A stretch of 64,000 nucleotides of DNA from Halogranum rubrum. Lineage in GTDB: Archaea; Halobacteriota; Halobacteria; Halobacteriales; Haloferacaceae. The position numbers and the translations under genes are program-made. The stretch is from NCBI RefSeq assembly GCF_900114455.1, contig NZ_FOTC01000002.1:62001-126000 (forward strand), in the 5' to 3' direction. Positions within the stretch are counted from its first letter, which is position 1. Each line of letters opens with the position of its first letter. Of the stretch, positions 1 to 64,000 are shown in pieces. The notes under the pieces are model-generated. The model saw only the letters and a program-made list of their open reading frames with translations. It was not told the DNA's origin and searched no databases.

Positions 1-419
1 CGGTACCGAACCGTCCGGTCTCGGTCGATGAGGAAACACGAGCGCCGGGCACGCCGCGAGAGACCGAACGCGCGGTAGTCGACGCCGAACGCCTCCGCGA
101 CGTCGAGGTCCGGGTCGGCGTAGAGCGGAAAGCCGAGGTTCAGATGGTTGATGAACCGTCGGTGGAGTCCGACGCTGGATTTGCTGATGCCGACGACCTG
201 TACCGTCTCGTTCGTGGAGAACCAATCGAAGTCCCGGAACGAACACCACTCGGAAACGCAGTCCGGACTGAAGTCGGCCGTGTAGAACGACAACAACACC
301 GGTCGGTCTTCGAGCAACGCGGACAACGCGACACGCTCTGTCTCACCATCTGCCCGGACGAGCGGTGCGGTGAAGTCCGGTGCGACCTCACCGACTGCCA
401 GGCCCGTAGAACTACCCAT
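1..419 (-). CDS. Peroxiredoxin (BCP/PrxQ-like), C-terminus cut by window edge
   Basis: Reverse-strand reading from ATG at 419 stays open to the window edge, so the gene is partial (about 139 residues seen). It has a thioredoxin-like AhpC/TSA fold sequence. The peroxidatic region reads [10 protein letters not shown] (Cys54) followed five residues later by EWCSFRD (Cys59), the spacing of PrxQ/BCP thiol peroxidases, which reduce peroxides in the cytoplasm. The usual PxxxTxxC motif appears as TxxxSxxC. Later segments ([19 protein letters not shown]) also fit the family. It is divergent from the endonuclease IV gene, with about 95 bases between the starts. Family assignment is firm; exact substrate is not known. 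Confidence 0.85.
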
Positions 420-486
420 ATATTTCAACAGTCTTCACGTCCAATAGGTATTTGCGTAACCGACGTCCTCCCCGACTCCGAAGTCC

Positions 487-494
487 CTTTTTAC
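487..494 (+). promoter_or_regulatory. TATA-like box of the endonuclease IV gene
   Basis: The sequence CTTTTTAC is centred about 26 bases before the ATG at 516. This is the spacing expected for a haloarchaeal leaderless transcript and it supports that ATG over the longer upstream reading frame. Confidence 0.45.
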
Positions 495-515
495 ACCCGC
501 CGCTTTCCCACCCGC

Positions 516-1385
516 ATGCACGTCGGAGCACACGTATCCATCTCCAGTTCGAAAGTCTCTAGTGACGACGAGACGCCGCCGCACGGCAGCATCGCAAACG
601 CCGTCCACCGGCAGGTCGCCTTCGGCGGCGACTGCGGGCAGATTTTCACCACCTCCCCGCAGGTCTGGCGCGACCCGGAGATCAGCGACGAAGACGCCGA
701 ACTGTTCAAACGCGAGACCGAAGAGAAACTCGACGGCCCCTGGGTCATCCACGCCTCCTATCTCGTGAATCTCTGTACGCCGAAAGACGGCCTGCGTGAG
801 AAGTCCATCGCCTCCATGCAGACGGAAGTCGACACGGCGGCGAGACTCGGTATCCCGTACGTCAACGTCCACCTCGGCGCGCACACGGGTGCCGGTGTCG
901 AGGGCGGTCTGGAGAATGCGGCGAGTGCGCTCGACGAACTCGACGTTCCCGACGGCGTGACGATTCTCATCGAGAGCGACGCCGGTAGTGGGACCAAACT
1001 CGGTGGCGACTTCGAGCATCTCGCTACCGTCCTCGAAGCGTCCGAACAGGACCTCGACATCTGTCTCGACACGGCCCACGCTTTCGCGGCGGGCTACGAC
1101 CTCTCGACAGCGGAAGGCGTCGAGGAGACGGTGGCCGAACTCGACGACGTCGTCGGCTTAGAGCACCTCGAATATATCCACCTCAACGACTCCAAACACG
1201 AGTGTGGGACGAACAAAGACGAACACGCACTCATCGGCGAGGGTCTCATCGGTGAGGAAGGGATGCGCGCGTTCGTCAACCATCCGGACCTCGAAGACGT
1301 GCCGATGGCGCTCGAAACCCCGACAGAAGACGGCAAAGGGTTCGCGTGGAACATCCAGCGCGTCCACGAACTCCGCGAGGAGTAA
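516..1385 (+). CDS. nfo: Deoxyribonuclease IV (AP endonuclease IV)
   Basis: This 289-residue cytoplasmic DNA repair enzyme cleaves DNA 5' to abasic sites in base excision repair. It is a TIM-barrel metalloenzyme. All nine residues matching the trinuclear zinc ligands of the E. coli enzyme are visible: His79, His119, Glu153, Asp185, His188, His222, Asp235, His237 and Glu267. Length is normal for the family. The frame is open upstream to 144, but that stretch lies antisense to the peroxiredoxin gene. The ATG at 516 starts the conserved MHVGAHVSI motif and has a TATA-like box about 26 bases upstream, so it is taken as the start. Confidence 0.96.
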
Positions 1386-1434
1386 CCTCTCTCCCGACAG
1401 AAGCACCCTTGGTCCCCCGAATCGACGTTCGACT

Positions 1435-2031
1435 GTGACTGCGACACTCAGACTCGCAACCGAAGACGACGCGGCGGCGATTCAGCGCATCTACGCACCG
1501 TACGTCGAGGAGACGGCGATTACCTTCGAACTCGAACCGCCATCGACGGCGGAGATTCGTGAGCGCATCGACGACACCCTCACCGACTACCCGTGGTTGG
1601 TCTGTGAGGCTGACGACGACGTCGTCGGTTACGCGTACGCGGGACCGGTGCGAAAGCGCGAGGCCTACCAGTGGTCCGTCGAGAGTTCGGTCTACGTCGA
1701 CTCGGCCGCTCACCGAAACGGCGTCGCCCGCGGCCTGTACGAGTCGCTCCTCGAACTCCTCGAACTCCACGGGTACATCACCGTCTACGCGGTGGCGACG
1801 CTGCCGAATCCGGGAAGTGTCGCACTCCACGAGTCGTTCGGCTTCGACCACGACGCGACGTTCGAGAAGATGGGGTACAAACACGGCGAGTGGCACGACG
1901 TCGGGTGGTGGTCACTCGCCGTGCGCGAGCATCCGGCCGACCCGGACCCACCGCTGTCGCTCGCGGTGGCACGAGAACGCGACGAGTGGGACGAGCGCCT
2001 GACTGCCGGTCAGTCGTCGATTCGCTTGTGA
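1435..2031 (+). CDS. GNAT N-acetyltransferase, phosphinothricin/L-amino acid acetyltransferase type
   Basis: This 198-residue protein transfers acetyl from acetyl-CoA to a small amine. The pattern LRLATEDDAAAIQRIYAPYV at the N-terminus, the central SSVYVDSAAHRNGVARGLYE (acetyl-CoA pyrophosphate loop) and the late GFDHDATFEKMGYKHGEWHD are typical of the Pat/MnaT/YncA branch, which acts on phosphinothricin-like compounds, methionine sulfoximine or amino acids. Start is GTG at 1435, about 50 bases after endonuclease IV, so it may be cotranscribed with it. The frame is open further upstream inside the preceding gene, but only the sequence from this GTG matches the family. Substrate unknown. Confidence 0.88.
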   Translation: MTATLRLATEDDAAAIQRIYAPYVEETAITFELEPPSTAEIRERIDDTLTDYPWLVCEADDDVVGYAYAGPVRKREAYQWSVESSVYVDSAAHRNGVARGLYESLLELLELHGYITVYAVATLPNPGSVALHESFGFDHDATFEKMGYKHGEWHDVGWWSLAVREHPADPDPPLSLAVARERDEWDERLTAGQSSIRL

Positions 2032-2150
2032 GACTCTGAGGCGATACTTCACCCAGCGACTGGGTGGGTCGTCCTCTTCGACACCTCGAACGCGTACTTC
2101 TCGTTCGCCGGCGTACAGAATCTTTTGTCGCTGGCGTCCCACGTACGAGT

Positions 2151-2474
2151 ATGTCCACTATCGACGTCGACGACCTGCTCCCGAACGAACGCGTGAAACA
2201 GGCGGTGCTGTCCGGCGACATCACACAACTCACTCGCGGAGCGAGTAACCGATACGCCGAAGAAGGCGACACGTTCGCCATCGAAGACGAGACGTTCGAA
2301 GTCACGAGCGTCGACCACCGAACGCTCGGCGACTTCACCGACGCCGACGCTCAGCGTGAAGGGTCGGAGTCACTGGACGCGTACAAAGCGCGGATGAAAC
2401 GCGTCCACCCCGGTGACTTCGAGTGGGACGACAGTGACGAGGTGCTGACCTACCGGTTCGAACGCCGCGAGTAA
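2151..2474 (+). CDS. ASCH domain protein
   Basis: This acidic 107-residue protein resembles small haloarchaeal ASCH (PUA-like fold) proteins, thought to bind RNA. Visible features are an N-terminal MSTIDVDDLLPNERVKQAVL, a beta-rich middle (GDTFAIEDETFEVTSVDHRT) and a C-terminal YKARMKRVHPGDFEWDD before the final strand. The ATG at 2151 is preceded by TCTTTTGT about 30 bases upstream, which could be the TATA box. No neighbour suggests a specific process. The biochemical role of this branch is not known to me, and the domain call rests on pattern recognition. Confidence 0.75.
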   Translation: MSTIDVDDLLPNERVKQAVLSGDITQLTRGASNRYAEEGDTFAIEDETFEVTSVDHRTLGDFTDADAQREGSESLDAYKARMKRVHPGDFEWDDSDEVLTYRFERRE

Positions 2475-2670
2475 CGCGTCACCGACCCTCACACTTCTAC
2501 ACGGGCTGAGACAACTCGAGTGAGTCTTTCGACTGAGAGTCTCTCTCGCATCGCACGTAGCGACGCCGACGTTCACTTCGGTTCTGGGCAGTTTGCTATC
2601 GCCGTATCACGTTTATTCACTCGCGTAACCGACTCGCGGGCCTTTTACCCGCCCACCTCGACCTTTCAGT

Positions 2671-3585
2671 ATGGTTCGGAACATCGCGAGCGTGATGGCC
2701 GAGCTCGAACCCGAGGACTTCTATCTCCTCTCGGGCGTCGAGCACGGGATGCGCTTCAGCAAGTGGGTCAATCGGGAGAAACTCCCGGACTACGCGAATC
2801 TGACGAAAGAGGAGGTCGACTACCGAATCGACCGCTGTATGAAGCGGGACCTCATCACCCGCAAGACTATCCAGTACGAGGGCTACCAACTGGAGTTCGA
2901 GGGGTACGACGCACTCGCGCTTCGGACGTTCTCGCAGCGCGAGAGTATCGACGGCGTCGGCGCGCCTCTCGGCGTCGGGAAAGAGAGCGACGTCTACGAG
3001 GTCCAGTCGTTCAAGCCGATGGCGCTGAAGTTCCACCGCGAGGGATACACCAACTTTCGAAAGGTCGACCGAGAGCGCGACTACACCTCCGACAAGAACC
3101 ACGTCTCGTGGCTCTACACCGCTCGAAAGGCCGCCGAACGAGAGTACGAGGCATTGGAGACGCTCTACCCCGACGTCTCGGTTCCTCGTCCGGTCGACCA
3201 CAACCGCCACGCCATCGTGATGGCGAAACTCGACGGCGTCGAACTCGCCCGCGCGAAACTCGAATCCGAGCAGGTGGTCGGCGTGTTGGACCTCGTCCTC
3301 CGCGAGATGGTGATGGCCTACGACGCTGGCTACGTCCACGCCGACATGAGCGAGTACAACGTCGCTATCAGCGAACGCGGTATCACCGTCTTCGACTGGC
3401 CCCAAGCAGTTCCGACTGACCACGACAACGCTCGGGAGCTCCTCGAACGCGACGTGAAGAACGTCGTCGGGTACTTCCGCCGGAAGTACCCCTCCGAGAC
3501 GCCCGAATCGGTCGATATCGGCGCACTCGCGGCCGCACTCGCCGCCGACGAGTTCGATTCTGTCCGCGCGTTCGCGGAGTCGTAA
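2671..3585 (+). CDS. rio2: RIO2-family serine/threonine protein kinase/ATPase
   Basis: This 304-residue atypical kinase acts in late maturation of the small ribosomal subunit. Residues 1 to about 85 form the RIO2-specific N-terminal winged helix (EPEDFYLLSGVEHGMRFSKW). The kinase part has the P-loop GVGKESDVYE (101-110), the ATP-binding lysine in MALKFHR (Lys120), the catalytic loop HADMSEYN with Asp225 and Asn230, and the metal-binding FDWPQ (Asp242), where RIO kinases replace the DFG motif. Length is normal for archaeal Rio2. A CCTTTTAC box sits about 27 bases before the ATG. It converges with the citrate synthase gene, with 57 bases between stops. Confidence 0.96.
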   Translation: MVRNIASVMAELEPEDFYLLSGVEHGMRFSKWVNREKLPDYANLTKEEVDYRIDRCMKRDLITRKTIQYEGYQLEFEGYDALALRTFSQRESIDGVGAPLGVGKESDVYEVQSFKPMALKFHREGYTNFRKVDRERDYTSDKNHVSWLYTARKAAEREYEALETLYPDVSVPRPVDHNRHAIVMAKLDGVELARAKLESEQVVGVLDLVLREMVMAYDAGYVHADMSEYNVAISERGITVFDWPQAVPTDHDNARELLERDVKNVVGYFRRKYPSETPESVDIGALAAALAADEFDSVRAFAES

Positions 3586-3642
3586 ACCACATACCGAGAT
3601 ATGGAATCAGAGTTTTCCCCACGAATCGTCGCGGCGGAGACG

Positions 3643-4827
3643 CTACTCCGTACTGGCTTTCGGGGAATTCGTCGCCTCGCGCTCGTCGACTGGCGTCCAC
3701 GTCCGGCCACGGTCACCAACGTAGACAGACAGGGGACGGACGATTCTGTTGTCGGCCATCTGTTCCAGACAGTGAGCGACCCAGCCACCGACTCGGGAGA
3801 CGGCGAACGTCGCGGTGAAGAGTTCTCGTGGGATGCCGACGCCGTACAGGAGGACGGCCGTGTAGAACTCGACGTTCGTCTCCAGCGGTCGGTCGGGTTT
3901 GTGTTCGGCGAGTCGACTGACTGCCCGCGCTTCGAACCCTTCGACGAAGTCGAAGAACGCTTCGTCGCCCGCATCGGCGTAGAACCGCTCGGCGGCACCG
4001 GAGAGAACCGTCGCACGCGGGTCACGCGTGCGATAGACTCGATGACCGAATCCCATCAGCCGTTCACCGGCGTCGAGTGTCTCCTGTAGATACCCCTCCG
4101 GGTCGCCGGACTCGTAGACGGTGAGGAGCATCTCCAACACCGGCCCCGGCGCGCCGCCGTGAAGCGGGCCCTTCAGCGACCCGACCGCACCCGTCACGGC
4201 CGAGACGAGGTCCGACTCGGACGACGTGATGGAGCGAGCGACGAAGGTAGAGGCGTTCAACCCGTGGTCGACGACTGTGTTGAGGTAGGTTTCGAGTCCT
4301 CGCACGGCCGCCGGGTCGGGTTCGTCACCCGACAGCATGTAGAGGTAGTTCGCGGCGTGGCCGAGGTCCTCGCGCGGTTCTACTGGCGCGTCGCCCGAGC
4401 GGTACCGCCAGTACGTCGCGACGATGGTCGGTATCACACTCACCAGTCGCTTCGCGTACTCTCTCGCTTCCGTCGGTTCCGTCGGTTCCGTCGCGTCGAC
4501 GCCGAGGTTCGCCGCGGCGACACCCATCCGTAGCGCGTCCATCGCATCTACGTTCTCGCGTGCCGCGCGTCGAAGCACCTGCTCGACTTCCTCGGAGAGT
4601 GTTCGGTAGCCTGCAAGTTCCGTGCGGAACGAGTCGAGTTCCGCCGCCGTCGGCAGTCGGTCGTTGAGCAGCAAGAACACACTCTCCTCGTAGGTTGCAC
4701 GTGTGGCGAGTCCTTCGACGGGGAACCCGCCGATGACGAGTTCGCCTCGCTCGCCGTCGATACTGCTGAGTCGCGTCTCCGCGACGGCGATACCCTCCAA
4801 TCCTCGGTGAAGCTCTCGGTCGGCCAT
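3643..4827 (-). CDS. Citrate synthase paralogue (citrate/2-methylcitrate synthase family)
   Basis: This 394-residue protein condenses acetyl-CoA (or propionyl-CoA) with oxaloacetate. It has the prokaryotic citrate synthase layout. Aligned by eye to characterised archaeal enzymes, the active-site residues are His188 in DHGLNAST, His223 in LHGGAPG and His262 in GFGHRVYR. The general base, normally Asp in NVDFYSA, appears as Glu320 in NVEFYTA; Glu occurs here in some bacterial paralogues, so activity is not excluded. The departure from the canonical Asp motif suggests it is not the main TCA enzyme. A small TEPTEPTEA tandem lies at 113-121. It sits 238 bases downstream of, and on the same strand as, a second paralogue fused to a DNA-binding domain. 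Confidence 0.9.
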   Translation of the reverse strand: MADRELHRGLEGIAVAETRLSSIDGERGELVIGGFPVEGLATRATYEESVFLLLNDRLPTAAELDSFRTELAGYRTLSEEVEQVLRRAARENVDAMDALRMGVAAANLGVDATEPTEPTEAREYAKRLVSVIPTIVATYWRYRSGDAPVEPREDLGHAANYLYMLSGDEPDPAAVRGLETYLNTVVDHGLNASTFVARSITSSESDLVSAVTGAVGSLKGPLHGGAPGPVLEMLLTVYESGDPEGYLQETLDAGERLMGFGHRVYRTRDPRATVLSGAAERFYADAGDEAFFDFVEGFEARAVSRLAEHKPDRPLETNVEFYTAVLLYGVGIPRELFTATFAVSRVGGWVAHCLEQMADNRIVRPLSVYVGDRGRTWTPVDEREATNSPKASTE

Positions 4828-5065
4828 TCGTTCGAATAGAGAGACGAGAGCGTCGGAGATAGCGTTTCGGAGAATACGATTTCCCCTCTACATCACCCAG
4901 CAGCCAACACGGAAGCGCGACCAGCCTGTGGGCAGGTTTGGTCTCGTAGTTCTCCGCTCCCGGACGACGCATGGAGACGCCGCTACCGGCGGTCGCTGGC
5001 CGTTTACTCGTCATAAAACCGTCTCACTGCCGTAGGGTAACGCGGCTTCCCCCTATCTCCGGTCC

Positions 5066-6544
5066 TCAGTCCGCCTCTTCGACCGTTCGCGCGAGTAGTT
5101 GCTCGTCGTCGAGGAGCATCTCGACGACTCGCCGACCGGTATCGGACAACGAGTACCCGGCGTCCGTGTTCGTGAGATAGCGACTCCGGAGCTTCCGGAG
5201 GTGATAGTTGAACCGCCCCTTGTCGTCGATGGAACTCCGCGCCCGAATCGCCGAGTAGGAGAGTGGTTCCGCCGACTCGTACAGAATCAACAGTAACTCC
5301 AACCGAGCCGGTTCCGCGAGCGTGCTGAGAACCGAGGAGATTCCCGTCAGGTCGGTGGACGACGGCGTGCCCGCGTCGTCGCCGACGCCTCTGTCCGAGC
5401 GCGGAATCCACTGTCGTCGCTCTGGTCCGACGTATCTCGTTCGCGGTCTGAGCAGCGTCTCGCTTTCGAGCTGTTCGAGATAGTGCGCCATCCAGCCCGC
5501 AGAGCGCCCGATGGCGAAGACCGCAGTGAAAAGCTCGGGTGGGACGTCGAGTTCGGAGAGGAGAACGGCCGCGTAGTAGTCGACGGTAGCGTGAATCTGC
5601 CGCGTCGGCTCGTGTGTCGTGAAGTACTCCTCGGCGGCCGTTTCGAGCTGTTGTGCGCTACTGAGCAACGACTTCGACTCTCGGCTCTCGCCGTCGCGCT
5701 CGGCTGCCTGCTCGCCGACGCGCTCGGCCGCTCGTTCGAGGACGCCCGCTCGCGGGTCTCGGGTCTCGTAGACGGCGTGACCGAACCCGGGTACCGACCC
5801 GTCGGCTTCCAGTCGTGTCCGAACCACTGCTGTCGGGTCCACCGTCTCGTCGAGGTCCGTGAGCAGTTCGAGCGTTCGTTCGAGTGCGCCCCCGTGTCGT
5901 GGTCCTTTGAGTGCACCCACGGCAGCGGTCGCCGCCGAGAGTGGGTCAGAGCCAGTCGACCCGACGAGACGCGCCGCGAACGTCGAGGCGTTGAGGCCGC
6001 GCTCGACGATGGTCGTCAGATACGTCTCTAGTCCGTCTACCGTCGACTTCTCCGGCGTCGTCCCGGAGAGCATGTACAAGAAGTTAGCCGTGTGTGCTAA
6101 GTCGTCACGTGGCTGTACGGGTTCTTTCCCCTGGCGATACCGCCAGTAGGCCGCGACGATGGTTGGACAGCTTGCGACGACGCGTCGAGTTGCGGCGAGG
6201 GTGTCCTCGCTGTCACAGTAGAGGTTACCTGCCCCGAGTCCCATTCGGAGGACGTCTATCGCCGGGACGCCCTCGTCGGCTCCGGCCCGAATCAGATTGT
6301 AGACGTCGTCTGTGAGACGTCGAGCGTCCGAGAGTTCGTCTGTGAACTCGACTAACTCTGTGTCGGTAGGGAGCCGTCCGTCGAACAACAACCACGCGAC
6401 CTCTTCGTACGTCGCATTCTCGGCGAGGGCTTCGACCGCGAACCCTTGGATTCGCAGTTCGCCGGTGTCGCCGTCGATTTCGCTGAGGCCCGTCTCAGCG
6501 ACTTCGGTGAAGGAGAGGCCAGGGTCGAAGACGGAGGGAGTCAC
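5066..6544 (-). CDS. Citrate synthase-like domain fused to a C-terminal winged-helix DNA-binding domain
   Basis: The protein has 492 residues, about 100 more than a prokaryotic citrate synthase. Residues 1 to about 385 are a full citrate synthase domain with LKGPRHGGA (His217), GFGHAVYETRDPR (His256) and VDYYAAVLL (Asp322). The oxaloacetate-binding His of the DHxLNAST motif is Arg182 (ERGLNAST), and the usual Arg in GHRVY is Ala257. Residues about 403-492 are a winged helix (LAEPARLELLLILYE, then GRFNYHLRKLRSRYL). This domain clearly resembles the N-terminal domain of the regulator at 19991-20869. One continuous frame with no stop or shift joins the two parts. I infer a metabolite-sensing transcription factor, possibly controlling the adjacent citrate synthase gene; residual catalysis cannot be excluded. 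Confidence 0.88.
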   Translation of the reverse strand: MTPSVFDPGLSFTEVAETGLSEIDGDTGELRIQGFAVEALAENATYEEVAWLLFDGRLPTDTELVEFTDELSDARRLTDDVYNLIRAGADEGVPAIDVLRMGLGAGNLYCDSEDTLAATRRVVASCPTIVAAYWRYRQGKEPVQPRDDLAHTANFLYMLSGTTPEKSTVDGLETYLTTIVERGLNASTFAARLVGSTGSDPLSAATAAVGALKGPRHGGALERTLELLTDLDETVDPTAVVRTRLEADGSVPGFGHAVYETRDPRAGVLERAAERVGEQAAERDGESRESKSLLSSAQQLETAAEEYFTTHEPTRQIHATVDYYAAVLLSELDVPPELFTAVFAIGRSAGWMAHYLEQLESETLLRPRTRYVGPERRQWIPRSDRGVGDDAGTPSSTDLTGISSVLSTLAEPARLELLLILYESAEPLSYSAIRARSSIDDKGRFNYHLRKLRSRYLTNTDAGYSLSDTGRRVVEMLLDDEQLLARTVEEAD

Positions 6545-6954
6545 GGTCTCTCAGATATCTTCGGTACGTCGGCAACAGTGTTACGGCGAATCTGCTCCGT
6601 CGAGTCGAGAGGGTAGCTCTTCGTCCGACGACGCCTGTCTCACAGGTGGAGTTCGATACAGTCTCACTCTCAGTCCCGCGTTTCGGCTACCCGGCCAGAC
6701 GACTGACGTTGTTCGCGTGGCTACGACCGTGGAACTACCAGATTCTGTATGTGTTCTGGGTCTCCTCTCTACCTCCTCCAGAACGACGTCGTTTCTACCG
6801 CCCCGACGGAGGGGGCTTGAGACGGCTTCTCTGTGGTAAACTGTGACCCACTGACCGGCCGGTAACCGAGGTTTCTATCCGGTAACTACGTTCGATTACT
6901 TCATTGTTAGATTATTGTTAAGTATGGAAAGTAGGACAGTCTGTAGTAGACACA
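6545..6954. other. Intergenic region, divergent promoters
   Basis: This 410-base gap separates the divergently transcribed citrate synthase fusion and the exported hydrolase. The 3' end is AT-rich (GTTAGATTATTGTTAAGTATG, about 6905-6925) and probably holds the promoter of the gene at 6955. A 66-codon open frame at 6646-6846 has no recognisable features or acidic composition and is not called. I see no RNA gene here. Confidence 0.5.
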
Positions 6955-9342
6955 ATGCCTGAGAACCCATCCACCGACGACCCGGCAACCACTTCACGAC
7001 GCGGTTTTCTCAAAGCAGCAGCGACCCTCAGTCTCGCAGGAAGCGCAGTCTCCGCGACGAGCCAGCAGGTCGCCGCAGCGAGTCGAGACAGCTACACGAT
7101 TCTCGACGGCACCATCTACGAGACGTCGGTTCACGTCTACGACTCCGGAAACGACGGCCCGACGACGTTCATCACGGGTGGCATCCACGGCGACGAACGC
7201 AGCGGCTTCATGGCCGCCGAAGAGATAGCCACGTGGACGGTGGACCACGGCAAACTCGTCGTCATCCCCCGCGCGAACGTCCCGGCAATCGACGCACTCG
7301 ACCGTCACGGCCCCGAAGGCGACCTGAACCGACAGTTCCCGCCCCGAAGCGGCGAGTGCTACACCGATATCGCCCGTGCCATCTGGGAAGAGGTCGTGAG
7401 ACACGACCCCGACTTCGCGTTCGACCTCCACTCCGCACGCGGTATCTGGCGCTCCGGTGACGGCAGTGTCGGACAAGCGGTGTTCCCGACGTGGACCTCG
7501 CCTGCTCGTGACTACGGTGAGAACGCCATCGCCGACCTGAACGACGAGTTCGGTCTCACCGGCGACATGGCCTACCTGATGGGTAACACCCTCGACGCCG
7601 ACCGCAAGATGCTCATGCACCGCATCGCGGGCTATCTCGACGTCCCCGGGTTCCTCTGTGAGACGACCGAGAAGGCCGACTCGCTGGAAGAACAGATTCA
7701 GTGGCATCTCTTCACGGTCGACCACATCATGAACCAGTACGGTCAGTCGCCGAACGCGGACGGGTCCAAGAGTGACTCCTCGAACTCCAGCAGTTCCGAC
7801 GAACCGTCCGAGAGCGAACTCCACATCGAGGGCACCGGTCCGGTCGTCCGCTTCGAGTTCTCCGTCTCCGGTGGCGTCGAGAACGCGGGGACGCTCGAAG
7901 ATTCGGACACCGTCTACGACAGTCGCGTCACCGGCCAGGTGTCCTCGCAGGACGACCGCTACGCGTTCACGGGCGACCTCGAACACTTCACCGTCACCGA
8001 GGGCGACAAAGAGGACGTCAACGTCTACCTCGACGGCGAGCAGATTTCGGTCGACCAAGAGACCGACGAACGCGAGGTTCACATCGAAGGAACTGGCCCG
8101 GTCGTTCGTTTCGAATTCGCCGTCTCCGGCGACGTCGAGAACGCGGGCACGCTCGAAGACAGCGACACCGTCTACGACAGTCGCGTCACCGGCCAGGTCT
8201 CCTCACAGGACGACCGCTACGCGTTCACGGGTGAACTCGAACACTTCACCGTCACCGAGGGCGACAAAGAGGACGTCAACGTCTACCTCGACGGCGAACA
8301 GATCTCGGTCGACCAAGAGACCGACGAGCGTGAGATTCACATCGAGGGAACCGGCCCGGTCGTTCGCTTCGAGTTCTCCGTCTCCGGCGGCGTCGAGAAC
8401 GCGGGGACGCTCGAAGATTCGGACACCGTCTACGACAGTCGTGTCGAAGGCCAAGTCTCCTCACAGGACGACCGCTACGCGTTCACGGGCGACCTCGAAC
8501 ACTTCACCGTCACCGAGGGCGACAAAGAGGACGTCAACGTCTACCTCGACGGCGAGCAGATTTCGGTCCGGGAGGAGAACCCCGAGAAGATTCTGCACAT
8601 CGGCGGCACCGGTCCAGTGACCCGCTTCGAGTTCTCGGTGTCGGGTGACCTCCGGAACACGGGGACGCTCGAAGACAGCGACACCGTCTACGACAGTCGC
8701 GTCGAAGGACAGGTGTCCTCACAGGACGACGAGTTCGCCTACACGGGCGAGTTGGAGCACTTCACCGTCACGTACGGCAACAAGGAAGACGTCGTCGTCA
8801 CCGTCGACGGCGACCGGATTTCGGTCCAAGAGGAGACCCCCGAGAAGATTCTCCACATCGGCGGGACTGGCCCTGTTACGCGCTTCGAGTTCTCGGTGTC
8901 GGGCGACCTCCGGAACACGGGGACGCTCGAAGATTCGGACACTGTCTACGACAGTCGTGTCGAGGGGCAAGTCTCCTCGCAGGACGACGAGTTCGCCTAC
9001 ACGGGCGAGTTAGAGCACTTCACCGTCACGCACGGACGTGCGAGCGACGTCGACGTCACCGTCGACGGCGAACAGATTTCGGTCGAAGAAGAGACCCACC
9101 TCATCGAAATCCGAGGCACCGGCCCGGTCGTCCGCTTCGAGTTCGCCGTCTCCGGCGACCTACGGAACGCGGGGACGCTCGAAGACAGCGACACCCTGTA
9201 CGACCACAGCGTCGATGGCCAGGTCTCCTCGCAGGACGACGCCTTCGAGTACACCGGCGAACTCGAACACTTCGACGTCACCTACGGGAGCGCAGACGAC
9301 ATCGTCGTCGTCGTCGACGGGTCGGAGATGAACGTCGCGTAG
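6955..9342 (+). CDS. Tat-exported succinylglutamate desuccinylase/aspartoacylase-type hydrolase with six C-terminal repeats
   Basis: The 795-residue protein starts with a twin-arginine signal (TSRRGFLKAAATLSLAGSAV, Arg15-Arg16), so it is exported folded. Residues about 45-265 form an AstE/AspA zinc hydrolase related to M14 carboxypeptidases: GGIHGDERSG gives His78 and Glu81, FDLHSAR gives His159, and FLCETTEKAD gives the probable catalytic Glu236. A Ser/Asp-rich linker follows (about 266-287). Then come six tandem repeats of 84-86 residues, each containing GTGPV(V/T)RFEF(S/A)VSG, GTLEDSDT and GQVSSQDD; they look like beta-rich binding or spacer modules. There is no C-terminal membrane anchor. 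The substrate is unknown; an extracellular amidase or carboxypeptidase role is inference. The gene stands alone. Confidence 0.88.
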   Translation: MPENPSTDDPATTSRRGFLKAAATLSLAGSAVSATSQQVAAASRDSYTILDGTIYETSVHVYDSGNDGPTTFITGGIHGDERSGFMAAEEIATWTVDHGKLVVIPRANVPAIDALDRHGPEGDLNRQFPPRSGECYTDIARAIWEEVVRHDPDFAFDLHSARGIWRSGDGSVGQAVFPTWTSPARDYGENAIADLNDEFGLTGDMAYLMGNTLDADRKMLMHRIAGYLDVPGFLCETTEKADSLEEQIQWHLFTVDHIMNQYGQSPNADGSKSDSSNSSSSDEPSESELHIEGTGPVVRFEFSVSGGVENAGTLEDSDTVYDSRVTGQVSSQDDRYAFTGDLEHFTVTEGDKEDVNVYLDGEQISVDQETDEREVHIEGTGPVVRFEFAVSGDVENAGTLEDSDTVYDSRVTGQVSSQDDRYAFTGELEHFTVTEGDKEDVNVYLDGEQISVDQETDEREIHIEGTGPVVRFEFSVSGGVENAGTLEDSDTVYDSRVEGQVSSQDDRYAFTGDLEHFTVTEGDKEDVNVYLDGEQISVREENPEKILHIGGTGPVTRFEFSVSGDLRNTGTLEDSDTVYDSRVEGQVSSQDDEFAYTGELEHFTVTYGNKEDVVVTVDGDRISVQEETPEKILHIGGTGPVTRFEFSVSGDLRNTGTLEDSDTVYDSRVEGQVSSQDDEFAYTGELEHFTVTHGRASDVDVTVDGEQISVEEETHLIEIRGTGPVVRFEFAVSGDLRNAGTLEDSDTLYDHSVDGQVSSQDDAFEYTGELEHFDVTYGSADDIVVVVDGSEMNVA
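7816..9339 (+). repeat. Six in-frame tandem repeats of about 258 bp
   Basis: Units begin at 7816, 8074, 8332, 8590, 8848 and 9100. The first four steps are exactly 258 bases and the fifth is 252. The first three units are nearly identical at the DNA level, and units 4 and 5 form a second close pair. All lie inside the exported hydrolase gene and encode its C-terminal modules. The long, high-identity, head-to-tail units suggest recent duplication or gene conversion. Confidence 0.95.
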
Positions 9343-9562
9343 ACGCTCTCCGACTCACGGTTCCCGCTGACACCCGGCGATGACTCCCTGGCAAGGGGAC
9401 GAGCCACTTTGCGTCTCGACCCGACGCAGCAGTCGACGGGCGTTCCGACCCGGCGTTCTCAGGCACGCCGGGCCCGGACGTCCCGTCACCCGCAGTCTGA
9501 CACTCGTATACGCCGCCGACCGAAGTACGCGTTCGCACGCGTTGCCAACGGTTGCGAACTCA

Positions 9563-11509
9563 CTACTCTCCCTCGGCACATGCCGGCCGTCCCCGCTTTT
9601 CGGCGCACTCTTTGCGTAGCTCTTCACGGAAGGCAGCGACAGCCACGTCCGAGCGTTCGCGTTCGTCCCAGTCACGGACCGACACCGTCTCCGACGTCGC
9701 CTCTCTGTCGCCGACGACCAGCATGTACGGGATTCGGTCGTCGTGGGCCTGCCGAATCTTTCGACCGACCGTCCACTCACGCGTCTCGACGTCGACCCGG
9801 AACTCGCCGAGTTCGTCGGCGACACGCCGAGCGTAGTCCAAGTGGTCGTCGGAGACGGGGAGGATGCGAACCTGTTCCGGTGCGAGCCACGGGGGGAACT
9901 TCCCGGCGCAGTGCTCGATGAGCACGCCCATGAACCGGTCGAGACTCCCGAGAAGCGCGCGGTGGACCATCACTGGTCGGTGCGCTTCGTTGTCTTCGCC
10001 GACGTACGTCAAATCCAGGCGTTCGGGGATGTTGAAATCGACCTGCACCGTCCCAATCGTCCACTCTCGGCCGAGTGCGTCGCGAGCGTCGAGTCCAATC
10101 TTCGGCCCGTAGAACGCCGCTTCGCCGTCGGCGACGTCGTACGGCAGTCCCTCGGCGTCGAGTGCGTCTCGCAGCGACGTCGTCGCGAGTTCCCACACCT
10201 CGTCACTTCCGACGGCGTCGTCACCCTTCGTCTCCAGTTTGTAGAGCACGTCCAGTCCGAACTGGTCGTACAACGCCTCGATACTCCGGAGGACGCGCCG
10301 GACTTCGTCTTCGAGTTGGTCCCGACGGACGAAGGCGTGCCCGTCGTCTTGCGTCAGGCCACGCAGTCGAAAGAGGCCGGAGAGTTCACCCGACTGCTCG
10401 TTGCGATAGATCTCGCCGAACTCCGCGAACCGAATCGGTAGGTCACGGTAGGAGTGTTGCGTCCGGCCGTAGAGATACGCGTGGTTCGCGCAGTTCATCG
10501 GCTTCAACCCGTACTCCTCGCCGTCTTGCTCCCACACGAACATCTCGCCTGCCTCGCGGAACGCGTCGTAGTGTCCGGAGGGTTTCCACAATTCGGCTCT
10601 GTTCAGCGTCGGCGTCCACACCTCCTCGTAGCCGAGACGGGCGTTCTGTTCGCGAATCGTCTCCTCCAGCACGCGGCGAACCGCCATCCCGCGCGGATGG
10701 AAGTGCGCACATCCTGGTGAGTGCTCGGGGATGGAAAACAGGTCTAACTCTCGGCCGAGTCGGCGGTGGTCGCGGCGTTCGGCCTCCGCCTGTCGCTCGA
10801 GAAACGTCCGTAACTCCGCTTCACTCTCGAACGCCGTCCCGGACACTCTCGTCAGCGTCTCGTTCGTCTCGTCGCCGCGCCAGTAGGCCGCGGAGATGTT
10901 GCGGAGTTCGAACGCGCCGATGTCGCCCGTCGAGGAGACGTGTGGACCTTTACAGAGGTCTCCGAACTCGCCTTGCTCGTAGAACGAGACGGGACTTTCT
11001 CCAGCGGCTTCCTGTTCCAGAATCTCGCGCTTGAACGGGTTGTCTGCGTACCTCGCCAGCGCCTCCTCGCGGTCGACGAGAACGCGTTCGATGGGGAGGT
11101 CTTCGGCGACGATGTCGGCCATCTCGGCTTCGATGTCCGCCAAATCGTCCGTATCGAGGTCGTCGTTCGCGACGTCGTAGTAGAAGCCGTCGTCCGTGGG
11201 TGGACCGATTGCGAGTCGGGCCTCCGGGTGGAGGCGCTGCAGTGCCTGCGCGAACACGTGCGCCGTCGAGTGGCGGAGAACGCGGAGGTACGCGTCGCTG
11301 TCGCGCGTGACTATCTCGACTCGCGCATCGGCGTCGAGCGGCGTCGCTTTGTCGACGAGTTCGCCGTCGACCAGACCGGCCACCGTGTCGTCGCCGAGTC
11401 CGGGGCCGATGGCGTAGGCGACGTCGAGGACCGTCGTTCCGGAGGCGAACTGTCGTTGGGAGTTGTCAGGAAGCGTTACCACTAGCTGTGAACTGTCGTC
11501 GTCGGACAT
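9563..11509 (-). CDS. thrS: Threonyl-tRNA synthetase, bacterial-type with editing domain
   Basis: This 648-residue cytoplasmic class II synthetase charges tRNA-Thr. The order is an N-terminal TGS domain (about 9-70), a second additional editing domain with HSTAH (His80, His84) and DLCKGPH (Cys186, His190), a catalytic core with KPMNCANH, the motif 2 region IYRNEQSGELSG and motif 3 near VMVHRALLGSLDRF, and a C-terminal anticodon-binding domain. The editing domain of this form hydrolyses Ser-tRNA-Thr and is the bacterial type rather than the one found in many archaea. The frame opens 30 codons further upstream, but the MSDDDSSQLVVTLP start at 11509 begins the TGS domain and is preferred. Confidence 0.95.
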   Translation of the reverse strand: MSDDDSSQLVVTLPDNSQRQFASGTTVLDVAYAIGPGLGDDTVAGLVDGELVDKATPLDADARVEIVTRDSDAYLRVLRHSTAHVFAQALQRLHPEARLAIGPPTDDGFYYDVANDDLDTDDLADIEAEMADIVAEDLPIERVLVDREEALARYADNPFKREILEQEAAGESPVSFYEQGEFGDLCKGPHVSSTGDIGAFELRNISAAYWRGDETNETLTRVSGTAFESEAELRTFLERQAEAERRDHRRLGRELDLFSIPEHSPGCAHFHPRGMAVRRVLEETIREQNARLGYEEVWTPTLNRAELWKPSGHYDAFREAGEMFVWEQDGEEYGLKPMNCANHAYLYGRTQHSYRDLPIRFAEFGEIYRNEQSGELSGLFRLRGLTQDDGHAFVRRDQLEDEVRRVLRSIEALYDQFGLDVLYKLETKGDDAVGSDEVWELATTSLRDALDAEGLPYDVADGEAAFYGPKIGLDARDALGREWTIGTVQVDFNIPERLDLTYVGEDNEAHRPVMVHRALLGSLDRFMGVLIEHCAGKFPPWLAPEQVRILPVSDDHLDYARRVADELGEFRVDVETREWTVGRKIRQAHDDRIPYMLVVGDREATSETVSVRDWDERERSDVAVAAFREELRKECAEKRGRPACAEGE

Positions 11510-11704
11510 GGTGTTGTCACTCTGCGGGTGAACCGCACAGAATACGTCGAGACCTGGTGGTAGTGAGTTAGCGGGCGGGCACCCGTGTAAAGCACTCACC
11601 GACCAGCAGACTCATACCGACCTGTAGCGACGACGGCGATATATCCGTGTCGGTGGTGTGATAGTCGGTATCGTGGGCGTCGTGGAAGTCGTCGGTGTCG
11701 TCGC

Positions 11705-12775
11705 TCACTCCTCGGTCTCCGCGTCCTCGTCGACGTAGAGTTCGACCGCCTCGGCCTCGAAATCCTCGACGAACGCACCGCTGCCGCCGACCATGTACGT
11801 CCCGTCGTCCGTCTCGACGACGAGCGCGTTCTGGACGGGAAAGTCGTTGTTGATGGGCGAGAGCAGTCCCTGTCGAACTTCGACGATACGACCGTCTATC
11901 TCGGTCGTCTCACTGTCGCTGTGGACGGGTCGTCCACGGATGCGTGCGGAGACGGGAAATCCGGCGCGGAGATGGAGCGTCGCCTGTAGAACGGCGCTGC
12001 GAAAGTCCGTGTACGTTCCCGGGAGGTCACCCGGTTCTGTGACGTACACCTCGGTCGCACTCGGCCAGTAGTTACCGAAGAACGACCCGACCATGACGGG
12101 CGAGAGCTGTTCCTGCGTGAACGCGATGGCCTGCTTGCCGCTGTTCGAGCGCGAAATCATCTCGGTCGGGGCGATGAGACTGGAGATGCGGTCGGCCGTC
12201 ACCATCGTCGGCATGAGTTCGCGCCACGCGCGGGCGACACTGGCGACACCGTCGAGTTCGAGGTCGACCAACGGGTCGACGCCGGTGACGACGAGGAGGA
12301 CGAAGACGTCGCGGTCGACCGCCTCGCGGAGTTCGTCGGCGACTTCGGGGAGGTGTTCGTACGGAATCGAGAGGCTGAGTTCGTTCTCTGCACCGCCGAT
12401 GAGCGACTTGATGCGCTTGATGACGGTGACGCGGGATTTCACCACCTCGAACTCGTCGGACTGGGGTGCTGCCTGCGAGTACCGTGCTTCCAGTTCCGGG
12501 CGCATCTGGTCGAGGTTGCCCGAGAGCGTCTCGATGACTGCCTCCGGTGGGTTCGCGCGGATGGTCGTCGGGACGACGTGGTCGTTGACCGAGACGAACC
12601 CCCGCTCTTCGAGTTTCTCGCTGATGCTGTAGACGTAGCGCTTGGAGACACCGGCCGCCTCGGCGATGGTACTCGCCTTGGCCTCGCCGTGTTCGAGAAG
12701 GGTGAGATACGTGTCGACCTCCTTGTCCGAGAGGCCGAACTGCCGAAGCAGGTCCGAGAGCGTAGGGTCGTCCAT
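11705..12775 (-). CDS. trmB: TrmB-family sugar-responsive transcriptional regulator
   Basis: This 356-residue protein has an N-terminal TrmB winged helix (LSDLLRQFGLSDKEVDTYLT, then AEAAGVSKRYVYSISEKLEE) and a large C-terminal sugar-binding TrmB domain (SLSIPYEHLPEVADELREAV, INNDFPVQNALVVETDDGTY). In Halobacterium, TrmB represses or activates gluconeogenic, glycolytic and cofactor genes according to glucose level. Here it is divergent from the glucoamylase gene and next to the sugar ABC importer, so it probably regulates this locus. ATG at 12775 is chosen over a possible one at 12793 because a TATA-like box sits 28 bases before it. I saw no clear copy of the published TACT-N7/8-GAGTA site in the intergenic DNA. 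Confidence 0.92.
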   Translation of the reverse strand: MDDPTLSDLLRQFGLSDKEVDTYLTLLEHGEAKASTIAEAAGVSKRYVYSISEKLEERGFVSVNDHVVPTTIRANPPEAVIETLSGNLDQMRPELEARYSQAAPQSDEFEVVKSRVTVIKRIKSLIGGAENELSLSIPYEHLPEVADELREAVDRDVFVLLVVTGVDPLVDLELDGVASVARAWRELMPTMVTADRISSLIAPTEMISRSNSGKQAIAFTQEQLSPVMVGSFFGNYWPSATEVYVTEPGDLPGTYTDFRSAVLQATLHLRAGFPVSARIRGRPVHSDSETTEIDGRIVEVRQGLLSPINNDFPVQNALVVETDDGTYMVGGSGAFVEDFEAEAVELYVDEDAETEE

Positions 12776-12798
12776 CTTGCTACAGATGTGCACGACCC

Positions 12799-12806
12799 CT
12801 ACTTAC
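12799..12806 (-). promoter_or_regulatory. TATA-like box of trmB
   Basis: On the minus strand the sequence TGTAAGTA is centred about 28 bases upstream of the ATG at 12775. This fits a leaderless transcript and decides between the two candidate starts. Confidence 0.4.
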
Positions 12807-12908
12807 ATCCCCCGGATGCGTCCACGTCGGTCGGTTCTGTCGGCCCGACCGACATTCGACGACGTCTTCACTTACTGCTGAAACCATGAACGAAAATTAC
12901 ACCAAAAG

Positions 12909-12916
12909 TTCTTAAC
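12909..12916 (+). promoter_or_regulatory. TATA-like box of the glucoamylase gene
   Basis: TTCTTAAC lies in an AT-rich stretch centred about 27 bases before the ATG at 12940. It fits a leaderless promoter facing away from trmB. Confidence 0.45.
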
Positions 12917-12939
12917 GTGTTCTCTCGTCGCATTCGCCA

Positions 12940-15102
12940 ATGCAACTCCGCGACGCGCTCGACGACTACAAGCATCACAGAGACCACAGGACACGGTTCC
13001 CGGGCGAACGGCGGTCGACCGAGGGGCTGTTCTCGGGGCGAGACGGCCGACTCGTCCACGTCACGCCCGACGGTTGTGTTCGAGACTTCGGCTACCCGCT
13101 CACCGGTCAGACCGGTGTCGAGCGCTCTCGTCTCGGCGTCCGCCGCGACAACGAGGTCACGTGGTTCGACGACTGCGAGGTTCGCTCACAGGCCTACCAC
13201 GACGACACCGCACTCGTCGTGACCGAACACGTCCTCGACGACGGCGTCGCCACGCAGTACGACCTGACGCTCGGTGATGCGCATCTCACGCACGTGACGC
13301 TCGACGTCGAGGGCAGCGAGAGCAGCGAGAGCAGCGAAGACGGCGAGACGGACCTCGTCGCCTTCGTTGGGTTCGCCCCCGACGGCCAGGATACGCGTAT
13401 CGGCCAACTCCACCACGACGACGCTCTCGAAGTGTATCACGCCGACGAACACGACTTCGTCGGCAGTTCGACCGGTATCGCGGAGTTCCACGGACAGGTG
13501 CCGCCCAAGTTCGCGGAAGTGCTCGCTGCCGACCCCGTCGACCTGCCGCGGCCCGTCTCGGACGACCGATACGAGGAGGCGCGCCTCTCCGGGAATCTCG
13601 TCTGCTTCCTGCCGTTCGAGGACGATGCGACGACGCTCACGACACTCCTCACCGACCGCACGGAGACGCTTCGGCAGAACGCACTCGGTCGACTGGACGA
13701 ACTCGCCGTCGCCTACACGGACGTCGAGTCGCTCGAACGCGCCGCCCAGTCGCAGGTCGACGTTCCCGTTCCGGCCGACACGCCGCACGCCGACGCGATG
13801 GCGACCGACCTTCGGGTGCTCTCGTTGCTCTCGGCGGAGACCGGTCTCCGTATCGCCGGCCCCGACTTCGACCCCTACTACGCCTACTCCGGTGGCTATG
13901 GCTACACGTGGTTCCGCGACGACGCCGAAATCTCGCTGTTCTGTCTCGAAGCGGCCGAGCGGTTCGGTCTCGACCTCGACGCGTGGCACGCCCGGAGCGC
14001 CCGGGCCTACTGTGAGACACAGCGCGAAGACGGGTCGTGGCCTCACCGCGTCTGGCCGCGAAACGGCAGTCTCGCTCCCGGGTGGGCGAACGGTCGTCTC
14101 GAAGCGGGTGACGACGTCGACTACCAGGCCGACCAGACCGGGAGCGTCATCGCCTTCCTCGCCAGCGTCCGTGAGCGACTCGACGACGATACTCCCCTCG
14201 CCGCACAGGTAGACGAGACGCTCGCCGACGCACTCGACGGACTCGACGAGACGCTCGCCGACGACGCCCGCCCCGTCGCCTGCCAGAACGCGTGGGAGGA
14301 CATGACCGGTCGGTTCGCCCACACGACGGCGACGTTCCTCGAAGCCTACGCGACGCTCGGGGCCAGCGAGTTGCCAAACGACGACCACGCCGCCGAACAG
14401 GCGACCCGTGTCTACGACGCTGTCGACGACCTGTGGGTGCCAGAGAAGGGCATCTACGCGCTCCGAGAGTTCAGTGAGGATGCGAATCCGAGTTCCGAAG
14501 CGTCCGCGTCGACCGACGAGGGCGAACAGACGCCCGCAGAACTCGTCGAAGCGAAGGAACCGACCGACTACGAGGCGGGCGAACTCGACGACCGCTGTGA
14601 CTCCGCGACGCTCGGTCTCGTCGCGGCCCACCGCGCCTACGACCGCGTCGAGTCGGTCGACGACGAACGACTGGACCGACTCGTCTCGCACGTTCGAGAG
14701 GTCGTCGAGACGCTCCGCCGGACGCCGAACGAGGGCGTCGACGGTCTGTACCGCTACGAGGGCGACAGTTGGCGCGTCCGCGAGCAACCCGCCGAGAAGA
14801 TTTGGTCGGTGTCGACGGCGTGGGGTGCGCACGCGGCGGCCAGTCTCTCGGCCTTGCTGGACGACCACGACGACCCGCGGGCGGCCGAGTTCGCCGCACT
14901 GGCCCGTGACCTCCTCTCGCTGTGTCTGCCCGGCGGTGCGCTCTGCATGGAGAGTGGCTATCTCCCCGAACAGGTGTTCGACGACGGGACGCCCGACAGC
15001 GCGACGCCGCTCGGATGGCCCCACGCGCTCCGACTGGCGACGGTCGCGCTGATGGACGAGTACGAGATGCTCGACGAACAGGTCGTCGTCGCCGACGACT
15101 GA
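12940..15102 (+). CDS. Glucan 1,4-alpha-glucosidase (GH15 glucoamylase-like)
   Basis: This 720-residue glycosidase releases glucose from the non-reducing ends of alpha-glucans. It has an N-terminal beta-sandwich (1 to about 270, with FSGRDGRLVHVTPDG) and a C-terminal (alpha/alpha)6 barrel (about 290-705). Expected catalytic residues are visible: Glu453 in NAWEDMTGRF as general acid and Glu677 in YLPEQVFDDGTP as general base, followed by the conserved PLGWPHALRL. GYTWFRDDAE matches the substrate-binding loop. No signal peptide is present, so it acts on imported oligosaccharides or stored glucan. A low-complexity ESSESSED tract near residue 126 is a small in-frame repeat. It is divergent from trmB and converges with the ABC ATPase gene. 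Confidence 0.93.
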   Translation: MQLRDALDDYKHHRDHRTRFPGERRSTEGLFSGRDGRLVHVTPDGCVRDFGYPLTGQTGVERSRLGVRRDNEVTWFDDCEVRSQAYHDDTALVVTEHVLDDGVATQYDLTLGDAHLTHVTLDVEGSESSESSEDGETDLVAFVGFAPDGQDTRIGQLHHDDALEVYHADEHDFVGSSTGIAEFHGQVPPKFAEVLAADPVDLPRPVSDDRYEEARLSGNLVCFLPFEDDATTLTTLLTDRTETLRQNALGRLDELAVAYTDVESLERAAQSQVDVPVPADTPHADAMATDLRVLSLLSAETGLRIAGPDFDPYYAYSGGYGYTWFRDDAEISLFCLEAAERFGLDLDAWHARSARAYCETQREDGSWPHRVWPRNGSLAPGWANGRLEAGDDVDYQADQTGSVIAFLASVRERLDDDTPLAAQVDETLADALDGLDETLADDARPVACQNAWEDMTGRFAHTTATFLEAYATLGASELPNDDHAAEQATRVYDAVDDLWVPEKGIYALREFSEDANPSSEASASTDEGEQTPAELVEAKEPTDYEAGELDDRCDSATLGLVAAHRAYDRVESVDDERLDRLVSHVREVVETLRRTPNEGVDGLYRYEGDSWRVREQPAEKIWSVSTAWGAHAAASLSALLDDHDDPRAAEFAALARDLLSLCLPGGALCMESGYLPEQVFDDGTPDSATPLGWPHALRLATVALMDEYEMLDEQVVVADD

Positions 15103-15217
15103 ATCGGGTCGGAGTCTTCTCACTGGCGTTCGCTGGGTTCCACCACCGGTAGTCGTTCGACTGTAGACTGCGAGAAGAGAGGTGAGAAGAAGACAAGAGA
15201 ACCGAGGCGAGGGCGAG

Positions 15218-16351
15218 TTACGGTGTCGGCGACGCGGTGCGCTCCCGCGTCCGCTTGAGCACCGACTCGCCGGTGTCGCCGTCGAAGAGGTGGAGGTCCG
15301 ACTGGTCGAAGGTGACGTGGATGACGTCGCCGGTATCGGGTTCGATGTCGGAGTCGACGCGGGCGATGAAGTCCGGGCCGATGTCGAGATGGAGGTAGTT
15401 GTCGCTGCCGATGGGTTCGACGACGCCGACGGTGGTTCGGACGGTGTTTCTCCCGCTCTCGACGACACCGACGTCTTCGGGTCGGATTCCGAGGTTGAAC
15501 TCGGTACCGTCGGCGTCGCGGACGCGGGCGGCGATGTCGCCCGAGAGGACGTAGTCGACGGTGCCGTCGTCGGTCACGAGGTGGACGTCGTCGCCGCGAC
15601 GGTCGACGGAGACGTCGAGGAAGTTCATGCTCGGACTGCCGACGAACCCGCCGACGAAGGCGTTCGTCGGGTCGTTGTAGACCTCCTTGGGTGCGCCGAC
15701 CTGCTGGAGTTCTCCACCGTTGAGGATGGCGATTCGGTCGCCCATCGTCATCGCCTCCTCTTGGTCGTGAGTGACGTAGATGGCCGTGATACCGAGTTCG
15801 TTCTGGAGGCGCTGAATCTCCGTCCGCATCGTCGTCCGGAGTTTCGCGTCCAGATTCGAGAGCGGTTCGTCGAACAGGAACACGTCTGGTTCGCGGACGA
15901 TGGCGCGCCCGAGTGCGACGCGCTGTTTCTGCCCGCCGGAGAGTTCGTCCGGTCGGTCGTCGAGGAGGTTCTCGATGCCCATCATCTCGGCCGTCTCGCG
16001 GACGCGTTCGCGACGCTCCTCCTTCGAGAGGTCCGTGCTCATCCGCAGGCCGAACGCCATGTTCTGTTCGACCGTCTTGTGCGGGTAGAGCGCGTAGTTC
16101 TGGAACACCATCGCCACGTCGCGCTTGCGGGCGTGGACGTCGGTGACGTCCTCGTCGCCGAAGTGGATGGACCCCGACGTCGGCGATTCGAGTCCCGCAA
16201 TCATTCGTAATGTGGTCGACTTCCCGCACCCCGACGGTCCGACGACCGTCACGAACTCGCCGTCAGCGACGTCGAGCGAGATGTCGTCGACGGCGACGAT
16301 GCGACCGTTGTCGAACTCCTTTCTGAGATTATCGAGCGTTACAGTTGCCAT
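15218..16351 (-). CDS. Sugar ABC transporter ATP-binding protein (MalK/UgpC type)
   Basis: This is the cytoplasmic ATPase of the sugar importer encoded divergently just upstream. It has Walker A GPSGCGKST, signature LSGGQKQR, Walker B VFLFDEPLSNLDA and the switch histidine in YVTHDQEEA, followed by a C-terminal TOBE/MalK regulatory region (FNLGIRPEDVGVV; ends with ESVLKRTRERT). About 377 residues is normal for the MalK group. Start at 16351 (MATVTLDNL) is preferred over 16360 because a TATA-like box lies 24-32 bases upstream. It is separated from the binding protein and permease genes by a shared 260-base divergent control region. Confidence 0.94.
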   Translation of the reverse strand: MATVTLDNLRKEFDNGRIVAVDDISLDVADGEFVTVVGPSGCGKSTTLRMIAGLESPTSGSIHFGDEDVTDVHARKRDVAMVFQNYALYPHKTVEQNMAFGLRMSTDLSKEERRERVRETAEMMGIENLLDDRPDELSGGQKQRVALGRAIVREPDVFLFDEPLSNLDAKLRTTMRTEIQRLQNELGITAIYVTHDQEEAMTMGDRIAILNGGELQQVGAPKEVYNDPTNAFVGGFVGSPSMNFLDVSVDRRGDDVHLVTDDGTVDYVLSGDIAARVRDADGTEFNLGIRPEDVGVVESGRNTVRTTVGVVEPIGSDNYLHLDIGPDFIARVDSDIEPDTGDVIHVTFDQSDLHLFDGDTGESVLKRTRERTASPTP

Positions 16352-16374
16352 TATGGCCATGCGTAGTGGTCACA

Positions 16375-16383
16375 GTGTATAGT
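16375..16383 (-). promoter_or_regulatory. TATA-like box of the ABC ATPase gene
   Basis: On the minus strand AACTATACA is centred about 28 bases before the ATG at 16351. It marks one side of the divergent control region between the ATPase and the solute-binding protein. Confidence 0.4.
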
Positions 16384-16611
16384 TCTTGCCCTCTGAGCAG
16401 AATCTGTGATGCATAATTTCGTAGTATTTTAACGCGTCTCACCTCGACGGCGCACGAACGGTCCGAGAGCGGCGGGCGTGCGCGTCGTTCCCCGTCTGTG
16501 TAAGAACGGACAGTCACCCGCGTCGCTCGCGCGCGCCGTATCCAGGATGAACAATAGTGTCGTATCCGAATGATTTAAGGTGTGAACGACTTATTCATCC
16601 AATATTCATCC

Positions 16612-17907
16612 ATGACAATGGACCGCAGAACGGTACTCAAGAACCTCGGTATCGCAGGCACCATCGGCGGGCTGGCAGGCTGTGTCGGTGTGCAAGAACA
16701 AGGCTCGACTGAGGAGCCGTCGAGTGACGGTGGCTCCGGCGACGGTGGGTCCGAATCGAGCGGGTCGGAGACGACGGAGTCGTCCGGGCCGGCCGGGGAG
16801 GCGAAGCTGTGGTACAGTCTCCCGGATTCGGAGATCCAGGCTCGGAAGAACGCGATGCAGCAGTTCAACGACCAGTCGAAGCACGCGGTCACAGGTGCAG
16901 ACATCGCAGACCTCGAGAAGAAGACGACGAGCGCAATCCCGGCCGGTCAGGGGCCACAGAGCTTCGAGTGGGCACACGACTGGGTCGGCGACTACTATCA
17001 GCGTAACTTCGTCGTCGGCCGCGGCGACAGCCTCTCGGTGAGCCTCGACACCTTCACCGACGCTGCTGCGGAGGCAGTTCAGTTCGACGGGGAGACGGTC
17101 GGCCTCCCGCACTCCGCCGAGACGGTGTCGCTCGTCTACAACAAAGACAAGGTCGACTCCGCACCGGAGACGGTCGCCGACATGGTCAGCGTGATGGAAG
17201 AGCAGCACGACCCGAGCAACAACTCCTACGGGCTCAGCTACCCCTTCAACTCCTACTTCGTCAGTGCGTGGCTACAGGCGTTCGGCGGCTACTACTTCGA
17301 CTCGGAGAAGGACCCACAGCTCGGAATCGATCAGTCCAGCACCGTCGAGGGACTCCAATTCATCCTCGACAACTTCGTCCCGTACGTGCCGAAAGACCCG
17401 AGCTACGAGGCACAGGCGGCCGCGTTCGCCGAGGGCAACGCGGCGTTCGCCTTCAACGGTCCGTGGTATCTCGCGACGCTCAACGAGAAGGGCGTGAACT
17501 ACGGCGTGACGACACTGCCGAAACCAGAGGGCGGAGAGCCGACCCCGTACACGGGAATCACGATGTGGTACTTCTCGAAGGCGATGAAGGAGGGCGGTGC
17601 CGACGCGATGGCCGCACAGAAGTTCATCGAGTGGTACGTCACCAACGAGGACCGCGCGCTCATGGCTGCCGAGGAGCAGGGAACGATTCCGGTGCTGAAG
17701 AGTCTCGCCGGCAGCGAGGACCTGCCGCCGCGGGTCCGTGCGTTCTCCGAGGCCGTCGCTCAGGGGAGGCCGATGCCGACGCACCCCAAGATGAACAAGG
17801 TCTGGGGACCGCTCGACGACGCGCTCATCAAGTCGTTCAACGGCGACGCGAAACCGAAGAAGGCTCTGGAGCAGGCTGCAGCGACCGTCCGCAAGAACTG
17901 GGAGTGA
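16612..17907 (+). CDS. Sugar ABC transporter solute-binding lipoprotein (MalE-like, Tat exported)
   Basis: This 431-residue protein captures sugar outside the cell and delivers it to the permease pair. The N-terminus carries a twin-arginine motif (DRRTVLKNLG) and a lipobox LAGC with Cys24, so it is a Tat-exported membrane-anchored lipoprotein. A Ser/Gly/Glu-rich linker follows and then a family 1 binding fold (AKLWYSLPDSEIQARKNAM, AFAEGNAAFAFNGPWYLA, WYFSKAMKEGGADAMAAQKF). It is most like maltose/maltodextrin-binding proteins. A second ATG at 16618 is also possible. It is the first gene of an operon: permease 1 starts 4 bases after its stop. The exact sugar is inferred from the nearby amylase and glucoamylase. 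Confidence 0.93.
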   Translation: MTMDRRTVLKNLGIAGTIGGLAGCVGVQEQGSTEEPSSDGGSGDGGSESSGSETTESSGPAGEAKLWYSLPDSEIQARKNAMQQFNDQSKHAVTGADIADLEKKTTSAIPAGQGPQSFEWAHDWVGDYYQRNFVVGRGDSLSVSLDTFTDAAAEAVQFDGETVGLPHSAETVSLVYNKDKVDSAPETVADMVSVMEEQHDPSNNSYGLSYPFNSYFVSAWLQAFGGYYFDSEKDPQLGIDQSSTVEGLQFILDNFVPYVPKDPSYEAQAAAFAEGNAAFAFNGPWYLATLNEKGVNYGVTTLPKPEGGEPTPYTGITMWYFSKAMKEGGADAMAAQKFIEWYVTNEDRALMAAEEQGTIPVLKSLAGSEDLPPRVRAFSEAVAQGRPMPTHPKMNKVWGPLDDALIKSFNGDAKPKKALEQAAATVRKNWE

Positions 17908-17910
17908 ACA

Positions 17911-18876
17911 ATGAGCACAGTATCGCGCGTCGCACAGCGAGTCGACGAGGTGCCGTTTTTAGAGCGAGGAGACGCGTCGCTGCTCCTCGTTCTTCCGGGG
18001 TTGTTCATGTTCTCGACGTTCATGCTCTTCCCCATCCTCTACCTCGTCGGCGTCTCGTTCACGAACGCGAAACCGTCGAACCTCTTTGCGGGAGACGGTA
18101 TCGCCTCGATTCTGACGTTCGGTGAAGCGACGTTCGTCGGACTAGAGAACTACGTCACCATCCTCACCGACCCGGCGTTCTGGAACTCGTTCGGTATCAC
18201 GTGGCTGTTCGTCGCCACGAGCGTCGCACTGAAGATCGCACTCAGCCTCGGCATCGCGCTCGTCGTTACTGGCGAACGCGTCCGCGGGAAGCGCTTCATG
18301 CGCTCTATCATCATCGTCCCGATGGGGCTCCCCGCCATCTTCACCATCACGGTGTGGCGCGGCATCTTCAGTTCGGCCGAGTTCGGACTGGCCAATCAGG
18401 TACTCGCCGAGTTCGGCTTCTCCAGCATCGCGTGGATGAGCCAACGCTGGATGGCGTTTCTCGCGTACAACGTCACCGAAGCGTGGCTCGCCTACCCGTT
18501 CATGGTCATCATCACCGTCAGCGCGCTACAGAACGTCTCCGACGAACTGCACGAGGCGGCGATGGTCGACGGGGCGGGGTACGTCGCTCGCTTCCTGCAC
18601 GTGACGCTTCCCTCGATCAAACGACCGGTGCTGTTCGCCTCCATCCTGACGGCGGCAGCGTCGTTCCAGCAGTTCCTCATCCCCTTCGTGTTCAACGAGG
18701 GAGGGCCCGCACGGGCGAACGAACTGCTCATCCTGTACGCCTACCGTGAGGCGTTCTCGTTCTCACAGTACGGGCAGGGTGCCGCCATCAGCCTCGTCGC
18801 CGTCGTCATCATCGGCGCGTTCATGTGGCTGAACGTCAAGCGCGGTCGTCTCGCAGACGGGGTGAACGAAGCATGA
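17911..18876 (+). CDS. Sugar ABC transporter permease 1 (MalF-like)
   Basis: This 321-residue integral membrane protein has about six transmembrane helices (first near LLLVLPGLFMFSTFMLFPIL). The cytoplasmic EAA loop that docks the ATPase reads ELHEAAMVDGAGYVARFLHV. It forms the import channel with permease 2. It starts 4 bases after the binding-protein stop, and its own stop overlaps the next start in an ATGA tetranucleotide, so translation is coupled. Length is that of the short MalF/UgpA group. Confidence 0.94.
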   Translation: MSTVSRVAQRVDEVPFLERGDASLLLVLPGLFMFSTFMLFPILYLVGVSFTNAKPSNLFAGDGIASILTFGEATFVGLENYVTILTDPAFWNSFGITWLFVATSVALKIALSLGIALVVTGERVRGKRFMRSIIIVPMGLPAIFTITVWRGIFSSAEFGLANQVLAEFGFSSIAWMSQRWMAFLAYNVTEAWLAYPFMVIITVSALQNVSDELHEAAMVDGAGYVARFLHVTLPSIKRPVLFASILTAAASFQQFLIPFVFNEGGPARANELLILYAYREAFSFSQYGQGAAISLVAVVIIGAFMWLNVKRGRLADGVNEA

Positions 18877-19955
18877 GTTTGCTTCGATCTGTCGGACGGA
18901 GCGTCAAGGAGGACACCAAAGAGGCTCTGATGGTCCCGGTCGACCTCGTCCGTGGGGTCGGGTACACGGTCGACGAGGTTCGGAACGGCCGGATGTCGCC
19001 GGTCGAACCGGTGAAGACGCTGGCTATCACGCTCGGCGCGCTGGCTATCGTCCTGACGCTCCTGTTTCCCCTGTACTGGATTCTCATGTCCGCACTGTCG
19101 GGGTCCGGTGGCTCTATCTACTCGTCCGGTGGTCTTCGATTACTCCCTACGGACGTCTCGCTCCAGCCGTTCGTGTGGGTCGTCGGCGACCTCATCATCC
19201 CAGCGTACGCCATCAGCCTCAACATCCCGTTGACGGATTTGGCAGTCGTGTTCAACACGCCGCAGGTGACGTTCCTCGACGCCTCCGCCCACGGGGTTGA
19301 GAGTCCCTCCGGCTTCAAACAGTTCTTCGTCAACAGTATGACCGTCGCCATCCCGACGGTGCTCATCGCGATGTCGCTAATCGTGCCGGGTGCATACGCC
19401 CTCTCCCGGCGGGAGTTCATCGGCCGAGAGAAGATTCTGTTCGGCTACGTCCTCTTGACGCAGGTGGGTGGGGGACTCGGAATCGCTATGCTCATCGGAC
19501 TGTACACCGTGTTCGTCCAACTCGGCTTCAACGACAGTAAACTCGCACTCTCGGTATACTACGCGGCGACGGCGGTGCCGTTTAACACGTGGTTGCTCAA
19601 GACCTACATGGACGGTATCCCCGTCTCTTACGAAGAGGCGGCCATCGTCGACGGCGCGCCGCCGTGGCGGGTCGTCACCGAGGTCATCCTCCCGCTGTCG
19701 AAAGCCGGCCTCGCGACGGTGTTCATCTTCACCTTCCTCACCGGGTGGACGGAGTTCGTCGTCGCTCAGACACTGCTCGGGACGGAGAACTACACGCTCC
19801 CGGTCGGCCTGTATTCGCTCATCAGCGAGTACTCTATCCCGTGGGCGCGGTTCTCGGCGTTCGCGCTGACGTTCGCCGCACCGCTCGGCCTCGTGTACCT
19901 CTTCGCACAGCGGTACATCGAGGGCGGGTTGTCGTTCGGTGGCGTCGAAGGGTAG
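18873..19955 (+). CDS. Sugar ABC transporter permease 2 (MalG-like)
   Basis: The 360-residue partner permease starts inside the last codon and stop of permease 1 (ATGA overlap). It has an N-terminal cytoplasmic extension of about 45 residues before the first helix (TLAITLGALAIVLTLLFPLY). A periplasm-side insertion of about 70 residues (LPTDVSLQPFVWVVGDL onward) follows helix 1, as in MalG-like proteins. The EAA loop is PVSYEEAAIVDGAPPWRVVT. It is the last gene of the transporter operon and converges with the zinc-ribbon regulator, 35 bases away. Confidence 0.94.
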   Translation: MSLLRSVGRSVKEDTKEALMVPVDLVRGVGYTVDEVRNGRMSPVEPVKTLAITLGALAIVLTLLFPLYWILMSALSGSGGSIYSSGGLRLLPTDVSLQPFVWVVGDLIIPAYAISLNIPLTDLAVVFNTPQVTFLDASAHGVESPSGFKQFFVNSMTVAIPTVLIAMSLIVPGAYALSRREFIGREKILFGYVLLTQVGGGLGIAMLIGLYTVFVQLGFNDSKLALSVYYAATAVPFNTWLLKTYMDGIPVSYEEAAIVDGAPPWRVVTEVILPLSKAGLATVFIFTFLTGWTEFVVAQTLLGTENYTLPVGLYSLISEYSIPWARFSAFALTFAAPLGLVYLFAQRYIEGGLSFGGVEG

Positions 19956-19990
19956 TGAGATAGTCGACACAGCGGTCCTTTTCTTCACCT

Positions 19991-20869
19991 CTACCGCCGC
20001 GTCGTCCGCGTGGTCTCGACTACGTCTCCCCGTTCGTCGACGATAACCCGAAGCGTCTCCTCTCCCTGTTCGATTGGAACGGAGACTCGAAACGAGTCCT
20101 CGGCGACGACGTCGACGCGGCTGTCGTCGAGACAGAAGTCGAACTGCCAGAACGGCCGGTCGTCGACACCGACGCCGTGGTCAGCGAGAAACGACACGAC
20201 GCCCGAGTCTGCGAGCAGTCGCAGTCCGACCGCCGTCGCAATCTCGGCACCACAGTCGCGGCAGGTGCTGACTGCAGGATAGTGTAGGTGGTGGTCAGAT
20301 TCGCGTTCCACACGGGTCGTCATCCGTCCACTGCAGTACGGACAGACCCCGCGATAGGCGAGCGTGAAGTCGCGCCACAGGCGCTTCCCGTAGGCGTCGA
20401 ACAGGTCGTCGGCGTCACGGGTCGTTCGACCACGCGGCGGGAAGTAGCCGTAGTGGACGAGAACCGTACACTCGGGACACGAAATCTCGACGTTCTCGTC
20501 GGCGTAGCGCGCTCGGAGTCCTGCACCGCAGTTCGGACAGTCGGCGTCGGCCGGTCTGTCGACGGGCGGTGGTGACTCGCCGAACCGCTCGTCGGTGACG
20601 ATGTCAACCGCTTTCGCGCCGGCCGCTCGGAGGTCGTACCCGCGGTCGCTCTTCTGGACGAACCGCCCGACCAACTGGTCGAGGTGATAGTTGAACCGAC
20701 CGCTGTCTTCGAATCCGGCGGCGGTCTGGAGGTCGACGAACGACCGCGGACCGCCCTCTCGGAGTGCGAGGAGGATGGCGATGCGGTCCTCGTCGGCGAG
20801 TGACCCCAGCGCCGACGCCGCCTGTGTGGTGTCGACGTCGGGTCTTCCACCGTTCTCGTCTCGGGCCAT
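19991..20869 (-). CDS. Winged-helix regulator with C-terminal zinc-ribbon domain (DUF7351-like)
   Basis: This 292-residue protein has an N-terminal winged helix (about 15-95: LGSLADEDRIAILLALREGG, then GRFNYHLDQLVGRFV) followed by a region with four CxxC pairs: CPNC, CPEC, CPYC and CRDC, probably two zinc ribbons. It is a haloarchaeal architecture that I recall as DUF7347/DUF7351. It is divergent from the GH13 amylase and convergent with the importer operon, so local control of glucan use is plausible but unproven. The winged helix resembles the one fused to citrate synthase at 5066-6544. Confidence 0.85.
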   Translation of the reverse strand: MARDENGGRPDVDTTQAASALGSLADEDRIAILLALREGGPRSFVDLQTAAGFEDSGRFNYHLDQLVGRFVQKSDRGYDLRAAGAKAVDIVTDERFGESPPPVDRPADADCPNCGAGLRARYADENVEISCPECTVLVHYGYFPPRGRTTRDADDLFDAYGKRLWRDFTLAYRGVCPYCSGRMTTRVERESDHHLHYPAVSTCRDCGAEIATAVGLRLLADSGVVSFLADHGVGVDDRPFWQFDFCLDDSRVDVVAEDSFRVSVPIEQGEETLRVIVDERGDVVETTRTTRR

Positions 20870-21066
20870 ACCGCCTCACGTCGGCCGACGGTCGAAAAAC
20901 TATCTCCTCGGAGCGGACCGACCCGAACAGAAGAAATCTTCACCGTACCGGCAGCCTTGAGAGACTCGCGCGCACGCGCGAAGAGACAAAGTATAGAGCT
21001 GATTGCACCACGACCACCGCTTGCCCCCTCATCGACGTAGACGAACAGAAGAACCCTTCTGCGGAG

Positions 21067-21074
21067 GTTTATCC
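21067..21074 (+). promoter_or_regulatory. TATA-like box of the GH13 amylase gene
   Basis: GTTTATCC is centred about 29 bases upstream of the ATG at 21100. It supports that start against the longer open frame beginning at 20764. Confidence 0.4.
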
Positions 21075-21099
21075 ACGCTCCGTCCGCCCACGTACTCAC

Positions 21100-23163
21100 A
21101 TGCAGCATCCCGGACCGCCCCGATTCACGACCGTCGGGAAGGCAGTCGAACTGGCCCCACGCGACCCAGACCCGGACGAACTCTACCGGTGGACGCTCAC
21201 GTCCGCGCCAGAAGAGAGCACCGCGGAATTCGACGACGGCCCGGTCGTCCACCTCGACCCGGACGCTCCCGGCACGTACACCGCCGAACTCGACGCACCG
21301 GACGGCACGCACACACAGACCGTCCGTGTGTTCCCGACGACACGTACACCTGCTCGATTCTCTGTGTCCGCAGACGCTGTCGACGCTGCCCTCGACGGCG
21401 TCGACTCGGCCTCGGTCATCGGCCCGTTCAACGACTTCGTGATGGGCGGTCATCGCGTCACCCGCAAGGGCGACGAGTTCACACTCGACGTCGAACTCCC
21501 GCCCGGCGACCACCAGGCTATCTTCGCGTTCGAGGACGAGTTCGACCCCCACGCGACGACCAGCGTGACCGTCGAGGGGCCGGGGCGCCCGCGTATCCGC
21601 CTGGACGGACGACGGGAGGCCGAGGAAGTCGTCGTCACTGCGACGGCGCAGGCCGCTCCCGACGGCGACGACCCCGAGGTGGAGTTCCACTTCGACGACC
21701 GCGACGCCCTCGACGAGTCGGACGTCTCCGTCGACGGCGAGGAACTCCGCATCCCAGTCGAGTCGCTTCCGGTGTTCTCACGCGTTCACGCCGTCGCCGT
21801 CGCCGAGCGACCGAGCATCGCCGACACGCTGACGATTCGGGTTGGGGACGAAGAGACGATTTCGTTCGACCGACCGGCCGACGCTCCCGACTGGGTTCGG
21901 GACGCCACCGTCTACCAGATTTTCGTCCGGCAGTTCGCAGGCGAGAAACTGGAGACGACTTTCGAGGAGATAGAACGACGCGTCCCGTACCTCGAATCGC
22001 TCGGTATCGACACCGTGTGGCTCACACCCGTCTGTGCGAGTCCGACGCGTCACGGCTACCACATCACCGACCTGTTCGACACGGCGTCGGACCTCGGCAC
22101 GCGCGCGGAGTTCGAGTCGCTCGTCGACCGTCTTCACGAGGCGGGTATCCAAGTCCTGTTCGACCTCGTCGTCAACCACACCTCCCGCGACCATCCGGCT
22201 TTCCAGATGCACCGGGCGGGCGTCCCCGAATACGCAGACCACTACGAACGCATCCCGCGTGAGCAGGATACGACTGGCGTCGACTGGGCTGGGGACGACG
22301 CACCCGGCCACTACTTCAACTGGGCGTCGATTCCGAACGTGAACTACGACTCGCTCGCGGTTCGCCGGTGGATGCTCGACGTCGTCGACTCGTGGGCACC
22401 GCTCGTCGACGGCTTCCGGTGTGACGTCGCGTGGGGCGTGCCCCACGGCTTCTGGAAGGAGGTTCGAGCGCGCGTGAAGGCCGAAGACCCCGAGTTCCTC
22501 TTCTTGGACGAGACGGTTCCGAAACGACGCGTCGATTTCCGCGAGAACGAGTTCGACCTGCACTACGACACGGACCTCTACTACGCGCTTCGCGACGTGG
22601 GCACCGGCGACGCGCCCGCCGCCGAACTCTTCGACGCGTTCGTCGAATCCGAGCGGAAAGGGTTTCCCGACGAAGCGGTCTACCTGCGCTACGTCGAGAA
22701 CCACGACGAGGACCGGTACGCGACGGAGTGTGAGGCGGGAACGCTTCGTCCAGCGGCGGCGGCGACGTTCACGCTCCCCGGCACGCCGCTCGTCTACTAC
22801 GGACAGGAACGAGGTGTCCCCGAACAGCGCGGCCCGATGCGGTGGCACGACGGTGACGCCGACTTGACGACGTTCCACCGACGTCTCGTCACCCTCCGCG
22901 ACGAGATTCCCGCGCTCCGCTCGCCGGGTGTGAACCGCGTCGCCTGCGACGTCCACGACGGCGAGGAGCGGAACGTCGTCGCCTACGAACGACCGGGAAC
23001 CGAGGACGAAGAGAGTGTGGTCGTCGTGCTGAACTTCGCCGAGGGGTCTGCGACGGTGACGCCGCATCGGGACGTCGACACGCGCGACCTACTCACCGAG
23101 TCGGACGTGGGCGGTGGCGACGGTGTCCGCGTCGACAGCGTGGTCGTCCTCCGCATCCGTTAA
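21100..23163 (+). CDS. Alpha-amylase family glycosidase (GH13, maltodextrin-degrading)
   Basis: This 687-residue cytoplasmic enzyme hydrolyses alpha-1,4-glucan oligosaccharides. Residues 1 to about 250 are beta-rich, including an isoamylase-like N domain (SVIGPFNDFVMGGHRV). The catalytic barrel starts near DATVYQIFVRQF. The GH13 triad is complete: nucleophile Asp442 in GFRCDVAW, acid Glu471 in FLFLDETV and Asp536 in VENHDEDR. VVNHTSRDHPAF matches conserved region I. It has no signal peptide, so it probably acts on sugars brought in by the neighbouring importer, like a cyclomaltodextrinase or neopullulanase. Its stop overlaps the convergent esterase gene by 4 bases. Confidence 0.93.
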   Translation: MQHPGPPRFTTVGKAVELAPRDPDPDELYRWTLTSAPEESTAEFDDGPVVHLDPDAPGTYTAELDAPDGTHTQTVRVFPTTRTPARFSVSADAVDAALDGVDSASVIGPFNDFVMGGHRVTRKGDEFTLDVELPPGDHQAIFAFEDEFDPHATTSVTVEGPGRPRIRLDGRREAEEVVVTATAQAAPDGDDPEVEFHFDDRDALDESDVSVDGEELRIPVESLPVFSRVHAVAVAERPSIADTLTIRVGDEETISFDRPADAPDWVRDATVYQIFVRQFAGEKLETTFEEIERRVPYLESLGIDTVWLTPVCASPTRHGYHITDLFDTASDLGTRAEFESLVDRLHEAGIQVLFDLVVNHTSRDHPAFQMHRAGVPEYADHYERIPREQDTTGVDWAGDDAPGHYFNWASIPNVNYDSLAVRRWMLDVVDSWAPLVDGFRCDVAWGVPHGFWKEVRARVKAEDPEFLFLDETVPKRRVDFRENEFDLHYDTDLYYALRDVGTGDAPAAELFDAFVESERKGFPDEAVYLRYVENHDEDRYATECEAGTLRPAAAATFTLPGTPLVYYGQERGVPEQRGPMRWHDGDADLTTFHRRLVTLRDEIPALRSPGVNRVACDVHDGEERNVVAYERPGTEDEESVVVVLNFAEGSATVTPHRDVDTRDLLTESDVGGGDGVRVDSVVVLRIR

Positions 23164-24008
23164 CCCAGTAAGAACCGCATCGCGTCGGGGAACCGCTCGG
23201 CCCACTCGGACTCGTGGTGTCTCGCGTCGTCGTCGACGACGAATCTGAGTCGGTCGTCCGTGAACCCCTGTTCTCGCAGTTGCTCGGCCATCCGCTCTGC
23301 GTCGCGAACGTACGCGTCGTTCAGTTCGGGATTGTCGGGTGACTCCTGTCCGCCGACGTCGACGTAGAGTCGCCCGTCCGTCCGCGACTGGTCGGCGACG
23401 TACTCGAACATCGGTTCGCCAGGCCACCAGAACGCCGGACTCATGACGCCTGCGAAGCCTACTTTCGCTCCATACTCGAAGAAGCCGTAGAGACTGACGA
23501 CGCCGCCGAGCGAAGAACCGACGAGTCCGGTGGCCTCCCGGCCGGGACGGGTTCGGAACGTCTCGTCGACGAGCGGTTTGACCGTCTCGAAGAGGAACTG
23601 GAGATACTGGTCGGCGTCGCCGCCGCCGTACTCCTCGTGTGGATACGGCGTGTACTCGTCGCCCCGGGCGTCGCCACCGTGGGGAATACCGACCACGATT
23701 GCTTCTCTACCTTCGTCGCTCAGTCGCGCCATCGTCTCGTCGACACACCACTCACCCGAGTTGCTGGTCGCCTCGTCGAAGAGGTTCTGCCCATCGTGCA
23801 TGTAGACGACAGGATACGACGTTTCGGACCGCTCGGCGTCAGTGTACGACGGCGGCAGAGAGACGAGGAGGTGGCGGTCGGTGGAGAGCGGTGTCTCGAT
23901 GGTCGAAGAGACACGGACGTCGCCGAGGACGGTGTGGCCGTCGGTCAGGTCGTACGGCCGCCAGTCGATGTCGTCGGTCATGGTCTCGTCGTCTGCGGCG
24001 AGCGACAT
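23160..24008 (-). CDS. Alpha/beta hydrolase, esterase D / enterochelin esterase-like
   Basis: About 282 residues with an alpha/beta-hydrolase fold of the putative esterase family (PF00756-like). Key features are YPVVYMHDGQNLFD near the N-terminus and the nucleophile elbow GLVGSSLGGVVS with its serine. Later DVGGQESPDNPELND and the HHESEW segment probably supply the acid and histidine. Starts are possible at 24035 (GTG), 24008 (ATG) and 23981 (ATG); 24008 is a compromise. No signal peptide is evident. It converges with the amylase gene with overlapping stop codons. Whether it acts on carbohydrate esters is a guess from context. Confidence 0.85.
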   Translation of the reverse strand: MSLAADDETMTDDIDWRPYDLTDGHTVLGDVRVSSTIETPLSTDRHLLVSLPPSYTDAERSETSYPVVYMHDGQNLFDEATSNSGEWCVDETMARLSDEGREAIVVGIPHGGDARGDEYTPYPHEEYGGGDADQYLQFLFETVKPLVDETFRTRPGREATGLVGSSLGGVVSLYGFFEYGAKVGFAGVMSPAFWWPGEPMFEYVADQSRTDGRLYVDVGGQESPDNPELNDAYVRDAERMAEQLREQGFTDDRLRFVVDDDARHHESEWAERFPDAMRFLLG

Positions 24009-24083
24009 CACTGTAGTGTCTCGGAGGGAACGCACGCCGCTGCCCAGCCCTACGATCGAGTGGATAGCGCACGACGGCGAATA

Positions 24084-24091
24084 GATTTAGG
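24084..24091 (+). promoter_or_regulatory. TATA-like box of the DUF4177 gene
   Basis: GATTTAGG is centred about 29 bases before the GTG start at 24116, consistent with a leaderless transcript. Confidence 0.4.
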
Positions 24092-24115
24092 AGTCGTCCG
24101 GCCTACTCGATAGCT

Positions 24116-24331
24116 GTGTCTGAGTCTACGAAATGGGAATACGAGACAGTCGTCCCTCCCAAGGGGTCGACACAGAAGGAAGCGACCGACCCGAAAGCGC
24201 GCTTGAACGAACTCGGCGACGAGGGGTGGGAGCTCGTCGACACCATCGAGTACGTCGGCGGGGGGACGAAGTTCCTCGTGTTCAAGCGACCGAAGGAGGA
24301 CGGCGGCGACGAAGCCGAGAACGCTGAATGA
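24116..24331 (+). CDS. DUF4177 small protein
   Basis: This acidic 71-residue protein begins at GTG. The core KWEYETVVPPKGSTQKEA, LNELGDEGWELVDTI and TKFLVFKRPK matches the DUF4177 pattern, a compact alpha/beta domain of unknown function common in bacteria and archaea. The stop overlaps the ATG of the next gene (ATGA), so the two are probably made together. It may work with that membrane protein. Confidence 0.8.
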   Translation: MSESTKWEYETVVPPKGSTQKEATDPKARLNELGDEGWELVDTIEYVGGGTKFLVFKRPKEDGGDEAENAE

Positions 24332-25404
24332 GTTCCGGACTCGACGACGACGTCGACGCGGATGCAGAGAGCCAAACCGAAATAGAGACGCACGGTGACT
24401 CCGACATCGGCACCGCGAACACGATGCTCGACCGGGCCGACGAGAGTCGAATCAAACTCGTCGTGCTCCTCAGTGCGAACCGACTCCTGATAACGGGCGC
24501 GCTGGCACTCGGCTTCTTCGTCGCGTTCATGGTGCTCGGACAGTTCTACTACCCGGACTTCCAAGCGGATATCCAGTCTGGCGACACCATCGAGACCATC
24601 TTCTCGACGATGCTCGGTGCGATCATCACCGGAACGACGCTCGTCGTCACGATTACGCAGTTGGTCATCTCACAGGAGAACGGTCCGCTCGGCGACCAAC
24701 ACGCGCGGATGAGCAACACGATGGACTTCCGGAGCTACGCCTCCGAACTGCTCGAGCAACCCGTACCCGCCGACCCGTCGGCGTTCCTCCGCGTGCTGGT
24801 CGACGCGACACAGAAACGCGCACGCGCGCTCCGCGACGCCGTCTCGGGGAGCGACAACGACCAACTCCGGGACGAACTCGACGAGTTCACGGACAGTCTG
24901 ACCGGCAACGCCGACGAGGTCAGAGACGAACTCGACGGCGCGCGCTTCGGAACGTTCGACGTGTTGTTCGCCGCACTCGACTTCAACTACGGCTGGAAGA
25001 TCTTTCAGGTCGAGCGCATGATGTACGAGTACGACGACGCCCTCTCGGCCGACCAACGACAACTGTTCGAGGAACTGAAGACCAGCCTGTCGATGTTCGG
25101 ACCCGCCCGCGAACACATCAAGACGCTCTACTTCCAGTGGGCGCTCATCGACCTCTCACAGATGATTCTCTACGCGGCGGTTCCCGCACTCGTCGTGACC
25201 GGTGGGATGCTGGCGTTCGTCGGAAGCGACTCTGTTACGGGCGTCACGTTCGGCATCGAGAACATCCTCTGGGTCGTCGACGCTGCCTTCACCATCTCGT
25301 TGCTCCCGTTCTTGCTTCTCGTGTCCTACATCGCCCGTATCGCGACCATCGCGAAGCGGACACTCGCTATCGGTCCGCTCATCCTTCGAGACTCCCAGCG
25401 GTAG
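24328..25404 (+). CDS. Conserved four-helix membrane protein of unknown function
   Basis: This 358-residue protein has an acidic N-terminal 40 residues, two hydrophobic helices (about 48-77 and 91-115), a soluble middle of about 150 residues rich in Asp/Glu/Arg with coiled-coil character, then two more helices (about 265-295 and 305-335). The pattern resembles haloarchaeal conserved membrane proteins without known role. It starts inside the stop of the DUF4177 gene, suggesting a functional pair. I do not recognise catalytic or transport motifs. Confidence 0.8.
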   Translation: MSSGLDDDVDADAESQTEIETHGDSDIGTANTMLDRADESRIKLVVLLSANRLLITGALALGFFVAFMVLGQFYYPDFQADIQSGDTIETIFSTMLGAIITGTTLVVTITQLVISQENGPLGDQHARMSNTMDFRSYASELLEQPVPADPSAFLRVLVDATQKRARALRDAVSGSDNDQLRDELDEFTDSLTGNADEVRDELDGARFGTFDVLFAALDFNYGWKIFQVERMMYEYDDALSADQRQLFEELKTSLSMFGPAREHIKTLYFQWALIDLSQMILYAAVPALVVTGGMLAFVGSDSVTGVTFGIENILWVVDAAFTISLLPFLLLVSYIARIATIAKRTLAIGPLILRDSQR

Positions 25405-25624
25405 GACCGTCGGACCTCGTGACGTCGACCCACGAAACCCTCTCACACACGCTCTCGCGTTCCGAAGTGGTTAAAGGCCGAGACGAGGAAGTGTGGGTAA
25501 CTCGCTGGACGACGGGCCACCAGTGGGCACCCGTGACCCGTACGGGAACGGGACGAAATGTGGTTGCGCGGCGAGGGCGACGACGTGTCGTCTTCGTTGG
25601 CGGAACTGAATCGCAAGCGTCCGT

Positions 25625-25630
25625 GGTGAT
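25625..25630 (+). promoter_or_regulatory. Shine-Dalgarno site of rpl15e
   Basis: GGTGAT, complementary to the conserved 3' end of archaeal 16S rRNA, lies four bases before the ATG at 25635. It supports this start over the long upstream open frame and suggests a leadered mRNA, unlike most genes here. Confidence 0.5.
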
Positions 25631-25634
25631 TACA

Positions 25635-26225
25635 ATGGCACGAAGCTTCTACTCTCACATCAAGGAAGCCTGGCGGAGTCCCGGTGACGGGAAACTCGCA
25701 GAGCTTCAGTGGCAGCGAAAACAGGAATGGCGCCGACAGGGCGCAATCGAGCGCATCGAGCGCCCGACGCGTCTCGACAAGGCCCGCGAACTCGGCTACA
25801 AGGCCAAGCAGGGCATCGTCGTCGCTCGCGTCTCCGTCCGGAAGGGGACCGCGCGCAAGCAGCGCCACAAGGCGGGTCGCCGTTCGAAGCGTCAGGGTGT
25901 CAAGCGTCTCTCGCGACGTACGAGCATCCAGCGCATCGGCGAACAGCGCGTCTCCCGAAAGTACCCCAACCTGCGCGTCCTCAACTCCTACTGGGTCGGT
26001 GAAGACGGTTCGCAGAAGTGGTTCGAGGTGATTCTCGTGGACCCGGAACACGCAGCCATCGAGAACGACGACGACCTCAACTGGATCTGCTCGGACAAGC
26101 ACAAGGGCCGTGCGTTCCGTGGTCTCACGAACGCCGGCAAGGACAACCGTGGTCTCAACAACCGCGGCAAGGGGTCGGAACACGTCCGCCCGAGCGTCGC
26201 CAGCGGTCAGGGTCGCGGCAAATAA
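25635..26225 (+). CDS. rpl15e: 50S ribosomal protein L15e
   Basis: This 196-residue basic protein is a component of the archaeal/eukaryotic large ribosomal subunit. The start MARSFYSHIKEAW, the internal GYKAKQGIVVARVSVRKG, the RKQRHKAGRRSKRQG stretch and the ending HVRPSVASGQGRGK are diagnostic. It is notable for its lysine/arginine content in an otherwise acidic proteome, as expected for rRNA binding. The start is set by the conserved MARSFY and a Shine-Dalgarno site. The 230 bases upstream contain no other gene that I can support. Confidence 0.98.
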   Translation: MARSFYSHIKEAWRSPGDGKLAELQWQRKQEWRRQGAIERIERPTRLDKARELGYKAKQGIVVARVSVRKGTARKQRHKAGRRSKRQGVKRLSRRTSIQRIGEQRVSRKYPNLRVLNSYWVGEDGSQKWFEVILVDPEHAAIENDDDLNWICSDKHKGRAFRGLTNAGKDNRGLNNRGKGSEHVRPSVASGQGRGK

Positions 26226-26374
26226 CCCTCTACGGAACGCGCGCTTCCACTCGTATTCTGTCTTTTTCGAACTCGTGAGCGACGCGTCGATATCCCGCAG
26301 TGACGCACTCGGAGCCGAGGCTACGGCATCTGGGACGAGTCAAAGAAAAGAACCGGGAAACGCTGTCGTCTCGC

Positions 26375-26815
26375 TCAGTCCTGTCGCGCCTTGATGAGGA
26401 ACGCGAGCGCGCCGCCGAGCATGGCAGCGTTCTTCACGAAGTGCGTGCGCTCGGACTGCTTCTGGTCTTCGTCGGCTTCCCAGAAGCGGTGCATCTGCGG
26501 CGTGACGCCGACGAGGAACGTCGCGACTGCGCCCGCGGCCAGCGTCGGGAGTCGCCAGAGCGCGATGCCGATGCTGCCGAACGAGAGCATGCCGACGGAG
26601 AAGGGCACGAGTTTGTCGGCGTTCGGGACGCCCATCGCCTCGGCGTAGCCGATGGTCCCTTCCATGTCTTTCCAGTGGTTAAACGCGGTGAAGCCGAGCG
26701 GAATCGCAAAGAGTAGTCGTGCGAGGAGGAAGAGCAATCCGTCGCTGCTCTCCTCGGCCGCTGCTTCACTCGCCTGTTCGTCTTCGATGTCGATGGTGAT
26801 TGCTTCCTCGCTCAT
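26375..26815 (-). CDS. DoxX-family membrane protein
   Basis: This 146-residue protein has an acidic N-terminal 35 residues and four predicted helices (LLFLLARLLFAIPLGFTAF; then near 80, 100 and 135). The layout and the motif ARLLFAIPLGFTAFNHWKD resemble the DoxX/DoxD quinol-oxidase-associated family, often linked to redox or oxidative-stress functions. A frame is open to 26902, but ATG at 26815 has a TATA-like box 27 bases upstream. It is close to a rhodanese gene on the same strand, but separate promoters are likely. Confidence 0.8.
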   Translation of the reverse strand: MSEEAITIDIEDEQASEAAAEESSDGLLFLLARLLFAIPLGFTAFNHWKDMEGTIGYAEAMGVPNADKLVPFSVGMLSFGSIGIALWRLPTLAAGAVATFLVGVTPQMHRFWEADEDQKQSERTHFVKNAAMLGGALAFLIKARQD

Positions 26816-26836
26816 GAGAACGTCTCTCCGTCTGGT

Positions 26837-26846
26837 GGAGATATAC
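26837..26846 (-). promoter_or_regulatory. TATA-like box with direct repeat, DoxX gene
   Basis: On the minus strand GTATATCTCC is centred 27 bases before the start at 26815. On the plus strand the region reads GGAGATATAC followed directly by GGAGATATAAC (26837-26857), a direct repeat that could be a regulator site as well as the core promoter. Confidence 0.4.
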
Positions 26847-26948
26847 GGAGATATAACGTTCGACACCTTTAGCTCTACCTCAGAAGGCAGGCAGTTCCGC
26901 AACTTCGGACTCTTCTGGTTTCAGCGTTCCTCGGGTTTCCGTGTCGCT

Positions 26949-27272
26949 TCACTCCGATACCGAATGACCGCTCTCGACGGGCCCTTCCCAGGCGTCGAAC
27001 CCGCCCCGGAGGCTCGTCACGTCGGCCGCGAGGTTCGTGTCGAGAATCTCGGCGATACGCTTCGAACTCTTGCCGATGTAACAGGAGACGACCACCTCGT
27101 CGGGCCACTCCTCGTCGAAGACCGACGCGTCGAGCCGCTGTGCGGGGCGGTTTTCGGACCCTGGAATGTGGCCGTCGGCGAACGCTTGGGGGTCGCGGAT
27201 GTCGAGGAGGGCGACGTCGGTACCGGTGTCCAGTTTCTCCTGTAGCTCCGTCGGCGAGAGTTCCGTGACCAT
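26949..27272 (-). CDS. Single-domain rhodanese-like sulfurtransferase
   Basis: This 107-residue protein is one rhodanese domain. ALLDIRDPQAFADGHIPGS is the conserved entry, and the active-site loop VVSCYIGKSSKRIAEIL contains the catalytic Cys that carries the persulfide. RGGFDAWEG is the typical end of the fold. It transfers sulfane sulfur in the cytoplasm, possibly for tRNA thiolation or cofactor synthesis; the UbaA gene nearby is compatible with that but not proof. The ATG at 27272 is chosen because the domain starts at once with LSPTELQEKL. Confidence 0.9.
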   Translation of the reverse strand: MVTELSPTELQEKLDTGTDVALLDIRDPQAFADGHIPGSENRPAQRLDASVFDEEWPDEVVVSCYIGKSSKRIAEILDTNLAADVTSLRGGFDAWEGPVESGHSVSE

Positions 27273-27372
27273 GCGGTGGCTTACGGCAGGTCGGGCAAAT
27301 GCTCGTCGGTCTCTCGACTCCCACTGCGTTCGAGGGGGAACGTCCATGAGGCGCGTCTGTCTCGGTACGTCC

Positions 27373-27921
27373 ATGCCCGGCGCACGCATCACCAGCGGCG
27401 AGCGAGTCACCCTCCGAACGGTCGAGAACGAGGACATCCCGTTTCTCCAGCGAGCAGGCTCCAACCCCGAGATTCGGTATCCGCTCGGCAACCCACTGCA
27501 GAACCGCGAGCAGTACGAGGTGTCGGACGACCGGAACGCCCCCGACCGGTTTCTCGTCTGCCTCGAAGGCGACGAGACGCCCGAACTGCTCGACGATGCC
27601 GACGACGTGACCCGAATCGGTTGCGTGAGCGTCGCAGACGCCCACTACAAACGACCCGAACTCGGTTACTGGCTCGTTCCCGAGTTCCACGGCGAGGGCT
27701 ACGGTACAGAGTCCCTCTCGCTCGTCGTCGACTACGTGTTCCGACAGTACGACACGCCCGCCGTCGGCGCGGGTGTCTTCGACTTCAACGACGCCTCGCG
27801 TGGACTACTGGAGTTGCTCGGTTTCGTCGAGGAGGGGCGTCGCCGGAAGTTCATGTTCGTCGACGGCGAACACCGCGATATGGTGCAGTACGGACTGCTC
27901 CGCGAGGAGTGGACGGAGTGA
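27373..27921 (+). CDS. GNAT N-acetyltransferase, RimJ/RimL type
   Basis: This 182-residue acetyltransferase begins MPGARITSGERVTLRTVENE, the typical RimJ/RimL-like start. The acetyl-CoA loop is ELGYWLVPEFHGEGYGTESL, followed by ASRGLLELLGFVEEGRRRKF. It probably acetylates a protein N-terminus or a small amine; the substrate cannot be told from sequence. It is divergent from the rhodanese gene, with about 100 bases between starts. The open frame extends to 27166, but only the part from 27373 fits the family. Confidence 0.87.
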   Translation: MPGARITSGERVTLRTVENEDIPFLQRAGSNPEIRYPLGNPLQNREQYEVSDDRNAPDRFLVCLEGDETPELLDDADDVTRIGCVSVADAHYKRPELGYWLVPEFHGEGYGTESLSLVVDYVFRQYDTPAVGAGVFDFNDASRGLLELLGFVEEGRRRKFMFVDGEHRDMVQYGLLREEWTE

Positions 27922-27994
27922 CGACGTTGCCCACTCTCTACCAGTCACACCCGCGAGCCGTATCCTTATCCCGGCGTGTCGCAAACCTCAGACA

Positions 27995-28804
27995 ATGTCT
28001 CTCTCACTCGATTCGACCCAGTTGGACCGGTACTCTCGACACATCATCATGGACGAAGTCGGCCCAGAGGGCCAACAGAAACTGCTCGACGGGAGCGCCC
28101 TCGTCGTCGGGGCGGGTGGACTCGGCGCGCCGGTCATCCAGTATCTCGCCGCCGCGGGCGTCGGCCGAATCGGCGTCGTCGACGACGACGTCGTCGAACG
28201 CTCGAACCTCCAGCGGCAGGTCATCCACGCCGACGCCGACGTCGGCATCCCGAAAGTCGAGAGTGCGAAGAAGTTCGTCGAACGACTGAACCCCGACGTC
28301 ACCGTCGAGGCACACGAGACGCGCCTCGACACCGACAACGTGGAAGAACTCGTCGCCGACTACGACGTCGTCGTCGACGCCTCAGACAACTTCCCGACGC
28401 GCTACATGGTCAACGATGCCGCCCGCATCCACGACGTGCCCGTCGCGCACGGCGCTATCTACAAGTTCGAGGGACAGGTCACGACGCTCACGCCCGACGG
28501 GCCGTGTTACCGCTGTCTGTTCCGTGAGGCACCCGAACCGGGGACGGTTCCCGACTGTGCGACGACGGGCGTCCTCGGCGTTCTCCCGGGAACCGTCGGC
28601 TGTATCCAGGCGACCGAAGCGATGAAGCTCCTCTTGGAGACGGGCGACGTGCTCGAAGGCAGACTGCTGTTCTACGACGCGATGGACATGACGTTCGAGA
28701 CGGTTCCGTACAGAGAGAACCCCGACTGCCCGGTCTGTGGAGAGTCGGCCATCGACTCCATCGAGGGCATCGAGTACAGCGGTGGCTGTACCATCGCCGA
28801 CTGA
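27995..28804 (+). CDS. ubaA: E1-like ubiquitin-like protein (SAMP) activating enzyme UbaA
   Basis: This 269-residue MoeB/ThiF-type adenylyltransferase activates SAMP proteins for sampylation and for molybdopterin and tRNA thiolation. The nucleotide loop VVGAGGLGAPVIQYL, the ERSNLQRQ segment and VDASDNFPTRY are diagnostic. Catalytic Cys188 in VPDCATTG has the same number as in the Haloferax enzyme. Zinc cysteines are CYRC (171, 174) and CPVC near the C-terminus. No rhodanese domain is fused; a separate rhodanese lies just upstream. A TATA-like box (about 27962-27970) fits a leaderless start at 27995. Confidence 0.95.
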   Translation: MSLSLDSTQLDRYSRHIIMDEVGPEGQQKLLDGSALVVGAGGLGAPVIQYLAAAGVGRIGVVDDDVVERSNLQRQVIHADADVGIPKVESAKKFVERLNPDVTVEAHETRLDTDNVEELVADYDVVVDASDNFPTRYMVNDAARIHDVPVAHGAIYKFEGQVTTLTPDGPCYRCLFREAPEPGTVPDCATTGVLGVLPGTVGCIQATEAMKLLLETGDVLEGRLLFYDAMDMTFETVPYRENPDCPVCGESAIDSIEGIEYSGGCTIAD

Positions 28805-28844
28805 GCGTTCGTCGACTGGCCGTCCGACCTACCGCGAGGCTGTC

Positions 28845-28852
28845 GTTTAACC
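28845..28852 (+). promoter_or_regulatory. TATA-like box of the metallo-hydrolase gene
   Basis: GTTTAACC is centred about 28 bases before the ATG at 28876. Confidence 0.4.
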
Positions 28853-28875
28853 CGCTTCACTTCGTTTACTCAGCT

Positions 28876-29511
28876 ATGCCAGAAGAGGTTCTGCCCGGCG
28901 TCCACGACGTGACGGTGATGGAAGGCGAGGGTCGACGATTCCGCGTGTACCTGTTCGAAGACCCCGTTCCGACGCTCGTCGACACCGGTCTCGGCGGCAC
29001 GACGGACGCGCTGTTCGAGGGTCTCGATGCGCTCGACGTCGAACCAGAGCGCGTCGTCGTCACGCACAACGACGGCGACCACACCGGCGGCCTCCCGGCC
29101 GTCGTCGACAAGTACGACCCGGAGGTGTTCGTCCCCGAGCAGACAGAAGAGAGCGCACTCGGCGGCGTCGACCCGGACGTTCGCTACGGCGACGGCGACA
29201 CCATCGGCGACTTCGAAGCCGTCCACGTCCCCGGTCACGAACCGGACAACCACGCACTCGTCGACGAGTCCCGCGGCGTCGTCGTCGCGGGCGACGCCGT
29301 CTCGGGGTCCGACCAACGCGGGTTGCCCGCGGGCTATCTCCTCCTCCCACCCGCCGTCTACTCCGACGACCTGAACGAAGCGGAGGCGAGTCTCGAACGA
29401 CTCCTCGACTACGAGTTCGACGCCGTCCTCGTCTTCCACGGGTCGTCGGTGCTCGACGGAGGGCACGAAAAGCTCGACGCGTTCGTGAACTTCCCCGGCA
29501 AGCCGTCGTAG
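28876..29511 (+). CDS. Metallo-beta-lactamase-fold hydrolase
   Basis: This 211-residue protein has the MBL order of motifs. The usual HxHxDH reads HNDGDH here (64-69), so the second histidine is Asp66. VHVPGHEPDNHAL supplies the next His, VVAGDAV the bridging Asp, and VFHGSSVLD the last His. Such proteins bind one or two metal ions and include glyoxalase II-like thioesterases and lactonases. Substrate unknown. The Asp replacement is seen in some family branches, so it is probably still active. It stands alone downstream of ubaA and converges with the GntP permease gene. Confidence 0.88.
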   Translation: MPEEVLPGVHDVTVMEGEGRRFRVYLFEDPVPTLVDTGLGGTTDALFEGLDALDVEPERVVVTHNDGDHTGGLPAVVDKYDPEVFVPEQTEESALGGVDPDVRYGDGDTIGDFEAVHVPGHEPDNHALVDESRGVVVAGDAVSGSDQRGLPAGYLLLPPAVYSDDLNEAEASLERLLDYEFDAVLVFHGSSVLDGGHEKLDAFVNFPGKPS

Positions 29512-29577
29512 TCGCTGAGATTCTACTGTTCGGTGCATCGACGAACAGAAAACGAACGAAAACGGTGCGTCGTGAAC

Positions 29578-30939
29578 TCAGGCGACCAGCTGGACGATGT
29601 TTCTGAGAATGACAATCCAGACGATGCTGACGATGCCGAGTGCCAGCGTGGCGAGCGTCCACGCCTGATAGGCCGTCGCCGTCTCCATGTCGGAGAACTC
29701 GGTGATGATCCAGAAGTACGAGTCGTTGGCGTGACTCACCGTCATACTTCCCGCACCGATTGCCAGCACCGCGAACACCGCTCCCCACTGAGAAGCGAGT
29801 CCGAGTGACCCGAGGAGGGGTGCGATGAGACTCGACGTGGTGAGAATCGCCACCGTCGACGACCCGAGTGCGGTCTTGAGTGCTGCCGCGATGATGAAGG
29901 CGGCCAAGAGACCGATGCCGAGACCGCTGAACGTGTTGCCGATGAAGTCTTCGAGCGGGAGGGCACCGAGAACGCTCCCGAACGCGCCACCTGCGCCCGT
30001 CACGGCGAGGATGACGGCGGCGTTGGTCAGACCGTCGCTGACCCACTCGTCGATGATGTCATCGGAGAACGATGGGACGATAGTGAAACTCAGGAACGCC
30101 CCGAAGAGAAGCGCAACCGCGGGGTCACCGATGAACAGGAGCCAACTCTGGAGTGTACCGGCGACGAACGCCGGGTCGTCGGCACTCGGGTAGGCGGCGA
30201 TACTGCCGAGCGAGATGAGGATAATCGGAACGAGTAACGGCGCGAACGCCTGTCCGCGCGAGGGAAGCCGACCGTATTCGGCTTTGATGTCCGACATCGT
30301 CACCTCGGGTTCGGGGTCGATGTGGAAGCGCGAGGCGACGTAACTGGCCCACTTTGCGGCGACGAGCGTCACGGGGATGCTCACCACGATACCGGCGAGC
30401 ATGACCAGTCCGACGTCGGCACCGAGGATACCCGCCGCAGCGATGGGGCCGGGCGTCGGCGGGACGAAGACGTGCGTGACGTAGAGGCCACCGGCCAGTG
30501 CGACGCTGAGCGTCGCAAGCGAGCGATTCGAGCGCTCGGCGAGCGAGCGACTCAGTCCGGAGAGGATGATGTACCCGGAGTCGCAGAAGACGGGAATACT
30601 GACGAGACTCCCCGTAATCGCCATCACCTCGGGCGTGTGTTTCTCGCCGATGAGGTCGAGGATGCTCTCGGCGATGACGATTGCGGCACCCGACCGTTCG
30701 AGGACGACACCGATAATCGTCCCCGCGAGGATGACGATACCGATGTAGCCGAGGACACCACCGAACCCGTCGGTGACGAGTGTCGCAACCTCCTGTGGGT
30801 CGATTCCTGCCAGCACACCGGTTCCGTACGCCGCGAGCAAGAGCGTCAAGAACGCGTGGAGGTTCACCTTCGCCGTCGCGAAGATGATGAACCCCACTGC
30901 TGCGGCGAGTAGTATCACCAATGCGTAACCATCTATCAT
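29578..30939 (-). CDS. GntP-family permease (gluconate/glycerate-type proton symporter)
   Basis: This 453-residue integral membrane protein has about 12 hydrophobic segments. GntP signatures include GYIGIVILAGTIIGVVLERS, FCDSGYIILSGLSRSLAERS, VPPTPGPIAAAG and the C-terminal half ALKTALGSSTVAILTTSS and HANDSYFWIITEFSDM. The family imports gluconate, glycerate or related hydroxy acids with protons. No kinase or dehydrogenase sits beside it; the KDG kinase at 50176 could use gluconate-derived 2-keto-3-deoxygluconate but is 20 kb away. Start MIDGYALVILLAA at 30939. Confidence 0.93.
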   Translation of the reverse strand: MIDGYALVILLAAAVGFIIFATAKVNLHAFLTLLLAAYGTGVLAGIDPQEVATLVTDGFGGVLGYIGIVILAGTIIGVVLERSGAAIVIAESILDLIGEKHTPEVMAITGSLVSIPVFCDSGYIILSGLSRSLAERSNRSLATLSVALAGGLYVTHVFVPPTPGPIAAAGILGADVGLVMLAGIVVSIPVTLVAAKWASYVASRFHIDPEPEVTMSDIKAEYGRLPSRGQAFAPLLVPIILISLGSIAAYPSADDPAFVAGTLQSWLLFIGDPAVALLFGAFLSFTIVPSFSDDIIDEWVSDGLTNAAVILAVTGAGGAFGSVLGALPLEDFIGNTFSGLGIGLLAAFIIAAALKTALGSSTVAILTTSSLIAPLLGSLGLASQWGAVFAVLAIGAGSMTVSHANDSYFWIITEFSDMETATAYQAWTLATLALGIVSIVWIVILRNIVQLVA

Positions 30940-31082
30940 GCACGTGTACCACTCCGGTGGCCTGAAAAGAGGGTGCTGTCAGCCACAAATATTACTAGAA
31001 CATGTGTGTGAGATAAGGAATTATAGGGCGAGTTGGGTACTCTAAGCGCACCACAGCGACCATATCATCGTGGGGTAGCGAC

Positions 31083-31136
31083 GCTCGCTCGAACCACGAC
31101 ACTCACTCGAACCACGATACTCGCCCGAACTCGAAC
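31083..31136 (+). repeat. Three imperfect 18-bp tandem repeats, intergenic
   Basis: Units 31083-31100, 31101-31118 and 31119-31136 share the pattern (G/A)CTC(G/A)C(T/C)CGAAC; the first two differ at only three positions. They lie between the divergent GntP permease and PaaI thioesterase genes. Function unknown. Confidence 0.75.
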
Positions 31137-31187
31137 GCGGGGCACGTTCGGACAACCGTTTTGCCACCCCGCCGAGAATCACGGACA

Positions 31188-31652
31188 ATGAGCTTAGAGG
31201 AGATTATGTCGCAGATGCCGTTCGCCGACCATCTCGACATCGAAGTGACGGAGGCGGTAGACGGGCGGGCAACGGCGACGTTGACGCTGAACGACTTCCA
31301 CTCCTCGGTTCCGGGCCGGTCTATCGCACACGGCGGCGTCGCCTACGCGTTGGCCGACACCGTCGGCGGTGCGGCCGTCATCTCGTTGCACTACACGGCG
31401 ACGCCGACTATCGACATGCGGATGGACTATCTCGCGCCGGCGACGACCGACCTCGTCGCCGAAGCCGAAGTCGTCAGAGACGGCGGCAGCGTCGCCGTCG
31501 CCGACGTCACTGTCTCCGACACCGAAGGGACGGACGTCGCCACTGCTCGCGGAACGTACAAGACGAGCGGTGCGGCCGACGAGACGGCGTGGGGAGCGGG
31601 TGGTCGTGGAAGTCTCCCCGGACGAAACGGGGCCGACGAAGAAGACGAGTGA
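31188..31652 (+). CDS. PaaI-family hotdog thioesterase
   Basis: This 154-residue hotdog-fold acyl-CoA thioesterase has the PaaI pattern: FADHLDIEVTEAVDGRATAT, then SIAHGGVAYALADTVGGAAV with the active-site HGG and Asp, and IDMRMDYLAPA. It hydrolyses (hydroxy)aryl- or acyl-CoA esters, probably as a tetramer in the cytoplasm. The last 25 residues are a low-complexity Gly/Glu tail outside the fold. ATG at 31188 starts just before the domain. It converges with the DUF6069-like gene, with only 8 bases between stops. Confidence 0.9.
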   Translation: MSLEEIMSQMPFADHLDIEVTEAVDGRATATLTLNDFHSSVPGRSIAHGGVAYALADTVGGAAVISLHYTATPTIDMRMDYLAPATTDLVAEAEVVRDGGSVAVADVTVSDTEGTDVATARGTYKTSGAADETAWGAGGRGSLPGRNGADEEDE

Positions 31653-31660
31653 ACTGGAAG

Positions 31661-32083
31661 CTATCGGTGAATCACACCGGTTAATCCGGTGACGAGGCCG
31701 ACAGCAGTCGTGACGTGCAACACCGCGAGCGCGACGAGCATCGTCGCCGTGACACCCGGGATTGTGGGGGCGACGGTGAACACCGGCCCCATCGAGAGCA
31801 CGAGGACGACCGCCGCGACAATCGTGAAGTGACGGTCTGGGCGTGTCGAGAACCGAGACACGGCGACGTAGACGGCGGTCGCACCGACTGCGGCGACAAT
31901 CGTCACGGTGAGGATGGGACCCCACCCTAAGGGGTCGACACCGCTGACATCGACGAGTGCCCCGGTAATCGCACGAACGAGTGCGTTCAAGACGAGCGCG
32001 AGCACGAGCCCGATTGCTGCACGTTCCGGGAGTGAAGCGCGCGTCTGCTGTAGCGAGTCGACAGGGGTAGCAACGGATTGCAT
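31661..32083 (-). CDS. DUF6069-like four-helix membrane protein
   Basis: This 140-residue protein has four hydrophobic helices: near 20-45 (AAIGLVLALVLNALVRAITG), 55-75, 85-105 (FTIVAAVVLVLSMGPVF) and 112-135. The pattern matches the small membrane family DUF6069 as I know it, with no known function. The ATG at 32083 follows a TATA-like GCTATTTCT on the minus strand about 27 bases upstream. It is divergent from the HxlR regulator, about 125 bases away, and might be its target. Confidence 0.75.
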   Translation of the reverse strand: MQSVATPVDSLQQTRASLPERAAIGLVLALVLNALVRAITGALVDVSGVDPLGWGPILTVTIVAAVGATAVYVAVSRFSTRPDRHFTIVAAVVLVLSMGPVFTVAPTIPGVTATMLVALAVLHVTTAVGLVTGLTGVIHR

Positions 32084-32158
32084 CCCATCCGTACGCTTCC
32101 GATGGAGAAATAGCTGTGACTCTCTGTCACCGAGACGAGCACTCACAATGAGATACCA

Positions 32159-32174
32159 GGTTCGATTCCGAACC
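32159..32174. promoter_or_regulatory. Perfect inverted repeat, candidate HxlR operator
   Basis: GGTTCG-ATTC-CGAACC is a 6-bp perfect palindrome with a 4-base spacer. It abuts the TATA box of the HxlR gene on the upstream side, where it would cover the TFB recognition element. HxlR proteins bind as dimers to such palindromes. Confidence 0.5.
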
Positions 32175-32176
32175 GG

Positions 32177-32183
32177 TATATAC
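32177..32183 (+). promoter_or_regulatory. TATA box of the HxlR gene
   Basis: TATATAC is centred about 29 bases before the ATG at 32209; one of the clearest core promoters in the window. Confidence 0.6.
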
Positions 32184-32208
32184 GCAGCGTCCGTACACCC
32201 GTTTAGAG

Positions 32209-32559
32209 ATGGCTGTCAACACCGAGAACGAAGAAGAACTCGTCGGACCCTGTTTCGTCATCGACTCGCTGAAGCAAATCGGCTCGCAGTGGCGACTCAT
32301 CGTCCTACACGACCTGCAGGACGGCGAGAAGCGGTTCAACGAACTCAAGCGGTCGACGGACGCGAGTTCGCGCACGCTCTCACGAGTGCTCGACGACCTC
32401 CAAGAGACCGGGTTCGTCAGCCGACGACTCGAAGAAGACGCACCCGTCGCGACGTACTACAGTCTCACCGAGAAAGGCGAGTCGCTCTGTCCCGTCTTCG
32501 AAGAAATCGAAGCGTGGGCCGAAGAGTGGCTCGGCGAGTCGGTCGTCAGCCAAAACTGA
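32209..32559 (+). CDS. HxlR-family winged-helix transcriptional regulator
   Basis: This 116-residue protein is a single HxlR (DUF24) winged helix. CFVIDSLKQIGSQWRLIVLH, GEKRFNELKRSTDASSRTLS and ATYYSLTEKGESLCPVFEEI are characteristic. Cys15 lies at the N-terminal position where many HxlR proteins carry a redox- or electrophile-sensing cysteine. It probably autoregulates through the palindrome at 32159-32174. Neighbours include the DUF6069 membrane protein (divergent), a tiny zinc-ribbon protein and a DsbA-like oxidoreductase, suggesting a thiol or redox theme. Confidence 0.93.
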   Translation: MAVNTENEEELVGPCFVIDSLKQIGSQWRLIVLHDLQDGEKRFNELKRSTDASSRTLSRVLDDLQETGFVSRRLEEDAPVATYYSLTEKGESLCPVFEEIEAWAEEWLGESVVSQN

Positions 32560-32602
32560 AGAGCCGTTCTCTATCGCTCGTTCCCACCTCACGAGAGCCT
32601 GG

Positions 32603-32612
32603 CTAATACTTA
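32603..32612 (+). promoter_or_regulatory. TATA-like box of the 39-residue zinc-ribbon gene
   Basis: CTAATACTTA is centred about 30 bases before the ATG at 32638 and supports transcription of this tiny gene from its own promoter. Confidence 0.45.
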
Positions 32613-32637
32613 CCTTTGCGCGCGACGATTAATCGTT

Positions 32638-32757
32638 ATGAACAAACGAGAGGCGTTCGACGGGATGGTCGCGTGGTACGAGTGCTCCCACTGCGGGTTC
32701 CGGCCAATCGTCACCGACGAGCGGACCGACTGCCCGCGGTGTGAACAACCGCTGTAA
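32638..32757 (+). CDS. Tiny zinc-ribbon protein (rubrerythrin-like domain type), 39 residues
   Basis: The frame ATG to TAA encodes 39 residues, with MNKREAFDGMVAWYECSHCG at the N-terminus and CPRCEQPL at the C-terminus. Two CxxC pairs 13 residues apart form one complete zinc-ribbon/rubredoxin-like knuckle. Haloarchaea carry many such stand-alone rubrerythrin-like or zinc-finger small proteins; some affect biofilm or stress responses. A TATA-like box in the correct position and compact coding sequence support it. It converges with the DsbA-like gene, 15 bases away. The specific function is unknown. Confidence 0.8.
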   Translation: MNKREAFDGMVAWYECSHCGFRPIVTDERTDCPRCEQPL

Positions 32758-32772
32758 CGAATTTTTCGACGA

Positions 32773-33405
32773 CTACGTCCCTTCGACGAGTCGTCTCAAC
32801 TGCTCGGGTGGGACCGCACCCCGCGCCGCGTAGCCCTCGTAGGCGAACGTCGGCACGCCAGTCACGCCGTGCTGTTGGGCTTCGGTGAACTGCTCGCGGA
32901 CCTCCGCTCGTAGGCTCTCGTCGTCGAGTGCCGAGCGAATCTCGTCGCCGGCGACCCCAGCGTCTTCGGCGAGTTCGACGAGCAACGCTTCGTCGCCGAT
33001 GTCCTTGCCCTCCTGCCAGAGTGCCTCGAAGATAGCGACGTCGAAGTCGAGCCACGTCGCTTGGTCGTAGTGCTCCTTGACGTAGTAGGAGGCGACTTGC
33101 GCGGGCAGCGAGTCGATGTCGGTGGCGATGTCGAGGTCCATCTCGACGTCGTACTTCTCCTGGAGGCGACGCACGTTCTCTTTGGCCTGTGCGTAGTAGT
33201 CGTCGTCTTTCCCGTCGTCGACAGCGTGGTCGATGGTGCCGTCCGGGTTGCGTTTCTGTGAGCGTAGGTCGAACGGATGCCAGTCGATTTCGAGTTCCTC
33301 CTCGCGGGTCTCTTGGTACTGGTTCAGCGAGTGACGCCCGAGGTAGCAGAACGGACAGACGTAGTCCGAGTAGACCGTGATTCGTTCCGACTCCTGTTGA
33401 CTCAT
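32773..33405 (-). CDS. DsbA-family oxidoreductase (FrnE/HCCA isomerase-like)
   Basis: This 210-residue thioredoxin-fold protein starts with ITVYSDYVCPFCYLGRHSL, giving the redox motif CPFC (Cys17, Cys20). The helical insert and the late GVTGVPTFAYEGYAARGAVP with its cis-proline (VP) match FrnE and 2-hydroxychromene-2-carboxylate isomerase relatives. No signal peptide is present, so it works in the cytoplasm on disulfides or glutathione-like conjugates. Start ATG at 33405 is chosen over a non-ATG start at 33423. Confidence 0.92.
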   Translation of the reverse strand: MSQQESERITVYSDYVCPFCYLGRHSLNQYQETREEELEIDWHPFDLRSQKRNPDGTIDHAVDDGKDDDYYAQAKENVRRLQEKYDVEMDLDIATDIDSLPAQVASYYVKEHYDQATWLDFDVAIFEALWQEGKDIGDEALLVELAEDAGVAGDEIRSALDDESLRAEVREQFTEAQQHGVTGVPTFAYEGYAARGAVPPEQLRRLVEGT

Positions 33406-33594
33406 CGTCTGGCTAGTGACCAACGAGACAGAAGAGGGTTGCTCGTGTGTGCGACGGCGACGGGCGGGCGGAACGGGGGACGACTACATATAGATAGGGG
33501 ACTGTTACCACACCACTAAGTGTCGTCCTCTGGTCGTACCGGCAGATTATCCCCTGAATAATGATGTATGTCACGAGAGTAGCCGGAGTCGACA

Positions 33595-34185
33595 ATGGCC
33601 AGCCGAAACCCGGACGCCGATGCCGATGTAGCGGAGACGACGAAGACGACGGAAGCGACGATGACGGAGATGGCAGACCATCCGACGAGTCCGAACGGTT
33701 CGGCAGTCGCGTACGAGGACGAGGAGTGGACTGCGACACGGAGCGTCGACCAGCGGTCGAATCTGGCCGTCGGCGACACCGTCGTCTTCGAGAAGTCCTT
33801 CTCCGGCGCGGACGTCGACACTTTTGCACACACCAGCGGCGACACCAACAGACTCCACCTCGACGACGACTTCGCCGACGGGACGCGCTTCGGCGGCCGA
33901 ATCGCACACGGGACGCTCGTCTCGGGGCTCATCAGCGCCGCACTCGCTCGTCTCCCAGGTGTCGTCGTCTATCTCTCGCAGGACACGTCGTTTCACGCTC
34001 CGGCGTCGGTCGGCGACCGATTCACCGCCGAGTGTGAAATCGTCGAAGACCTCGGGAAGTGGCGCTACCGTCTCACGACCGTCGTCACCGACGACGACGG
34101 GCAGACACTCATCGACGGCGAAGCGGTCGTCCTCGTCGACGAACTGCCGACTGCGGCGGCGGAGACACCCGAAGCCGCAGAGTAA
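33595..34185 (+). CDS. MaoC-family (R)-specific enoyl-CoA hydratase
   Basis: The protein has up to 196 residues. After a variable acidic N-terminus of about 55 residues, the hotdog domain begins at LAVGDTVVFEKSFSGADVDT. The hydratase motif SGDTNRLHLDDDFA with catalytic Asp/His and the following GRIAHGTLVSGLIS are intact. It hydrates trans-enoyl-CoA to (R)-3-hydroxyacyl-CoA, a step feeding polyhydroxyalkanoate synthesis. ATGs at 33661 or 33670 are possible alternative starts because the first 20-25 residues look non-domain. A TATA-like AATAATGATG lies about 30 bases before 33595. Link to the 3-hydroxybutyrate genes at 58-62 kb is possible but unproven. Confidence 0.88.
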   Translation: MASRNPDADADVAETTKTTEATMTEMADHPTSPNGSAVAYEDEEWTATRSVDQRSNLAVGDTVVFEKSFSGADVDTFAHTSGDTNRLHLDDDFADGTRFGGRIAHGTLVSGLISAALARLPGVVVYLSQDTSFHAPASVGDRFTAECEIVEDLGKWRYRLTTVVTDDDGQTLIDGEAVVLVDELPTAAAETPEAAE

Positions 34186-34277
34186 AGTCGGTCTCTTCTG
34201 ACGAACTCGCGGTCGCTCTTTCTCTCGCTCATCGGTCACACTTCAACAAACCGCGACAAAAAGCCGAGTCTCACCTA

Positions 34278-36050
34278 TCAGCGCGTCTTCGTTCGGTCCT
34301 CTATCTTCTTCTCGAACCACTGCCACTCGCGGGTGAACTGCCCGGACTCCTTGAGGTTCCACGGGTCGGGGTCGGTGACGATAGAGCCCAGTCGGTACGA
34401 CTGGACCATGTTGACGACCCAGAGAACCGCCGCCAACCCGAGGACGAACGCGCCGACGGTGGCGACCTGTTGGAGCAGTTCGAACTGCGCAGGGTACTCT
34501 GCCGACCGGCGAGGGAGACCCATCTGGCCGATGATGAGCATCGGCATGAACGTCACGACGACGCCGACGATGCTGAGGTACGCCTGCACTTGGGCGAGCG
34601 TCTGGTTGTACATCCGTCCGGTGAGGATGGGGAACCAGTAGTAACTCGCGGCGAAGCCAGCGAAGGCGATGACGCCCATGACGATGAAGTGGAAGTGGCC
34701 GACGACGTAGTAGGTGTCGTGGAGCACGAGGTCCACCGGAATCGACGCGAGGAAGATACCGGTCACGCCGCCGATGACGAACAGACCGATACCGCCGACA
34801 CAGAAGATCATCGGCGCGGTGAGTCGAACGTTGCCGGTCCACATCGTCGTCATCCAGTTGAACGTCTTGACGGCCGAGGGGATGGCGATAGCGAGGGTGA
34901 CGACCATGAACGACGCCCGAAGCCGTGGGTCGATTCCCGTCGAGAACATGTGGTGTGCCCAGACGCCGAACGAGAGCACGCCGATAGCGAGCGTCGAGTA
35001 GACGACGAACTTGAACCCGAAGAGCTTCCGCCCCGAGAACTTCGGGAGGATGAGACTCACGAGTCCGAACGCCGGTAAGACGAGGATGTACACCTCCGGA
35101 TGGCCGAAGAACCAGAAGAGATGTTGCCAGAGGATGGGGCCACCACCTTCGACGGCGAAGAACACTGTTCCGAAGTTACGGTCGAGCAACAACATGAGGA
35201 CTGCGCTCCCGAGGATGGGGAACGCGAAGATGATGATGCCGCTCGTGGTGAGCATCGTCCACGTGAAGATGTCGAGGTTACTCCAACTGACCTCGTCGCC
35301 GCGTTCGGTGAACACGGTGACGATGATGTTGATTGCACCCATGATGGTCGCGAGACCGCTCAGGTGGAGTCCGAGGAGGAGTATGTCGACCTGCGGGTTC
35401 GTGAGTTGGGTCGCCAGCGGCGTGTAGAGCGTCCACCCCGTCGTCGGTGGTTCGAGTGCGAAGAGGAGTTCACTACGGATACCGACGGCCAAGAGCATCT
35501 TGCCCATAATCTCGGTGATGAGTCCCGCTCGAACCATGAAGAACGCCGGCGGCAGGAGCCAGAAGGCGATGGCGTTGATGCGCGGGAACGCCATGTCGTC
35601 GGCGTCGAGGAGGATGGGCAGGAAGTAGTTCGCAAAGCCGGTGAAGACGGGCGTCACGAAGAAGAACAGCATCGTGAACCCGTGGGTCGTGAACAGCGCG
35701 TTGTACGTCTCTGCGCTCCAGACGTCGACGCCGGCGGTGAACAGTTCGGTCCGGATCATCATCCCGTCGGTGCCGCCCCAGAGGGCCGCGACGGTCCCGA
35801 ACAGGAGGTACAAGACGCCGATGTCCTTGTGGTCGACAGTCGTCAACCAACGAAAGACACCGAGTGGTTTCTCGGTCCGCACTCGCGTGCCACGCAGAAA
35901 GCCGCCGTCGGTCGCAGGTGTGTCGGTGTCTCTGCCGCCGTCACGACGAAGTCGAAACACCACCGCGCCCACTGCGAGAAGCGTGAGGAGGAGTGTGATA
36001 GTCACCAGTCCAGACGCGAGTGCTACCACGGGTACCACGCCTCCGAACAA
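34278..36050 (-). CDS. Cytochrome c oxidase subunit I (heme-copper oxidase)
   Basis: This 590-residue membrane protein is the catalytic subunit of a terminal oxidase reducing oxygen to water while pumping protons. It has about 13 helices. Ligands are visible: low-spin heme His in FTTHGFTMLFFF, CuB His and the cross-linked Tyr region in HLFWFFGHPEVYILVLP, the CuB pair in VWAHHMFSTG, and the heme a3/heme a histidines in YYVVGHFHFIVMG. The Glu of GHPEV marks the type A family. An extra N-terminal helix precedes the core. A separate six-gene operon is not present: no subunit II or III lies on either side, only a DUF6789-like gene. Confidence 0.95.
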   Translation of the reverse strand: MFGGVVPVVALASGLVTITLLLTLLAVGAVVFRLRRDGGRDTDTPATDGGFLRGTRVRTEKPLGVFRWLTTVDHKDIGVLYLLFGTVAALWGGTDGMMIRTELFTAGVDVWSAETYNALFTTHGFTMLFFFVTPVFTGFANYFLPILLDADDMAFPRINAIAFWLLPPAFFMVRAGLITEIMGKMLLAVGIRSELLFALEPPTTGWTLYTPLATQLTNPQVDILLLGLHLSGLATIMGAINIIVTVFTERGDEVSWSNLDIFTWTMLTTSGIIIFAFPILGSAVLMLLLDRNFGTVFFAVEGGGPILWQHLFWFFGHPEVYILVLPAFGLVSLILPKFSGRKLFGFKFVVYSTLAIGVLSFGVWAHHMFSTGIDPRLRASFMVVTLAIAIPSAVKTFNWMTTMWTGNVRLTAPMIFCVGGIGLFVIGGVTGIFLASIPVDLVLHDTYYVVGHFHFIVMGVIAFAGFAASYYWFPILTGRMYNQTLAQVQAYLSIVGVVVTFMPMLIIGQMGLPRRSAEYPAQFELLQQVATVGAFVLGLAAVLWVVNMVQSYRLGSIVTDPDPWNLKESGQFTREWQWFEKKIEDRTKTR

Positions 36051-36115
36051 GAGGTCCCGATGAACATAGCTCCCCTTAGGACGGGGGAGGCAAATAGCTA
36101 CCCGCCGCGGAGGAA

Positions 36116-36637
36116 TTACCGTGAAGATTCCACCGACGGCGTCTCCTCGAAGCGACTCCGAGTCGTTCCGGTGAGTCGACCGTAGACCGCTCCGAGGACG
36201 AACCCGTACGCGAGATGCGAGATAAGCGTGAAGATGGCGTAGATGACCAACAGCGCCCCACCGATGTCACCGCGGCCGAGAACGACGAAAGGGACCCACA
36301 GCACGACTGCGAAGACCGCTCCACGCGTCGCCGGGTCGGGACTCGTCGGAATGTAGTCTTCGAGCGCCAAGAAGAGCAACGGCCAGGCGATACCCCCCGC
36401 GAGCACGAAGAGGACGAAACCGACGAAGACGTTCCCCGGTTGGCCGGCGAAGCGGGCGACGGCGTCGAACACGCCGATCTGTTCGCGTGTCTCGACCTCC
36501 AAGAGGAGCAAGAGGACGCTCATGACGGCCATTCCGACGACGCCACCGGCGATGGCGCTTATCGGGTGGCGAAGGTTTCGCAGCGCGTACTCCAGATACC
36601 CCTCGTCGTTGCCTCCGTCGGTCCGCGGCGTCTGCAT
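36116..36637 (-). CDS. DUF6789-like membrane protein linked to cytochrome oxidase
   Basis: This 173-residue protein has four predicted helices (about 24-46, 70-92, 110-128 and 132-155), with MQTPRTDGGNDEGYLEYALR at the N-terminus. I recall this family as DUF6789, usually beside haloarchaeal heme-copper oxidase genes. Here it lies 65 bases upstream of the subunit I gene on the same strand and is probably in one transcript. It may assist oxidase assembly or be a small subunit; that is inference from position. Confidence 0.8.
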   Translation of the reverse strand: MQTPRTDGGNDEGYLEYALRNLRHPISAIAGGVVGMAVMSVLLLLLEVETREQIGVFDAVARFAGQPGNVFVGFVLFVLAGGIAWPLLFLALEDYIPTSPDPATRGAVFAVVLWVPFVVLGRGDIGGALLVIYAIFTLISHLAYGFVLGAVYGRLTGTTRSRFEETPSVESSR

Positions 36638-36792
36638 GGCCCACGATACACGGCCGTCCCTGAATAAGACACCGGCTATCGTCGCGTCCAGTGTCGCTCA
36701 CTACTCGGTTGCCCCTCGTTCGTCCACTCGTCTCTCTTCTTCTCTCCTCATCGAAGCACACAGCTTAGTACCACGAACGAATATCACTGGGT

Positions 36793-37830
36793 ATGTCCGA
36801 ACTCGGCAAGATAGACCGTGCGTTCTTCGACGAGTACGTGTACCCGAACCTCGGGGCCGACCGAGACGACGTTCGGCTCTCACCGCAACACGGCGTCGAC
36901 TTCGGCGTCGTCGACGTCGGCGACCGGGCCGTGGCGATGGCCACCGACCCCGTCTTCGTGATGCCGTCGCTCGGTTTCGAGCGTGCGGCGTGGTTCGCCT
37001 TCCACATCCTCGTCAGCGACGTCGCCGTCTCGGGTCTCACCCCGACACATCTGGCCGTCGACTTCAATCTCCCGCCGGAGATTTCGAACGACCAGATTCG
37101 AACGCTCTTGGAGACGTTCGACGCCGAGGCCCGCGAGTTGGGCGTGAGCATCGTCACGGGTCACACCGCCCGATACGCCGGGTGCAACTATCCGATGGTC
37201 GGCGGCGCGACGAGCGTCGCCGTCGGCGACCCCGCGAATCTCGTCCGGCCCGACGGCGCGCGCGTCGGCGATACGGTCGTCATCACGAAGGGTCCGGCTA
37301 TCGAGGCGACGGGTCTCCTGAGCAACCAGTTCGACCCGCTCATGCGCGACGGCGGCGTCGACGACACGACCATCGACGCCGCACAGGACCGTTTCGACGA
37401 CATGAGTCCCGTCCGCGACGCGATGGTCGCGTCTGCGGCGGGCGACGTCACCGCGATGCACGACGCCACCGAGTGCGGCGTCTACGGCGGTCTCTACGAA
37501 CTCGCTCGCGCCGCGGGCGTCGGTATCGACATCGACCGCGACTCGGTTCCCGTCCTCCCGGGCGTGCTCGAAGCCTGCGACTTCTTCGGCATCGACCCGT
37601 GGCACGCCATCAGCGAGGGGACGCTGCTGGCGACGGTGGCTCCCGACGACGCCGACGCGGTCCTCGACGCACTGGACCGCGAAGGAGTTCCGTCGGCCGC
37701 CGTCGGCGAGGTGGTCGAGGGGTTGGGGCTTCGCGTCGACGGCGACGAGGTTCCCCATCCGGAAGTCGACCCGTTCTGGGGCGCGTTCGAGGAGCACATG
37801 GCCGAGTTGCAGGCGCGGGAGGAGCAGTGA
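36793..37830 (+). CDS. AIR synthase-family protein (PurM/HypE/ThiL fold)
   Basis: This 345-residue protein has the two-domain PurM-like ATP-binding fold. The N-terminal half has [20 protein letters not shown] and [13 protein letters not shown]; the C-terminal half has [19 protein letters not shown] and [20 protein letters not shown]. Members of this superfamily include PurM, HypE, SelD and thiamine-phosphate kinase ThiL. It is closest in feel to HypE-like AIR synthase proteins. Its TGA overlaps the ATG of the ThiD-ThiN gene, so translation is coupled and a thiamine role, perhaps a phosphoryl transfer, is plausible. No hydrogenase genes occur here. Confidence 0.82.
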
Positions 37831-39275
37831 TGCGCCGACCGGCACCCGTCTCGCCACCTGTCGCGCTCACCGTCGCCGGCAGCGACTCCGGCGGCGGCGC
37901 AGGTATCCAAGCCGACGTGAAGACGATGGAGGCCCACGGCGTCTTCGGAACGTCTGTACTGACCGCCGTGACGGCGCAGAACACCCGCGGCGTCGCGTCT
38001 TCGTACACTCTGCCGACGAGCGAAATCGAGGCGCAGTTCGACGCCGTGCTCGACGACTTCACCCTCGGTGCGGTCAAGACGGGGATGCTCGCCACGCGCG
38101 AGGTAATCGAGACGGTGACCGACCGACTCGACGGGGTCGACGCACCGCTCGTGGTCGACCCGGTGATGGTCGCCACGTCGGGCGACCGTCTCCTCTCCGC
38201 AGACGCCGAGTCGGCGTACGAGGAACTCGTCGCCGCCGCGACGCTGGTCACGCCGAACACCGACGAGGCGGCGGTGCTCTCCGGCGTCGACGTGACGGAC
38301 CGCGAGAGCGCGGGCGAGGCGGCCGAGCGACTGGTCGAGATGGGGGCGAAGGCGGCGCTCGTGAAGGGCGGCCACCTCGACGGAGCGCGCGTCGTCGACA
38401 CGCTGGTCGTCTCCGACCGACTCCGTGCGGGCCGTGCGCCCCGCGACGACGACGCGCCGGACGCACCGGGCACGCCCGACGCACCGACCGGACTCGCCAC
38501 CCACCGCTTCGACCATCCGCGCGTCGACACGGACGCGACACACGGGTCGGGGTGCGCGCTGTCGAGTGCCATCGCGGCCCGACTCGCTCGCGGCGAGTCG
38601 CTGGTCGAGGCGGTGGACGGCGGAACCGACTTCCTCCATCGCGCGGTCAGATACGGTCTCGACGTCGGCGAGGGACCCGGTGCGGTCCACCACCTCGTGG
38701 AACTCCGAGAGCGGGCCGCCCGACAGGAGACGGTCGAAGCAGTCGCCAGTGTGGTCGAGGAGTTCGTCGCCCGCGACGTCTCCCTCCTCGTCCCCGAAGT
38801 CGGAATGAACGTCGTCGGGGCGACGCCGTACGCCGAGTCACCGGACGAGACGGCGGCCGTCGAGGGGCGTATCACGCGGACGTTCTCGGGCGTCCACCCG
38901 AATCGGGGCGTGCGTCTCGGCGCGTCCAGTCACGTCGCGCGCTTTCTCCTCGCGGCCCGCGAAGTCGACCCGAGTCGTCGCTTCGCCGTGAACTGTCGGT
39001 TCGCCGACGACGTGGAGGCCGCCCTGTCGGCACTCGACGGTCCAGTCGCGGAGTTCGACCGTGCGGCCGAACCGGACGACTCTGCGACCGAAGAAGGAAA
39101 CACGATGCAGTGGGGGGCGCGGCGCGCGTTCGAATCGACCGAAGGGACACCCGTCGCCGTCGTCGACCGGGGTGCAGTCGGTAAGGAGCGTATCGTGAAA
39201 CTGCTCGCCGCCGATGCGGACACACTCGTCGAGCGAACGCTGACGCTCCTCGACGCCGTCGAGGCGGAGCGATAG
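37830..39275 (+). CDS. thiD/thiN: Bifunctional ThiD-ThiN: HMP(-P) kinase and thiamine-phosphate synthase
   Basis: This 481-residue fusion makes the pyrimidine diphosphate and joins it to the thiazole to form thiamine phosphate. Residues about 8-290 are ThiD (ribokinase fold): [35 protein letters not shown] and the anion hole [13 protein letters not shown]. Residues about 300-481 are ThiN, the archaeal thiamine-phosphate synthase domain that replaces ThiE ([39 protein letters not shown]). A Pro/Asp/Ala-rich insertion near residues 205-222 interrupts ThiD. It starts one base inside the stop of the AIR synthase-like gene. Confidence 0.94.
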
Positions 39276-39328
39276 AGAGACGGCGCTCGCGTCGGAAACG
39301 ATTTCCTCTCTCCATGTTTCGTTCACCC

Positions 39329-39994
39329 ATGGACAACCGTCTCCCCGCGGCCGCGATACTGGCCCTCCTCGTCTTGCTGTCTGGCTGTGCGACGATGACC
39401 GTCGAGTCCGACGTCGCCACCGACGGCACCATCGACCGCTACGAACTGAACCTGAACACCTCGACGACCGTCTACGGTCTCCTGAACCAAGGTGCCGAAG
39501 ACGAGGGGTACGACTCGCTGGCGGAACAACTCCGTGCGAACGTCAACGACTCGAACGCCGAGAACGTCAGCGTCAGCCAGTCGCTCGACGGCGACCAGGC
39601 GACGGTGACGCTCGTCGTAACCGGGTGGAACCCCGTCGACGCCGAGCGACTGAACGTGACCCGCGTCGACGGTCGCGTCGTCTACGAGGACACGACGTTC
39701 TACGACGCCGACGTCGCTCCCGGCGGGGGCGTCGACGTCGCCGACTTCGAACTCCGATACGTGGTGAACATGCCGGGCGACGTCCAGCGTGCGGAGGGTG
39801 CCTCGTCGGTCAACGGGTCGACGGCCGTCTACGAGGCCAGCGGCCGAGACGCCTTCACGAGTACGCGCGTCTACGTCGAGAGCGACGCGCCGACGGGTGT
39901 GTTGACGCCGGGATTCGGCGTCGTCCCGGCCGTCGTCGCCGTGTTGCTCGTCGTCGTGAGTGTTGCCGGCGTCGCCGTCGCTCGCCGTCGGTGA
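39329..39994 (+). CDS. Surface lipoprotein with a C-terminal PGF-like membrane anchor
   Basis: This protein of about 221 residues begins with a Sec-type lipoprotein signal ending LLVLLSGC (Cys near 20). The middle is an acidic, beta-rich domain (VESDVATDGTIDRYELNLNT, VTGWNPVDAERLNVTRVDG). The last 30 residues are TPGFGVVPAVVAVLLVVVSV then a basic VARRR end, which resembles the PGF-CTERM sorting signal of haloarchaeal surface proteins. Both ends therefore carry anchoring signals. ATG at 39314 is a possible earlier start. Function unknown. Confidence 0.8.
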   Translation: MDNRLPAAAILALLVLLSGCATMTVESDVATDGTIDRYELNLNTSTTVYGLLNQGAEDEGYDSLAEQLRANVNDSNAENVSVSQSLDGDQATVTLVVTGWNPVDAERLNVTRVDGRVVYEDTTFYDADVAPGGGVDVADFELRYVVNMPGDVQRAEGASSVNGSTAVYEASGRDAFTSTRVYVESDAPTGVLTPGFGVVPAVVAVLLVVVSVAGVAVARRR

Positions 39995-40186
39995 CGAGAA
40001 CTCGTCAGACGACTGTCTGACGTGCCGTAACCTACACTTCCCGCCGGTCTGTTCGTCTACGTGTCGTCTCGGTCGCACCGCACGGACAGGGTAGGGACGG
40101 CCCGTGCGAGGCGACGGGCGACATTCTCCCACAAACCGCATCAGTAACCCGCAGTGCTTTAGCCGCCGTCTCTCCCAGAACAGAGT

Positions 40187-42871
40187 ATGACTGCAACGGG
40201 AATCGTCGGGGAGTTCCTCGCCCTCAAAGAGGAGACGGACGCGGATATTCTGGCGATGCAGTGCGGCGACTTCTACGAGTTCTTCGCCGACGACGCCGAA
40301 CTGGTCGCGAAGGAACTCGACCTGAAGGTGTCGCAGAAGTCCTCGCACGGGTCGTCCTACCCGATGGCGGGCGTTCCCCTCGACGACCTCACGCCCTACC
40401 TCAAGGCGTTGGTCGAACGCGGCTACCGAGTCGCCGTCGCCGACCAGTACGAGACGGAGAACGGCCACGCCCGCGAGATTACGCGCGTCGTCACGCCCGG
40501 CACGCTCTTGGAGACGACAGACGCCGACGCCCAGTATCTCGCCGCACTCGTTCGCGACTCTGATGGATTTGGTCTCGCGTTCGCCGACATCACCACCGGT
40601 CGCTTCCTCGTCACCGACGTCGACGACGTCGCCGACGCCCACGCCGAACTGTACCGGTTCGCCCCCGCCGAAATCCTCCCCGGCCCGGAACTCCGCGGCG
40701 ACGACGAGTTCCTCGCGTCCCTTCGCGACGGGACGGACGCCTCGCTCTCACTCCACGAGGCGGAGGCGTTCGCACCGGGTCGTGCGCGCCATCGCGTTCG
40801 CGAACAGTTCGGCGACGAAGCGTTGGAGAGCGTCGGTATCGACTCCGAACGAGCGGTTCGGGCGGCGGGTGCCGTCCTCGCCTACGTCGACGAGACGGGT
40901 GCGGGCGTCCTCCAGTCGATGACGCGCCTGCAGGCCTACCACGCCCGCGACCATCTCGAACTCGACGCGACGACGCAGCGCAACCTCGAACTGACCGAGA
41001 CGATGCAGGGTCGGCGCGATGGCTCCCTCCTCGACACGCTCGACCACACCGTCACGAGTCCGGGTGGACGACTCCTCCGCGAGTGGCTGACGCGCCCGCG
41101 ACGTGACCCCGACGAGTTGCGACGGCGACAGACCTGCGTCTCGGCGCTCGCCTCGGAGGCACTCGCCCGCGAGCAGGTCCGTGACGTGCTCGACGGCGCG
41201 TACGACCTCGAACGACTCGCCAGTCGCTCGGCCAGCGGGAGTGCAGGTGCCCGTGAACTGCTCTCGGTCCGAGACACGTTCGCCATCCTTCCTGCGCTCG
41301 TCGACGCCATCGAGGGGAGTCGACTCGCCGACTCGCCACTCCGCGACGTCGTAGAGCGGCCGGACCGCGAGGCTGCAGCGGCGCTCCACGACGAACTCGC
41401 CGACGCCCTCGCCGAAGAGCCACCGAAGACGGTCACCCAAGGAGAACTGTTCAAGCGCGGCTACGACGACGAGCTAGACGACCTCATCGAGCGTCACGAG
41501 TCGGCGAAGAGTTGGCTCGACGACCTCGGCCCGCGCGAGAAGCGCGAACACGGCATTCAACACCTGCAGGTCGACCGCAACAAGACGGACGGCTACTACA
41601 TCCAGGTCGGCAAATCCAACACCGACCGCGTCCCCGAACACTACCGCGAGATAAAGACGCTCAAGAACTCGAAACGCTACGTCACCGACGAACTGGAGGA
41701 GAAGGAACGCGACATCCTCCGTCTCGAAGAGGTGCGAGGCGACTTGGAGTACGAACTCTTTCAGGACCTCCGCGAGCGAGTCGCCGAGCAGGCAGAACTC
41801 CTGCAGGACGTCGGGCGGACGCTCGCCGAAGTCGACACGCTCGCCTCCCTCGCCACCCACGCCGCCGGGAACGACTGGGTCCGCCCAGCGTTGGACGAGG
41901 GTGACGCACTCACCATCGAGGCCGGTCGCCACCCCGTCGTCGAGCAGACGACCGACTTCGTGCCGAACGACCTCCGACTCGACCAGCGTCGGGGATTCCT
42001 CATCGTCACCGGCCCGAACATGTCCGGGAAGTCGACCTACATGCGACAGGCCGCGCTCATCACCCTGCTTGCCCAAGTCGGCAGTTTCGTCCCCGCCCGC
42101 AGTGCGACAGTCGGCGTCGTCGACGGTATCTACACCCGCGTCGGCGCACTCGACGAGTTGGCACAGGGACGCTCGACGTTCATGGTCGAGATGCAGGAGT
42201 TGAGTAACATCCTCCACTCGGCGACCGAAGATTCGCTGGTCATCCTCGACGAGGTGGGCCGCGGCACCGCCACCTACGACGGCATCTCCATCGCGTGGGC
42301 GGCGACCGAGTATCTGCACAACGAGGTTCGCGCCAAGACGCTCTTCGCGACGCACTACCACGAACTGACGAGTCTCGCCGACCATCTCCCGCGCGTGGCG
42401 AACGTCCACGTCGCCGCCGACGAGCGAGACGGCGACGTAACGTTCCTCCGCACCGTCGTCGACGGCCCGACCGACCGCTCCTACGGGATTCACGTCGCCG
42501 ACCTCGCGGGTGTGCCGAAACCGGTCGTCGACCGCGCGACGGACGTACTCGGTCGTCTGCGCGACGAGAAGGCTATCGAGGCGAAGGGCGGCGACGGCGG
42601 GAGCGGCGAACCCGTCCAAGCCGTCTTCGACCTCGGGTCGGGGCAGTTCGCGGGCGGGAGCGACACGGCAGACGTGGCCGAGACGACTGGCGAGCGGAGC
42701 AACGGAACCGCCGCCACGACGGCTAACGGTCACGCAGAGCCAGCGAGAGCCGAACTCGACGCCGACACCGAGGCGATTCTGGAAGAGTTGCGGTCGACGG
42801 ACGTCAACGAGACGTCGCCCATCGAGTTGATGGCGAAAGTCCAGCAGTGGAAAGAGCGACTGGACGAGTGA
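40187..42871 (+). CDS. mutS: DNA mismatch repair protein MutS
   Basis: This 894-residue protein recognises mispaired bases. The N-terminal mismatch motif F-x-E is present at Phe29-Tyr30-Glu31 in CGDFYEFF. The C-terminal ATPase has Walker A GPNMSGKSTY (from 609), STFMVEMQELSNIL, Walker B SLVILDEVGRGTATYDG and the THYHEL switch. An acidic low-complexity stretch (about 800-855) separates the ATPase from the C-terminal dimerisation helices. It belongs to the bacterial-type MutS1 group present in haloarchaea. mutL lies 3.2 kb downstream on the same strand with a glucosidase and two Nudix genes between. A CTTTAGCC box about 30 bases upstream fits the start. Confidence 0.96.
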   Translation: MTATGIVGEFLALKEETDADILAMQCGDFYEFFADDAELVAKELDLKVSQKSSHGSSYPMAGVPLDDLTPYLKALVERGYRVAVADQYETENGHAREITRVVTPGTLLETTDADAQYLAALVRDSDGFGLAFADITTGRFLVTDVDDVADAHAELYRFAPAEILPGPELRGDDEFLASLRDGTDASLSLHEAEAFAPGRARHRVREQFGDEALESVGIDSERAVRAAGAVLAYVDETGAGVLQSMTRLQAYHARDHLELDATTQRNLELTETMQGRRDGSLLDTLDHTVTSPGGRLLREWLTRPRRDPDELRRRQTCVSALASEALAREQVRDVLDGAYDLERLASRSASGSAGARELLSVRDTFAILPALVDAIEGSRLADSPLRDVVERPDREAAAALHDELADALAEEPPKTVTQGELFKRGYDDELDDLIERHESAKSWLDDLGPREKREHGIQHLQVDRNKTDGYYIQVGKSNTDRVPEHYREIKTLKNSKRYVTDELEEKERDILRLEEVRGDLEYELFQDLRERVAEQAELLQDVGRTLAEVDTLASLATHAAGNDWVRPALDEGDALTIEAGRHPVVEQTTDFVPNDLRLDQRRGFLIVTGPNMSGKSTYMRQAALITLLAQVGSFVPARSATVGVVDGIYTRVGALDELAQGRSTFMVEMQELSNILHSATEDSLVILDEVGRGTATYDGISIAWAATEYLHNEVRAKTLFATHYHELTSLADHLPRVANVHVAADERDGDVTFLRTVVDGPTDRSYGIHVADLAGVPKPVVDRATDVLGRLRDEKAIEAKGGDGGSGEPVQAVFDLGSGQFAGGSDTADVAETTGERSNGTAATTANGHAEPARAELDADTEAILEELRSTDVNETSPIELMAKVQQWKERLDE

Positions 42872-42937
42872 GCGACACTCCGGCAACGCCCACCGACAGC
42901 CCCTACAGTCAAGAGTCTGTCTCCGAATCGGCGTACT

Positions 42938-45136
42938 ATGCACGCAGACGACGCCGACTCTCGGGTCGAGGCGCTTCTCGACGAGATGACGCTCCGTGAG
43001 AAGGCCGCACAACTCGCTGGGACGTACGTGGGCGAGATGGCGGAGCACCCGACCCAGACCGTCGACGAAGTCGAAGCACTGGTCCGTAACCCCGGTATCG
43101 GCTTCGCCACCCCGTTCGGGTTCGGTGGGTCGCCGCACACCGGGTCGAAGGAAGTCGTCGACATCGCCAACCGACTCCAGCGCGCCGCCGTCGAGGAGAC
43201 CAGACTGGGAATCCCGCTTCTCATTCCGGTCGACACCATCCACGGCCACGCCTACGTGCAGAACACGACCGTGTTCCCGCACAATCTCGGACTCGCAGCG
43301 ACGCGAAACCGGGCACTCCTCGAACGAGTCGGGACGACGACGGCGAGAGAAGTCGCGGCGACCGGAGCACGACTCTCCTACGGACCGACCTGTGACGTCG
43401 CCCGTGACCCGCGGTGGGGGCGGACGTTCGAGACGTTCGGTGAGTCGCCGCTTCTCTGTGGCGAACTCGCGGCCGCGAAGTCGCGCGGCGTCCACGATGC
43501 CGACGTCGACGTGGCGACGATGGCGAAACATTTCCCAGCGTACGGCGAACCCGAACGCGGCGAGGACACCGCCCCCGTCGACCGCTCGCTCTCGTCGCTC
43601 CGTCGTGATTTCGTCCGGGCGTTCGAGCCGATTCTCGAAGAAGGACTCGAGGGTATCATGCCCAGTTACAACTCCATCAACGGTGAACCCTCTCACGGGT
43701 CGTCGTACTGGTTGACCGACGTGCTCCGCGAAGAACTCGGCTTCGACGGCTACGTCGCCTCCGACTGGAACGGCGTCCGGATGCTCCACGAGGACCACCG
43801 CGTCGCCGAGTCGATGCGCGAGGCGATTCGGCAGTCGATGACCGCGGGCGTCGACGTCCACTCGCTCGGCAGCGTCGACCACACCGACCACGTCGTCGGC
43901 CTCGTCGAGTCGGGCGAGGTGGACGAATCCGTCGTCGACGAGTCGGTTCGGCGCGTACTCGAACTGAAGGCGGACCTCGGTCTGTTCGAGGACCCCTACG
44001 TCGACGCGGAGGGTCTCGACGACGTACTCGGAACCGACGCCCACCGAGAGACGGCCCTCGACGCGGCCCGCCAGTCGATGACGCTGCTGCAGAACGAAGA
44101 CGACCTGCTTCCCTTCGACCCCGACACCGACGAGGTGTTCGTCACGGGGCCGAACTCGGACGCGCTCTCGAATCAGGTCGGTGGGTGGAGCGTGAGCAAA
44201 GACGACGAAGTCACCGGTATCAGCGTTCGCGACGGTATCGAATCCGTCGTCGGCGACGACACGACGGTCACCTACGAACAGGGCGCTGGTATCGACGAAC
44301 CGGCAGACGTCGAAGCGGCCGTCGAGGCCGCAGAATCGGCGGACGTCGCCGTCGTCGTCCTCGGCGAGAACTGGTACATCCACGAGTTCGGGGTGCAGGA
44401 GATAACTGGGCCGACGGACCGTTTCCCGAAGCGCACGCAACTCACCCTCCCCGACGCGCAACAGGACCTACTGGAGGCCATCGTCGAGACGGAGACGCCG
44501 ACGGCGCTCGTCTTCATCACCGGTCGGCCGCTCGCCACGCCGTGGGCCGAGGCGAACGTCCCGGCCATCCTGCAGGCGTACTACCCCGGTGCCGACGGCG
44601 GACGAGCGGTCGCCGAGACGCTCTTCGGGCACAACAACCCGAGCGGGAAGCTTCCCATCTCGGTGCCGCGTTCGACCGGTCACCTGCCGACGCGACACAA
44701 CCACCTCCCCAACCCGACGCCAATCGGTCGGGAGGAGCACGAACCGAGCTACGACCCGCTGTGGGCGTTCGGCCACGGTCTCTCGTACACCGACTTCGAG
44801 TACCGTGACCTGTCGCTGTCGGCGGAGACGGTCGACCCGGACGGACGTGTCACCGTCGGCGTCGACGTGGCGAACGTCGGTGACCGCGCTGGCGACGAAG
44901 CCGTCCAGTTGTTCGGCGCTCGGGAGTACAGTTCGACCGTCACGCCCGTCCGAGAACTCGTCGACTTCGAGCGCGTGAGCCTCGACGCAGGCGAGACGGC
45001 AACCGTCGAGTTCGACCTCCCGGCTTCGGCGTTCAGTGTCTTCCACCCGGACGGGAGTCGCGTCGTCGAGGCGGGGACGGTCACCGTCGAGTGTGAGGGG
45101 TCGACGGCGTCGCTGACCGTCGCGGACGACGGCTGA
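42938..45136 (+). CDS. Beta-glucosidase, glycoside hydrolase family 3
   Basis: This 732-residue enzyme hydrolyses beta-linked glucosides. The N-terminal barrel starts MTLREKAAQLAGTYVGEMAE and has the nucleophile Asp276 in GYVASDWNGVRML. Conserved MAKHFPAYGEPERGED and PVDTIHGHAY fit the family. The second domain (about 385-610) has LLQNEDDLLPFD and VVVLGENWYIHEFG, and the C-terminal fibronectin III-like domain starts near DFEYRDLSLSAETVDPDGRV. No signal peptide is present, so it is cytoplasmic. It sits between mutS and the Nudix-mutL unit, 66 bases after mutS, which is odd for a sugar enzyme. Confidence 0.95.
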   Translation: MHADDADSRVEALLDEMTLREKAAQLAGTYVGEMAEHPTQTVDEVEALVRNPGIGFATPFGFGGSPHTGSKEVVDIANRLQRAAVEETRLGIPLLIPVDTIHGHAYVQNTTVFPHNLGLAATRNRALLERVGTTTAREVAATGARLSYGPTCDVARDPRWGRTFETFGESPLLCGELAAAKSRGVHDADVDVATMAKHFPAYGEPERGEDTAPVDRSLSSLRRDFVRAFEPILEEGLEGIMPSYNSINGEPSHGSSYWLTDVLREELGFDGYVASDWNGVRMLHEDHRVAESMREAIRQSMTAGVDVHSLGSVDHTDHVVGLVESGEVDESVVDESVRRVLELKADLGLFEDPYVDAEGLDDVLGTDAHRETALDAARQSMTLLQNEDDLLPFDPDTDEVFVTGPNSDALSNQVGGWSVSKDDEVTGISVRDGIESVVGDDTTVTYEQGAGIDEPADVEAAVEAAESADVAVVVLGENWYIHEFGVQEITGPTDRFPKRTQLTLPDAQQDLLEAIVETETPTALVFITGRPLATPWAEANVPAILQAYYPGADGGRAVAETLFGHNNPSGKLPISVPRSTGHLPTRHNHLPNPTPIGREEHEPSYDPLWAFGHGLSYTDFEYRDLSLSAETVDPDGRVTVGVDVANVGDRAGDEAVQLFGAREYSSTVTPVRELVDFERVSLDAGETATVEFDLPASAFSVFHPDGSRVVEAGTVTVECEGSTASLTVADDG

Positions 45137-45163
45137 TTCTTCGGTAGCTGTCGTGTGCCGTCA

Positions 45164-45199
45164 CAGTCGGTGCAGTCGGTGCAGTCGGTGCAGTTGGTG
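45164..45199 (+). repeat. Four tandem copies of a 9-bp unit
   Basis: CAGTCGGTG occurs three times and then CAGTTGGTG once, head to tail, in the gap between the glucosidase and first Nudix gene. It is intergenic on the coding strand and could vary in copy number by slippage. Confidence 0.85.
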
Positions 45200-45276
45200 C
45201 GGCCGATGCACTCACCGCAAACCGCGTCACGGGGCACGAACGTTAAACACTCCCTGGTTCCATTTGTGAACGAGCT

Positions 45277-45693
45277 ATGACCGACGAACATCTGCAGGCG
45301 ACCATCAGCCAGAAGGCAGCGCTGTTCGGCCCGGACGGTGACGTGCTGCTGCTTCGCCGAGCGTCGAGCGGCCGGTGGGACGTCCCCGGCGGTCGCCTTC
45401 TCGCCTCCGAAGACGTCGTCACGGGACTGCGCCGCGAAGTCCGCGAAGAGACGGGACTCGACGTCGACGTCGAGGAGCCGATATACACGGACACGTGGCG
45501 GACGAAAGAGGGCGACGGTCGGTACGCCGTCGTCTTTCGATGTACGACCGACAGTCGCGCGGTAGAGTTGAGCGACGAACACCGCGACTGGCAGTGGACG
45601 GACCCCGAACGCGCAGTCGACGACGTCCTCTCGCCCTCGGAACTCCGGACGGCAATCGAACGAGCGGCGAGACGACGGGCGGTGGTCCGGTGA
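45277..45693 (+). CDS. Nudix hydrolase 1
   Basis: This 138-residue protein has a full Nudix box: GGRLLASEDVVTGLRREVRE followed by ETGLDV, matching GX5EX7REUXEEXGU. It hydrolyses a nucleoside diphosphate linked to some group; the box alone does not give the substrate. A TTAAACAC box about 30 bases upstream fits a leaderless start. Its stop TGA overlaps the GTG of the second Nudix gene. The two proteins share much of their sequence, including QKAALFG/QRAVLFG and LRREVREETGLDV, so they arose by duplication. MutT-like nucleotide-pool cleaning is plausible because mutL follows. Confidence 0.9.
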   Translation: MTDEHLQATISQKAALFGPDGDVLLLRRASSGRWDVPGGRLLASEDVVTGLRREVREETGLDVDVEEPIYTDTWRTKEGDGRYAVVFRCTTDSRAVELSDEHRDWQWTDPERAVDDVLSPSELRTAIERAARRRAVVR

Positions 45694-46091
45694 CGGACGA
45701 ACCGCTGAACGCGACGGTGAGCCAACGGGCCGTCCTCTTCGGCTACGACGACCGAATCCTCGTCGTCCGCCGCGCCAGTGACGGTGGCTGGGAACTCCCC
45801 GGCGGGCGACTGGACGCAGACGAGTCGACGGTCGAGGGACTGCGCCGCGAAGTCCGAGAGGAGACCGGTCTCGACGTGGCGATTCGCCGACCTATCTACA
45901 CGACGTCGTGGCGCAACGACCGCGGAAATGGACGTTACGGCGTCTACTACTACTGTCTCGCCGAGGGCGACGGCGTCACACTCAGCGACGAACACACCGA
46001 CTACGATTGGCTCACGCCGTCGGCGGCGGCCGAGCGGTTGAGCGAGACGCAAGGAAGCGCCGTCACGCGAGCCACGGAGTTACGAGAATGA
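45690..46091 (+). CDS. Nudix hydrolase 2
   Basis: This 133-residue paralogue of the preceding gene starts at GTG inside its stop (GTGA). The Nudix box reads GGRLDADESTVEGLRREVRE then ETGLDV and is complete. Other matches to the first copy are ILVVRRASDGGWELPGG, RPIYTTSWRNDRGNGRYGVY and LSDEHTDYDWLTP. Its TGA overlaps the ATG of mutL, so all three genes are translationally coupled. It probably has related but not identical substrate preference. MutT-like, ADP-ribose or dinucleotide hydrolysis are all possible. Confidence 0.9.
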   Translation: MTDEPLNATVSQRAVLFGYDDRILVVRRASDGGWELPGGRLDADESTVEGLRREVREETGLDVAIRRPIYTTSWRNDRGNGRYGVYYYCLAEGDGVTLSDEHTDYDWLTPSAAAERLSETQGSAVTRATELRE

Positions 46092-48364
46092 CCGACACGG
46101 GAGACGACCGACCGACGATTCGCGCACTCGACCAGACGACGATTCAACGCATCGCCGCCGGAGAGGTGGTCGAACGCCCCGCGAGCGTCGTGAAGGAACT
46201 CGTCGAGAACAGTCTCGACGCCGACGCATCTCGGGTTTCGGTCGCCGTCCGGAACGGCGGGAAAGACGGGGTTCGCGTCCGCGACGACGGCGTCGGCATG
46301 ACCGAAGACGAACTCGCCGTCGCCGTCGACGAACACACGACGAGCAAGATTTCGGACATCGACGACCTCGAAACCGGCGTCGCCACCCTCGGCTTTCGCG
46401 GCGAGGCGCTCCACACCATCAGCGCCGTCTCACGGACGACGGTGCGCTCGAAGCCCCGCGGGTCGGCCGGCGCCGGTGCGGAACTGACCGTCGAAGGCGG
46501 CGACGTCGGCGAGGTCCGTCCTGCTGGTTGTCCGGCGGGGACGACCATCGAAGTCGACGACCTCTTCTTCAACACGCCCGCGCGAAAGAAGTTCCTCAAG
46601 ACGGACGCGACGGAGTTCGACCACGTCAACACCGTCGTCACGCAGTACGCGCTGGCGAACCCGGACGTCGCCGTCTCGCTCGAACACAACGACCGAGAAG
46701 TGTTCGCCACCGAAGGACAGGGAAGTCTCGAATCGACGGTGCTCTCGGTCTACGGCCGGGAAGTCGCCGAGGCGATGACGCGCGTCGAGAGCGACCCAGC
46801 GAACGACGCCGTCGCCTCGATTTCCGGACTCGTCAGTCACCCCGAGACGACGCGCTCGGGCCGCGAGTATCTCTCGACGTTCGTCAACGGTCGGTACGTC
46901 ACTGCTGGCTCACTTCGCGAGGCGGTCCTCGACGCCTACGTCGGCCAACTCGCCCCCGACCGCTACCCCTTCGCCGTCCTCTTTCTCGACGTGCCGCCGA
47001 ACTCGGTCGACGTGAACGTGCACCCGAGAAAGATGGAGGTCAGATTCGACGACGAGTCGGGCGTGAAAGCCGCCGTCGAGTCGGCGGTCGAATCCGCTCT
47101 CCTCGACGGTGGGTTGGTCCGCTCGTCCGCCCCGCGCGGTCGGTCGGCACCCGACGAGACTCCCGTCGCTCCGGAGCACGCAGAGACAGATGATTACACT
47201 GAGTCGCCTGCAGCAGGCCCTGTCGATGAAGTCGACGCTGTCGACGAAACCGACGCTGTCGATACTGGTGACGTCGAAACCGTCGGTGACGCTACTGGCT
47301 CCGCCGACGCCGACGCTGTCGACGACGATGCCACGGCGGCACGCTCCGAGTCGGTCGAAGCGGAGACGGTCGACACCGTCGACACCACAGACGCCGTGCA
47401 GACGGACGAGCAGCAGCACACACGACAGACACGGCAAGAGGAGACGGACGAGGCGTCGTGGGTCGTCGACAACGCCCGCAGTTCGGAAGAGTCCACCGCA
47501 GATTCGGACGCCGTCCCGGACTTCCGGGCGGCCACCGACGAGTGGGAGTTTCCCGAGCAACGGGAACGAACGGACGCGAGTCGCCCGTCGCCGCGGCCGT
47601 GGCAACAGTCGTCGCTCGGCGACGACGAGGGACGTGAGACGGAGCACGCAGGCGACGACTCGTCGGCGACGTTCAGCGTCGTCGGGGCGACGAACCAGCA
47701 GACGCTCGACGGCGAGGAAGCCACCGTCGGCGGCGAGTTCGACTCGCTACCCTCGCTTCGAGTGCTCGGCCAACTGTTCGACACCTACCTCGTCGCCGAA
47801 GCGCCGGACGGACTCGTCCTCGTCGACCAGCACGCCGCCGACGAGCGGGTGAACTACGAGCGACTTCGCCGGGAGATTCGCGGCGACACGCCGACACAGG
47901 GACTCGCAGAACCCGTCGAACTCGAACTCACCGCGCGCGAGGCGGCGCTGTTCGAGGAGTACGCCGACGCGCTGGCAGAACTCGGTTTCGACGCCGAGCG
48001 AACGGACGAACGGACCGTCTCCGTTCGCTCCGTTCCGGCCGTCTTCGACGCCGCACTCGAACCGGAACTCCTCCGCGACGTGCTGACGGCGTTCGTCGAA
48101 GCGGAACGTGACGGCGGCCGTGAGACGGTCGACGCCGTCGCTGACTCGTTGCTCGCAGACCTCGCGTGTCACCCATCTATCACGGGCAACACGTCGTTGA
48201 CCGAGGGGTCCGTCGTCGAGTTGCTGGAAGCGCTCGACGCTTGCGAGAACCCCTACGCCTGCCCGCACGGACGCCCGGTCGTCATCGAGTTCGACCGCGA
48301 CGAGATAGCAGACCGATTCGAGCGCGACTATCCGGGTCACGCGGGGCGGCGACGAGAAGAGTAA
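46088..48364 (+). CDS. mutL: DNA mismatch repair protein MutL
   Basis: This 758-residue protein couples MutS to downstream repair. The N-terminal GHKL ATPase has IAAGEVVERPASVVKELVEN, VRDDGVGM and LGFRGEALHTISAV. The transducer domain ends near SVDVNVHPRKMEVRFDDES. Residues about 360-520 are a disordered acidic linker rich in short VDxVD/TD repeats. The C-terminal domain holds the endonuclease motif DQHAADERVNYE (Asp580), an exact DQHA(X)2E(X)4E, and SLLADLACHPSI and ACENPYACPHGRP zinc-site segments. It is therefore a nicking MutL like those of organisms without MutH. It overlaps the Nudix 2 stop by 4 bases. Confidence 0.96.
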   Translation: MTDTGDDRPTIRALDQTTIQRIAAGEVVERPASVVKELVENSLDADASRVSVAVRNGGKDGVRVRDDGVGMTEDELAVAVDEHTTSKISDIDDLETGVATLGFRGEALHTISAVSRTTVRSKPRGSAGAGAELTVEGGDVGEVRPAGCPAGTTIEVDDLFFNTPARKKFLKTDATEFDHVNTVVTQYALANPDVAVSLEHNDREVFATEGQGSLESTVLSVYGREVAEAMTRVESDPANDAVASISGLVSHPETTRSGREYLSTFVNGRYVTAGSLREAVLDAYVGQLAPDRYPFAVLFLDVPPNSVDVNVHPRKMEVRFDDESGVKAAVESAVESALLDGGLVRSSAPRGRSAPDETPVAPEHAETDDYTESPAAGPVDEVDAVDETDAVDTGDVETVGDATGSADADAVDDDATAARSESVEAETVDTVDTTDAVQTDEQQHTRQTRQEETDEASWVVDNARSSEESTADSDAVPDFRAATDEWEFPEQRERTDASRPSPRPWQQSSLGDDEGRETEHAGDDSSATFSVVGATNQQTLDGEEATVGGEFDSLPSLRVLGQLFDTYLVAEAPDGLVLVDQHAADERVNYERLRREIRGDTPTQGLAEPVELELTAREAALFEEYADALAELGFDAERTDERTVSVRSVPAVFDAALEPELLRDVLTAFVEAERDGGRETVDAVADSLLADLACHPSITGNTSLTEGSVVELLEALDACENPYACPHGRPVVIEFDRDEIADRFERDYPGHAGRRREE

Positions 48365-48374
48365 CCAGAGTCGA

Positions 48375-48740
48375 CTACGGTTTCGGGACGAGCACACGCA
48401 GTTGGTGTGAGAGTTCGCCTCGCGAAACCGGTTTTTCGAGGACGACGAGTGCGCCGGCCTCCATCGCTCGCTTCCGGAGGACCGACGAGACTCGTCGTGA
48501 GAGGACGACGACCGGCACCTGTCGTGCGTGGAGTGCTTCGACGACGGTGAGTATCGCTCGCGAGAACCCGTCGACGTCGACGACAGCGAGGTCGAACCGG
48601 GGTCGTTCGAGCAGTCGAGTCGCTTCGGCCTGGCTGGTCGTCCGTTCGACGGCGTAGCCCTCGCTAGTCAGTGCGTCCGTCAGCAGTTCGAGATTTCGTT
48701 GCTTCGCGGCGAGTGCGAGGACTGCCGGCGCGTCAGTCAC
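48375..48740 (-). CDS. Receiver-like (degenerate CheY-type) domain protein
   Basis: This 121-residue single domain has the receiver fold pattern: a hydrophobic strand, helix, FDLAVVDVDGFS with a candidate phospho-Asp (Asp55 or Asp57), VPVVVLSRR with Ser81, and VLEKPVSRGEL with the conserved Lys103-Pro. The acidic pair that normally binds Mg2+ after the first strand is missing (LALAAKQ instead). It may be a pseudo-receiver working by protein contacts. Start is GTG at 48740, which overlaps the end of a small upstream frame by 8 bases. It converges with mutL, 10 bases apart. Confidence 0.75.
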   Translation of the reverse strand: MTDAPAVLALAAKQRNLELLTDALTSEGYAVERTTSQAEATRLLERPRFDLAVVDVDGFSRAILTVVEALHARQVPVVVLSRRVSSVLRKRAMEAGALVVLEKPVSRGELSHQLRVLVPKP

Positions 48741-48894
48741 CGTCTCTAGCCCCTCGATACGGTTCCTCGACGCTGGCGGTCCGGGGGTCGTCGGGTTCGG
48801 CTCCGACTTCGGTGGACGTCCCCGTCAGTACGCCCTGGAGACCCGTGGATGTGTCGCCGACGGCGATGCCGTGAGACGTGATGCGAAATTCCAT
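48733..48894 (-). CDS. Small predicted protein, 53 residues, upstream of the receiver gene
   Basis: ATG at 48894 opens a 53-residue acidic frame beginning MEFRITSHGIAVGDTSTGLQ and rich in Asp, Glu, Gly and Thr, the usual haloarchaeal composition. Its TGA at 48733-48735 lies 8 bases inside the receiver gene, which would allow coupled translation. I recognise no domain. The reverse frame and the gap offer no better gene. It could be a small partner of the receiver protein or a chance frame. Confidence 0.4.
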   Translation of the reverse strand: MEFRITSHGIAVGDTSTGLQGVLTGTSTEVGAEPDDPRTASVEEPYRGARDGD

Positions 48895-49038
48895 AGATGC
48901 GTTAACGGGTGCCGCAAGCTGCACATCGGAAAATCGACTCTGTCTCCGACTCCGAAGTACTGCCCACTACCCAAGTACTCACGCGTGAGCGAGAATAACG
49001 GTTCTCTCAACGGTATCGAATGGTTAGCTCTCGGACAG

Positions 49039-49869
49039 CTATCTCGACGACCGAGCGCTGTCGTCGCTGACCACGGCGTCGACCGGAGGCGTCAGTTCGG
49101 TCAGCACCGTCCGGCCTGCTCGTTCACGCGTGACCAGTCCGTCGTCGTGGAGTCGGTTGAGGTGGTACGAGACGGTGCTATCCGCGAGGTCGAGGTCGGT
49201 CGCGAGACTCGACACGGTGACTGGCCCTAACCGCTCGACGGCGTGGAGGATGCGTGCCGTCGACTCCTCGTCGAGCGCGGCGAGTAGCACCGGGTCGGTA
49301 CCGCCGACCGGATACAGTCGGTGTTTGCCGGCCGTCTCGGCGACGGCCACGACGCGGTTGTTCTTCAGAATCCGCGCGTGGTAGCGAACCGTCGAGACGG
49401 AGACGTCTAACTCCGTCGCGAGTTCACTGAGGTACGACCCCGGCGACTCACGAACCGTCTCGTAGAGTTCGCTTCGCGTCTCGTTCTCCAGCGTGGACGA
49501 CGTAGAGCGCCGCTGGTAGCCCGCCGCGACGAGCAGGCCGGGCGCACCATCGCCTATTGGCATCTGTGCGAACACACCCGTGAGGTGCACGATCTCTTCA
49601 CCACCGACTGTCACTGTGGTCGAGAGGTCTGAAAGCCCCGTCTCGAGCGATGCATCGGTAAGTGCGGCGTCGAGGCCGTCGGGGAGGTCGGGACGCTCCG
49701 TGTCCACGCCGTCGGCAGTCGCGAAGGGGTTCACGTGCCGGTCACTCGTGTCTCCTGTGACAGCAAGTGTGGTCGAAGGCTGTGCTGCGGCCGCCACCGT
49801 GGCTCCGGAGTAGCTTACGAGCATGGCAGCCACTACGAGGAGTGTGAGATATCGGTTGAAACGAGACAT
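49039..49869 (-). CDS. Tandem winged-helix regulator with an N-terminal signal/membrane segment
   Basis: This 276-residue protein begins with a clear hydrophobic signal (YLTLLVVAAMLVSYSGATVA). About 100 residues of acidic, beta-rich sequence follow, with a weakly hydrophobic stretch near 98-121 (LTGVFAQMPIGDGAPGLLVA). The C-terminal part has two winged helices: LYETVRESPGSYLSELATEL with STVRYHARIL, and ILHAVERLGPVTVSSLATDL with STVSYHLNRL. Similar haloarchaeal regulators have an extracytoplasmic sensor and a transmembrane helix between sensor and DNA-binding part. Here the second helix is hard to see, so topology is uncertain. Target genes are unknown. Confidence 0.82.
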   Translation of the reverse strand: MSRFNRYLTLLVVAAMLVSYSGATVAAAAQPSTTLAVTGDTSDRHVNPFATADGVDTERPDLPDGLDAALTDASLETGLSDLSTTVTVGGEEIVHLTGVFAQMPIGDGAPGLLVAAGYQRRSTSSTLENETRSELYETVRESPGSYLSELATELDVSVSTVRYHARILKNNRVVAVAETAGKHRLYPVGGTDPVLLAALDEESTARILHAVERLGPVTVSSLATDLDLADSTVSYHLNRLHDDGLVTRERAGRTVLTELTPPVDAVVSDDSARSSR

Positions 49870-50175
49870 AGCGCTGTATCAGGTTGCAGTCCGCTGTTCA
49901 ATCTCTCCGTGATACGGGTTGCGTGACCTGTGTGTTGCGTGGCGAGCGGTCGCCGCCCAGAGAGGCTATCGTCGACCGCTCACACTGGCTTCGTATGGAG
50001 TCACTGTTGTTAAGTGTGGTGGCCATACGTTGGCTCGTTGAGGGCTCACAGCGTCGAATACGGAGGAATTCCTCAGAAACGTTCATCGCCGACGCCGTCG
50101 CGAACACGGTCGGCGAGTGGCGAGTTCAGACGGAACGACCGGAACTTATGTGCGCCGCCGTCAGACTCTCTCGGT
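49870..50175. other. Intergenic region, divergent
   Basis: This 306-base gap lies between the tandem winged-helix regulator and KDG kinase genes. Apart from the kinase TATA box at its right end and an AT-rich TTGTTAAG near 50008, I see nothing. The long plus-strand open frame crossing it (49884 onward) continues antiphase through the kinase gene and is not real. Confidence 0.45.
50143..50150 (+). promoter_or_regulatory. TATA-like box of KDG kinase gene
   Basis: AACTTATG is centred about 29 bases before the ATG at 50176 and fits a leaderless transcript. Confidence 0.5.
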
Positions 50176-51135
50176 ATGACAGATATCGTCACGTTCGGCG
50201 AGACGATGCTTCGGTTCTCGCCCCCCCGAGGCGACCGGTTAGAACGGACCCGCGAACTCGACGTGCAGGCCGGCGGTGCCGAGAGCAACGTCGCCGCTGC
50301 CGCGGCGAACCTCGGTTGCGATACGGTGTGGCTGTCGAAACTTCCCGCCTCGCCGTTGGGTCGACGCATCGTCTCCGAACTAGAGAGCTACGGCGTGGAG
50401 ACGAACATTGCGTGGGACGACCGCGACGAGGCCCGCGTCGGCACCTACTACCTCGAATACGGCGGCGAACCCCGCGGGACGAACGTCATCTACGACCGAG
50501 CGAACGCCGCTATCACGACGGCCACCGTCGACGACCTCGACACCGACCCCATCGACGACGCGGACGTCTTCTACACGAGCGGTATCACGCCCGCTCTCTC
50601 GGAGACGGCGGCGACGACGACGGAGGCGCTCCTGCAGCGAGCACAGGCGGCGGGAACGACGACGGCGTTCGACCTGAACTACCGCTCGAAACTCTGGTCG
50701 CCCGACGAGGCCGCCGAGCAGTACCGCGACCTGTTCGCCCACGTCGACGTTCTCGTCGCCCCCGTCAGCGACACGCGAACCTGTCTCGGACTCGACGGCG
50801 ACGCGGCCGAGATGGCAGAGCATCTCGCGTCGACGTACGACTTCGAGACGGTCGTCGTCACACGCGGTGGCGAAGGCGCACTGGCACTACACGACGGTGA
50901 CGTCGCCGAACAGTCGGTGTTCGCGGCCGACACCTACGACGCAATCGGAACCGGCGACGCCTTCGTCGGGGGCTTCCTCTCGAAGCGCCTCGACGGCGGC
51001 ACGCTGCGAGAGGCGCTGGCGTACGGTGCGGCGACCGCCTCGCTGAAACGCACTATCGACGGCGACGTGGCGCTCGTGACGCCCGCCGAAGTCGACACCG
51101 TCGTCGCCGACGAACACGACACGATTTCACGGTAG
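50176..51135 (+). CDS. kdgK: 2-keto-3-deoxygluconate kinase (PfkB family)
   Basis: This 319-residue sugar kinase phosphorylates 2-keto-3-deoxygluconate in the semi-phosphorylative Entner-Doudoroff pathway that haloarchaea use for glucose. The start [17 protein letters not shown], the [16 protein letters not shown] substrate loop and the C-terminal [15 protein letters not shown] (catalytic Asp) are typical of the KdgK branch. Length matches. A role with the glucan locus at 11-24 kb is likely at pathway level. Galactonate or other 2-keto-3-deoxy acids are also possible substrates. Confidence 0.9.
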
Positions 51136-51187
51136 AACACGGCGAGTAGCCACAAGACTATAGCACGACTCCGGAGTAGCCTGCCGC

Positions 51188-52375
51188 ATGATACCACGGT
51201 CTCTCACGCTCCTCGCGGTCTTCTTTCTCGTGACGAGTACGGCCGCGCCTGCGGTCGTCGGTGCACAGGAGTCGACGACCTACGACGGCCAGCACGTCCA
51301 GTTCTCGGTCGACGACACCGCTCTCATCGACTACCGCGTCGACGGGACGACGTTCTTCGAGCGAATCGCCGTCCAGTCGAAACAGCAGGCCGAACAGAGC
51401 GGTGTCGTGAGCGTCGGTGCCGACGTCTCGTCGCTCGGGTCGCTCGCGGGGAGTGGCCTCTCGCTCGGGTCGACGACCGACGTGGAGACGACGGTCAGAG
51501 CCGACAGCGGGGCCACCCTCGACGTGCACGACAACACCCACGGTATCGTCGTCTTCCAGAGTGAGCAGCGAACTCAGTACCTCCAGGCGAACCTCAGCGA
51601 GACGACGGAGGCGACCTACCAGGGCGACGCGACGGTTCTCGTCGAGACCGAGAGCGGCCCACAGGCGTCCGTGTTCGTCGTCGGTGAGGGAAGCGTCGGC
51701 GTCAACGACGACGGTGACCTCACGGCGACGGTCGGGCCGGACGGCTATCTCGTCGTCCGGACCTACGAGGACGAACGCGGGACCGACGACCGGAATCAAG
51801 AGCAACTCATCGCCGACGGCGTCGCGACGGGCGAGGTCTATCTCGTGCAGCGCGGTGGCGAGACCGTCGTCGACACCGTCGCCTACGGCCGAAATACAAC
51901 TGTCGAGGTGACGAGTCAGAGCGCCGACGCACTCGACATGACCGTCGACAGAGCCGTCGAGTCGGGAACGGTAATTCTCACGAGCATCCCACAGGGGACG
52001 CTCGACGGAGCGGGTGACGGCACTGTCAACGTCACCGTCGACGGGGAAGTCGCCGGGGAAGCGCTGACCTACGGCGAACTCCAGATGGCCGCCGGCGGCG
52101 GACAGACCTCGAAGTACCTCGTCCAACAGAGCAGTAACGCCCGGGCGACGACTGAAGTCGGTATCGCGCTCAACCACTTCTCCGAGCGACAGGTGACGAT
52201 TCGCGGCGACGACGGCGACTCGGCCGAGTCGTCCGAATCGACGGCCGAAGCGTCACAGACGTCACAGACGTCGACGACGACGCCCGGGTTCGGGGCCGGC
52301 GTCGCCGTCCTCGCACTGCTCGCGACACTCGCTGGACTCGTCGGTCTCGCCGGCCGCGTCCGTCGACGGGACTAG
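51188..52375 (+). CDS. Secreted PGF-CTERM surface protein of unknown function
   Basis: This 395-residue protein has a Sec signal peptide (LTLLAVFFLVTSTAAPAVVG then AQES) and a beta-rich acidic body without recognised domain (residues 29-345). A Ser/Thr-rich stretch (SSESTAEASQTSQTSTTT), probably O-glycosylated, precedes PGFGAGVAVLALLATLAGLV and a basic end. That is the PGF-CTERM tripartite signal, cut by archaeosortase ArtA with lipid attachment. The mature protein should sit on the cell surface. It lies 52 bases after kdgK on the same strand. A similar tail occurs in the lipoprotein at 39329. Confidence 0.85.
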   Translation: MIPRSLTLLAVFFLVTSTAAPAVVGAQESTTYDGQHVQFSVDDTALIDYRVDGTTFFERIAVQSKQQAEQSGVVSVGADVSSLGSLAGSGLSLGSTTDVETTVRADSGATLDVHDNTHGIVVFQSEQRTQYLQANLSETTEATYQGDATVLVETESGPQASVFVVGEGSVGVNDDGDLTATVGPDGYLVVRTYEDERGTDDRNQEQLIADGVATGEVYLVQRGGETVVDTVAYGRNTTVEVTSQSADALDMTVDRAVESGTVILTSIPQGTLDGAGDGTVNVTVDGEVAGEALTYGELQMAAGGGQTSKYLVQQSSNARATTEVGIALNHFSERQVTIRGDDGDSAESSESTAEASQTSQTSTTTPGFGAGVAVLALLATLAGLVGLAGRVRRRD

Positions 52376-52465
52376 TTCTCCCCCGACGCCTCGCTGTCTG
52401 TCGGTTTTCCACCGTTCTCGCCCAACCGACACAACACCTAATCCGTTCGGCTTTGATTGGCGAGT

Positions 52466-53896
52466 ATGCACGTCGTCATCGTCGGTGCGTACGGGAGTGC
52501 GGGCGTCGCCGTCGCGGAGACGCTCTCGGACCACGTCGGAAGCAGAGTCGACCAGTTGACGCTCGTCGACAACGGCGAACCGGGTGGAGGGCTGTGTATC
52601 CTCCGTGGCTGTATGCCTTCGAAGGAGGTGCTCTCTGCGGCGGCCCACCGCTATCAGGCCCGCCACGACGACAGACTGACCGGCGACCCGCCGACCATCG
52701 ACCTCCACGAGACGGTGGCGACCAAAGACGACCACGTCCTCGGGTTCGCCGAACACCGTCGGTCGGCCGTCCACCGAATGGCGAGCGAGGAGGGCGTCGA
52801 GTTCCTCCACGGCACTGCGACGTTCGTCGACGACCACACGGTTCGCGTCTCGGATATCGACGGCGAGGACGGAGAGCGAGAACTCGATGCCGACTACGTC
52901 GTCGTCGCCACGGGGTCGTCGGTCAACGTCCCCGACCTCGACGGTATCGACGACGTCGACTACATGACGAGCGCAGACGTCCTCGATGCGACCGAGTTAC
53001 CCGAGTCGGGTGTCGTGATGGGGTTCGGCTACGTCGGTCTGGAACTTGTCCCGTACCTGAAGGAAGCGGGCGTCTCCGAACTCACCGTCGTCGAACACGA
53101 CGACCGGCCTTTAGACGAGGCCGACCCGGAGTTCGGTGACGACCTACTGGCTCTCTACCGCGAGGAGTTCGACATCGAGATTCTGACCGACACGCACGAG
53201 CAATCCGTCGAACAGACTGCAGACGGTGGCGTCAGACTCCACGTCGAGCGAGACGGCGAGTCGGCGGCCATCGAGGCGGAGCAACTCTTTCTCTTCACTG
53301 GCCGCCGACCGACCGTCGACGGCCTCGGCTTGGGGCACACGAGCCTCACGGTCGAAGACGGGTGGGTCGACGACACGATGCAGGCCCGCGACGACGGCCA
53401 CACCTTCGTCGTCGGCGACGTCAACGAGAAGGAACCCATCCTGCACGTCGCCAAAGAACAGGGATACGTGGCGGCCGACAACATCCTCGCACACGCCCGC
53501 GGCGAGGAGTTAGTGGATTACGAGAACGTCCACCACCACGTTGTCTTCTCGGGTGCGGCAGTCTACCCGTACGCCCGCGTCGGCCACTCGCGGTTCTCTG
53601 CGGACGAAGCGGGACTCGACTACGTCGCCGTCTCCCGTGAGGCGAGCGACGACGGCGTGTTCAAGACGAAGATGACGCCACGGGGCCGCGCGACGCTCGT
53701 CGTCGACGCCGACGACGGCACCGTGTTGGGGTATCAGGGTCTGCACTATCACGCCGACGTGATGGCCAAGACGATGCAGGTGGCCGTCGAGATGGAGTTG
53801 GACGTGCGCGACCTGCCGGACCGAGCGTACCACCCGACGACGCCGGAGATTCTCGACGGTCTGTTCCGGTCGGCGAGTAAGAAACTGGACGAGTGA
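52466..53896 (+). CDS. Dihydrolipoyl dehydrogenase-like FAD/NAD(P) disulfide oxidoreductase
   Basis: This 476-residue flavoprotein has an N-terminal FAD-binding strand (MHVVIVGAYGSAGVAVAE), the redox disulfide GGLCILRGCMPSKEVL, the second nucleotide-binding site VVMGFGYVGLELVPYL and the FAD motif HTFVVGDVNEKEPILH. The C-terminal dimerisation domain ends in RAYHPTTPEILDGL, matching HPTxxE. The family includes dihydrolipoyl dehydrogenase, mercuric reductase and mycothione reductase. The first glycine motif is GAYGSA rather than GxGxxG, a small oddity. No 2-oxoacid dehydrogenase genes are adjacent, so the partner is uncertain. Confidence 0.9.
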   Translation: MHVVIVGAYGSAGVAVAETLSDHVGSRVDQLTLVDNGEPGGGLCILRGCMPSKEVLSAAAHRYQARHDDRLTGDPPTIDLHETVATKDDHVLGFAEHRRSAVHRMASEEGVEFLHGTATFVDDHTVRVSDIDGEDGERELDADYVVVATGSSVNVPDLDGIDDVDYMTSADVLDATELPESGVVMGFGYVGLELVPYLKEAGVSELTVVEHDDRPLDEADPEFGDDLLALYREEFDIEILTDTHEQSVEQTADGGVRLHVERDGESAAIEAEQLFLFTGRRPTVDGLGLGHTSLTVEDGWVDDTMQARDDGHTFVVGDVNEKEPILHVAKEQGYVAADNILAHARGEELVDYENVHHHVVFSGAAVYPYARVGHSRFSADEAGLDYVAVSREASDDGVFKTKMTPRGRATLVVDADDGTVLGYQGLHYHADVMAKTMQVAVEMELDVRDLPDRAYHPTTPEILDGLFRSASKKLDE

Positions 53897-53989
53897 GCGT
53901 CGGCGACTCCGTATCCCACGAGCGAGCGTGATTCCGTGAGAGACTCTCAGCCGTGTCAACTAATGTCTATGGCGCATGCAAACCGCAGA

Positions 53990-53997
53990 TACATATG
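53990..53997 (+). promoter_or_regulatory. TATA-like box of the antiporter gene
   Basis: TACATATG is centred about 29 bases before the ATG at 54022, supporting that start over a frame open from 53953. Confidence 0.5.
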
Positions 53998-54021
53998 CGC
54001 CACCGGAATACCGTCGCTTGT

Positions 54022-55524
54022 ATGGCGACACTATCGTTCGAACCGCTGACATACGACGACATCCCGGCCGAGGACCGGCCGACGCTCGTGCAGGCGTTGG
54101 TACCGGTCGTCGGGATGTTGCTGTTTCTGAGCGTCGGAGCCATCGGACTGGGACTCGACGCGCACTTCCCGCTCGTGTGGGGGATGGTACTCACGGGGTT
54201 GGTCGGCCGCTACTGGATCGGCGTCTCGTGGCAGCGGATGTACGAAGGCATCGTCGACGGTCTTCGGATGGGGATGCAAGCGATACTCATCATCTTCGTC
54301 ATCTACATCCTCATCGCCGTCTGGACGGGTGCAGGGACGATTCCGGCGCTCATCTACTACGGGCTAGATATCCTCTCGCCGCAGATATTCCTGCCTGCGG
54401 CGGCGCTCTTGGCGACGCTCGTCGCGTTCGCCGTCGGTTCGTCGTGGACCACCGCAGGGACGCTCGGCGTCGCGTTCATCGGTATCGGGGCCGGACTCGG
54501 CATCCCCGAACCGATGACCGCGGGCGCGGTGCTGACCGGTGCCTACACCGGTGACAAGATTTCGCCGCTCTCGGACACGACGAACCTCGCCGCCGCCGTG
54601 ACGAACACCGACCTGATGACCCACATCCGGACGATGCGGGTCGGGACGGGCATCGCGCTCGGTATCTCGCTCGTCGGCTACGCACTGCTCGGCCTCTCCG
54701 CGACGGGCGGGTCGTCCGCTGGCCGTGTCGCGGAGATTCAGGGAGCCATCACCAGCGCCTACAGCGTCTCGCCGCTGGTGTTCGTCCCGCTCGTCGTGAC
54801 GTTCGGACTCGCGCTTCGCGGCTACCCGGCGCTTCCGGCGCTCGTGGCGGGTATCTTCACCGGCGTGTTCACGCAGATTTTCGTCCAAGGTCCGGTCAGC
54901 GTCGAGGGCTTCGTCACCGCGTGGGACGTCGCCCAGAACGGAACGGCCCCCGAGACGAGCGTCGAACTCGTCAACAGCCTCCTGAACACGGGCGGTCTGC
55001 TCGGGTCGGCGTGGACCATCACCATCGTCGTCGCCGCTCTGTCGCTCGGCGGCCTGCTCGAACGGACGGGCGTCCTCGCGGTCATCGCCCACGCAGTCGG
55101 CCAACTCATCTCGTCGGTCGCTGGTCTCACGGTCGGCACCGCAGCCTCGGCTATCGGGATGAACGTCCTCGCGGCCGAACAGTACATGTCCATCGTCGTC
55201 CCCGGCATGAGTCTTCGAGGGCTGTACGACGAGTACGACCTCGACTCGCGGAACCTCTCGCGCGGCGTCGAAGCCGCCGGGACGACGACGAGCGCACTCA
55301 TCCCGTGGAACGCGGGCGGTGTCTACATGGCGGGCGTCCTCGGTGTCCCCGTCTGGGCCGGGAACTGGGGACTCGCGGGCTACGCACCGTACTACTTCCT
55401 CGGGTTCCTCTCGCCCGCCATCCTCGTGGTGATGGGACTCACCGGATGGCGCATCACGAAGCAGGACGAGGAGACGGAAGCTGGTATCAAAGGTGCGGTC
55501 AAGTCCGTCGCGGACGACGACTGA
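54022..55524 (+). CDS. NhaC-family Na+/H+ antiporter
   Basis: This 500-residue membrane protein has about 11-12 helices. NhaC signatures include FAVGSSWTTAGTLGVAFIGI, TGAYTGDKISPLSDTTNLAA and IGMNVLAAEQYMSIVVPGMS, with charged residues inside the membrane region that could bind cations. The family exchanges Na+ for H+; some members exchange malate or lactate as well. In a haloarchaeon it would help keep Na+ low. It stands alone and converges with the CBS-domain gene. Confidence 0.93.
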   Translation: MATLSFEPLTYDDIPAEDRPTLVQALVPVVGMLLFLSVGAIGLGLDAHFPLVWGMVLTGLVGRYWIGVSWQRMYEGIVDGLRMGMQAILIIFVIYILIAVWTGAGTIPALIYYGLDILSPQIFLPAAALLATLVAFAVGSSWTTAGTLGVAFIGIGAGLGIPEPMTAGAVLTGAYTGDKISPLSDTTNLAAAVTNTDLMTHIRTMRVGTGIALGISLVGYALLGLSATGGSSAGRVAEIQGAITSAYSVSPLVFVPLVVTFGLALRGYPALPALVAGIFTGVFTQIFVQGPVSVEGFVTAWDVAQNGTAPETSVELVNSLLNTGGLLGSAWTITIVVAALSLGGLLERTGVLAVIAHAVGQLISSVAGLTVGTAASAIGMNVLAAEQYMSIVVPGMSLRGLYDEYDLDSRNLSRGVEAAGTTTSALIPWNAGGVYMAGVLGVPVWAGNWGLAGYAPYYFLGFLSPAILVVMGLTGWRITKQDEETEAGIKGAVKSVADDD

Positions 55525-55537
55525 CACCGCCGTCTCG

Positions 55538-55550
55538 TTCTCTCTTTCTC
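55538..55550 (+). terminator. T-rich stretch, possible antiporter terminator
   Basis: TTCTCTCTTTCTC starts 14 bases after the antiporter stop and is followed by further T-rich runs to 55575. Archaeal terminators are often plain T-rich tracts; no hairpin is obvious. Confidence 0.3.
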
Positions 55551-55594
55551 ACCGCTGTTTCTCGCTCGCTTTTCTTCGACCGAGCGTGACGATG

Positions 55595-56899
55595 CTACTC
55601 CGTTCCGGTCCCCGGCAGTTCTTCGTCTTCTCCGCTGTTCTCGTCCGCCACTTGCTCGACTCGAACGCGACTGATGCGGTTGCCGTCGATACTGTCGACG
55701 GTGAGCGAGACGCTCGCGACTTCGACGGTGTCGCCGACGTCACCGATACGGCCCAGTTCGGTGTTGATGAGACCGGCCACCGTCTCGAAGTCGCCTTCGA
55801 GCGGGAGTTCGACGCCGAGGAAGTCGTTGACCTCGCCGACGGTGACTTCGCCTTTCACGAGTAACCCTCTCGCCGTGGGCCGGATGAACCGCTCTTCGCC
55901 GACTTCGAAGATTTCGCCGACGATCTCCTCCAAGATATCTTCGATGGTGATGATGCCCTCCATCTCGCCGAACTCGTCGAGGACGATGACCATCGGGACT
56001 CGCTTGTCCTGCATCTCGGTGAGAAGGCTGTCGATTTCTCGGCTGTCCGGGACCTGTAACGTCGGCAAGAGCGCCTCTCGGAGGTGGCCACCCTCGCGGG
56101 CGGCGCGTTCGACGTCGCGGATGTCGGCGATGCCGACCATCCGTTCGAGCGTCCCCTCGTAGACGGGGAGCCTCGTGAGTCGGTTCGTCGAACAGACTTC
56201 GAGGACCTCCTCCAGCGGCGTCTCCACGTCGACGCCGACGACGTTTACGCGGGGAACCATCACCTCGCGGGCCGTCGTCGAACTGAGGTCGAAGACGCCT
56301 TGCACCATGTCGCGTTCCACTTCGTCGATGACGCCGACGCGCTCGCCCGTCGTGAGCAGCGCCTCTATCTCTTCGCGGGTGACGTAGGGGCGTTCGATAT
56401 CCTGTCCGCCGCCCGTGATTCGGTTGATACCGCGAGAGGCGACGTCGAAGAAGACCACGACCGGGTAGAGCGCCTTCTGGACGAGTTCGAGCGGCCGCGC
56501 CGTCGACAGCGCCAACGACTCGGCGTTGGCGACGCCGTACGATTTGGGCGAGATTTCGCCGAAGAGGAGGATGAGACCGCTCATGACGATCGTCGAGACG
56601 ATGGCCCCCGTGGTCGGGTCGAAGAGACGAGCGATGACTGCCGTCGCGATACTGGCCATCGCCACGTTGACGATGGTGTTGCCGACGAGGATGGTGACGA
56701 GGAGTCGGTGAGGGTCGTCACGGAGGCGTCGCAACGGGGCGACACGACTCTCCGTCTCGCGCTGCAAGAGCGCACTGAGGCGGTGGCGCTCTAGTGAGAA
56801 CACGGCGATTTCGCTTCCGGAGAAGAAGGCACTGCACACGAGCAGTGCCGCAACCGCAGCGACGCCGACTATCGTCGTCACGTCGAAGACCTGCACCAT
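55595..56899 (-). CDS. CNNM/CorC (hemolysin C)-family membrane protein with CBS pair
   Basis: This 434-residue protein has an N-terminal DUF21/CNNM membrane domain with about four helices (SAFFSGSEIAVFSLERHRLS, FGEISPKSYGVANAESLALS). Next come two CBS domains (STTAREVMVPRVNVVGVDVE; MVIVLDEFGEMEGIITIEDI) and a C-terminal CorC/HlyC transporter-associated domain. The family is linked to magnesium or cobalt homeostasis and efflux. The frame is open to 57367, but ATG at 56899 with a TATA-like box 27 bases upstream is clearly the start. Length is standard. Confidence 0.94.
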   Translation of the reverse strand: MVQVFDVTTIVGVAAVAALLVCSAFFSGSEIAVFSLERHRLSALLQRETESRVAPLRRLRDDPHRLLVTILVGNTIVNVAMASIATAVIARLFDPTTGAIVSTIVMSGLILLFGEISPKSYGVANAESLALSTARPLELVQKALYPVVVFFDVASRGINRITGGGQDIERPYVTREEIEALLTTGERVGVIDEVERDMVQGVFDLSSTTAREVMVPRVNVVGVDVETPLEEVLEVCSTNRLTRLPVYEGTLERMVGIADIRDVERAAREGGHLREALLPTLQVPDSREIDSLLTEMQDKRVPMVIVLDEFGEMEGIITIEDILEEIVGEIFEVGEERFIRPTARGLLVKGEVTVGEVNDFLGVELPLEGDFETVAGLINTELGRIGDVGDTVEVASVSLTVDSIDGNRISRVRVEQVADENSGEDEELPGTGTE

Positions 56900-56921
56900 A
56901 TCACACCATTCGGAGAGCGAG

Positions 56922-56930
56922 ACATAGTTC
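56922..56930 (-). promoter_or_regulatory. TATA-like box of the CNNM/CorC gene
   Basis: On the minus strand GAACTATGT is centred about 27 bases before the ATG at 56899. Confidence 0.45.
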
Positions 56931-57029
56931 CTTGCCACCGAACCGTGATTCTCCTTCACTGATACGTGGCCCTTCACTACCGAGGAGCGGACCGCCCGGC
57001 TTAAGCGGCCGCAGTCGGTATCGCATCCC

Positions 57030-57638
57030 ATGGAACTGACGACGAGCGGCCGGTTCCGCGTCCTCGACAGTCCCCGCGAGCGACCGGAACTCCTGCTCAT
57101 CGACCTAGACTCTTTCGACCCGACGTACGTCGAGACACAGGGGTACGACGACGCACTGGCCGACGCCGTCGACCGACTCCGCCCCGGGTTCGTCGTCGAG
57201 GCGACGCTCACGTGGACAGAGGACGGGACGCCGCGATTCGCCTCGCTCGACGTCGAACGAGAGACCCGACTGGAGTTCGTCGACGGCGTCACCGGCGTCT
57301 TCGAGGCCGCCCGCGAGACGTGGCAGACCGCCGAAGCCGAGAACGAGGGGATGAACTCCCGTGTCACCTACGACACGGACGGTGCGCCCAACGGCGTGCT
57401 CTACGTCTTCGCGAAGCAGGCCGGTGCGCGCGACCTGTTCGAGGAGTTTCGCAGCGGCGTCCGTCCCATCGAACCGCTCCTCCAACGGGTGAACGAGAAC
57501 CGCGACGACGACGACCCGCGCGAGGTGTTCGTGATGCGACCCGCCGACGAACCGTTCGTGTTGGTCTACATCGTCTTCCGAGCGGACGGTGTCCTCGCGA
57601 ACACGGTTCGTGACACCTACGACTGCCCGCGCGAGTGA
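57030..57638 (+). CDS. Conserved haloarchaeal protein, DUF6663-like
   Basis: This 202-residue soluble acidic protein has MELTTSGRFRVLDSPRERPE at the start, a middle FVVEATLTWTEDGTPRFASL, and RVTYDTDGAPNGVLYVFAKQ. I recall the family as DUF6663, restricted to haloarchaea and without known function. A GCTTAAGC box 27 bases upstream supports the ATG. No catalytic motif or metal site is apparent. It is divergent from the CNNM/CorC gene. Confidence 0.75.
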   Translation: MELTTSGRFRVLDSPRERPELLLIDLDSFDPTYVETQGYDDALADAVDRLRPGFVVEATLTWTEDGTPRFASLDVERETRLEFVDGVTGVFEAARETWQTAEAENEGMNSRVTYDTDGAPNGVLYVFAKQAGARDLFEEFRSGVRPIEPLLQRVNENRDDDDPREVFVMRPADEPFVLVYIVFRADGVLANTVRDTYDCPRE

Positions 57639-57782
57639 CGCCCGGTCGACGTGATGCTCGGGTCGGTAGAGTACTTAAACGAGTTTTCTAATCGCATGTA
57701 TTCAGTCGTCTAGGGCCGAAAGTAGGCTGTTCCCGAATATTCACCTATCTGTTTTGGCAAACGCGCTATACCGACTGCGCGT

Positions 57783-58154
57783 ATGGCACAAAGTATGAGC
57801 GTTGAAGACCGAAGCAGCACGTTCACCATCGCAACGACCGAGGACGACACCGACGCCGACATCCCCGCCGACACCGTCAGCGACGTGTTCGCGAACGCCC
57901 GCTGTCGCGCCGTCCTGAAGTACCTCCGTAGCCGCGACTCTGCAGTCGAGTTGGACGAACTGGCCACCGCCGTCGCCGCCACCGAGTTCGGAACCGACAG
58001 CGACGAGGTCCCCGAAGACCGCTACGAGCGCGTTCTCGTCTCGCTGCACCACACGCACCTGCCGAAACTGGCCGACGCCAGCATCGTCTCCGTCGACCGA
58101 ACCGACGGCGTCCGTGTGACCCGAAACACCGCTGCATTCGAGGCACTCGCATAA
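57783..58154 (+). CDS. Winged-helix DUF7344-like protein
   Basis: This 123-residue acidic protein has a disordered N-terminal 35 residues and then a compact helix-turn-helix-like domain: VSDVFANARCRAVLKYLRSR, a helix near VELDELATAVAA, and VLVSLHHTHLPKLADASIV before a wing (VDRTDGVRVTRN). This matches the DUF7344 winged-helix domain typical of haloarchaea, probably a DNA-binding regulator or adaptor. Two upstream AT-rich boxes (near 57672 and 57769) could drive it; which is used is unclear. Confidence 0.8.
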   Translation: MAQSMSVEDRSSTFTIATTEDDTDADIPADTVSDVFANARCRAVLKYLRSRDSAVELDELATAVAATEFGTDSDEVPEDRYERVLVSLHHTHLPKLADASIVSVDRTDGVRVTRNTAAFEALA

Positions 58155-58337
58155 CACCGCACCCTCCCTCCTCTGGCTCTCTACACCACTGAGTGACGAC
58201 GCGCTCCCTCGCTCGCCCGTTCGACCACGGGTCGTGTGTCGTCACCAGTGGTATCGCTGTCTCTCGGAACTCGGTTTTGTCTCCCACCATCGAGGAACCT
58301 CGGTCAGTCGATATCCACCGACGGCAGAGCCCCCACG

Positions 58338-58345
58338 TTTATAAC
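58338..58345 (+). promoter_or_regulatory. TATA box of the short-chain fatty acid transporter gene
   Basis: TTTATAAC is centred about 31 bases before the ATG at 58372; a strong match to the haloarchaeal consensus. Confidence 0.55.
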
Positions 58346-58371
58346 GGATTATCAGACACCTACGTCCACAC

Positions 58372-59817
58372 ATGGCAAACGTCGTCCGTCGGATGGCAGA
58401 GGGCAGTTCTCGCATCGTGGAGCGCTTCCTGCCCGAGGCGTTCCTGTTTGCGGTCCTGTTGACGTTCGTCGCCTACGGGATGGCGCTCGTCTTCGTCGAA
58501 CCACAGGCGTCGATGTTCACACACGCTCGAACCATCCTCACGGCTGGCTGGTACGGTGGGTTCTGGAACTTGCTCTCCTTTGCGATGCAGATGACGCTCA
58601 TCCTGATGACGGGATACGCGCTGGCACAGACGAGCGCCGTCGACGCACTCTTGGCTCGGTTGGCGACGATTCCGTCGAGTGAGCGGAGCGCCGCAGCGCT
58701 CGTCCCCGTCGTCGCCGCGACTGCTTCGTTCGTCCACTGGGGCCTCGGTCTCGTCGTCGGCGGTATCTTCGCCCGAAAGGTCGCCCAAGAGATCGAAGGC
58801 ATCGACTTCCCCATCGTCGTCGCCGGCGCGTACGCCGGGTTCGTCGTCTGGCACGGTGGTCTCGCCGGGTCGATTCCGCTCGTCTTGAACTCCGACGCCT
58901 CGAACGGGAACTTCCTGCTCGAAGCGGGCGTCCTCGACTCGACTATCGGCACTGCCGCGACCATCTTTACGCCGATGAACCTCGTGCTCTTTGCAGTCGT
59001 CGCGTTCCTCTTTCTCCCCGCGTTGTTCGCGCTGATGTACCCCGAACGCGAGGACAAGAAGACGCCAATCGACCCCGCACAGTTCGAGACGGCGACTGTC
59101 GCCGACGGCGGCGAGACGGCGACGAAAAACGTCTCTTCGTCCGGTGACCTCTCGGTCGCAGACCGTATCGAGCAGTCGACGACGCTCGTGCTCGTCGTCG
59201 GTCTCTCCGGACTGCTCGCCGTCGGTCTGTACTTCTTCGACGGCATCCAGAACGGCGTCATGCCGTGGAACAACCTCAACCTGAACATCGTCAACTTCGG
59301 CTTCCTCTTCTTGGGACTCCTGCTCCACGGGTCGGCAGCGGCTTACATCGACGTCGTCAAAGAGGCCGTCGAGAACGTCTGGGGTATCATTCTTCAGTTC
59401 CCGTTCTACGCGGGCATCATGGGCATCATGGCCTACGCGCCCGAGGGGTCGACGAGTCTCGCGACGCAGATTGCACAGGGGATGGTCCAACTCTCTCCGG
59501 AAGGCTTCTTCCTCCCCGCTATCGCCTTCCTCACCGCGGGTATCGTCAACTTCTTCGTTCCCAGCGGCGGCGGCGAGTGGGCCGTCATCGGCGAGACGCT
59601 CGTGACGGCGGCGAAAGCCAGTGGGACGAGTGTCCCCCGGGTGGCCATGGCCGCGGCGTGGGGCGACGCGTGGACGAACATGATTCAGCCGTTCTGGGCG
59701 ATTCCACTGCTGGCGATCAGTGGGCTCTCCGTCCGCGACATCATGGGCTACTGCGTGTTAGTGCTGTTCGGTGTCGGTGGTCTCGTCCTCGTCGCCGTGA
59801 CGTTCCTGCCGATGTAG
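58372..59817 (+). CDS. AtoE-family short-chain fatty acid transporter
   Basis: This 481-residue membrane protein has about 11-12 helices. The AtoE pattern is clear: RMAEGSSRIVERFLPEAFLF, ATASFVHWGLGLVVGGIFAR, YAGFVVWHGGLAGSIPLVLN and FFVPSGGGEWAVIGETLVTA, then AAAWGDAWTNMIQPFWAIPL. The family takes up short-chain fatty acids such as butyrate and acetoacetate. The 3-hydroxybutyrate dehydrogenase gene at 60513-61382 makes import of acetoacetate or 3-hydroxybutyrate likely. A strong TATA box fits a leaderless or short-leader mRNA. Confidence 0.93.
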   Translation: MANVVRRMAEGSSRIVERFLPEAFLFAVLLTFVAYGMALVFVEPQASMFTHARTILTAGWYGGFWNLLSFAMQMTLILMTGYALAQTSAVDALLARLATIPSSERSAAALVPVVAATASFVHWGLGLVVGGIFARKVAQEIEGIDFPIVVAGAYAGFVVWHGGLAGSIPLVLNSDASNGNFLLEAGVLDSTIGTAATIFTPMNLVLFAVVAFLFLPALFALMYPEREDKKTPIDPAQFETATVADGGETATKNVSSSGDLSVADRIEQSTTLVLVVGLSGLLAVGLYFFDGIQNGVMPWNNLNLNIVNFGFLFLGLLLHGSAAAYIDVVKEAVENVWGIILQFPFYAGIMGIMAYAPEGSTSLATQIAQGMVQLSPEGFFLPAIAFLTAGIVNFFVPSGGGEWAVIGETLVTAAKASGTSVPRVAMAAAWGDAWTNMIQPFWAIPLLAISGLSVRDIMGYCVLVLFGVGGLVLVAVTFLPM

Positions 59818-59907
59818 CGTTCACCGAACTCCCCCGACAGACTACAGAACTGCTTCGCCCGGAACTGGTCGACCGACCGGACCGAAATATGGGACGGAGA
59901 CGGTGAC

Positions 59908-60300
59908 TCAGGGACTCTCCGCCATCTTCTGTTCTACGTGGTCGAGAACCTGACCGTGTTCGTGTTGCGGACTGAAGAGAACGAAGTCGGACTTCTCGTC
60001 TGCTCGTACCGTGTGACCCGGTGGCCAGTAGAACATGTCGCCACCTTCGTCGGTCTCTTCGGTGCCGTCGGTGTAGGTGACGGTCAACTCACCGCTCACC
60101 ACGTATCCCCAGTGCGGCGACTGGCAGAGATCGTCTTCCAGTCCTTCGAGAAGTCCGGCAAGGTCGGTTCCTCTCTCCATCGTAAAGTGTTCTGCAGCGA
60201 TGTTTCCGTACCCCGTCGCGTCGCCGAAGTCTGGCTGATGCCGAGCCACGGCGTTCGGGCTGTCGATTTTGGTCGGAATATCGTGTGTTGCAATCTTCAT
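59908..60300 (-). CDS. Cupin-domain protein
   Basis: This 130-residue single cupin has the two motif regions: LCQSPHWGYVVSGELTVTYT (motif 1, with only some usual histidines) and GGDMFYWPPGHTVRADEKSD (motif 2). The N-terminus is MKIATHDIPTKIDSPNAVAR. Such small cupins serve as enzymes or ligand sensors; the function here is unknown. The frame is open to 60516, but ATG at 60300 begins the recognisable protein. It converges with the transporter gene and lies downstream of the dehydrogenase on the same strand, after a 212-base gap. Confidence 0.85.
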   Translation of the reverse strand: MKIATHDIPTKIDSPNAVARHQPDFGDATGYGNIAAEHFTMERGTDLAGLLEGLEDDLCQSPHWGYVVSGELTVTYTDGTEETDEGGDMFYWPPGHTVRADEKSDFVLFSPQHEHGQVLDHVEQKMAESP

Positions 60301-60512
60301 CGGTCTCCTCTCCGTGTGAAGCACGCGACTGGACACGGCACGCTCGACTACGTCGCTCCTCTCGGAGTGCTTCCAGTGTACTTCGACCGCTACCGTGTTA
60401 CCTCTTGTCACTCCACATCCCGACTGTCGAACGTAGCGCGTTGTCTGCCCGCGGTGAACACTGAGCAGTACGCACGAGTCGGCACGTCTCTCGGTTCGTC
60501 TTTCGTCTCCGC

Positions 60513-61382
60513 TCACTCGTAGGTGAACGTCATCCCACCGTCGAACGTCAGGTCGCCGCCGTTCAGATGCTTCGCGTGCTTCGAGAAACCGAAGACGAAC
60601 AGGTTGGCGACGTCCACCGGTGTCATCATCTCTTTCGTCCGCGACTGGCCGAGCATCACGTCTTCGACGACTTCATCGACGGAGATGCCGCGCTGTTCGG
60701 CGGTGTCGGGAATCTGGTTCGTGACGAGCGGCGTCTTCACGTAGCCCGTACTGATAGAGAACGCCCGAAGCCTCCCGTCGCCTTCGGCGGCGATGGACTG
60801 GGTGAGCCCCCGCAGACCGAACTTCGAGACGTTGTAGGCGACTTTGTCGGAGGTGACGTAGTGGCCGTGGACCGACGCCATGTTGCCGATGGCACCGACG
60901 CCGTCGTCCGTGTCGCGGACGTGCGGCATCACGAGTTGCGAGAGTTTGAGCGGTGCCCGAAGCATCACGTCGTGCATCAGGTCGTACTGCTCCATCGGGA
61001 ACTCGTCGATGGGGTCGATATGCTGTAGTCCGGCGATGTTCGCGAGATACCGAACCTCGCCGAACGTGGCTGCAGACTCGACGATGTCCTCGACTTCAGC
61101 GTCGTCGGTCAGGTCGGCAGTGACCGTCTCGACGGTGCCTGCCAGGTCGTGGTCGCTCGCTTGCTCGGCCGTCTCGACGAGGCCGTCGTCGTCGACGTCG
61201 GTGGCGACGACGGTGAGTCCGTTGGCGGCCAGTGCGAGCGCCGTCGCACGGCCGATACCGGACCCGCCGCCCGTGACGATAGCGACGCTGTCGGCGCTGA
61301 AGTGGTCGTCGTCGACGTGGAGGACGTCGTCGGGGTCGAACGTCGGTGCAGCGAGGTGGTCGCTCTCGGCTTCCTCGGACAT
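60513..61382 (-). CDS. 3-hydroxybutyrate dehydrogenase-like short-chain dehydrogenase
   Basis: This 289-residue SDR has an acidic 30-residue N-terminal extension, the cofactor motif TGGGSGIG (37-44), and the active-site Ser170, Tyr183 and Lys187 (YNVSK). The MTPVDVANLFVFGFSKHAKH and ending LNGGDLTFDGGMTFTYE resemble D-3-hydroxybutyrate dehydrogenases, which oxidise 3-hydroxybutyrate to acetoacetate with NAD+. ATG at 61382 is preferred; the frame is open to 61574 across the divergent promoter. It is divergent from the Bat-type regulator and near a short-chain fatty acid transporter, so it probably works in ketone-body or PHB-monomer use. Confidence 0.9.
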   Translation of the reverse strand: MSEEAESDHLAAPTFDPDDVLHVDDDHFSADSVAIVTGGGSGIGRATALALAANGLTVVATDVDDDGLVETAEQASDHDLAGTVETVTADLTDDAEVEDIVESAATFGEVRYLANIAGLQHIDPIDEFPMEQYDLMHDVMLRAPLKLSQLVMPHVRDTDDGVGAIGNMASVHGHYVTSDKVAYNVSKFGLRGLTQSIAAEGDGRLRAFSISTGYVKTPLVTNQIPDTAEQRGISVDEVVEDVMLGQSRTKEMMTPVDVANLFVFGFSKHAKHLNGGDLTFDGGMTFTYE

Positions 61383-61448
61383 ACCGCAGAGAGGGTCCGA
61401 ATCGTGGAAAAGCAGCGGGTTGATATGTGAAGGAACGACCTGCCACAC

Positions 61449-61456
61449 GATTAATG
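61449..61456 (+). promoter_or_regulatory. TATA-like box of the Bat-type regulator gene
   Basis: GATTAATG is centred about 32 bases before the ATG at 61485. Being near-palindromic, it might also serve the divergent dehydrogenase gene. Confidence 0.4.
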
Positions 61457-61474
61457 AGGAAGGACACGAGAGTC

Positions 61475-61481
61475 GGAGGTG
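61475..61481 (+). promoter_or_regulatory. Shine-Dalgarno-like site of the Bat-type regulator
   Basis: GGAGGTG is an extended match to the archaeal anti-Shine-Dalgarno and ends three bases before the ATG at 61485, deciding this start over the GTG at 61479. Confidence 0.45.
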
Positions 61482-61484
61482 GTC

Positions 61485-62210
61485 ATGATCTCTCTGACGA
61501 TGGATATGGTGCAGTACGACTGTCCGTACATCACTGTCACCGACGACGTCGACGTCTCTTTCTACACCATGCACTGGGACTTCAACGCCGCCCGCGAGGC
61601 CTTGGAGACGCGTATCCTCGTGAAGGGAGAGGACCGAGGGTCGCTGACGAACGGTCTCGGTGCGCTTCGAGAGCAGGCGGGGATGCGCGAGTTCGACCTG
61701 CTCTCTCGGCAGGGGGAGTCGGCGGTCATCAAGTCCTTCATCGACCAGACGAACGCGATGAAGGTCATCCGCGAGAACGACGGCTACATCACCGGCCCGT
61801 TCCGCATCCGCGAGGGCAGCGAACTGTGGAACGTCGGCTTCGACACGAGCGACGCGGCCGACGATGCACTCTCGGACCTCGAACGAGAGAACGACTTCTC
61901 TATCGAGGCCAGAACGTCGACCACGCTCGACGACTATCTCGACATCGTCCAGAACGTCGACCCTGCGAAGGAACTCCTCGACGGCTGTCGGGCGCTCTCG
62001 GACGTCGAACGCGACACGCTCGAACGCGCCGTCGACGGCGGCTACTTCCAGACGCCCCGAGACGCGACGCTCGGGACACTCGCCGACGAGTTCGGCGTCT
62101 CGAAGACGGCCGCCTCGAAGAACTTGCGGCGGAGCGAACAGAAGGTGTTAGAGCGCGTCGTCGCCGCGATGTCAAGTCTCGACGAGACGGCGCGGTCCGA
62201 GCGTGAGTGA
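61485..62210 (+). CDS. Bat-type helix-turn-helix transcriptional regulator
   Basis: This 241-residue protein has a family-specific N-terminal sensor/GAF-like region (MDMVQYDCPYITVTDDVDVS; FDLLSRQGESAVIKSFIDQT) and a C-terminal HTH-10 domain of the bacterio-opsin activator type (LSDVERDTLERAVDGGYFQT, then LADEFGVSKTAASKNLRRSE). Haloarchaea use many such regulators for metabolic genes. It is divergent from the 3-hydroxybutyrate dehydrogenase gene, so that gene and the transporter are the natural targets. It is the last GC-rich gene before the AT-rich right end. Confidence 0.9.
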   Translation: MISLTMDMVQYDCPYITVTDDVDVSFYTMHWDFNAAREALETRILVKGEDRGSLTNGLGALREQAGMREFDLLSRQGESAVIKSFIDQTNAMKVIRENDGYITGPFRIREGSELWNVGFDTSDAADDALSDLERENDFSIEARTSTTLDDYLDIVQNVDPAKELLDGCRALSDVERDTLERAVDGGYFQTPRDATLGTLADEFGVSKTAASKNLRRSEQKVLERVVAAMSSLDETARSERE

Positions 62211-62230
62211 CCGGCGGGTCTCTGGAACCT

Positions 62231-62283
62231 ACACAGAGTTTGTCAGAAACGGCGTGCTGAATATAGAGAGTCTATTCAGCAAC
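62231..62283. repeat. Degenerate palindromic repeat, copy A
   Basis: This copy holds GTCAGAAACGGCGTGCTGAA and then an inverted repeat, GCTGAATA...TATTCAGC (62256-62280, 9-base loop). It overlaps the 3' end of the 56-residue membrane protein gene. The half-site GGCGTGCTGAATA is the reverse complement of the left half of copies B and C, apart from one or two mismatches. Confidence 0.65.
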
Positions 62284-62442
62284 TTCTCTCTCAGCTTCGG
62301 AAGCAGTAATCGCGTAAATCATAAGACCAAGAACTGTGGTAATCGCAGCGCCAAACAGACCGCCCAAAAGCAAGCCAGTAATCAAACTCGCGAGTATAAC
62401 GAAGAAAAATATGAGTGGATGCGTTGCGTCTATATTACCCAT
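62272..62442 (-). CDS. Very small two-helix membrane protein, 56 residues
   Basis: Reverse-strand ATG at 62442 to TAG at 62272 encodes 56 residues. It starts MGNIDATHPLIFFFVILASL and continues with a glycine-rich turn and a second helix (FGAAITTVLGLMIYAITASE), ending in charged EAEREVAE. A TATA-like box sits 26 bases before the start. The hydrophobic pattern is too regular to be chance. No family is recognised. It lies with two other tiny membrane proteins in the AT-rich region and may belong to an accessory or phage-defence-like set, but that is speculation. Confidence 0.65.
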   Translation of the reverse strand: MGNIDATHPLIFFFVILASLITGLLLGGLFGAAITTVLGLMIYAITASEAEREVAE

Positions 62443-62463
62443 AATTCCTAGTCCCTCTCTGTC

Positions 62464-62471
62464 GTATTAAC
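62464..62471 (-). promoter_or_regulatory. TATA-like box of the 56-residue membrane protein gene
   Basis: On the minus strand GTTAATAC is centred about 26 bases before the ATG at 62442. Confidence 0.45.
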
Positions 62472-62501
62472 ACCTGAGGCAGAGCTTTTGCTGCAAGATA
62501 T

Positions 62502-62577
62502 GCGCGCTGTATTCAGCACGGCCACAGAAACCTCCCCGGACGCTGTCAGAACCGGCGTGCAACACTCAGAGAGTGAA
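62502..62577. repeat. Degenerate palindromic repeat, copy B
   Basis: The copy starts GCGCGCTGTATTCAGCACGG, passes through ACAGAAACCTCCCCGGACGC and CTGTCAGAACCGGCGTGC, and ends near AGAGAG. It aligns over about 60 bases with copy C and over about 34 bases with fragment D. Non-coding, between two tiny minus-strand genes. Confidence 0.75.
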
Positions 62578-62581
62578 TCTC

Positions 62582-62803
62582 TCAGGATTGAATCGCCTTC
62601 TTCGCCGGACTGCGTCGATGGGCAAGCACAGCTAAACTGACCCCAAGAAGAACAGCAAGAACCCCAGGAATGAGATACACGATATTCGGAGCACATTCTC
62701 CACCTCCAGAACACATCTGACGCTGAAATGCGTACCAGACTGCGATACAACCGAGAAAGAGACTGAGACCACCGAATCCCTGAAGAACGCGAGACCAATT
62801 CAT
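62582..62803 (-). CDS. Small two-helix membrane protein, 73 residues
   Basis: ATG at 62803 begins MNWSRVLQGFGGLSLFLGCI, followed by AVWYAFQRQ, a short loop with two cysteines (MCSGGGECAPN) and a second helix (IVYLIPGVLAVLLGVSLAVL) ending in a basic HRRSPAKK tail. The two loop cysteines could form a disulfide outside the cell. A TATA-like box lies 28 bases upstream. No family is recognised. Codon use is less GC-biased than in the rest of the window. Confidence 0.7.
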   Translation of the reverse strand: MNWSRVLQGFGGLSLFLGCIAVWYAFQRQMCSGGGECAPNIVYLIPGVLAVLLGVSLAVLAHRRSPAKKAIQS

Positions 62804-62827
62804 ACTGTACAATCACTCTAGGATTGG

Positions 62828-62835
62828 AAAATAGC
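62828..62835 (-). promoter_or_regulatory. TATA-like box of the 73-residue membrane protein gene
   Basis: On the minus strand GCTATTTT is centred about 28 bases before the ATG at 62803. Confidence 0.45.
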
Positions 62836-62868
62836 TTCCGCAGAGACAAAGGGCAGTTTGACCGACTT

Positions 62869-62950
62869 GCGCTCTGTATTCAGCACGGCACAGAAACCTC
62901 TCCGAAATCTGCCGTAAACGGCGTGCTAAATAGAGAGAATGTATGCAGCA
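62869..62950. repeat. Degenerate palindromic repeat, copy C
   Basis: The copy reads GCGCTCTGTATTCAGCACGG, then ACAGAAACCTCTCCGAAATC and ACGGCGTGCTAAATAGAGAG. Its ends CTGTATTCAGCACG and CGTGCTAAATAGAG are imperfect inverted repeats. Non-coding. Confidence 0.75.
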
Positions 62951-63027
62951 TGACTGGCTGGTTCGTTTCAGCACTTATCTACTGAACCAGCCGTTAAAAA
63001 GAGAGTAAAAACTAGACGCCAAAGACG

Positions 63028-63035
63028 TCTTATCC
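63028..63035 (+). promoter_or_regulatory. TATA-like box of the 81-residue membrane protein gene
   Basis: TCTTATCC is centred about 25 bases before the ATG at 63056. Confidence 0.4.
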
Positions 63036-63055
63036 ACAGTCTCTCTCGAGTAGAT

Positions 63056-63301
63056 ATGGCGAAATGGTTCCGACTACACACTAAGATCTACCACTATCAC
63101 TATGTGGTTCTCGGAATCGCTGGCATAGCAGCAACAGTCGTGTTCGCTACACCAGGAACCGACTTCGTCCATCTCGGCCCACTTCAGTTAGACCTATTCT
63201 ATATTTCCCTCGCTCTGTTCGCAGCACTACTCGCTCTGTCAGTAACTGACGAGTACGACTCAGAAGACTACGGACTCGACTCCTCGGACGCCGAGAAGTA
63301 G
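63056..63301 (+). CDS. Small two-helix membrane protein, 81 residues
   Basis: The protein starts MAKWFRLHTKIYHYHYVVLG. It has two hydrophobic helices (about 18-35 and 44-62: LQLDLFYISLALFAALLALS) and an acidic soluble tail (DEYDSEDYGLDSSDAEK) that fits the haloarchaeal proteome. The aromatic and histidine-rich N-terminus is unusual. A TATA-like box supports the start. No family is recognised. It is the third tiny membrane protein in this 1-kb stretch. Confidence 0.75.
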   Translation: MAKWFRLHTKIYHYHYVVLGIAGIAATVVFATPGTDFVHLGPLQLDLFYISLALFAALLALSVTDEYDSEDYGLDSSDAEK

Positions 63302-63631
63302 AACTCCAGAGACCACAGGTTCGATTCGTCGTCGGTTGGCAGATTCACGCTGGCCGATTCACACTGAGTTCGACACGACCGTAGACACCTCACCGAACGC
63401 TGTCAGAAGTAGTGCGTCGAACAGACGACGATATCCACCACCTGAGTTTTTCATACCCGGAGCAGCGTACAAAAGCCGCGGACGGTTCGTGTGTCGTCGT
63501 CGTGAATTTCGCTCTAGTTCCAAAGCAAGCGGGTGCGTGTGTCTCCCAAGGAACTATCAGCGGTGACCGAACTCGGCGTCCCCGAACCGCGGAAATGCTG
63601 ATGAGTTCATACGACGTTATACTGCCTGAGT
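63302..63631. other. Intergenic region with a repeat fragment
   Basis: This 330-base gap has no gene I can support; the frames across it look non-coding. A fragment of the palindromic repeat lies at 63384-63417. The region may be a remnant of insertion or rearrangement. Confidence 0.45.
63384..63417. repeat. Palindromic repeat fragment D
   Basis: GACACCTCACCGAACGCTGT then CAGAAGTAGTGCGTC aligns with the middle of copy B (about 28 of 34 bases identical by eye). It lacks the terminal inverted repeats. Confidence 0.6.
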
Positions 63632-64000
63632 ATGAGCGTAGCCAGCCCACTCTCGACCCAGCAAGTCTCCGAACTCGTGATGGCGAACCGGGCGATCAGA
63701 GCACCCTACTACCGGGCCGACCACGACGAGGGAGTTCGGTTCACAGACCTGGAGAAGGGACTTCAATGGGGCGCCGACGTCGTTCCGGCCCTGATAGACC
63801 TGTTCTGGGTCGCGGAGGACACTCGGGACGACCATCCCGACGGTTGGGTGGGCTTCGCCCGCCACTGGCGAGGAGCGACACTACGGGTGGAGTTCGACCT
63901 GTTCTCTGAACTCGATGACTCGGAGCCGATTCTGGTCGTGAACGCCATCTCGGGCCGAGAGGGACAGGAAGCCGTCGTCGACGAAGCGTTCGGAGAAATC
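63632..64000 (+). CDS. Unrecognised protein, C-terminus cut by window edge
   Basis: ATG at 63632 opens a frame that stays open to the window end (123 codons seen). An in-frame stop at 63602 limits the start. The protein is soluble and acidic, beginning MSVASPLSTQQVSELVMANR and containing APYYRADHDEGVRFTDLEKG, VVPALIDLFWVAEDTRDDHP and WVGFARHWRGATLRVEFDLF. I do not recognise the family. Composition and reading frame look real. It follows the repeat-bearing island and may be part of it. Confidence 0.7.
   Translation, partial: MSVASPLSTQQVSELVMANRAIRAPYYRADHDEGVRFTDLEKGLQWGADVVPALIDLFWVAEDTRDDHPDGWVGFARHWRGATLRVEFDLFSELDDSEPILVVNAISGREGQEAVVDEAFGEI

Follow-up and report, generated by a model that had tools for sequence, protein, structure and literature searches.

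A Halogranum rubrum protein in which a citrate synthase (CS) is joined to a C-terminal winged helix is best read as a CS-derived one-component regulator, likely dedicated to the CitA-like CS gene beside it. The fusion, its conservation, its strict pairing with an unfused partner gene, a palindrome between the two genes, the fixed position of this palindrome in the partner promoter and its co-occurrence with the fusion are established; we infer that the protein binds DNA and forms a dimer, and likewise infer its ligand and whether it activates or represses. The window is the whole stretch of DNA that was analysed, 64,000 nucleotides long, and the features that concern us are:

5066-6544, minus strand: fusion gene, 492 aa, comprising a CS domain, a linker and a C-terminal winged helix, with a GTG start at 6544
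5390-6520, minus strand: CS domain, PF00285, residues 9-385, from Pfam and active-site columns
5999-6001, minus strand: codon (CGC) for Arg182, which replaces the oxaloacetate-binding His seen in the 18 other fusions
5339-5389, minus strand: flexible linker, residues 386-402, with pLDDT <50 at 388-393 (AlphaFold)
5111-5338, minus strand: winged helix, PF24038 DUF7347, residues 403-478, with the near-invariant recognition helix DKGRFNYHLRxLR
5035-5052, minus strand: distal palindrome copy, GGGGAAGCCGCGTTACCC, 9/12 matches by consensus scoring
4869-4886, minus strand: proximal palindrome, GGGGAAATCGTATTCTCC, 11/12 matches, unique in the 4.57-Mb genome as a strict match
4858-4868, minus strand: putative BRE/TATA of the partner gene, GAAACGCTATC, TA at 4860-4861, at a fixed spacing to the palindrome in 18/18 aligned promoters
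3643-4827, minus strand: unfused CS partner, 394 aa, with DHGLNAST, GPLHGGAP and GFGH motifs intact and Glu at the catalytic Asp position

The fusion is encoded in a single open frame. Pfam aligns PF00285 to residues 9-368 with 338 bits over 357/357 profile positions, which meets the criterion of a full-length match, and PF24038 DUF7347 to residues 405-476 with an E of 1.4e-19 and 70.6 bits against a gathering score of 27.6. The AlphaFold model (mean pLDDT 84.5) shows a CS fold and, beyond residues 388-393, which are disordered, a distinct winged helix that spans about 400-480. By structure comparison its CS part resembles solved citrate synthases, and the winged helix, which reaches a pLDDT of 86.5 when modelled alone, resembles YodB, HxlR, DNA-bound QsrR, CzrA, SmtB and Halobacterium RosR, its fold being like that of ArsR, HxlR and MarR winged helices (Z approximately 10-12). 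Because orthologous fusions exist in 18 other species, a sequencing or assembly artefact, or chance, is ruled out and the fusion is real. The original prediction, made from the sequence alone, of one frame joining a full CS domain to a C-terminal winged helix thus held on the evidence of Pfam, AlphaFold and the 18 orthologues; it had given no strand, which is minus.

Two criteria for a one-component regulator are also met: a DNA-binding domain and a possible ligand-binding domain lie in one chain, and a conserved operator-like site is tied to the gene (19/19 intergenics), its binding being inferred. Besides the two CS genes in the window, the genome has a third, of haloarchaeal type, which lies elsewhere and is the genome's best Pfam CS match (452 bits). 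The fusion, at 320.8 bits, misses the cut-off of 550 for haloarchaeal CitZ (NF041301), as does the partner at 379.1. Eleven further DUF7347 matches are found in the same genome.

We searched the genomes of four haloarchaeal families for the fusion (E up to 1e-90) and found it in 19 species, the window genome included, carried by 2/170, 8/146, 8/125 and 1/28 genomes of families f1, f4, f7 and f17. Natrialba sp. SSL1, Halobacteriales archaeon YIM A00010 and Actinarchaeum halophilum are among the named carriers. Sampling the order with a looser criterion returned no fusions beyond members of this same set, and a 393-genome sample of the phylum (E up to 1e-110, a threshold that would miss distant ones) returned no further fusions. 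The two-domain order is thus not confined to this genome, and the partner always lies downstream. The original prediction set this order apart from N-terminal helix-turn-helix fusions to CS-like domains in actinobacteria; in L055, L062 and L070, three CS loci from bacteria whose frames are long, Pfam detected no helix-turn-helix domain.

All 19 fusion genomes have an unfused CS paralogue downstream of the fusion on the same strand, usually 156-305 bp off. This pair is the only conserved unit. Across clades, the first ten fusion loci that were compared have no other neighbour in common, the varied neighbours including a Thi4-like gene, an integrase, an MFS transporter, NOG1 and a MoxR-type ATPase, and a conserved operon with further genes is thereby ruled out. 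The paralogue without a fusion is frequent (>50 genomes); no fusion without the paralogue was seen among the fusion genomes found. The pairwise identities among fusions track those among partners (Mantel r 0.86, 0/5000 permutations), as expected of genes inherited together. Elsewhere in the window, positions 6955-9342 encode a predicted exported protein whose N-terminal part resembles succinylglutamate desuccinylase and is followed by about six repeats (IEGTGPVVRFEFxVSG) of roughly 90 residues each.

The fusions are monophyletic in our tree (SH-aLRT 99), in a clade that sits inside a haloarchaeal CS paralogue group well apart from CitZ. Their nearest kin are the partner genes, and a group of the fusions with most partners is supported at 92. 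The fusions evolve faster than the partners. Within the fusion, purifying selection acts more strongly on the winged helix than on the CS half, with dN/dS of 0.03-0.15 against 0.14-0.36 in five pairs, and the recognition helix is the most conserved part.

Alignment of the fusion-partner intergenics revealed an 18-bp palindrome, GGAGAA-N6-TTCTCC. The best site has at least 11/12 matches in 19/19 of these intergenics, most of which hold two copies, the distal one 84-188 bp upstream of the proximal (approximately 168 in close relatives). A site of this quality occurs upstream of only 1/51 paralogues without a fusion, that of genome G092 (11 matches, N6 spacing), and this sole exception belongs to a recent relative of the partner genes. 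The difference is significant (Fisher 3e-16, relatedness not corrected); the motif was found from these same promoters, so that the significance is post hoc, and it holds across deeply diverged groups. The region between the two genes (4828-5065), proposed beforehand as a binding candidate, holds both palindromes. The region upstream of the fusion (6545-6954), also proposed, holds none; upstream of the fusions generally the palindrome score is at most 9/12, near the shuffled level of about 8, and autoregulation through this motif is not supported.

The spacing from the proximal palindrome to the TA dinucleotide is invariant in 18 promoters. If this TA is placed at -27/-26, following the promoter layout described in PMC4158304, purines stand at the expected BRE adenines (-34/-33) in these promoters. 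The same placement puts the start codon at +1 in genome G159, giving a leaderless transcript; in the window the partner start codon is 7 bases further than in G159.

We then asked how often a strict form of the pattern, GGRGAAN6TTCYCC, occurs genome-wide. It occurs once in the 4.57-Mb H. rubrum genome, at 4869-4886 of the window, and in the intergenic of 18/19 fusion genomes, the remaining one (G031) being one mismatch away. The pattern read backward as a control gave zero matches in 20 genomes. Sixty genomes of the same family average about one strict match each or fewer, so most other strict matches are expected by chance. The extra matches in fusion genomes are few, many lie within predicted genes and their rate is about this background, which rules out a larger regulon by this measure. 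Since strict matches elsewhere are at about background, the regulator, if it does bind the palindrome, would likely have in essence one target; the binding itself is inferred.

Exact palindromes outside the fusion loci adjoin unrelated DUF7347 regulator genes in three genomes. In G438 the palindrome lies between a DUF7347-DUF7351 gene and its divergent neighbour, and in G211 it lies just downstream of such a gene, ahead of the next gene. In G481 exact palindromes (L220:2070 and L220:4112) flank a free-standing 112-aa winged helix (L220:2505-2843) that scores 96 bits against the profile of the fusion winged helix, and one copy is just upstream of an AzlC-like transporter gene. We left out of this count a DUF7347 gene approximately 1.2 kb from its palindrome (L228/L230), and the degenerate palindrome matches examined had no DUF7347 regulator gene within the stretch. 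G438 carries two near-identical stretches with the DUF7347-DUF7351 gene and the exact palindrome (L208:2533 and L209:2587). These adjacent palindromes give independent support to the inference that such winged helices read GGAGAA-N6-TTCTCC.

The window fusion retains His217, His256 and Asp322, as originally claimed, along with Arg265, Arg347 and Arg366. It thus meets the criterion of keeping the catalytic residues His274, His320 and Asp375 (pig numbering); it does not meet that of an oxaloacetate-binding His238, which is Arg182 here, and we therefore do not class the window protein as a working CS. This Arg182, also claimed originally, held for the window, but no other fusion shares the change, all 18 of them having His, which rules it out as a shared adaptation. 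It may spoil oxaloacetate binding in the window protein. Residue 322 is Asp or Glu among fusions, Glu in all partners and unfused paralogues examined and Asp in CitZ. Glu is also found at this position in Bacillus subtilis CitA (2c6x), the nearest solved relative of the partner, so Glu by itself is no sign of a dead enzyme. Consistent differences between fusions and partners near the active site and probable CoA site are L216R, which adjoins the catalytic His, P221L, and the absence in many fusions of Arg250 and Arg257, close to the second catalytic His; L216R and the loss of these two arginines could possibly weaken CoA binding, an inference from the residues. From the differences from partners and the Arg182 of the window we infer that the fusion is likely a sensor rather than an enzyme, above all in the window, with CS activity not excluded.

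Two genomes depart from the intact pair. In G071 an insert of approximately 3.5 kb (L077:9678-13096) parts the fusion from the partner; both palindromes remain at the partner promoter and none is left by the fusion stop. This insert carries two large predicted genes, of 415 and 359 aa, with no Pfam match. In G092 the fusion gene is absent, both palindromes are kept before the partner CS gene (L204:7740-7927) and the CS is close in sequence to partners from other genomes with the fusion, a state that suggests the fusion was lost recently. Three natural genetic states are thus available: pair intact, pair split and fusion lost.

The model we propose starts with a duplicated CitA-type citrate synthase that would have gained a DNA-binding domain. 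Dimerization is probably mediated by the CS half, which would also bind oxaloacetate, citrate or acetyl-CoA, and the C-terminal ArsR-like winged helix would bind GGAGAA-N6-TTCTCC. By inference from the known CS dimer, this fold would set two winged helices on the two half-sites. Ligand binding closes citrate synthase domains, and such closure could shift the winged-helix positions. The predicted target is the adjacent unfused CS gene, with its BRE/TATA directly beside the proximal palindrome; binding may be cooperative or looped, given the second palindrome 84-188 bp upstream of the proximal one. Archaeal TrmB activates from sites upstream of BRE/TATA and represses from sites downstream of or overlapping the BRE (PMC4158304, PMC10817205). 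Because the palindrome abuts but does not cover the presumed BRE, we lean slightly towards activation; this is inferred from site position, and a repressor blocking TFB remains possible. The original prediction had proposed a transcription factor with a citrate synthase sensor and the neighbouring CS gene as target, and the architecture, conservation over 19 species, strict pairing and palindrome support it, with binding, ligand and direction inferred. In its bolder form, which we credit by a modest margin, this factor reads oxaloacetate, citrate or acetyl-CoA and sets expression of its paralogue through two palindromes, one abutting the BRE/TATA, as a regulator with one target that arose when the enzyme under its control was duplicated.

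Several points could count against this model. It has no binding, expression or ligand data behind it, and another regulator could bind the palindrome. The sites kept without a fusion in G092, the Arg182 of the window and a position next to the BRE that leaves activation versus repression unsettled might also weigh against it. One rival is that the palindrome belongs to another DUF7347-type or an unrelated regulator and the fusion is uninvolved. The eleven other DUF7347 matches in the genome and the sites of G092 speak for this; we think it unlikely given sites at 19/19 promoters with the fusion against 1/51 without. Less plausible still is that the fusion is simply one more citrate synthase whose C-terminal extension has no function: its CS fold is intact, but the winged helix is conserved over 19 species and has a lower dN/dS (0.03-0.15) than the CS half (0.14-0.36).

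The closest competitor is a bifunctional trigger enzyme that has kept its CS activity while also binding the palindrome and regulating the partner, much as BirA is both ligase and repressor. In its favour, His217, His256, Asp/Glu322, Arg265, Arg347 and Arg366 are kept in 18 aligned fusions, and His182 in all but the window. However, fusions evolve faster than partners, active-site and probable CoA-site positions differ consistently and the window has Arg182, and we consider this reading clearly less likely than not. Fusion and partner could also form a mixed CS complex that the winged helix tethers or regulates, gene control being secondary. This possibility fits the close sequence kinship, constant pairing and correlated divergence of the two proteins, and the CS active site uses an Arg from the second subunit that is kept in both; it leaves unexplained the fixed-spacing palindrome at the partner promoter and the strong constraint on the recognition helix, and we rate it slightly below the trigger enzyme.

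Enzyme-derived regulators are already known; a citrate synthase joined to a winged helix was not reported in the open-access literature we searched and appears new on that basis. If the dedicated-regulator reading is true, it provides a sensor at the point where the citric acid cycle begins, together with a candidate operator and a single candidate target. The palindrome also suggests a DNA target for DUF7347, a domain of unknown function in haloarchaeal regulators. B. subtilis CitA, to which the partner is closer than to any other solved structure (310 bits), shares its GPLHGGAP and TNVEFY motifs and Glu for the catalytic Asp, and like the partner is a minor CS gene that has its own regulator gene alongside, a putative one in the haloarchaeal case. 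That neighbouring regulator is CitR, a LysR-type protein, whereas the putative haloarchaeal regulator is built from the very enzyme that it is proposed to control. The trigger enzymes BirA and PutA likewise join an enzyme fold to a DNA-binding domain; the fusion differs in its enzyme, its C-terminal winged helix and a predicted target that is a paralogue of the sensor, its own activity being unknown. Caulobacter CitA is a citrate synthase paralogue that, like the proposed role of the fusion, serves as a regulator, independently of catalytic activity (PMC7083601); it acts on CtrA by a route its authors suspect to be indirect, and no fused DNA-binding domain is described (PMC7083601). The haloarchaeal DUF7347-DUF7351 regulators have the same winged helix, with a D(K/N)G(R/Q/K)xNYHL recognition helix, and DUF7351 or nothing as second domain where the fusion has citrate synthase. 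Haloarchaeal TrmB is likewise a metabolite-sensing winged-helix regulator with palindromic sites near BRE/TATA (PMC4158304, PMC10817205), but its sensor domain is unrelated and it has several targets, where the fusion apparently has one.
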